DNA of 24,342 nucleotides, from contig CAMZBS010000028.1 of NCBI GenBank assembly GCA_947304695.1, positions 1-24,342 on the forward strand, read 5' to 3'. Shown piece by piece: positions 1 through 24,342 of this stretch. Made by a program: the position numbers and the translations under genes. The notes under the pieces were generated by a model. That model searched no databases and was not told the DNA's origin. It was given only the letters and a program-made list of their open reading frames with translations. The number at the start of each line of letters is the position of its first letter. The first letter of the stretch is position 1. This DNA is from an uncultured Prevotella sp. (lineage in GTDB: Bacteria > Bacteroidota > Bacteroidia > Bacteroidales > Bacteroidaceae).

Positions 1-941
1 GAGAAGTTGGTGTTCGAACCGGCATTGTAGAACGAGAACTGTCCGCCGATGAGCAGGCTCGACTTATGGTGACTGGCCGAGAACGGACCGCAGAAGGCGG
101 CGCAGGCCTCGCCGTTGGCCATATAGGAGTTGGCAAAGAACAGGCTGGCCTCAGCCGTAAATCCGTTGGTAATCTGGCAGGCTTCGCCCACAAAGCAGTC
201 CTGCATCTTCACTGAGTTGTTGATAGAGCAGCCGTCGCAGATAATGGAGTTCTCACAGATGACACCAGTGCCGATGTAGACGCTGGCATCCTCGTTGCTG
301 AGAATGGTACACTCAGAGAGGCGGGCGGCTCCGCTAATCTCGCAGTCGCCCTTGATGACGGTGTTGGTGATTTCCTTGGTGTTGATAATCTTCACGCGGT
401 TACCAATAAGGCCGCGATCAGGTGTCGACACACGAACTTCGTCGTCGATAAGTGCCTTCAGGCGCCTGGTCAGTTCCTTGTCACCATTATGCTTCACCAT
501 GAAGGCGGCCAGCTGAGAGTTCAGTTCGCGGAACAACGTCACGTTGCCGTCACCCATTTCGTTCAGCACCGAGATAGTACTTCCGGCTCCGTAGGTGGCT
601 CCCTCGGTGGTCTCGATGGTCGAGATGTTCGAGATGTAGCAGTCGTCACCGATGGTGTAGTTGTTGATGAAGTTACCCACCTTCTCAATGAGGCAGTCGT
701 TGCCCACGATGACGTTGCGCAGCGTGGCGTCGTTGATACCAGAGTGCTTGAAAAAGTCCTTGCTCACTTCCACCTGCTTGTGGAACGAGCCCAGGCGGAT
801 GTCGCCATAGAGCACCACGCGGTGGAAGTTATAGGGTTTGAAGTCCTCGGCCACCAGCACCCTGTTCCAGTCCTCGGCCCAGCAGCCGTTCTGCTCAAGC
901 ACATTGATTTCCTGTTCGTTCAGTAGTCTGTATTCTCCCAT
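1..941 (-). CDS. DUF4954 family left-handed beta-helix protein, N-terminal part (cut by window edge)
   Basis: The gene reads from an ATG at 941 and is still open at base 1, so about 313 N-terminal residues are visible. The opening (MGEYRLLNEQEINVLEQNG) and later stretches such as EITNTVIKGDCEISGA, YIGTGVICENSI and GEACAAFCGPFSASHHKSS match my memory of the DUF4954 family of Bacteroidetes, usually about 650-700 residues. Hexapeptide-like periodicity (repeated I/V-G-D/N-x-x-I) points to a left-handed beta-helix as in acyl- and sugar-nucleotide transferases. The substrate is unknown. No signal peptide is visible, so it should be cytoplasmic. It starts 24 bp after the stop of the frameshifted gene and no TAnnTTTG promoter is evident there, so it probably belongs to the same minus-strand transcript as hflX. 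Confidence 0.8.
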   Translation of the reverse strand, partial: MGEYRLLNEQEINVLEQNGCWAEDWNRVLVAEDFKPYNFHRVVLYGDIRLGSFHKQVEVSKDFFKHSGINDATLRNVIVGNDCLIEKVGNFINNYTIGDDCYISNISTIETTEGATYGAGSTISVLNEMGDGNVTLFRELNSQLAAFMVKHNGDKELTRRLKALIDDEVRVSTPDRGLIGNRVKIINTKEITNTVIKGDCEISGAARLSECTILSNEDASVYIGTGVICENSIICDGCSINNSVKMQDCFVGEACQITNGFTAEASLFFANSYMANGEACAAFCGPFSASHHKSSLLIGGQFSFYNAGSNTNF

Positions 942-965
942 AAAAGTATTTCGTTTAGTGTATAT

Positions 966-1504
966 TTATATCCTTTTTTTTCTATCTTCATAAGACTCTA
1001 CCACTCGCTGGTCGCCATCATTCTTGCCGAAGAGGCCCACGTCGAATATCCTGCGGCAGCGTATGCAGCGGTTGTTATGGGCAAAAACGTTTACCCATCC
1101 GCTGACCGCGGTCTTCTTCCAGGTTTCGGGGCTCCAGTATCTGGTCACGATTTTGTTGCCGCTGAGGTCAGTGTGTGTCTTGGTCTTGACAACCCTGCGT
1201 CGTCCACCCGTTCCAGCCATCTCACACGTGTCCATCCGACCTTTTCCTTGTCATCATTGCGATAGACCAAGCCCCAGTCGCCCAATTCGGCATTGGTGAA
1301 GACAATCTCGCCCTCGCTGAGCGTGAACAGCACCTCGGAGGTGTCAGTGAACGTCTTGTGAACTTCAATGCCGTTCTGTGGGGCACGATAGTACTTTGTA
1401 CAGCATGCCAGCATAAGAACCGCCATCACGCCGAGCAGCTTCATCATCAGGCTGCCCCGTGTGGTTTTGACCGTTCCTGTAGAGTTGGCTTCGTTATTGG
1501 TCAT
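966..1504 (-). pseudogene. Small lipoprotein with SH3-like region, split by a -1 frameshift
   Basis: The first half reads from 1504 (ATG; GTG at 1510 or ATG at 1450 are alternatives). It has a lipoprotein-like signal (MMKLLGVMAVLMLACC, Cys about 36 residues from the 1504 start) and a short SH3-like stretch ending in GWTRVRWLERV. That frame then turns into low-quality sequence and stops at 1145. The frame offset by one base carries what looks like the natural continuation (VVKTKTHTDLSGNKIVTRYW, then VSGWVNVFAHNNRCIRCRR and VGLFGKND) and stops at 966. One base seems missing between about 1190 and 1215. Joined, the product would be about 180 residues. Function unknown; a C-x-x-C pair is visible. 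It lies 2 bp after hflX, so it is co-transcribed. A sequencing or assembly error would give the same picture. Confidence 0.65.
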
Positions 1505-1506
1505 AG

Positions 1507-2820
1507 TCACTCTGTTGGGTAAAGAAAATCGTTGTAGGGGTACTTCTGCACATGAAGTTCGCGCACCTTATTATATAGTAACGTGCGAAGGTTGTCAATA
1601 TTATGCTTCTGACGTGCAGAAATAAAAATACAATCATCGTGGAGCTTGGCCATCCATGTTTTCTGGAGTTCGTCGAGCGAGATATTTTCGCGGGTGGGCG
1701 GTGTCAGATCGTCTTCGTCCTGGGGAGTCCAGCGGTAGGCATCAATCTTGTTGAAGAGTAACATGCGGGGTGTTTCAGCACAGCCCAAGTCAGCCAGTGT
1801 CTGGTCGACCACGTTGATCTGTTCCTCGAAGTCGGGATGACTGATGTCGACCACATGCACCAACAGGTCAGCCTCGCGCACCTCGTCGAGTGTCGACTTA
1901 AACGACTCAACAAGGTCCGAGGGAAGTTTGCGGATAAAGCCCACAGTGTCGGCCAGCAAGAAGGGCAGGTTGTCGATGGTCACCTTGCGCACGGTGGTGT
2001 CAAGTGTGGCAAAGAGCTTGTTCTCAGCAAAGACGTCACTCTTGGCCAGCAGGTTCATGAGCGTAGACTTACCCACGTTTGTATAGCCTACGAGTGCCAC
2101 ACGGATGAGCCTTCCGCGGTTCTTGCGTTGCGTGGTCTTCTGCTGGTCAATCTCCTGCAGGCGCTGCTTCAATAGCGTAATACGTTGCAGGATGATACGG
2201 CGGTCCATCTCCAGCTGTGTCTCACCAGGGCCACGCAGTCCTACGGTGCCCTTGCCACCGCCGCCACCAGAGCCGCCACCCTGTCGTTCCAGGTGGGTCC
2301 ACAAGCGTTGCAGGCGGGGCAGCATGTAGCGGTGCTGTGCCAATTCCACCTGCGCCTTGGCCTCGGCGGTCTGTGCCCGCATGGCAAAGATGTCGAGAAT
2401 GAGGCTGGTGCGGTCGAGTATCTTCACCTGCAGTTCCTTCTCGATGTTGCGCATCTGCTTGGCAGAGAGTTCATCGTCGAAGATGACCATGCCCACGGGC
2501 TGGGGAGCTTTTGAGTCGTCTAACAGTCCCTGAGCAAAGAGTGAGGCATCCTGATTGTCCAGCCACTCGTCGTAGGCATCCTGACAGTCTTTAATATATT
2601 GCTTGATTTCGAGCAGTTTGCCACTGCCCACATAAGTGGTCTGACTGGGGCCGCCCACCTTCTGGGTGAACCGCTTCACGGTGTGGGCACCGGCTGTAGT
2701 GGCCAGGAACTCCAGTTCATCAAGATACTCCTGGGTCTTGGCTTCGTCCTGCTCCTTGGTGATGAGGCCCACGAGCACAGCAGTCTCGGCCTTGGCCTCG
2801 GAAATAACAAATTCCTTCAT
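1507..2820 (-). CDS. hflX: Ribosome-associated GTPase HflX
   Basis: 437 residues, full length. The N-terminal HflX domain (about 1-180) ends in a glycine-rich linker (GGGSGGGGGKG, 181-191), followed by the family signature GLRGPGETQLEMDRR (194-208). The GTPase domain shows G1 GYTNVGKS (245-252), G3 DTVG (291-294) and G4 NKID (357-360). HflX binds the large ribosomal subunit and rescues or splits stalled ribosomes, and acts in the cytoplasm. Residues about 80-105 (around QDAYDEWLDNQDASLF) form an extra acidic stretch compared with short homologs. The ATG at 2820 lies 4 bp after the stop of the upstream secreted-protein gene, and the stop at 1507 abuts the lipoprotein gene, so the three genes probably share a transcript. 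Confidence 0.95.
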   Translation of the reverse strand: MKEFVISEAKAETAVLVGLITKEQDEAKTQEYLDELEFLATTAGAHTVKRFTQKVGGPSQTTYVGSGKLLEIKQYIKDCQDAYDEWLDNQDASLFAQGLLDDSKAPQPVGMVIFDDELSAKQMRNIEKELQVKILDRTSLILDIFAMRAQTAEAKAQVELAQHRYMLPRLQRLWTHLERQGGGSGGGGGKGTVGLRGPGETQLEMDRRIILQRITLLKQRLQEIDQQKTTQRKNRGRLIRVALVGYTNVGKSTLMNLLAKSDVFAENKLFATLDTTVRKVTIDNLPFLLADTVGFIRKLPSDLVESFKSTLDEVREADLLVHVVDISHPDFEEQINVVDQTLADLGCAETPRMLLFNKIDAYRWTPQDEDDLTPPTRENISLDELQKTWMAKLHDDCIFISARQKHNIDNLRTLLYNKVRELHVQKYPYNDFLYPTE

Positions 2821-2824
2821 GGGC

Positions 2825-3718
2825 CTACGGCTTTAGCTTCATGGTGCCCGTCATTTTGATTTTCTGGCCCATCATGTTGATGGTGCTTTCAGTGGCAACG
2901 GTCTCCACCCAGCCATTGCTGCCCATCTGGCAGTCTGTCTTTTCCTCCGATTCCATCTTCAGCATGCCCGTAGCCAGCACGGCATCGATGTTGTCGCGTA
3001 TCATTCCTGCCTGCTGGGGCATGAGCGTTTCCACCTTGTTCAGGATGAGACGCTTCAAGTCTTCACTGGTCATGGTGCTCTTAGCGGTGGAGGACACCTT
3101 GTGCCCATCGACGGTGTAGGTGCGCTGCATCTTCATCTCCTGTGCGTTTACGAAGTCTTCCTTCATGCCGGTGGCAAGTGTCCTGCCGGTCAGGAAGAAG
3201 GGACTGGTGGGAGTGGCGGTCAGGGTGCGGAGGAAAGCTTCCTCAGTGGCAGCATCGCCCACCATCTTGATCATAGCGTCGCGCGAGATCATCTGAGCTG
3301 CCTCAGGTTGTTCCTCAACGAGCCGACTGTAGACCTTGTCCAAGGCATCGAGACTGGCCTGACGCACCTCGTCGATGTTGATAAGGTGCTGCACACGGCC
3401 TTCACGGTCTACCTGTAGGTTCAGCTGCTGGGTCAGGATGGTGTTCTCCACAATCTGTGTCAGGTCTTCCAGCAGGTTGCCCTCGGCAGCTTCGCCGTCC
3501 TTTGTGGTCTTTACGGTCACGATGTAACCATCGGACGTGGCCTCGGTTACAGCATATTCCACTTCAGACTTTATGGTCTTCCCATTTCCAGCTACGGAAA
3601 CATTGGCCTCACAGTCGTAAACGTGTTTCTGACCTACCTTCATGGCGGGCACGAACTTCACTTGGGCCTGAACAAGCAAGCACACCATCGTGAGCGTAAT
3701 CAACAGGATTCTTCTCAT
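2825..3718 (-). CDS. Secreted or periplasmic protein of unknown function
   Basis: 297 residues beginning with a clear signal peptide (MRRILLITLTMVCLLVQAQ). The mature part is polar, with beta-rich stretches (GQKHVYDCEANVSV; EVEYAVTEATSDGYIVTVKT) and helical segments in the middle. The C-terminal MGSNGWVETVATESTINM followed by GQKIKMTGTMKLKP suggests a lipid- or ligand-binding barrel-like fold. I do not recognise a named domain with certainty; it resembles small Bacteroidales DUF families (DUF6263-like is a guess). It is the first gene of the minus-strand hflX cluster, with a good promoter 40-70 bp upstream. Start chosen because the signal peptide begins at this ATG. Confidence 0.75.
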   Translation of the reverse strand: MRRILLITLTMVCLLVQAQVKFVPAMKVGQKHVYDCEANVSVAGNGKTIKSEVEYAVTEATSDGYIVTVKTTKDGEAAEGNLLEDLTQIVENTILTQQLNLQVDREGRVQHLINIDEVRQASLDALDKVYSRLVEEQPEAAQMISRDAMIKMVGDAATEEAFLRTLTATPTSPFFLTGRTLATGMKEDFVNAQEMKMQRTYTVDGHKVSSTAKSTMTSEDLKRLILNKVETLMPQQAGMIRDNIDAVLATGMLKMESEEKTDCQMGSNGWVETVATESTINMMGQKIKMTGTMKLKP

Positions 3719-3758
3719 TGTGTTGTTTTTAATAAGTAGCTTAATGAATTATTGCGTG

Positions 3759-3790
3759 CAAAAATACTAAATCTGTGTGACATACGCAAA
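3759..3790 (-). promoter_or_regulatory. Bacteroidetes-type promoter for the unknown secreted protein-hflX cluster
   Basis: On the minus strand a TATTTTTG element (TAnnTTTG, 3759-3766) is preceded by TTTG (3787-3790) with a 20-bp spacer. This matches the -7/-33 consensus of the Bacteroidetes primary sigma factor. The ATG of the next gene follows about 41 bp downstream. Confidence 0.65.
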
Positions 3791-3840
3791 AGAAAGTAAA
3801 AAATCTTAGAACGACTGATACATTTTCCAGATATTTTGCG

Positions 3841-3848
3841 TATATTTG
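3841..3848 (+). promoter_or_regulatory. -7 element (TATATTTG) of the pectin operon
   Basis: TATATTTG matches TAnnTTTG and lies 29 bp before the ATG of the PL11 gene, giving a leader of roughly 25 nt. No clear TTTG -33 element sits 19-21 bp upstream, which would fit a promoter that needs an activator. It is divergent from the hflX-cluster promoter, about 75 bp away. Confidence 0.5.
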
Positions 3849-3877
3849 CAGACTGTTACCAAACAAGACTAATCTAC

Positions 3878-5755
3878 ATGACAAAAAAACTACTGATTGC
3901 CCTTCCCATCCTTTGCTGTGCAACGGCATTTGCGCAGCCCCGCTACGACTATTCGCAGCTACAGACTGAACGGCTGAACCGGGGTGTAGTGGCTATCCGC
4001 CAGGATGACGGCAAAGTGGCCGTGAGCTGGCGCATTCTGCGTGACGACCAGAAAGGAGAGCCCTTCGACATCTACCGTAACGGAGAAAAGCTGAACGCCC
4101 AGCCACTGACCAGCGGCGGCTCGTTCTTTGTTGACGAACATCCGCTTGAAGCCAAAGCCACCTACGAGGTGCGGGGCGGCAGCACTGCGGGCAGCTTCGA
4201 CTTCAACCCCCTGTCGCCTGCGGGCTACCTGCCTGTGAGCATTGAGAAGCCAGAGGGAGGAGAGACACCCGACGGCCGCCGCTACGGCTATTCGGCCAAC
4301 GACTGCAGCGTGGGTGATGTGGACGGCGACGGACAATATGAGATATTCGTGAAATGGGATCCGTCGAACGCCCATGACAATGCTCATGACGGCTATACCG
4401 GCCCTACTCTTTTTGACTGCTACCGCCTGAATGGGGAACGCCTCTGGCGCATCGACATGGGGCGCAACATACGCAGTGGTGCCCACTACGTGCCTTTCAT
4501 TGTCTATGACCTGGATGGTGACGGCAAAGCCGAGCTAATGGTAAAGACGGCCGACGGAACCCGTGACGGCGAAGGTCGCGTGATTGGCGATTCCCTTGTG
4601 GACTACCGCAACAAGGCGGGGCGCATCCTCGATGGCCCGGAGTTCATCAGCGTATTCAATGGCCTTACTGGTGCCGTCATGTACACGGCACCCTATATCC
4701 CTGAGCGCGGCAATGTGCGCCAGTGGGGTGACAACCGGGGCAACCGCTCAGAACGCTATCTGGCCGCCGTTGGCTACCTGGGCACCACAAACAATGGAAA
4801 GAGCGTTCCTTCTGCCATCTTCTGCCGAGGCTACTACACGCGTACCGTCATTGCTGCCTGGGACTGGGACGGAAAGAAGCTGATAAGTCGGAAGGTGTTC
4901 GACACAAATGCTCCAGGCGATGGCAGCTATGCCGGGCAGGGCAACCACAACCTGCGCGTGGCCGATGTGGACGGCGACGGACTTGACGAGATTACCTACG
5001 GCTCTATGGCCTTGGATCACGACCTAAGCGGCCTCTACAACACGGGCATGGGGCACGGCGATGCCATCCATTTGGTAGCCGACCCCAAGGACGACCGCCT
5101 GTATATCTGGGACTGCCATGAGAACAAACGTGACGGAAGCGACTTCCGCGACGCAAGGACGGGCAAAGTCGTATTCCAGATTAAAAGCCGAACCGACGTG
5201 GGACGCGCTATGGCCGCCGACATAGACCCCACCAATCCCGGTGTGGAGATGTGGAGTACCGACAGCCACGGCATAAGAACGATGACAGGAGCCCTTCTCA
5301 ATCCCCCCGAAGGAGGGACAAATGAAGACTCAAGACCTTTCATTCCTCCTTCGGGGGAAATAAGAAGGGGACTGCCTGTGAACTTCGGCATTTGGTGGGA
5401 CGGCGACCTGCTGCGCGAACTGCTCGACCATTCCACCGTATGGAAATACAACTGGGAAAGCAAGGGCGTTGATGCAGTGCAGAAGTTGGACGGCATGTTC
5501 AACAACGGCACGAAGTCGAACCCCTGCCTTTCAGCCGACATACTGGGTGACTGGCGTGAAGAGGTCATCGTACGCGACAGGGAGTCGACCGAACTGCGCA
5601 TCTGCGTCACGACCATCCCAACACAGTACCGCATCAACTGTCTCATGCAGGACATTCCCTATCGTCTCTCGGTGGCCTACCAGAACGTGGGCTACAACCA
5701 ACCGCCCGAAACCGGGTTCTACTTAGGCCCTGACCGTACTGACTATTTGAAATAA
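3878..5755 (+). CDS. Rhamnogalacturonan lyase, polysaccharide lyase family 11
   Basis: 625 residues from the ATG at 3878, chosen because MTKKLLIALPILCCATAFAQ is a good signal peptide; an upstream in-frame ATG at 3836 would overlap the promoter. It cleaves rhamnose-galacturonate bonds in the rhamnogalacturonan-I backbone by beta-elimination, outside the cell or in the periplasm. The mature protein has the PL11 beta-propeller with repeated calcium-type loops (VGDVDGDGQYEIFVKWDPSN, YDLDGDGKAELMVKTADGT, VADVDGDGLDEITYGSMALD) and the C-terminal block GLPVNFGIWWDGDLLREL, LSADILGDWREEV, YNQPPETGFYLG. About 26 residues (LLNPPEGG to GEIRRG) between the EMWSTDSHGIRTMTG block and GLPVNFG are extra and are encoded by an inverted-repeat element at 5292-5369. 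First gene of a PL11-GH97-GH28 operon. Confidence 0.93.
   Translation: MTKKLLIALPILCCATAFAQPRYDYSQLQTERLNRGVVAIRQDDGKVAVSWRILRDDQKGEPFDIYRNGEKLNAQPLTSGGSFFVDEHPLEAKATYEVRGGSTAGSFDFNPLSPAGYLPVSIEKPEGGETPDGRRYGYSANDCSVGDVDGDGQYEIFVKWDPSNAHDNAHDGYTGPTLFDCYRLNGERLWRIDMGRNIRSGAHYVPFIVYDLDGDGKAELMVKTADGTRDGEGRVIGDSLVDYRNKAGRILDGPEFISVFNGLTGAVMYTAPYIPERGNVRQWGDNRGNRSERYLAAVGYLGTTNNGKSVPSAIFCRGYYTRTVIAAWDWDGKKLISRKVFDTNAPGDGSYAGQGNHNLRVADVDGDGLDEITYGSMALDHDLSGLYNTGMGHGDAIHLVADPKDDRLYIWDCHENKRDGSDFRDARTGKVVFQIKSRTDVGRAMAADIDPTNPGVEMWSTDSHGIRTMTGALLNPPEGGTNEDSRPFIPPSGEIRRGLPVNFGIWWDGDLLRELLDHSTVWKYNWESKGVDAVQKLDGMFNNGTKSNPCLSADILGDWREEVIVRDRESTELRICVTTIPTQYRINCLMQDIPYRLSVAYQNVGYNQPPETGFYLGPDRTDYLK
5292..5369. 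repeat. 78-bp palindromic element inserted in frame in the PL11 gene
   Basis: Inner arms are a perfect 13-bp inverted repeat (CCCCCGAAGGAGG at 5304-5316, complement at 5345-5357). Outer arms are a 7-bp inverted repeat (CCCTTCT at 5292-5298, AGAAGGG at 5363-5369), with equal 5-nt unpaired bulges on both sides. The element is 26 codons long and keeps the reading frame. It looks like an intergenic repetitive element, not part of the lyase fold. Confidence 0.7.
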
Positions 5756-5777
5756 GAAACCAATTATTTTAGTAATA

Positions 5778-7751
5778 ATGAAAAAAATATTCCTTTCCAC
5801 ACTACTGCTTGCGGCTCTGTCCGTCCAGGCAAAAGAGGCAACCGTTAGTTCGCCCAACGGCAAACTTACAGTGACCGTCAGCGACGAGGGCGGCAAAGCC
5901 ACCTACTCTGTGAAACTCAACGGCCAGACCATCCTGCAGCCGTCGCTGCTGGGTTTCGAAGCCAATTTCGGAGATTTCACCCAGGGGCTTGCCATCACCG
6001 CCACCAAGGAGGGCCAGACCGAAAGCCGTTACCAGATGCGGCAGGTGAAGCAGTCGGACATTCATTTCAAAGCCACCACGCTGCTCGTAGACCTCCAGAA
6101 TGCCAAACAGCAGAACATGCAGGTGGAGTTTGTGGTAAAGGACAACGACGTGGCCTTCCGCTACCTCATTCCCCGACAGCAGGGCGACGAGCCGAAGGCT
6201 GCCATCATTGAACGCGAGACCACCTCGTTCCGCATGCCCGACGGAACCACGACCTTCCTCTGTCCGCAGATAGACCCTATGACGGGATGGGAGCGCACCA
6301 AGCCCAGCTATGAAGAAGAATACAAGGCCAATGCCCCCATGACCGACCGCTCACGCTTCGGCCAGGGCTACACCTTCCCCTGTCTGTTCGCACTGCCTGC
6401 GACGGAATCGAAGACCACGGGACACAGTGGTTGGGTGCTTATCTCAGAGACAGGTGTTTCCAGCCTGTATTGCGGTTCACACCTGAGCGACTTCGATGGC
6501 GAGAACGGCTATACGGTGGCCTTCCCCCAGCAGGGAGAGAACAACGGCTTCGGCTCGGCCACAGCCTCTATTCCGCTGCCCGGACAGACACCGTGGCGCA
6601 CTATCACCGTGGGCGAGACGCTGAAGCCCATCGTCGAGACCACCATTCCCTACGATGTAGTGAAGCCCCTCTATGAAGCCAGCGAACAGTACAAGGGCGG
6701 ACGCTACACCTGGAGCTGGCTCATCTGGCAGGACAACAGCATCAACTATGCCGACCAGGTGCAGTTCATCGACCTCGCCGCAGCAATGGGCTATGAATAC
6801 TGCCTCGTCGACAACTGGTGGGATCAGAACATCGGGCGCGAGAAGATTGCCGAGCTGTCACGCTATGCCCAGTCGAAAGGCGTCTCGCTGATGCTCTGGT
6901 ACAACTCTAATGGTCACTGGAGCGACGCACCGCAGACCCCACGCAACTGCATGGACACCAATATTGCACGTGACCGCGAGATGAAATGGCTGCGCTCCAT
7001 AGGTGTGAAAGGCATCAAGGTGGATTTCTTCGGTGGTGACAAGCAGGAAACGATGAGGCTCTACGAGGAAATCCTCTATGATGCCAACCGCTACGGCATA
7101 CAATGCGTGTTCCACGGCTGCACCATTCCCCGGGGCTGGGAGCGCATGTACCCCAACTATGTGTCGTCAGAAGCCGTGCTCGCCAGCGAGAACGTGTACT
7201 TCTCGGAGCATGCGGCCATTCAGGAACCTTTTGAGCTCACCATGCATCCCTTCTGCCGCAATGCCGTGGGAACGATGGACTGGGGCGGTGTAATCATGAA
7301 CAAATACATGTCGAAAGACAACAAGAGCCGCCATACCCGCAAGACGACCGACGTGTTTGAGATGGCAACGGCTTTCACCAATCAGACAGCTGTGCAGTGT
7401 GTGGCCATGCAACCCAACAATCTCGGTGAGCTGCCCGACGTGGAACTTGATTTCCTCAAGCGCATTCCCACCACCTGGGATGAGACACGCTTCATCGACG
7501 GCTATCCAGGAAAGTACGTTGTCCTGGCCCGCCGCCAGGGACAGCAGTGGTGGGTGGCAGGTCTGAACGCTACAAAACAGCCGCTCCGGCTGACGATTGA
7601 TGTGGCCCCATACGGTCTGAAGACCCAGCTCTGCGACCGTGTTGACAAGAAAAGCGGAGCCGTCAGCACCGTGCAGGGCGACTTGAAAGTCAACAAGAAA
7701 GGCATGACCGAGATTGTTATACAACCCAACGGTGGCATTATCCTGTTCTGA
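5778..7751 (+). CDS. GH97 glycoside hydrolase, retaining alpha-galactosidase type
   Basis: 657 residues with signal peptide MKKIFLSTLLLAALSVQA. The N-terminal beta-sandwich of GH97 (about 20-290) is followed by the (beta/alpha)8 barrel (about 300-560; TWSWLIWQDN, YEYCLVDNWWDQNIG) and a C-terminal beta domain. D416 in KGIKVDFFGGDKQ fits the nucleophile of the retaining branch, and E471 in SSEAVLASENVYF fits the acid/base (assignments from memory of the Bacteroides enzyme). The inverting SusB branch has glutamates instead. Likely role: removing alpha-galactosyl side groups from pectic or related glycans in the periplasm. It lies 22 bp after the PL11 stop and 28 bp before GH28, so it is in the same operon. 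An alpha-glucosidase specificity cannot be excluded. Confidence 0.9.
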   Translation: MKKIFLSTLLLAALSVQAKEATVSSPNGKLTVTVSDEGGKATYSVKLNGQTILQPSLLGFEANFGDFTQGLAITATKEGQTESRYQMRQVKQSDIHFKATTLLVDLQNAKQQNMQVEFVVKDNDVAFRYLIPRQQGDEPKAAIIERETTSFRMPDGTTTFLCPQIDPMTGWERTKPSYEEEYKANAPMTDRSRFGQGYTFPCLFALPATESKTTGHSGWVLISETGVSSLYCGSHLSDFDGENGYTVAFPQQGENNGFGSATASIPLPGQTPWRTITVGETLKPIVETTIPYDVVKPLYEASEQYKGGRYTWSWLIWQDNSINYADQVQFIDLAAAMGYEYCLVDNWWDQNIGREKIAELSRYAQSKGVSLMLWYNSNGHWSDAPQTPRNCMDTNIARDREMKWLRSIGVKGIKVDFFGGDKQETMRLYEEILYDANRYGIQCVFHGCTIPRGWERMYPNYVSSEAVLASENVYFSEHAAIQEPFELTMHPFCRNAVGTMDWGGVIMNKYMSKDNKSRHTRKTTDVFEMATAFTNQTAVQCVAMQPNNLGELPDVELDFLKRIPTTWDETRFIDGYPGKYVVLARRQGQQWWVAGLNATKQPLRLTIDVAPYGLKTQLCDRVDKKSGAVSTVQGDLKVNKKGMTEIVIQPNGGIILF

Positions 7752-7779
7752 ACTATGAACTAATAAAACTATAAAACGT

Positions 7780-9189
7780 ATGAAACTAAGCAAATTTTTC
7801 ATCACACTGGGACTTGTTGCCGCAAGCCTGACAACACAGGCTGCCAGCAACAACCCGTACAGCATCTACACATCGAACCTGCCGTTCTCAATGCCCGAGA
7901 TCTCAGCACCGTCATTCCCCAACCGGCTTGCCATCCTAAGTGACTTCGGAGCCGTAGGAAACGGTACCCAACTGTGTACAGAGGCATTCGAGAAAGCCAT
8001 TGAGAGTCTGAGCAAACAGGGCGGCGGTCGCCTGGTCGTGCCGCGTGGTGTGTGGTTCACAGGCCCCATCGTGCTCCGTTCCAACATCGACCTGCACCTG
8101 GAGCAGGGTTCCATCATCCTGTTTTCGGGCGACATGAGCCTCTATCCGGTTACCGAAGTTACTTATGAAGGTAAGATAACGCGCAAATGCCAGTCGCCCA
8201 TCAGTGGTCACGACCTCTTCAACGTGGCCATCACGGGTCGTGGCGTGATTGACGGCAACGGCCAGAACTGGCGTCCGCTGAAGCGCTTTAAGGTGACCGA
8301 CAAGCAGTGGGACAAGATGACCCGCGACGGTGGTGTGATGTCAAAGAAGCAGGATTTGTGGTATCCTTCGGAGGAACACATCCGTCTTCGTCCTGTGCTG
8401 ATTCATCTGAACAACTGTCGTAACGTGCTCATTCAGAACGTCGCCATCCAGAACTCGCCTGCCTGGAACATCCATCCGCTGATGTGCGAGAACCTCATCA
8501 TCGACGGTGTGACGGCCCGCAATCCCTTCTATGCCCAGAACGGTGACGCACTCGACCTGGAGTCGTGCCGCAATGCCCTGGTGGTGAACTCAACGTTCGA
8601 TGCCGGTGACGACTGCATCTGCATCAAGAGCGGAAAGGACGAAGAAGGGCGCAAGCGTGGACGACCCTGTGAGAACGTTGTGGTGAGCGGCTGTACCGTC
8701 TTTGCCGGACACGGTGGCTTCACCGTGGGCAGCGAGATGAGCGGTGGTGTGAGAAACATCCTGGTTAAGGATTGTCAGTTCCTGGGCACCGACGTAGGCA
8801 TCCGCTTCAAAAGTACCCGTGGCCGTGGCGGCGTGGTGGAAAACATCTTCATCAACGGCATCTCCATGTACAACATCATTGAAGACGCCTTGATCTTCGA
8901 CATGTACTACGGTGGCAAATCGGTGACCGACGAGATGGACGGCATTGAGCAGGGTTCGGGCAAGGCCCTCCTTGTGCCCGACGAGACCACTCCTGTCTTC
9001 CGCAACATCACCATCGAGAACATCATCTGCCGAGGTGCCAGCCGTGCGCTCTACTTCAACGGCCTGCCCGAGAGTCCCATCAAGGGCATTACGCTGCGCA
9101 ACATCAACATCAGTGCCGACAAGGAAGGTCTGTTCAGCCACTGTGAGAACATCAAGAAAGAGAACGTGAACATACTGAGCACGAAATAA
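7780..9189 (+). CDS. GH28 polygalacturonase / rhamnogalacturonan hydrolase (first copy)
   Basis: 469 residues with signal peptide MKLSKFFITLGLVAASLTTQA. A right-handed parallel beta-helix is expected. GH28 motifs are present: NGDALDLES (D256, D259), AGDDCICIKSG (D277, D278), GHGGFTVGSE (H311) and the RFK of GIRFKSTRGRGG. The spacing of the aspartates matches the usual catalytic triad. It hydrolyses galacturonic-acid linkages by inversion; an exo-polygalacturonase or rhamnogalacturonan-type specificity both fit. It is the last gene of the PL11-GH97-GH28 operon and is followed by a strong hairpin terminator. Confidence 0.93.
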   Translation: MKLSKFFITLGLVAASLTTQAASNNPYSIYTSNLPFSMPEISAPSFPNRLAILSDFGAVGNGTQLCTEAFEKAIESLSKQGGGRLVVPRGVWFTGPIVLRSNIDLHLEQGSIILFSGDMSLYPVTEVTYEGKITRKCQSPISGHDLFNVAITGRGVIDGNGQNWRPLKRFKVTDKQWDKMTRDGGVMSKKQDLWYPSEEHIRLRPVLIHLNNCRNVLIQNVAIQNSPAWNIHPLMCENLIIDGVTARNPFYAQNGDALDLESCRNALVVNSTFDAGDDCICIKSGKDEEGRKRGRPCENVVVSGCTVFAGHGGFTVGSEMSGGVRNILVKDCQFLGTDVGIRFKSTRGRGGVVENIFINGISMYNIIEDALIFDMYYGGKSVTDEMDGIEQGSGKALLVPDETTPVFRNITIENIICRGASRALYFNGLPESPIKGITLRNINISADKEGLFSHCENIKKENVNILSTK

Positions 9190-9192
9190 ACC

Positions 9193-9231
9193 AACTGAGA
9201 GTTGAGGGCACACAGCTCTCAACTCTCAGTT
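9193..9231 (+). terminator. Hairpin terminator of the pectin operon
   Basis: A perfect 14-bp stem (9193-9206 with 9218-9231; arm AACTGAGAGTTGAG), with an 11-nt loop, runs into a short T tract. It starts 4 bp after the GH28 stop. The facing gene ends at 9249, so the hairpin may serve both strands. Confidence 0.85.
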
Positions 9232-9248
9232 TTATAGCTTTTATAGCA

Positions 9249-10319
9249 TCACTTCCTCACCAGGTATCGCTGGTAGTAGCTCAGCAGCAGTGTGGTCAGT
9301 GGCAGGGCAATGATCATGCCCAGCATGCCTAAGAGCGAGCCCCAGATGCTGAGCGACAACAAGATGATGGCAGCGTTCAAGCCCGTCACCTTACCCATGA
9401 TTTTCGGAGTAAGGAAGCCGTCTTGTATGCTCTGCACCACCGCAAAGACCGCCAGCACCATGAGCATGATGACCCAGAAGTTCTGTCCCGTCTCAACAGT
9501 CTTGACCAGCGCCAGGATGACGCAAGGGATAAGTCCCAGCGTCTGAAGATAAGGCACCATGTTGAGCAGTCCGATAAACATGCCCAGACCAACAGCCATC
9601 GGGAAGTCGATAATCAGGAAGCCAATGGAGAAGAGCACACCCACGATGAAGGCTATGAGACCCTGACCACGGAAATAGCGGTTCATGCTGTCCTCCACAT
9701 CGGCAGCCAGCTGCTGTGCAAAGGGACGGTAACGGGCAGGGAGCAGGTTGGGCCATCCCTGGGTAATGTCCTCATAGTCAAGCAGGATGAACACCGTGTA
9801 GAGCAGAATCATCGTCAGCGAGAGCAGACTGCCCAGCACGCTGACAGACTGCGACACCACCGCCCAGACCTTGGGCATTGCCTCCTTCACACCGTTGATG
9901 AAGCCCTCCTCGGTGACGAGTTCCTTCAACTGGGCCACATCGGTATGCTCCCTGATCCAGGCCTGCACCTGTCCGGGCACACTGCTCAGCTTGCTGCTGC
10001 CTTCCACGTAGGCTATCAGCGAGTCCTTCAACAGCACGCCCTCGTCAATCATGGGCGGGATGACCAGCAGGAAGAAGCCCGTCATCACCAGTGCCACCAC
10101 CAGCAGGGCACAGAGAACACCCACAATGCGGAAGCGCAAACGACACTTGTACTGGAAGAACCTTACCAGCGGAAACAGCAGGTAGGCCAGCAGCCAGGCC
10201 ACGAAAAACGGCAGCAGCACGCTGCTCAGCCTGTTGAGCAGCATCACCACGCCCACCACAATGGCGGCAGCCAGCAGGCCACGCACCACGTTATCAAATG
10301 TGTACTTCTTTGTATCCAT
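9249..10319 (-). CDS. AI-2E family / PerM-type membrane transporter
   Basis: 356 residues from the ATG at 10319 (MDTKKYTFDNVVRG); a longer frame to 10406 adds a Lys-rich stretch that covers the promoter and is unlikely. About eight membrane segments are visible: two near the N-terminus (LLAAAIVVGVVMLL, LPFFVAWLLAYLLFPLV), one at about 65-85, a soluble domain at about 90-190, then SVLGSLLSLTMILLYTVFIL and a C-terminal cluster (GLIAFIVGVLFSIGFLIIDF; GLGMFIGLLNMVPYLQTLGL; PLTTLLLSYY). The VPYLQTLG segment is typical of the family. Transported compound unknown; some members are sodium/proton antiporters or linked to quorum signal export. Single gene flanked by CAZyme units with no evident functional link. 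Confidence 0.9.
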   Translation of the reverse strand: MDTKKYTFDNVVRGLLAAAIVVGVVMLLNRLSSVLLPFFVAWLLAYLLFPLVRFFQYKCRLRFRIVGVLCALLVVALVMTGFFLLVIPPMIDEGVLLKDSLIAYVEGSSKLSSVPGQVQAWIREHTDVAQLKELVTEEGFINGVKEAMPKVWAVVSQSVSVLGSLLSLTMILLYTVFILLDYEDITQGWPNLLPARYRPFAQQLAADVEDSMNRYFRGQGLIAFIVGVLFSIGFLIIDFPMAVGLGMFIGLLNMVPYLQTLGLIPCVILALVKTVETGQNFWVIMLMVLAVFAVVQSIQDGFLTPKIMGKVTGLNAAIILLSLSIWGSLLGMLGMIIALPLTTLLLSYYQRYLVRK

Positions 10320-10326
10320 GATGCTG

Positions 10327-10334
10327 CAAAGATA
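10327..10334 (-). promoter_or_regulatory. -7 element (TATCTTTG) for the AI-2E-family gene
   Basis: On the minus strand TATCTTTG matches TAnnTTTG and ends only 7 bp before the chosen ATG at 10319, implying a leader of a few bases or none. No clear -33 TTTG at the normal distance. Confidence 0.4.
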
Positions 10335-10439
10335 CAAATAATTCTCTTTCCACGCACTTTCCTTGCAATTTTTTTTCATTTCCTTTTTGGCACAGTCTTT
10401 TTTCAAATTGTTTCAGATGCAAAAAAAGAAACGCTGAAA

Positions 10440-10471
10440 GTTGTCTGCTCCGACAAGTTGTCGTAATTTTG
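10440..10471 (+). promoter_or_regulatory. Promoter of the xylanase gene
   Basis: TAATTTTG (10464-10471) matches TAnnTTTG. A GTTG at 10440-10443 sits 20 bp upstream as an imperfect -33 element. The xylanase ATG is 55 bp downstream, leaving an A/T-rich leader of about 48 nt. Confidence 0.5.
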
Positions 10472-10526
10472 CACCTATTATTATATATATGACCGACAAT
10501 AATAACATCATAAAACAACTGAAAAT

Positions 10527-13193
10527 ATGAGAAACCGCATTGCAAAGATTGCCATTTCGCTGACAGTGGGACTACTGCCAATGAAGACTATGGCGCAGTT
10601 GTCGTCGAACCCCGACAAGTTCCTGGGCAACATCACCACAGAGTACAGCGTGGACTGGGGCAACGAGCCGTTCTGGACGCTTTGGAACCAGATCACTCCC
10701 GAAAACGAGTCGAAATGGGGCTCGGTCGAAGGCACCCGTGGCCGCTACAACTGGGGATGCGACAACGCTTTCAACTATGCCAAGAACCACAACTTCCCCC
10801 ACAAGTTCCATGCTCTCGTGTGGGGATCGCAGTACCCCGGATGGCTTCCAAGCCTGTCGCCTAACGAACGCTATGAAGCCATCGTGAGCTGGTATGATGC
10901 CGTGAAGAAGAAATACAACACCCTGCCCCTGATCGATGTGGTCAACGAGGCCGTGGGCACCCACCAGAAGGACAACCCGATGATCAAGGAGTCGCTCTTC
11001 GGTGCTGGAAAGACTGGCTACGACTGGCTCATCAAAGCCTTCGAGATGGCTTCCGAACGCTGGCCGGATGCCATTCTCATCTACAACGACTTCAACACCT
11101 TCCAGTGGAACACCAACGAATACATCGACCTGGTGCGCACCCTGCGCGATGCCGGAGCCCCCGTTGATGCCTACGGCTGCCAGTCGCACGATATGCTCGA
11201 CATGAACGGCAACCGCTTCACCAATTTCCGTTCGGTCTGCGACCAGCTTCAAACCGCGCTGAAGATGCCGTTCTACAGCACCGAGTACGACGTGGGCACC
11301 GACAACGACAATATTCAGTTGGAATGCTACAAAGACCAGATTGCCTACATGTGGGAAAGGGACTACTGTGCCGGCATCACCCTGTGGGGCTACAACTACG
11401 GCCATACCTGGACTACCAATGGCAATTCGGGCATCATCAAGGACGGCAAAGACCGCCCCGCTATGACCTGGCTGCGTGAGTACATGGCGAGCAATGCTGC
11501 CAAGAGCGCCAAGAGCCCCTTCCCCGGCATGAAGAAGGAGGCTTCCATCTATGTGAAGCCCGCCTCGCTCAAGATGGCCAAGAACGACACCATCGACGTC
11601 ACCGTGCGGGCCCGTATGGCCACGAAGACCATTGAGAAGATTGAGCTTTTTGAAGGCACGAAGCTCATAGCCACGATGACCGAAGCCCCCTACGTGGCAC
11701 GCTACAGCTCAAGCACCTCAGGCACCAAGACCCTGAAGGCTGTGGCCACCACTACCGACGGCAGCACCTACGAACGTCTCTCCCGTGTCAGCGTGCTCAG
11801 CGGCACCAAGCGCCGCCAGCCCTATCAGGGCATCGTGCCCACCCTGCCCGGCACCATCGAGGCCGAGAACTTCGACGAGGGCGTGGAGGGTGTGTCGTTC
11901 CACGACGACGGAGCCAACGCAGGCGTCCGCACTCATCGCACCGACGGTGGCGGCGTCGACATCTACAAGGCCGGTGAAGGCTATGCCATCGGCAATACCA
12001 AGGACGGCGAATGGCTCGACTACACCGTCGACGTGCAGGAAGACGGTCTCTATTCCCTCGATGCCGTTGTGTCGGCAGCCAGCGAAGGAGGCAGCTTCTA
12101 CATCTTTGAGAACGTTGCAACCAACATGACCTACGTCACCAACCTCATCGACGTGCCCAAGACAGGCAGCAATGCCCTCTACCAGCAGCTTCACATCCGG
12201 CTCACCACCCCGCTCAAGGCAGGCCGCCAGGTGCTTACGTTCTTCGTCTACAAAGGCGGCTTCTACATCGACAAGCTCTCGTTCACCCGTCTGGAGGTAG
12301 GCGATGACATGAGCGTCACCGTCAAGGCATCGCCTACCAGGATTGAGGAAGGCGACAGCACCGTTATCACCGCTACAGCCTCGTCGCCCACCACCACTAT
12401 CGACCACGTGAACGTCTATGCCAACGACATGCTCGTGGGCACGATGACCGAAGCCCCCTACACCCTTGTCTGGCATCCCACTGTGAAGGGCACCTACGCC
12501 CTCACCGCCATTGCCACCGATGCCGAAGGCCGCGAATCGAAGCTGGCCAAGAGTGCCGTGAAGGTCATCGGCCACCGTATGCCCTACAAAGGCGTCATCG
12601 CCCTGCCCGGCACCATCGAGGCCGAGAACTTCGACCAGGGCGGCGAAGGACTGAGCTTCCACGACACCGACACCAAGAATGAAGGCGATGCCACCTACCG
12701 CACCGACAACGAAGGCCTCGACCTGGTCAAGGCAGGCAGCGGCACCGCCATTGGCTACACTGCCAACGGTGAATGGACGGAGTACAGCGTCAACGTCACC
12801 GAACCGGGCAAATACTCCATTGAGTCCACCTGCTCCAACGGCTCCGACACCAACGGCGGCTTCCTCATCTACCTTGTCAAGGGCTCAACCACCACCGCCA
12901 TTGGCAAAGTCACCGTGACCCCCACGGGTGGTTGGGATACCTATAAGGTCATGACCGGCAAGCTGGCCAAGGAGCTGGCCGCAGGCGAGCAGATCCTGCG
13001 CTTCACCATCAGCGGAGCCAACTGCAACATTGACAAGGTGAAGTTCATCTGCACGGAGAACACCGGCGTAGAAACCCTGACGACCGACACCCGGAAGAAA
13101 GCCGACAGCATTTACAACCTGTCTGGCCAGAAGGTCGATGCCAACTATAAGGGCCTGGTCATCATGGGCGGCAAAAAGATGATGAGGAGGTAA
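10527..13193 (+). CDS. Secreted modular GH10 endo-beta-1,4-xylanase with two Ig-like/CBM6 modules
   Basis: 888 residues. A signal peptide (1-23, ending TMAQ) is followed by a GH10 catalytic domain (about 25-325) with acid/base E141 in DVVNEA and nucleophile E253 in YSTEYDVG. Then come an Ig-like domain (340-425), CBM6 (442-588, starting GTIEAENFDEG), a second Ig-like domain (594-685) and a second CBM6 (695-843, GTIEAENFDQG). The last 30 residues (SIYNLSGQKV...KGLVIMGGKKMMRR) resemble the C-terminal secretion tails of Prevotella proteins, so surface export is likely. It hydrolyses the xylan backbone; the CBMs should bind xylan or its side chains. Ig-CBM6 was duplicated: two 34-bp stretches (11842-11875 and 12601-12634) are identical at the DNA level. 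Monocistronic with its own promoter. Confidence 0.94.
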   Translation: MRNRIAKIAISLTVGLLPMKTMAQLSSNPDKFLGNITTEYSVDWGNEPFWTLWNQITPENESKWGSVEGTRGRYNWGCDNAFNYAKNHNFPHKFHALVWGSQYPGWLPSLSPNERYEAIVSWYDAVKKKYNTLPLIDVVNEAVGTHQKDNPMIKESLFGAGKTGYDWLIKAFEMASERWPDAILIYNDFNTFQWNTNEYIDLVRTLRDAGAPVDAYGCQSHDMLDMNGNRFTNFRSVCDQLQTALKMPFYSTEYDVGTDNDNIQLECYKDQIAYMWERDYCAGITLWGYNYGHTWTTNGNSGIIKDGKDRPAMTWLREYMASNAAKSAKSPFPGMKKEASIYVKPASLKMAKNDTIDVTVRARMATKTIEKIELFEGTKLIATMTEAPYVARYSSSTSGTKTLKAVATTTDGSTYERLSRVSVLSGTKRRQPYQGIVPTLPGTIEAENFDEGVEGVSFHDDGANAGVRTHRTDGGGVDIYKAGEGYAIGNTKDGEWLDYTVDVQEDGLYSLDAVVSAASEGGSFYIFENVATNMTYVTNLIDVPKTGSNALYQQLHIRLTTPLKAGRQVLTFFVYKGGFYIDKLSFTRLEVGDDMSVTVKASPTRIEEGDSTVITATASSPTTTIDHVNVYANDMLVGTMTEAPYTLVWHPTVKGTYALTAIATDAEGRESKLAKSAVKVIGHRMPYKGVIALPGTIEAENFDQGGEGLSFHDTDTKNEGDATYRTDNEGLDLVKAGSGTAIGYTANGEWTEYSVNVTEPGKYSIESTCSNGSDTNGGFLIYLVKGSTTTAIGKVTVTPTGGWDTYKVMTGKLAKELAAGEQILRFTISGANCNIDKVKFICTENTGVETLTTDTRKKADSIYNLSGQKVDANYKGLVIMGGKKMMRR

Positions 13194-13206
13194 AACCCAG
13201 TTTTAC
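13190..13206. terminator. Possible weak bidirectional terminator over two facing stops
   Basis: GTAAAAC-CCA-GTTTTAC is a perfect 7-bp inverted repeat that contains both stop codons of the converging xylanase and GH28 genes (only 9 bp between them). The T-rich arm could help termination on either strand, but the stem is A/T-rich and short. Confidence 0.35.
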
Positions 13207-14654
13207 TTTCTCATCACCTGTTCCACGCCCTCCTCAGTGGATGCGTCGAGACGGTCGATGGTCACATTCTGAACATCGTCGAGCATCACGGCAGGGCGGT
13301 AATCGGGCCGCACGTAGCGGAAGGTCACATCGCTTACGTGCAGTCCGTCTACATGGCGGGCATAAAGACCGTAGGACGGTGTAGGCCCGGCAAACTTGGG
13401 CTCAGGATAGTTGGTGCCCTGCTCACGGTAATCGCGGCTGGCCAGCTGGCGTTGGCCACCGCCTCTGAACGACAGGCGGATATTGGAAAGCCACACATTG
13501 CGGATGGGTTCATCCTTCATGCCTGTCACAATGATGGCACAGAGCGAATCACAGTCATCGGCAACGACATTAGAAATCTGAATGTCGCGTGCCGATGACA
13601 TTCTTGTCACCTCCTTCGGCCCACGGTTGCGGCATCCTGTCGTAATATAGATAGGATAATGGTGAACGTGGCTCATCGTGATGTTCGACACCACTATATT
13701 ATCCATGCATCCCTGGTCTACCTCCTCAAAAGCCAGTCCCGAAGAGTACATGAAGGTGCAGTTGGTGAGCGAGATGTTGCGATAGCCTCCATTCGACTCT
13801 GTGCCCAGCTTGAAGCGTCCGCAGACCCAGCCCACGGGTTCGGGCACGTAGGTGCCGTCGAGCAGCGTACCGCATTTGAAGCCTGTGATGTTGCAGCCCG
13901 TGATGGCTATATGCTCCGTCAGCACCGGGCGTTTCAAGGCATACGACGACTTGAGTACCAAAGCGTCATCGCTGGGCGTGTTGATGCGACAGTTCGTGAT
14001 GGTCATATACTTGCAGCAGTCGATGTCGAAGCCGTCGCGGTTGGTGTCGATGGTCACATTGTCGATGGTCGAGAGGTCACAGCCCGTCATGATGATGCCA
14101 AAATGCCCGCCCCTGTATATGGTAATGTCGCGAATGGTCACCTGTCGGCACAGCTTCAAGGCAATGGCCTTGTCGCCCGTGCCTATCGAGCCTCCCTGCA
14201 CGTTTCCCGCATGCTCAGTGTCCTTCTTGGTGAGCCCCTTGCCGTCAATCATCCCGTGCCCCGTTATCGAGACATTGCGCTCGCCTTCAGCCCAGATGAG
14301 CGAATTGTGGAAATAAGTGTGCCCGCCGTCCTGATACTCAGGAAAGCCTCCAAACGACTCGCTCTCGTCGTATGCCTTCATCGAAGCCGGAGCCGCAAGG
14401 ATGGTGCATCCGGCCATCAGATGCAGGTCAATATTTGATTTCAGGCGGATGCTCCCGCTCAGATACGTGCCCGACGGCAGCAGCACCTGTCCTCCACCGT
14501 CTTTCACCGCTGCCTCAATGGCGGCATTGATGGCGGGCGAGTCCAGCGTCTGTCCGTCACCTTTGGCTCCGAAGTCGCACACATTATAGACCCCGCCAGC
14601 CCAAGCTCTGGCCATCATTAGCCAGGCCATGCAAACAAACAAAGTTCGTTTCAT
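13203..14654 (-). CDS. GH28 family pectin hydrolase (second copy)
   Basis: 483 residues with a signal peptide (about 1-19). The pectate-lyase-like opening VYNVCDFGAKGDGQTLDSPA and SNIDLHLMAGCTILA begin a right-handed beta-helix. Catalytic aspartates are seen as NRDGFD (D207, D210) and PSDDALVLKSS (D229, D230). The usual G-H-G histidine block is replaced: the next conserved block is WVCGRFKLGTESNGG, carrying the R-x-K. This pattern, different from the first GH28 of the window, suggests another linkage specificity in rhamnogalacturonan or its side chains. It begins 15 bp after the stop of the esterase-GH78 gene, so it is the last gene of the Nudix-GH78-GH28 operon. Exact substrate not predictable. 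Confidence 0.88.
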   Translation of the reverse strand: MKRTLFVCMAWLMMARAWAGGVYNVCDFGAKGDGQTLDSPAINAAIEAAVKDGGGQVLLPSGTYLSGSIRLKSNIDLHLMAGCTILAAPASMKAYDESESFGGFPEYQDGGHTYFHNSLIWAEGERNVSITGHGMIDGKGLTKKDTEHAGNVQGGSIGTGDKAIALKLCRQVTIRDITIYRGGHFGIIMTGCDLSTIDNVTIDTNRDGFDIDCCKYMTITNCRINTPSDDALVLKSSYALKRPVLTEHIAITGCNITGFKCGTLLDGTYVPEPVGWVCGRFKLGTESNGGYRNISLTNCTFMYSSGLAFEEVDQGCMDNIVVSNITMSHVHHYPIYITTGCRNRGPKEVTRMSSARDIQISNVVADDCDSLCAIIVTGMKDEPIRNVWLSNIRLSFRGGGQRQLASRDYREQGTNYPEPKFAGPTPSYGLYARHVDGLHVSDVTFRYVRPDYRPAVMLDDVQNVTIDRLDASTEEGVEQVMRK

Positions 14655-14669
14655 CGTTTCACTTTTGCT

Positions 14670-17600
14670 TTATTCTTTGGTATTAAAGGTATAGTTGCCT
14701 GCACCTATTTCCTCTTTCCTTCCGTCAGGCAGACATACGGTGGCGGTGGAGCCTTGGGGGATGCTCACGTCCCACACCCACAGGTTGTCCTGATAATGCC
14801 AGCTGCTTTTGATGAGTCCGGCAGCCGACTGATAGGAGGCTTCAAGATAACCCAGCCTACGGTCGGGCTGAGGACGCATGACGATGTGCTTGAAGCCAGG
14901 CTGGGCAGGGTCGGAGGCGATGCCAGCGCAGGTCTGCCAAATCCACTGGCAGACGCAGCCGTAGGCATAATGGTTAAAGCTGTTCATGCCCTTGGGCCCC
15001 ATGCCCTTTTCCTTCATGTAGCTGTTCCAGCGTTCCCAGATGGTAGTGGCACCATTGTCGACAGAGTAGAGCCAACTGGGGTTCTTGCGTTGGAACAGAA
15101 GGTCGTAGGCCACGTCGGTCATGTCGTTGTCGGTGAGCGTGGGCATGAGAATGGAGGTGCCCAGGAAGCCCGTCTGCAGGCAGTCCCCGTGTTCGCTGAA
15201 GTTCTGCCGCAGCCGCTCTGTCATCTTTGCCTTGGCTTCGCCCTCGAAGAGGTGGTTACGCAGAGCGAAGAGTGCGGGTGTCTGCATGGTGTTGAGAATC
15301 TCGCACTTGAAGGTGCCGTCGGCATTGAAGAAACGCTCACGCAGATAGTTGGTGGCTCTCAGCAGAGTTTCTGCATACTGCTGCTGTTCAATGTGTCTGC
15401 CTGTGGCTTTGGCCATATCGACCATCATCGAGGCATTGAGTGCCCAGTAGGATGCCCCCAGATAGTTCCAGTACTCCACAGCCTCGGGCAGCGGGCTGCC
15501 GTCCTTGAACGCCCCGCCTCCCCAACTTTCCAGCGGCTCGTAGCTCAGCCAGTCGCCCCACTGGTAGTTGCCGTTCTCCTGCGAGAGTGCCGTGTGGTCG
15601 TACTTCGTAGCGGTGATGTGGTCCATGTACTGCTGCATGGACTGCCAACTCTCTTCGATAATGGTGTTGTCGCCATATTGTTTCCATACAGTCCAAGGCA
15701 CAATGATGCCGGCATCAGCCCATCCCACACGCATGTACTCTCTATTCCCAGAACCGTATTGCCCGGCAGGTGCCACCCCGGGGAAGCCACCTTCCTTGCT
15801 CTGCGAGTCGCGCAGGTCGTGCAGCCATTTATGGAAGAAACGGTTGGTGTTGGCAAAGTAAGTGCCCGTTTCACAGAACACCTGTGTGTCAGCCGTCCAC
15901 CCTAGGCGTTCATTGCGCTGTGGGCAGTCGGTGGGCACGCTCAGATAGTTGGAACGCATGCCCCAGACGGTGTTGGAGATGAGCTGATTGATGAGGTCAT
16001 TACCCGTGATGATATGCCCCGTTTCCATTTCGGGGGTGATGCTGCTTACGGGGATGGAATGGATCTGCTCGATAACGACCTCGTCGGTCGAGGTGATGTC
16101 AAGGTAGCGATAGCCGAAGAACGTGCTGCGCGGCATATAGTCCACGGCCTTCTTGCTGTCGGCGAAGGTATAGTCCAGACGTATGCTCCCGTCGTGGATG
16201 CGCAGGTTACGCCGATGCACCGAGCCCTCTGGGCCATCCATGCCACGGCTCTTGGCACCATTACCGTCGTTCAGCAGCTCACCTGGCAGACAGGTCAGCC
16301 TGGTGCCCTCCCTGGCTTTGAAGCGGAAGGACGGCACAGCAGCGCAGTTCTGTCCGAAATCTATCACCAGATGTTCACCGGGGCGTACGGTCATGGGAGT
16401 TGGCTGATGATATTCTCTGTCGATGACAATCTTACCGTAAGCTTCATCATTGGCCCCTTCGGTCTTCGAGTAGACGTAGGCGTGCTGCTGGTTCAACGCC
16501 AGTTCATGAAGCTGGTAGACCTCAGCTCCGCAGCTCGGCACAATGATGCCCACATACTCCTTGCTGACCGCTGGCACTGAGAGCGCTGAACACACGGAAG
16601 GCTCATCGACGGGCGAGGGTACCCTTGCATCGTATTCCTCACCGTCAAAAATGGCAGCATGTCTCACGGGGCCTGCTATGCCCGCCTTCCAGTTGTTTGT
16701 GTTTGTGCCATATCGACGCTTGCTGCCATCGGCAAAAGTCAGTTCCAGCACACCCCTGAAGGCGCACTTCTGTCCGTACATGCCGTTCGACCCCCTGGGG
16801 GTGATAATCTTGTCGGCCCACCAGCCTGGTGTCACCTGGGCAGCCAGCGTGTTCACGTCGCCCTTTTTCGTCTGAAATTGTCGGGTGACATCGTAGGTAA
16901 ACGAGTACTTCGTTCGGCTGTGGTGCGAAAAGCCGGGTCTCAAGACCTCGTTGCCAACGCGCTTGCCGTTCACAAACAATTCGTTCACGCCGAGGCTTGC
17001 GGTCATCCACAGTGCTTTTACAATCTTTTGCTCATTCACGACAGACGCCACAAACCAGTTGGCACCGTCGGCAGCACGTGTGTGCTCATTCACGCGTCCT
17101 GTCACTTCTGGTGCATCGGCCACACAAATCCATTCTGCATTGTTCCAGGCATCGTCCGGCAAAGCCTTAACCTGCCCGGCAGGAGCCGTCAGGCCGACAA
17201 TCTCGGCAAAGACGCGCAGGCCCAGCACCTGAGCGCCCTCGGCATTGAAATGCAAACGGTCACGCAATAACGGGAGGTCGGTGGCCTCAACCACGCGGAA
17301 GTTCCGGTCTTCGCTGGCCAGACGTCGCAGCGCATCGGCCACGACAGGCGACCCCTGACGGCTGTCCTTTGAGAAAGTGCCACAGACCACGGGCAGCTGG
17401 GCATAGCGAGTGCGCCCCGTTTTGTCCACAAGATGCTGGCGAATATAGGCCACGACAGCCTTCATATTGTCGTAATAGCGGTCGGCTGCGGGCTGGTCGC
17501 TCTCTCCCTGGTGCCAAACAAGGCACTTGATGTCATAGTCTTCGGGAAGATTCGGCAGACAGTCGTCTATCTGCTGGCAGAAAGCCTTCAGCAGCGACTT

Positions 17601-18002
17601 CTTCCCTGCATCAGCACTCCAGTACCAGCCCTTTGTGCTGCTGGCACAAGCCAGGTCGATGGCCGTGCCGCCCATGGTCTGCTTGATGACATAGAAAGGC
17701 CGCTGCCACAGCTGTTCCAACTGATGGTAGACCACGGCGTCGAAGCCCCAGCTGGCCTCAATCCCCGGCTTGGCCACACGGGGACTGAAGGGAGTGAAAA
17801 GCCCTGTGGCTGTCTCATAGTCGCCACTGCCGTAGCTCCACTGGCAGTATTTATATTCCCCGATGGAGTCAGGAAGGTCGCTCACAGGCACCCGCCCGTC
17901 GGCATTCGACTGGCCTGCCACAAGGATGACAGGAACGTCGTGACGGGCCATCACATGCCCCACAGCCAACAGGAGCAGCAGGAAAAAGGCTATTCGTTTC
18001 AT
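14670..18002 (-). CDS. Fused SGNH-type acetylesterase and GH78 alpha-L-rhamnosidase
   Basis: 1110 residues, secreted (signal peptide about 1-19). Residues 22-270 form a SASA/CE6-like esterase: GQSNADGR (nucleophile S32), WHQGESD (163-169) and DRLHFNAEG (D248, H251). Residues about 280-1110 form GH78, with N-terminal beta-sandwich domains (LGVNELFVNGKRVG), the (alpha/alpha)6 barrel signature DCPQRNERLGWTAD (692-705; E698 likely acid) and TTIWERWNSY (E990 likely base), and a C-terminal beta domain. The esterase would remove O-acetyl groups, perhaps from galacturonate, and GH78 releases terminal alpha-L-rhamnose, so both decorations could be handled by one protein. The ATG overlaps the Nudix stop (ATGA), indicating translational coupling. 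Longer than stand-alone GH78 because of the fusion. Confidence 0.92.
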   Translation of the reverse strand: MKRIAFFLLLLLAVGHVMARHDVPVILVAGQSNADGRVPVSDLPDSIGEYKYCQWSYGSGDYETATGLFTPFSPRVAKPGIEASWGFDAVVYHQLEQLWQRPFYVIKQTMGGTAIDLACASSTKGWYWSADAGKKSLLKAFCQQIDDCLPNLPEDYDIKCLVWHQGESDQPAADRYYDNMKAVVAYIRQHLVDKTGRTRYAQLPVVCGTFSKDSRQGSPVVADALRRLASEDRNFRVVEATDLPLLRDRLHFNAEGAQVLGLRVFAEIVGLTAPAGQVKALPDDAWNNAEWICVADAPEVTGRVNEHTRAADGANWFVASVVNEQKIVKALWMTASLGVNELFVNGKRVGNEVLRPGFSHHSRTKYSFTYDVTRQFQTKKGDVNTLAAQVTPGWWADKIITPRGSNGMYGQKCAFRGVLELTFADGSKRRYGTNTNNWKAGIAGPVRHAAIFDGEEYDARVPSPVDEPSVCSALSVPAVSKEYVGIIVPSCGAEVYQLHELALNQQHAYVYSKTEGANDEAYGKIVIDREYHQPTPMTVRPGEHLVIDFGQNCAAVPSFRFKAREGTRLTCLPGELLNDGNGAKSRGMDGPEGSVHRRNLRIHDGSIRLDYTFADSKKAVDYMPRSTFFGYRYLDITSTDEVVIEQIHSIPVSSITPEMETGHIITGNDLINQLISNTVWGMRSNYLSVPTDCPQRNERLGWTADTQVFCETGTYFANTNRFFHKWLHDLRDSQSKEGGFPGVAPAGQYGSGNREYMRVGWADAGIIVPWTVWKQYGDNTIIEESWQSMQQYMDHITATKYDHTALSQENGNYQWGDWLSYEPLESWGGGAFKDGSPLPEAVEYWNYLGASYWALNASMMVDMAKATGRHIEQQQYAETLLRATNYLRERFFNADGTFKCEILNTMQTPALFALRNHLFEGEAKAKMTERLRQNFSEHGDCLQTGFLGTSILMPTLTDNDMTDVAYDLLFQRKNPSWLYSVDNGATTIWERWNSYMKEKGMGPKGMNSFNHYAYGCVCQWIWQTCAGIASDPAQPGFKHIVMRPQPDRRLGYLEASYQSAAGLIKSSWHYQDNLWVWDVSIPQGSTATVCLPDGRKEEIGAGNYTFNTKE

Positions 18003-18529
18003 CGTTCTTGGTCTTTTTTAATGCCTTGGCTTGCAAAGCACCGCTTAAACTCACTCTCGAAATTGGGCGTCAGCACGTTCCGGCCCATGTTCTGGCCAAT
18101 CTCCTCCATCGTCCAGAAGCGGCCACCGTCGAGTTCCTCAGCCGAAGGGCTGATGGCACCGTCGTAGGTGCAGCGGCTGACGTAGACCAGTTCTCGCTCC
18201 CTGGCACTCTCAAACACATATTTGCCAACAAACTCCGGGGTGAAGCTGCTGATGCCCAGTTCCTCACGCACCTCTCTTCGCAATGCCTCCTCGGGAGTCT
18301 CGCCATAGTCCACGTGGCCGCCCACGGCCGTGTCCCACTTGCCCGGCTGGATGTCCTTCCACGCGGGCCGCTTCTGCAAATAGATGTCGCCAGCAGCGTT
18401 AAACACGTGAAGATGCACCACGGGATGCAACAGGCGGGAACCACTGTGGCACTCGCCCCGCGTGGCTGTGCCTACCACCCTGCCGTCTTCGTCAACGACC
18501 GGGAATATCTCTTGTTGATTGTCCATCAT
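17999..18529 (-). CDS. Nudix hydrolase
   Basis: 176 residues (ATG at 18529; a second ATG follows directly at 18526). A perfect Nudix box GX5EX7REUXEEXGU occurs as GHVDYGETPEEALRREVREELGI, shown here as GHVDYGE, then REVREELGI. The N-terminal part (FPVVDEDGRVVGTATRGECH; LLHPVVHLHVFNAAGDIYLQ) resembles the IPP-isomerase/YfcD-like branch of cytoplasmic Nudix proteins. It hydrolyses some nucleoside-diphosphate-linked substrate that cannot be named. It lacks a signal peptide yet heads an operon of two secreted pectin enzymes and overlaps the GH78 gene by 4 bp. A link to sugar-nucleotide turnover is only speculation. Confidence 0.92.
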   Translation of the reverse strand: MMDNQQEIFPVVDEDGRVVGTATRGECHSGSRLLHPVVHLHVFNAAGDIYLQKRPAWKDIQPGKWDTAVGGHVDYGETPEEALRREVREELGISSFTPEFVGKYVFESARERELVYVSRCTYDGAISPSAEELDGGRFWTMEEIGQNMGRNVLTPNFESEFKRCFASQGIKKDQER

Positions 18530-18575
18530 TATCGATTAGTTTTCTTCTTCTTTGATTAGTAATTCGTTTCGGCTG

Positions 18576-18583
18576 CAAAGTTA
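18576..18583 (-). promoter_or_regulatory. -7 element (TAACTTTG) of the Nudix-GH78-GH28 operon
   Basis: On the minus strand TAACTTTG matches TAnnTTTG and is 46 bp upstream of the Nudix ATG, giving a purine-rich leader of about 40 nt. No convincing -33 TTTG at 19-21 bp. Confidence 0.5.
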
Positions 18584-18733
18584 CAAAGAATTCCCCAAAC
18601 AGCGTTGAAAACTTGCAATTTTTCGTTGAAATATTGTATCGCAGGGGCAGACAAATAGTAAAAAAACAGAGTGAAGCCTTGCAAAAGAGTCCAAAGAGCC
18701 TTATAAAGAGCAGAAAGAAAGCTTTTAAAACAA

Positions 18734-18813
18734 TTTTCTCGACGTGAGAATTTATTTTCACGTCGAGAAAATAGATTTCCACGTCGTGAAATAGTATTAT
18801 CACGTCGTGGAAA
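18734..18813. repeat. Two tandem 38-nt hairpins built on an ACGTCG core
   Basis: Hairpin 1 is a 14-bp perfect stem (18734-18747 with 18758-18771; arm TTTTCTCGACGTGA) with a 10-nt loop. Hairpin 2 (18776-18789 with 18800-18813; arm TTTCCACGTCGTGA) has the same geometry with one mismatched position. A 4-nt spacer separates them, so the period is 42 bp. They occupy the middle of the 369-bp gene-free stretch 18530-18898. That stretch otherwise holds only the Nudix promoter and A/T-rich sequence, and the hairpins lie between the propeller-gene stop and the Nudix promoter. A tandem intergenic repeat or terminator-like role is possible; the function is not known to me. Confidence 0.75.
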
Positions 18814-18898
18814 TAATTACAGATGCCATTATAAGATGTTTTTAAAGCCTTCTCTCTACCATTCCTTGGCCTTATCACAGAATGATTTTCATCTTCAT

Positions 18899-20941
18899 TT
18901 ACTTTATAATCTTCTGTCCGTTCTTGCCTTGCAAGCGTCCTTCGGCCGAGCGCTTAATGTAGATTCCACGCGTTGGATTTTTGATAGGGCGGCCCTGCAA
19001 ATCATAATGCGTGTCTGACTGTTTGGAGAGGGTGACAGTATTAATGCCTGACGTCTTACAGTTCATGCGGGCGACGGAGAGGCCGAGGCCGGGGTACTGG
19101 GTGAGCCAGATGAGGTCACGCTTGGAGTCAATAGTGATTTTGGTGACCTCATTGAGAGCTATGCCTGAGTTGTCGGTGTCGTAGGTCGTCCATGCGGTTC
19201 CGTCGTAGCAGACGAGGCCGACGTCACCGGCGGTGGCTATCCATAGACGGTTGTCGGCATCCACTTGCACGTCCCAGAAGCAGTCGCTCGGCAGCGGCGA
19301 GTTGTTGTGGTTGTAGGTTGTCCACGTGTTTCCATCGAAACGGGTCAGTCCTAAGCCGAATTCTAACCCCATTTTGTCGGGATACTGAGGGTCACGGCAG
19401 TTCAGCCAAAGGACGTTGTTGATATCGACGGTCACTGTACCCACGTAATTGGACGGGAGAGAAGAATTGGCGGTAGTGTAGTTGCTCCATCGTGTGCCGT
19501 CGAAGCAGAACAGGCCGCTGCCGAAGGTGCCGCACCAGAGGCGGTTGCTGCTGTCGAAGGCCATGCACTGGACTGTCTCTGTGAGGCTGGAATTGGTCTT
19601 GTTATAGGTCGTCCACGTCTCGCCGTCGCGCATGTAGAGCCCCTGGTACGTGGCTATCCAGAGGCGATTCTGGCGGTCGAACTTAATGAGGTTGGCGACG
19701 GCCTCGCTGAAGGGGTAATCGGTTCTCTTGTATATTTTTCTGCCTGTGGCAGTGATTTCCATGAGACAAGTGTCGGTGGTGGGCAAGGCCCAACGTATCC
19801 AGACGTTGCCGTTACGGTCGGCTTCGGTTTGCGCGGTCTGCGTCATGGGCTCAAACTTGTAATCACCCGTGTCAATATTGTATTTCTGAAGACCATAGAG
19901 CGAGCCGACATAAAAGTTTCCGCCTGCGTCGATGCAGCCGCTGGACAAGGACATTGCGTTTTCATACAGCACATTGTCGATGAGGTTCACAGCGGTCAGT
20001 CCGTTGTCCGTGAGCCTTAGCACACCCTCGAAGCGTGAGCCTACATAGACGTTGTCATTGTCGGCGTCGATGGCCAGCAGGTAATCGTTAGCGACGTTCA
20101 ACTGATAGGGATAGGCCGTGAAGCTGGTGCCGTCGAACTTGGTGAGATTGTGTTCGCTCAGCATCCAAAGGTTACCTTTTTCGTCGACAGTCAGATCCAT
20201 GATGTTCGCCTCGGGCAGGGCCGAATTGTCAGGTGTGTAATGCATAAAGTCGTTACCGTCGAACTTGACAAGACCGTTGCTGGTTGCTATCCACAGGCGT
20301 CCGTCCTTATCGGTTTCAATATTGTTTGCTTTCCCGTATGGAATGTTGTACGGCACCAAATCACTGGACGTAAATACACAGAGATTATACCTGTTCAGCG
20401 CATCGTAGCACGCCACCCATATACGCCCGTCCCTGTCGGCCCTAATCTTCTTGACGTAGGCGTAAGGGCTAAGCGGGTTGATGTAGTATTCGGACGTGCA
20501 TTTCTTTCCATTGAAAGCATACAAATATGCGATGCCGCCCACGAGCATGGTTCCGTCGCCATTGAAATAAAAGCCGGAAATGTACTGGTTGTTCTGGAAT
20601 CCGGCATTCTTCATGTCGAATTTCTCTATGCCGCCGTCAGTAGTTACCCTTGCCAAGCCGTTGTACTCCGTACCTACCCACAGTTCGCCGTCGTGCAGCG
20701 CCATGTCGGTGATGGCATTACCCGTCATGCTCCCGTCGGCACGTTTAAGCACCGTCTGCTTGCCGCTCTGCTTGTCAATCTTCACGATGCCGCCGCCCTT
20801 CGTGCCCACATACAGGAAGTTCTGGTCGTGGATGATCTTCATCACGAAGTTGTTGCTCGAAATGTTCTGCCACTCCGTCAACTGGGCGTGCGCTGTGACC
20901 GAGGCCAAAGCAATGATAAGTGACAGGATGATTTTCTTCAT
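18899..20941 (-). CDS. Secreted beta-propeller protein (two-component-sensor-type repeats) with C-terminal secretion tail
   Basis: 680 residues from the ATG at 20941 (MKKIILSLIIALASVTAHAQ is a clear signal peptide; an ATG 13 codons earlier is unlikely). It contains many Reg_prop-like blades of the form W-I-A-T-x-x-G-L-x-x-F-D-G (LWIATSNGLVKFDGNDF, LWIATYQGLYMRDGETW, LWCGTFGSGLFCFDGTRW). Such propellers are the periplasmic sensor part of hybrid two-component systems that recognise glycan fragments. Here no membrane helix, kinase or receiver follows; instead the end is THYDLQGRPIKNPTRGIYI and a basic tail, resembling a type IX secretion C-terminus. It may be a surface or secreted ligand-binding protein, role unknown. 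It follows the PIN toxin gene by 107 bp. Confidence 0.82.
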   Translation of the reverse strand: MKKIILSLIIALASVTAHAQLTEWQNISSNNFVMKIIHDQNFLYVGTKGGGIVKIDKQSGKQTVLKRADGSMTGNAITDMALHDGELWVGTEYNGLARVTTDGGIEKFDMKNAGFQNNQYISGFYFNGDGTMLVGGIAYLYAFNGKKCTSEYYINPLSPYAYVKKIRADRDGRIWVACYDALNRYNLCVFTSSDLVPYNIPYGKANNIETDKDGRLWIATSNGLVKFDGNDFMHYTPDNSALPEANIMDLTVDEKGNLWMLSEHNLTKFDGTSFTAYPYQLNVANDYLLAIDADNDNVYVGSRFEGVLRLTDNGLTAVNLIDNVLYENAMSLSSGCIDAGGNFYVGSLYGLQKYNIDTGDYKFEPMTQTAQTEADRNGNVWIRWALPTTDTCLMEITATGRKIYKRTDYPFSEAVANLIKFDRQNRLWIATYQGLYMRDGETWTTYNKTNSSLTETVQCMAFDSSNRLWCGTFGSGLFCFDGTRWSNYTTANSSLPSNYVGTVTVDINNVLWLNCRDPQYPDKMGLEFGLGLTRFDGNTWTTYNHNNSPLPSDCFWDVQVDADNRLWIATAGDVGLVCYDGTAWTTYDTDNSGIALNEVTKITIDSKRDLIWLTQYPGLGLSVARMNCKTSGINTVTLSKQSDTHYDLQGRPIKNPTRGIYIKRSAEGRLQGKNGQKIIK

Positions 20942-20961
20942 GTCGTTTTCGTTCTTATTCA

Positions 20962-20999
20962 AAGCGGATAGTCCCGCCAATATGTCGGTCTATCCGCTT
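20962..20999. promoter_or_regulatory. 10-bp inverted repeat upstream of the propeller gene
   Basis: AAGCGGATAG (20962-20971) and its exact complement (20990-20999) are separated by 18 nt and lie 21-58 bp before the propeller start. On the coding strand it is not followed by a T run, so an operator or leader hairpin fits better than a terminator, though it could end the toxin-antitoxin transcript. No TAnnTTTG promoter was found in this gap. Confidence 0.45.
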
Positions 21000-21048
21000 G
21001 TGTCGTTGTTTGTTGTAGTTACACCTTACAGTCCCTCAATGTCCCTTA

Positions 21049-21468
21049 TTACTTTAGCGTTTCGTTGAATTCATCGAGCGTCAGGACATTGAGCCGAGGG
21101 AAGGGAATCTTCTTCAGATGGCCGAAGTGGCTGTCCTCGGTTACAATGTAGTCGGCTCCGGCGGTGATGGCGCAGTCCACAAACTTGTCGTCGTCCTTGT
21201 CGATGTCGCTAAGCAAGTGAAAGCGGAAGAAAGACTCGCGATAAACTATCTGCGGATGATGCGCAATGGCTTCGACCACGTTGTGAGCTATAGCGGGCGA
21301 GGTATGCACGGTGAGGATTTCCTCGTACTCGGTCAGTATCTCGTTGCTGACGCACAAGCGATACTTGCCCGCCAGGAATTCAGTCCATATACGATGGTAC
21401 TGGCTACGCGTGGGCAGACTCTGAATGAGAGCGTTAGTGTCTAGAACTATGAGACGCATCGCCTTCAT
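21049..21468 (-). CDS. PIN-domain ribonuclease, putative toxin
   Basis: 139 residues. PIN acidic residues are in place: LDTNALIQ near the N-terminus, NEILTEYEE, DDDKFVDCAI and IVTEDSHF. This is the COG1569-type PIN family annotated as toxin components, predicted metal-dependent RNases of the cytoplasm. Its ATG overlaps the stop of the upstream small gene by 4 bp (ATGA), the classic antitoxin-toxin order and coupling. A second in-frame ATG three codons later (MRLIVLDT) is a possible true start. Confidence 0.85.
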   Translation of the reverse strand: MKAMRLIVLDTNALIQSLPTRSQYHRIWTEFLAGKYRLCVSNEILTEYEEILTVHTSPAIAHNVVEAIAHHPQIVYRESFFRFHLLSDIDKDDDKFVDCAITAGADYIVTEDSHFGHLKKIPFPRLNVLTLDEFNETLK

Positions 21469-21677
21469 TTATAAGGTGTGCGCAGGTGCTGGCCGCGCAG
21501 TTCGTCGAGTTTCTTCTGGTCAAAAGTTCCCTCGTCCCACATCTTGTCGATAGCCTTTTGTGCCCGCTCAGCGAAGAAGAGCGAAATAGTGAGCCGCAGC
21601 GCGTCAAGGTCTTCCTGCGAGGTGACGTTGGCTGCCGCGTTCATCAGTTCCAGTTGTGCCATTTCTGAGTAACTCAT
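21465..21677 (-). CDS. Small partner protein, likely antitoxin of the PIN toxin
   Basis: 70 residues from the ATG at 21677 (MSYSEMAQLELMN); a TTG two codons earlier is a poorer choice. The protein is mostly helical and charged (LDALRLTISLFFAERAQKAI; MWDEGTFDQKKLDEL), without a DNA-binding motif I can name. Position directly before and overlapping a PIN toxin is the main evidence for an antitoxin. The pair has its own promoter about 100 bp upstream. Confidence 0.7.
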   Translation of the reverse strand: MSYSEMAQLELMNAAANVTSQEDLDALRLTISLFFAERAQKAIDKMWDEGTFDQKKLDELRGQHLRTPYK

Positions 21678-21778
21678 ACGCAATATAATTAGAATTATGG
21701 GGCAAAGCTGCGGTTAAGCGAGAGCCATGATGCTTGCATCGATGGCCGTGCGTAAGCAGTTTCACAACCTTTCGGTTG

Positions 21779-21786
21779 CAAAGATA
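21779..21786 (-). promoter_or_regulatory. -7 element (TATCTTTG) of the antitoxin-toxin pair
   Basis: TATCTTTG on the minus strand matches TAnnTTTG. The leader would be about 95 nt. It carries an AACC-TTTC-GGTT mini-hairpin right after the element and a GATGC-TT-GCATC palindrome at about 21729-21740, which could be an autoregulatory operator. Confidence 0.45.
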
Positions 21787-21882
21787 AGCATTTTCTTTCA
21801 ATTATTGCTCGTTTCCCCCGTTAAAAGTGACGAAATCAATACTTGATGACGGAGAAGCCGCCAGAGCATACTACCTCCATGT

Positions 21883-22155
21883 CTATCGTAAAATCTTTCT
21901 CGCGGTTCCATCTCCATCACGCACAATCAGCAACCCACGCTTGCTGACGTTTGTCTTTTTTCTGCTGAGTGTGTAATAGTTAGGCTGTGAGCAAAACCAC
22001 TTGACTTCTGTTAATCCATTAGTGGGCAGGTCGCCCGTGCGAACCAGCGAACCCTCGTCGATGCGACAACACTGGCGGCGACGGCGGCAGACGCTGACAA
22101 CGGCTTCCTGCCTGGGTAGCTGAACCCTGCAACGAAGACACCCCCGGTAATACTT
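21883..22155 (-). pseudogene. Relic reading frame of about 90 codons without a start codon
   Basis: This frame is open from just after a TGA (22156-22158) to a TAG at 21883, with no ATG or other convincing start at the beginning. The C-terminal part looks coding (GSLVRTGDLPTNGLTEVKW; YYTLSRKKTNVSKRGLLIV; RDGDGTARKILR), and the N-terminal part is arginine-rich (CRRRRRQCC). I do not recognise a family. It is the main content of the 580-bp gap 21678-22257, which otherwise holds the toxin promoter, a terminator-like hairpin on the plus strand and a 7-bp tandem repeat. It may be a gene remnant or part of a repeated element. Confidence 0.35.
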
Positions 22156-22180
22156 TCAGGTATACCTGGGGTGTCTTTTT
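22136..22180 (+). terminator. Terminator-like hairpin with T5 tract on the plus strand
   Basis: The stem AGACACCCC (22136-22144) pairs with GGGGTGTCT (22168-22176). It is extended inside by GGTA/TACC across one mismatch and followed by TTTTT (22176-22180). No plus-strand gene precedes it, so what it would terminate is unknown. Confidence 0.5.
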
Positions 22181-22227
22181 GGTGTGAAATCTTCGGAAAC
22201 CCGCATAAAACTGCGTAAAGGCGAAGA

Positions 22228-22258
22228 TTTCCACTTTCCACTTTCCACTTTCCACTTT
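22228..22258. repeat. 7-bp tandem repeat (TTTCCAC)x4
   Basis: Four perfect copies of TTTCCAC (22228-22255) plus TTT. On the minus strand it starts immediately after the stop codon of the 37-codon remnant. Simple repeats of this GTGGAAA type occur between genes in Prevotella (from memory). Confidence 0.8.
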
Positions 22259-22371
22259 TAGGTTTTCTTTTTGTCGGTGATGGGCCAGATGCCATGAAAG
22301 GCGTCAACAATCTGGGCATGCATCATGATGCCCAATGAGCATAGGCATGCCAACAAAAGAAGTCTTCTCAT
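22258..22371 (-). pseudogene. 37-codon ORF with signal peptide, probably a truncated gene start
   Basis: The ATG at 22371 overlaps the GH115 stop (ATGA), as in a coupled operon. The product begins with a good signal peptide (MRRLLLLACLCSLGIMMHAQ) and continues only for IVDAFHGIWPITDKKKT before TAA. The stop abuts the (TTTCCAC)4 repeat. The likely reading is a secreted enzyme gene that lost almost everything after its signal peptide, but a real small secreted peptide cannot be excluded. Confidence 0.5.
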
Positions 22372-24342
22372 CGTGCTGGTATTACGTAGAACTGACGATT
22401 GGGCTTGAAGTCGAGCATCCACTGGTCGAGGATGATATGGTCGTCGAGGGCCTTGATCTTCAGCGTGTGAGGGCCTTCCTTCACCTTGACGGGGGTCTGC
22501 TTCAGGGCCTGACCGCGCAATACGCTCTGTTTCCAGAAGTCGGAACGGAATTTCTCCTTGAGCGAGATGACAACGGGCTCCCCGCCATCGAGGGTGAGCT
22601 GATAGCGCAGGTCGCCACGGTCGTTGGGCTGCGTGGGAATCATGGCGGTATAGAGCACGGCATCGCCCTCCTGCCGGGTCTCAAACTCGTAGGTCACCTC
22701 GCAGCCCTTGGGAATGGCAACGGCATTCATGGAGTGGCCCAGCAGCTGGATGGGGCCTCCCCCTGCCCCCTCCAAAGAGTGGGGGGATGACGACTGGTAG
22801 TGGCAGGCATTGCGGGCAACGGCTTTGTCGGGGAACACGGGGTGGGTGAGGTAGAAGCCATAGCCTGACAGCTTGTCGTCTGAAGGCAGGTAGGGCAGGA
22901 TGGGCGGATTGAACACATTGAGGTCGCGAGGCATCATGTTCATGATACCCTTCCACTTGCCTCCAGAGAGCGAGTCGTTGTAATATGCGGTGAGCCGCTG
23001 TATGTCGCGGTAGGCATGCATGGCACGGGCGGCATGCTGGAGCATGTAGTGCTCACGGCCTTCCATCTGCTTGTCGGTCTGACCCTGATACTTTGAGCGG
23101 GCCATTTGCGCCTCCAGCATCTTTGCGGCCATGGCACGGGCGGCAAACACGGGGTACTTCACGGCAGCGAAGTAGGCATCCTTCAGTTCAGGGTGTATCA
23201 GCTTCTCTGCCTCCTGCACCTCCAGGCAGATGTGCTCGTAGGCAGAGAGATAATGCCAGGCTTCGTTGTCGAACTCGGTGAGCGAGAACTCGGTGTCGAC
23301 AACCTGCGAACGGCCACGGGGATAGGCTTTCCTGTCGGCCAGCTCCACCTGAGTCCAGCCCATGAACTCCGGCTTGCGGATGCCGCACAGACGGTACAGC
23401 TCTTTCATGGCAGGAAACAGTTTCTTTCCAGCCTGCTCACCAAACTGCGTAGAGAGCCAGTTCTGCAGATGTTCCTCCAAGGTAACCACTCCCCTCCCTC
23501 TCAGGGAGGGGTTGGGGGTGGGTCTGCTGGGGGTGGGTCTGCTGGAGGTGGGTCTGCTGGGGGTGGGTCTGCTGGAGGTGAGCCCCTCAATATTCCACGC
23601 CATATCCAAGAACAGCTCCAGGTCGTAGGCGGCTACCTTCGGGTCGTGTACATTGACAATCCACAGCTTGCGGCAGTTGTGGTCGTAGGCGGCCTTCATC
23701 TCGTTGTAGATCAAGCCCGGCTGGGTGGTGGTGAGCCACAAGTAGTCATGCGGACGGCCCCAATAGGAAAGGTGGTAGTAGACGCCGCCGCCACCACTGC
23801 GCCGCTGCTGCTCTTCGGTGGAGTCGTCAGGCACGCTCAGTCCTCTTTCCTGATTCTCGATAACTTCCTTATAAGGAATAAAGACCTGTGGCACACGTTC
23901 CACCTCCTTATTATAATACTTGCGGATGAGCTCGCGCTGGTCGTCAATGACCTGCTGCAGTCCCTCCAGTTTCTCCTGCTTGGTCTTCACGCCCTCCATA
24001 GAGCCGTCGTGAATGCCGCGCATGCCGATTGTAAAGAGCTCTTCGCTGCCTTTCACCTCTTTCAGCCGCTCTATCCAGTACTGCTGCACCTGCTCACGGT
24101 TGGTGATGTAGTTGTAGGCACCGCGCTTCTCATGATCCCACTCGGCCACATTGTTGCGCAATAAAGGCTCGCAGTGGCTGGTGCCGATGAGAATGCCGCA
24201 CGAGTCGGCCATCTCCTTGTTGCCAGGGACGGTGAAGAAGCCCGGAGTGCCGGTGTGCATGGCTGGCCAGATGGCGTTGGCACGCAGGCGGAGCAACAGC
24301 TGGAAGATGGCCTTATAGGTCTTCGGCCCCATCGCGCCAAAC
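22368..24342 (-). CDS. GH115 xylan alpha-1,2-glucuronidase, C-terminal 657 residues (cut by window edge), possibly inactive
   Basis: The frame is open at the right edge, so the N-terminus and any signal peptide are missing. GH115 hallmarks are LLLRLRANAIWPAMH, GMRGIHDGSMEG, VYYHLSYWGRPHDYLWL, MAWNIEGL, YRLCGIRKPEFMGW and the C-terminal CBM-like domain LGHSMNAVAIPKG, YTAMIPTQPNDRGDLRYQL, HIILDQWMLDFKP. The enzyme removes (4-O-methyl)glucuronic acid from xylan. Two anomalies inside the frame are low-complexity insertions: TSSRPTPSRP-type repeats ending NPSLRGRGV, and PHSLEGAGGG before IQLLGHSM. In addition, VPDD is followed at once by STEEQQRRSGGGGVYYH, without the W-x-D-D-N-Y-G-Y-I stretch I expect there. 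The gene may therefore encode an inactive or altered enzyme. The 37-codon remnant overlaps its stop. Confidence 0.88.
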   Translation of the reverse strand, partial: FGAMGPKTYKAIFQLLLRLRANAIWPAMHTGTPGFFTVPGNKEMADSCGILIGTSHCEPLLRNNVAEWDHEKRGAYNYITNREQVQQYWIERLKEVKGSEELFTIGMRGIHDGSMEGVKTKQEKLEGLQQVIDDQRELIRKYYNKEVERVPQVFIPYKEVIENQERGLSVPDDSTEEQQRRSGGGGVYYHLSYWGRPHDYLWLTTTQPGLIYNEMKAAYDHNCRKLWIVNVHDPKVAAYDLELFLDMAWNIEGLTSSRPTPSRPTSSRPTPSRPTPNPSLRGRGVVTLEEHLQNWLSTQFGEQAGKKLFPAMKELYRLCGIRKPEFMGWTQVELADRKAYPRGRSQVVDTEFSLTEFDNEAWHYLSAYEHICLEVQEAEKLIHPELKDAYFAAVKYPVFAARAMAAKMLEAQMARSKYQGQTDKQMEGREHYMLQHAARAMHAYRDIQRLTAYYNDSLSGGKWKGIMNMMPRDLNVFNPPILPYLPSDDKLSGYGFYLTHPVFPDKAVARNACHYQSSSPHSLEGAGGGPIQLLGHSMNAVAIPKGCEVTYEFETRQEGDAVLYTAMIPTQPNDRGDLRYQLTLDGGEPVVISLKEKFRSDFWKQSVLRGQALKQTPVKVKEGPHTLKIKALDDHIILDQWMLDFKPNRQFYVIPAR
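22756..22786. repeat. Short G/C-run element inserted in frame in the GH115 gene
   Basis: CCTCCCCCTGCCCCCTCC, then AAAGAGT, then GGGGGG. It has imperfect inverted C/G runs and encodes PHSLEGAGGG between two conserved blocks of the C-terminal domain. The composition and motif are unlike the surrounding gene and resemble intergenic repeats seen in Prevotella (from memory). Confidence 0.5.
23491..23580. repeat. Palindrome plus 15-bp minisatellite inserted in frame in the GH115 gene
   Basis: CCCCTCCCT-CTC-AGGGAGGGG (23491-23511) is a perfect 9-bp inverted repeat. It is followed by TTGGGGGTG and four 15-bp units (23521-23580) of the form GGTCTGCTGG[G/A]GGTG, alternating G and A, i.e. two 30-bp super-units. 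The unit length keeps the frame, giving alternating TPSRP/TSSRP pentapeptides on the minus strand. Confidence 0.85.

What the first reader, a model, noticed from the sequence alone, without database searches (positions are those of the whole stretch)
5292..5369. A 78-bp palindromic element lies in frame inside the rhamnogalacturonan lyase
The element has two nested perfect inverted repeats (13 bp inner, 7 bp outer) with symmetric 5-nt bulges, is an exact multiple of three, and encodes about 26 residues that I do not expect at this point of the PL11 fold. It resembles a repetitive intergenic element that has colonised a gene without breaking it, comparable in concept to the palindromic elements of Rickettsia.
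Basis: partly seen in the sequence, partly recalled or inferred. Interest (0 to 1): 0.75.

Follow-up and report, generated by a model that had tools for sequence, protein, structure and literature searches.

The report
Palindromic repeat inside a pectin-lyase gene
A short mirror-image DNA repeat, of a kind found in the genomes of related gut bacteria, sits inside an apparently intact pectin-degrading enzyme gene and would be translated as a surface loop, much like the known gene-invading repeats of Rickettsia.

Summary
It is a degenerate copy of a repeat family of Prevotella-type genomes: two inverted hairpin units, consensus AGCCCCCCTCnnTCCCCCCGAAGGGGGGA, around a ~24-nt spacer. Core matches occur in 38 of 249 sampled genus genomes (108 matches; reversed-pattern control 3) and 10 of 393 order-wide ones, query genome included. 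In genome G497 whole doublets lie in frame in uvrA (twice) and queA, encoding APL[NG]PPEGG-x8-[FI]PPSGGxRGA; the window encodes ALLNPPEGG-x8-IPPSGEIRRGL. The lyase keeps 241 of 242 near-invariant residues. Two corrections: most relatives already have a loop of similar length here (31 residues in 162 of 193; window 34), so the element stands in place of a loop instead of adding 26 residues; and no host genome is held, so its own copies cannot be counted. The same PL11 loop, and one turn of BipA, hold unrelated palindromes in other species. The mobiliser is unknown: Y1 transposases show no association. Best reading: a REPIN-like doublet that behaves like Rickettsia palindromic elements.

The parts
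3878..5755 (+). Host gene: PL11 rhamnogalacturonan lyase, 625 aa from the first ATG (the mechanical ORF starts at TTG 3836)
   Evidence: Pfam RGL11_C 1.8e-201 and RGI_lyase 1.3e-16; 241 of 242 columns that are at least 97% conserved in 198 relatives are kept
5290..5373 (+). The element: degenerate family-A inverted doublet, extent set by alignment with other copies
   Evidence: Alignment A2; local score 62 with the second uvrA copy of G497 against a maximum of 29 in 3000 random Prevotella-type pieces and 27 in 500 shuffles
5292..5316 (+). Left arm (unit 1), 7 + 5 + 13 nt
   Evidence: 22 nt CTCAATCCCCCCGAAGGAGGGA (5297-5318) identical in L108
5345..5369 (-). Right arm (unit 2), inverted copy of the left arm, 22 of 25 complementary
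5319..5343 (+). Spacer between the two units, 25 nt; only weakly similar to the spacers of G497 doublets
   Evidence: shuffle fractions 0.008 to 0.05 in the same orientation
5291..5374 (+). Codons of residues 472-499, ALLNPPEGGTNEDSRPFIPPSGEIRRGL, the loop encoded by the element

Best explanation
The segment is an old, partly decayed copy of a short palindromic repeat (called family A here), an inverted doublet of REP-like hairpins with the anatomy of a REPIN. It came to lie in the stretch that codes for a permissive hairpin loop of PL11, in a frame without stops, where relatives have another loop of similar length. Selection kept the enzyme, so the repeat is now read as about 28 loop residues. 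Shown: the palindrome; its homology to a repeat family spread over the genus; in-frame copies of that family in unrelated conserved genes; conservation of the host enzyme. Inferred: that it arrived by movement of a doublet (in G497 the spacer is shared between loci, once in the opposite orientation); that the loop tolerates it more or less neutrally; that an unidentified enzyme mobilises it. A likely reason why genes tolerate it, read from the sequence: the consensus unit is free of stop codons in five of six frames.
For: Homology to G497 doublets. Family enriched in the genus: 38 of 249 genomes with 108 matches, control 3, against 10 of 393 in an order-wide draw, control 1. Same peptide in the same frame in uvrA (twice) and queA; 27 of 30 scanned open frames that run through a family-A site have Pfam families, among them UvrA, RNB, QueA, BipA, CysS and glutamate synthase. 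Spacers conserved between three G497 loci. Lyase intact. Other palindromes in the same PL11 loop of other species.
Against: No copy could be counted in the window's own genome and none else in the window. The exact paired arms were not found in 41 and 301 related genomes or in viral contigs, and the unit with its outer part only near control level (5 matches, control 3, in 398 genomes). The window spacer is only weakly like the others. One of five compared copies (G286, L319) scores no higher than the best control (29). No transposase association. No clean empty site from a close relative.
Confidence: 0.85

Rival explanations
1. A REPIN in the strict sense: a non-autonomous doublet moved by a host RAYT (Y1 tyrosine transposase).
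For: Inverted doublet of hairpin units, shared spacer; Y1 transposase domains at E up to 0.001 in 17 of 23 tested genomes with family A.
Against: They are as common without it (14 of 19); no family-A core at up to 4 mismatches in 39 fetched Y1 loci with about 1.5 kb on each side; no GTAG or CGTC tag. The Pfam model also covers IS200-type transposases, so RAYTs were not counted apart.
Confidence: 0.3
2. The palindrome arose in place, by hairpin-templated mutation or template switching in a GC-rich loop, and belongs to no mobile family.
For: The two arms share changes at mirrored positions relative to the consensus, which local correction can make; no second copy in the window.
Against: Homology over the whole doublet with copies in other genes and genomes; the same 22-nt stretch in another gene (L108).
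Confidence: 0.08
3. The element has been kept for a function: the mRNA hairpin tunes translation or stability, or the new loop changes substrate access in PL11.
For: Strong predicted RNA hairpin; it lies in the loop before the conserved NFGIWWDGD segment, close in sequence to the stretch that differs between the solved YesX and YesW (that this stretch sets exo or endo action is recalled, from no call).
Against: Family copies lie in unrelated proteins and between genes; units have decayed from the consensus; relatives do without it. No activity data.
Confidence: 0.1
4. An ordinary PL11 loop whose DNA happens to be palindromic.
For: Loop length is close to that of most relatives (34 against 31).
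Against: The sequence is unlike those of the relatives read except P0002; palindrome and homology are beyond chance.
Confidence: 0.02

Closest known systems
Rickettsia palindromic elements (RPE); known here from passages of PMC10969869 and PMC2229807
   Same: Palindromic repeat family, found inside conserved protein genes in frame and between genes, adding a translated peptide, host genes apparently working
   Different: Other phylum and unrelated in the published description (105-146 bp there, about 82-84 bp here); sequences were not compared by a tool; activity of a bearing protein has been tested for a Rickettsia guanylate kinase, not here
Intragenic REP dimers with GTAG or CGTC tags (PMC3733652, passages)
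   Same: Head-to-head type dimers of short hairpins inside ORFs, encoding 20-30 residues; uvrA is among the genes named there, as here in G497
   Different: No GTAG or CGTC tag in the window unit; family A hardly avoids coding sequence in the sampled loci
REPIN moved by RAYT (PMC6006769, passages)
   Same: Two REP units in inverted orientation forming a long hairpin, with a shared spacer in G497
   Different: No link to a Y1/RAYT gene found
BrickBuilt MITE of Porphyromonas gingivalis (mentioned in PMC10969869, passage)
   Same: Small inverted-repeat element in Bacteroidales
   Different: Stated there to be strictly intergenic; sequence not compared here

Membership tests
REP / REPIN | Short hairpin unit repeated many times in one genome | tested here: inconclusive
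   Not testable in the window's species. Met in relatives: 26 matches in G396, 10 in G497
REP / REPIN | Two units in inverted orientation around a spacer that moves with them | tested here: met
   Window and G497 doublets; spacer conserved between three G497 loci, weakly in the window
REP / REPIN | Terminal GTAG or CGTC tag (the two super-families of PMC3733652) | tested here: not met
   Neither tetranucleotide occurs on either strand of 5285-5378, read by eye
REP / REPIN | Cognate RAYT transposase in the genome, usually flanked by the repeats | tested here: inconclusive
   PF01797 in 17 of 23 genomes with and 14 of 19 without family A; no family-A core beside 39 such loci
REP / REPIN | Mainly extragenic | tested here: not met
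   40 of 51 sampled sites in open frames with at least 40 codons on each side, against 84% of random positions in the same loci; G396 differs, 11 of 14 clusters outside
RPE-like protein-coding palindromes (as a mode of action) | In-frame insertion in unrelated conserved genes with a conserved peptide | tested here: met
RPE-like protein-coding palindromes (as a mode of action) | The bearing protein is made and active | not testable with these tools
   Only indirect: 241 of 242 near-invariant residues kept
RPE proper (Rickettsia families) | Sequence relationship to a Rickettsia RPE family | not tested
   No RPE sequence was fetched
MITE | Target-site duplication beside terminal inverted repeats | tested here: inconclusive
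   None seen by eye in the copies printed; no empty site of the same species

The most novel reading that the evidence does not exclude
In Prevotella and close kin, certain hairpin loops of conserved proteins (PL11, BipA, probably QueA) are landing pads that have been filled repeatedly, in frame, by sequence-unrelated palindromic repeats; a shared process, perhaps hairpin-guided insertion or template switching, feeds such repeats into coding sequence and makes new loops as a routine.
Probability: 0.3. Interest if true: 0.8.

Novelty: new variant of a known kind. Interest (0 to 1): 0.62.

Why it matters
Protein-coding palindromic repeats are best known from Rickettsia. The 2024 review (PMC10969869, passages) calls it conceivable that the same happened in other prokaryotes, and PMC3733652 lists intragenic REPs in several species. 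None of the papers listed appeared, from title and start of abstract, to describe this in Prevotella (open-licence library only). A large gut and rumen genus, in which one and the same loop can be seen empty in some species and filled in others, would make it testable whether selfish palindromes supply new protein loops, which loops accept them, and what moves them.

Tried and rejected
Exact paired-arm searches: 0 of 41 and 0 of 301 genomes, 0 in viral contigs, no match in plasmids or phages. They were too strict; the family showed only when the contexts of the 13-mer matches (38 matches, control 24) were read. A longer arm pattern gave 5 matches in 398 genomes, control 3. De novo repeats in 420 kb of G003, the genome of the closest syntenic locus L003, gave a different palindrome. 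The idea that the centre of the L012/L029 doublets is itself a repeat: the pattern was found in 1 of 120 genomes, the query genome. Link to Y1 transposases: none found. Rfam: no match up to E 0.1. The AlphaFold2 model (mean pLDDT 66, under 50 over most of residues 440-625) was too poor to place the loop; no fold search was run. Rows dropped: P0003 (824 aa, internally repeated) from trees and residue counts; L040 and L079 and many native rows from the tree (84 of 200 rows used), sites with more than 3 mismatches and sites with identical surroundings.

Full report
OBSERVATION. The inverted repeat is present as described: arms 5292-5316 and 5345-5369, 22 of 25 positions complementary, a 7-bp outer and a 13-bp inner perfect part and a 5-nt segment between them on each side. 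It lies in frame in a PL11 rhamnogalacturonan lyase, beside GH97, GH28 and GH10 genes. Twenty Markov resamples of the window reach at most 19 of 25. As RNA it folds with z -5.1.

THE HOST GENE. PL11 relatives: 120 listed protein clusters of 7,987 matched and 80 loci kept of 254, 75 of the 80 titled Prevotella or Prevotellaceae. Of 201 sequences gathered the loop length could be read in 193: 162 have 31 residues between the G-[IV]-[RYC] motif and the NFGIWWDGD segment, 9 have 13-17, the window and P0002 have 34. So the element stands in the place of a loop of about the same length; against the short loops, such as P0030, it adds about 20 residues. The window protein keeps 241 of 242 residues shared by at least 97% of 198 relatives, so the gene looks functional. 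It differs from P0002 at three residues, one of them in the spacer. The alignments to solved Bacillus PL11 proteins show a short turn here.

OTHER PALINDROMES IN THE SAME LOOP. In L012 and L029 the loop DNA holds inverted arms (15 and 24 bp perfect) of another family, B (AGACCCACCCCCARCCCCTCCC); L008 and L013 keep what look like its outer ends only. Six protein clusters (P0006, P0022, P0028, P0053, P0077, P0121) have peptides of the same style; these were judged by peptide alone. On trees built without the loop, 'repeat in loop' (12 rows) needs 10 changes among 200 rows and 9 among 84, at least 6 forced by well-supported branches; gains and losses are not told apart. P0077 is 94% identical to L010 over the tree columns, yet L010 has the common loop. 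Family B is a true repeat: 429 matches in 15 of 20 chosen genomes, reversed control 3; 16 of 30 clusters lie in open frames with at least 40 codons on both sides, in any of six frames.

FAMILY A. The exact paired arms were absent from 41 and 301 related genomes. The 13-mer arm has 38 matches in 31 of 200 genomes, control 24, but the contexts showed an extended shared unit; 9 of the 30 loci L081-L110 fit it within 3 mismatches. With CCCCTCnnTCCCCCCGAAGGnGGGA at up to 2 mismatches, 38 of 249 genus genomes have 108 matches, control 3; in an order-wide draw 10 of 393, G497 included, control 1. In G497, pairs spanning 74 bp lie in frame in uvrA (two) and queA, wider pairs in bipA and an RNase R-type gene. 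The 74-bp pairs encode APL[NG]PPEGG-x8-[FI]PPSGGxRGA; the window reads ALLNPPEGG-TNEDSRPF-IPPSGEIRRGL. Local alignment scores of the window element: 62 (uvrA copy 2), 50 (queA), 48 (L318, outside a long frame), 47 (uvrA copy 1), 29 (L319); 3000 random pieces of the PL11 loci reach 29, 500 shuffled elements 27. L319 alone is thus no better than control. The three G497 spacers are nearly identical, one in the opposite orientation; the window's spacer resembles them weakly.

HOW INTRAGENIC. Of 51 family-A sites in the fetched loci (a capped sample, some of them the same gene in several species), 40 have an open frame with at least 40 codons on both sides; random positions in the same loci do so in 84%. 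At 100 codons it is 24 of 51 against 56%. So coding sequence is avoided only slightly. An open frame is no proof of a gene: 30 such frames were scanned and 27 have Pfam families, among them UvrA, RNB, QueA, BipA, cysteinyl-tRNA synthetase, glutamate synthase, a Mrp-type NTPase, GH97 and a Mur ligase. In G396, richest in copies, 11 of 14 clusters lie outside such frames; in G286 5 of 6 lie inside.

LOOPS AS LANDING PADS. BipA usually has an 8-residue turn (KEIDGVKC type). BipA was found in 144 of 150 genus genomes. Eight have an in-frame insert with inverted arms at this turn, of six sequence types, family A among them; I fetched them because the match was split there. The arms of L297 are only 70% complementary. 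Of three more fetched for a long match, two have longer loops without inverted arms (L301, L302) and one could not be read (L303). In the 30 best-matching loci the turn is of the native type; the others were judged only by an unbroken match. Among 120 BipA proteins nearest to an insert-bearing query 14 have the 8-residue turn, a biased sample. QueA shows a similar scatter of loop lengths and repeat-like peptides in 95 of 120 listed proteins that could be read; there only the G497 gene was seen as DNA.

MECHANISM. Shown: homology to a repeat family, in-frame copies in unrelated genes, an intact enzyme. Inferred: insertion of a doublet into a permissive loop, then decay. The two window arms share changes at mirrored positions, which suggests a species subfamily or hairpin-guided correction. 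The mobiliser is unknown: Y1 transposase domains occur in 17 of 23 genomes with family A and 14 of 19 without; no family-A core was found in 39 fetched loci around them, family B in 3.

KNOWN KINDS. It works like Rickettsia palindromic elements (PMC10969869, PMC2229807; passages) and like the intragenic REP dimers of PMC3733652 (passages), which encode 20-30 residues and include uvrA. It has the anatomy of a REPIN (PMC6006769, passages) but lacks the GTAG/CGTC tags and a shown RAYT. I file it as a new palindromic repeat family of a known kind, with a variant feature: single protein loops filled by unrelated palindromes in different species. The other papers were seen as search listings only.

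Noticed in passing
L294-L300 and L304 (BipA genes of eight genomes): One turn of the conserved GTPase BipA/TypA holds in-frame inserts with inverted arms, of six sequence types, where most species have an 8-residue turn.
   Followed up: partly
L200:1237-2547 (queA of G497) and proteins P0242-P0361: The QueA loop that carries a family-A doublet in G497 varies from 7 to 33 residues in 95 readable relatives, with several repeat-like peptides.
   Followed up: partly
L152-L171 and L003 (G003): The closest syntenic genome has another palindromic repeat, around AACGGGGCCCCCGTTGCA / CCGTTGTGTTGCAA, with up to 14 copies of a 14-mer in 420 kb.
   Followed up: no
G028, G012, G010, G026 and others; L112-L141: Family B (AGACCCACCCCCARCCCCTCCC) reaches 101 matches in one genome and also enters open frames.
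   Followed up: partly
L185:3-2669: One uvrA gene carries two in-frame family-A doublets in opposite orientations that encode nearly the same peptide.
   Followed up: yes
P0003: An 824-residue PL11 protein repeats a long internal segment; a real duplication or an assembly fault.
   Followed up: no
L037:12067-12133: Inverted repeat with 32-bp perfect arms and a 3-nt gap at the very end of the locus; possibly an assembly end artefact.
   Followed up: no
window 9193-9231 and 18733-18772: Two further perfect inverted repeats (14- and 15-bp arms) just outside long ORFs, terminator-like by position and unrelated in sequence to the element.
   Followed up: no
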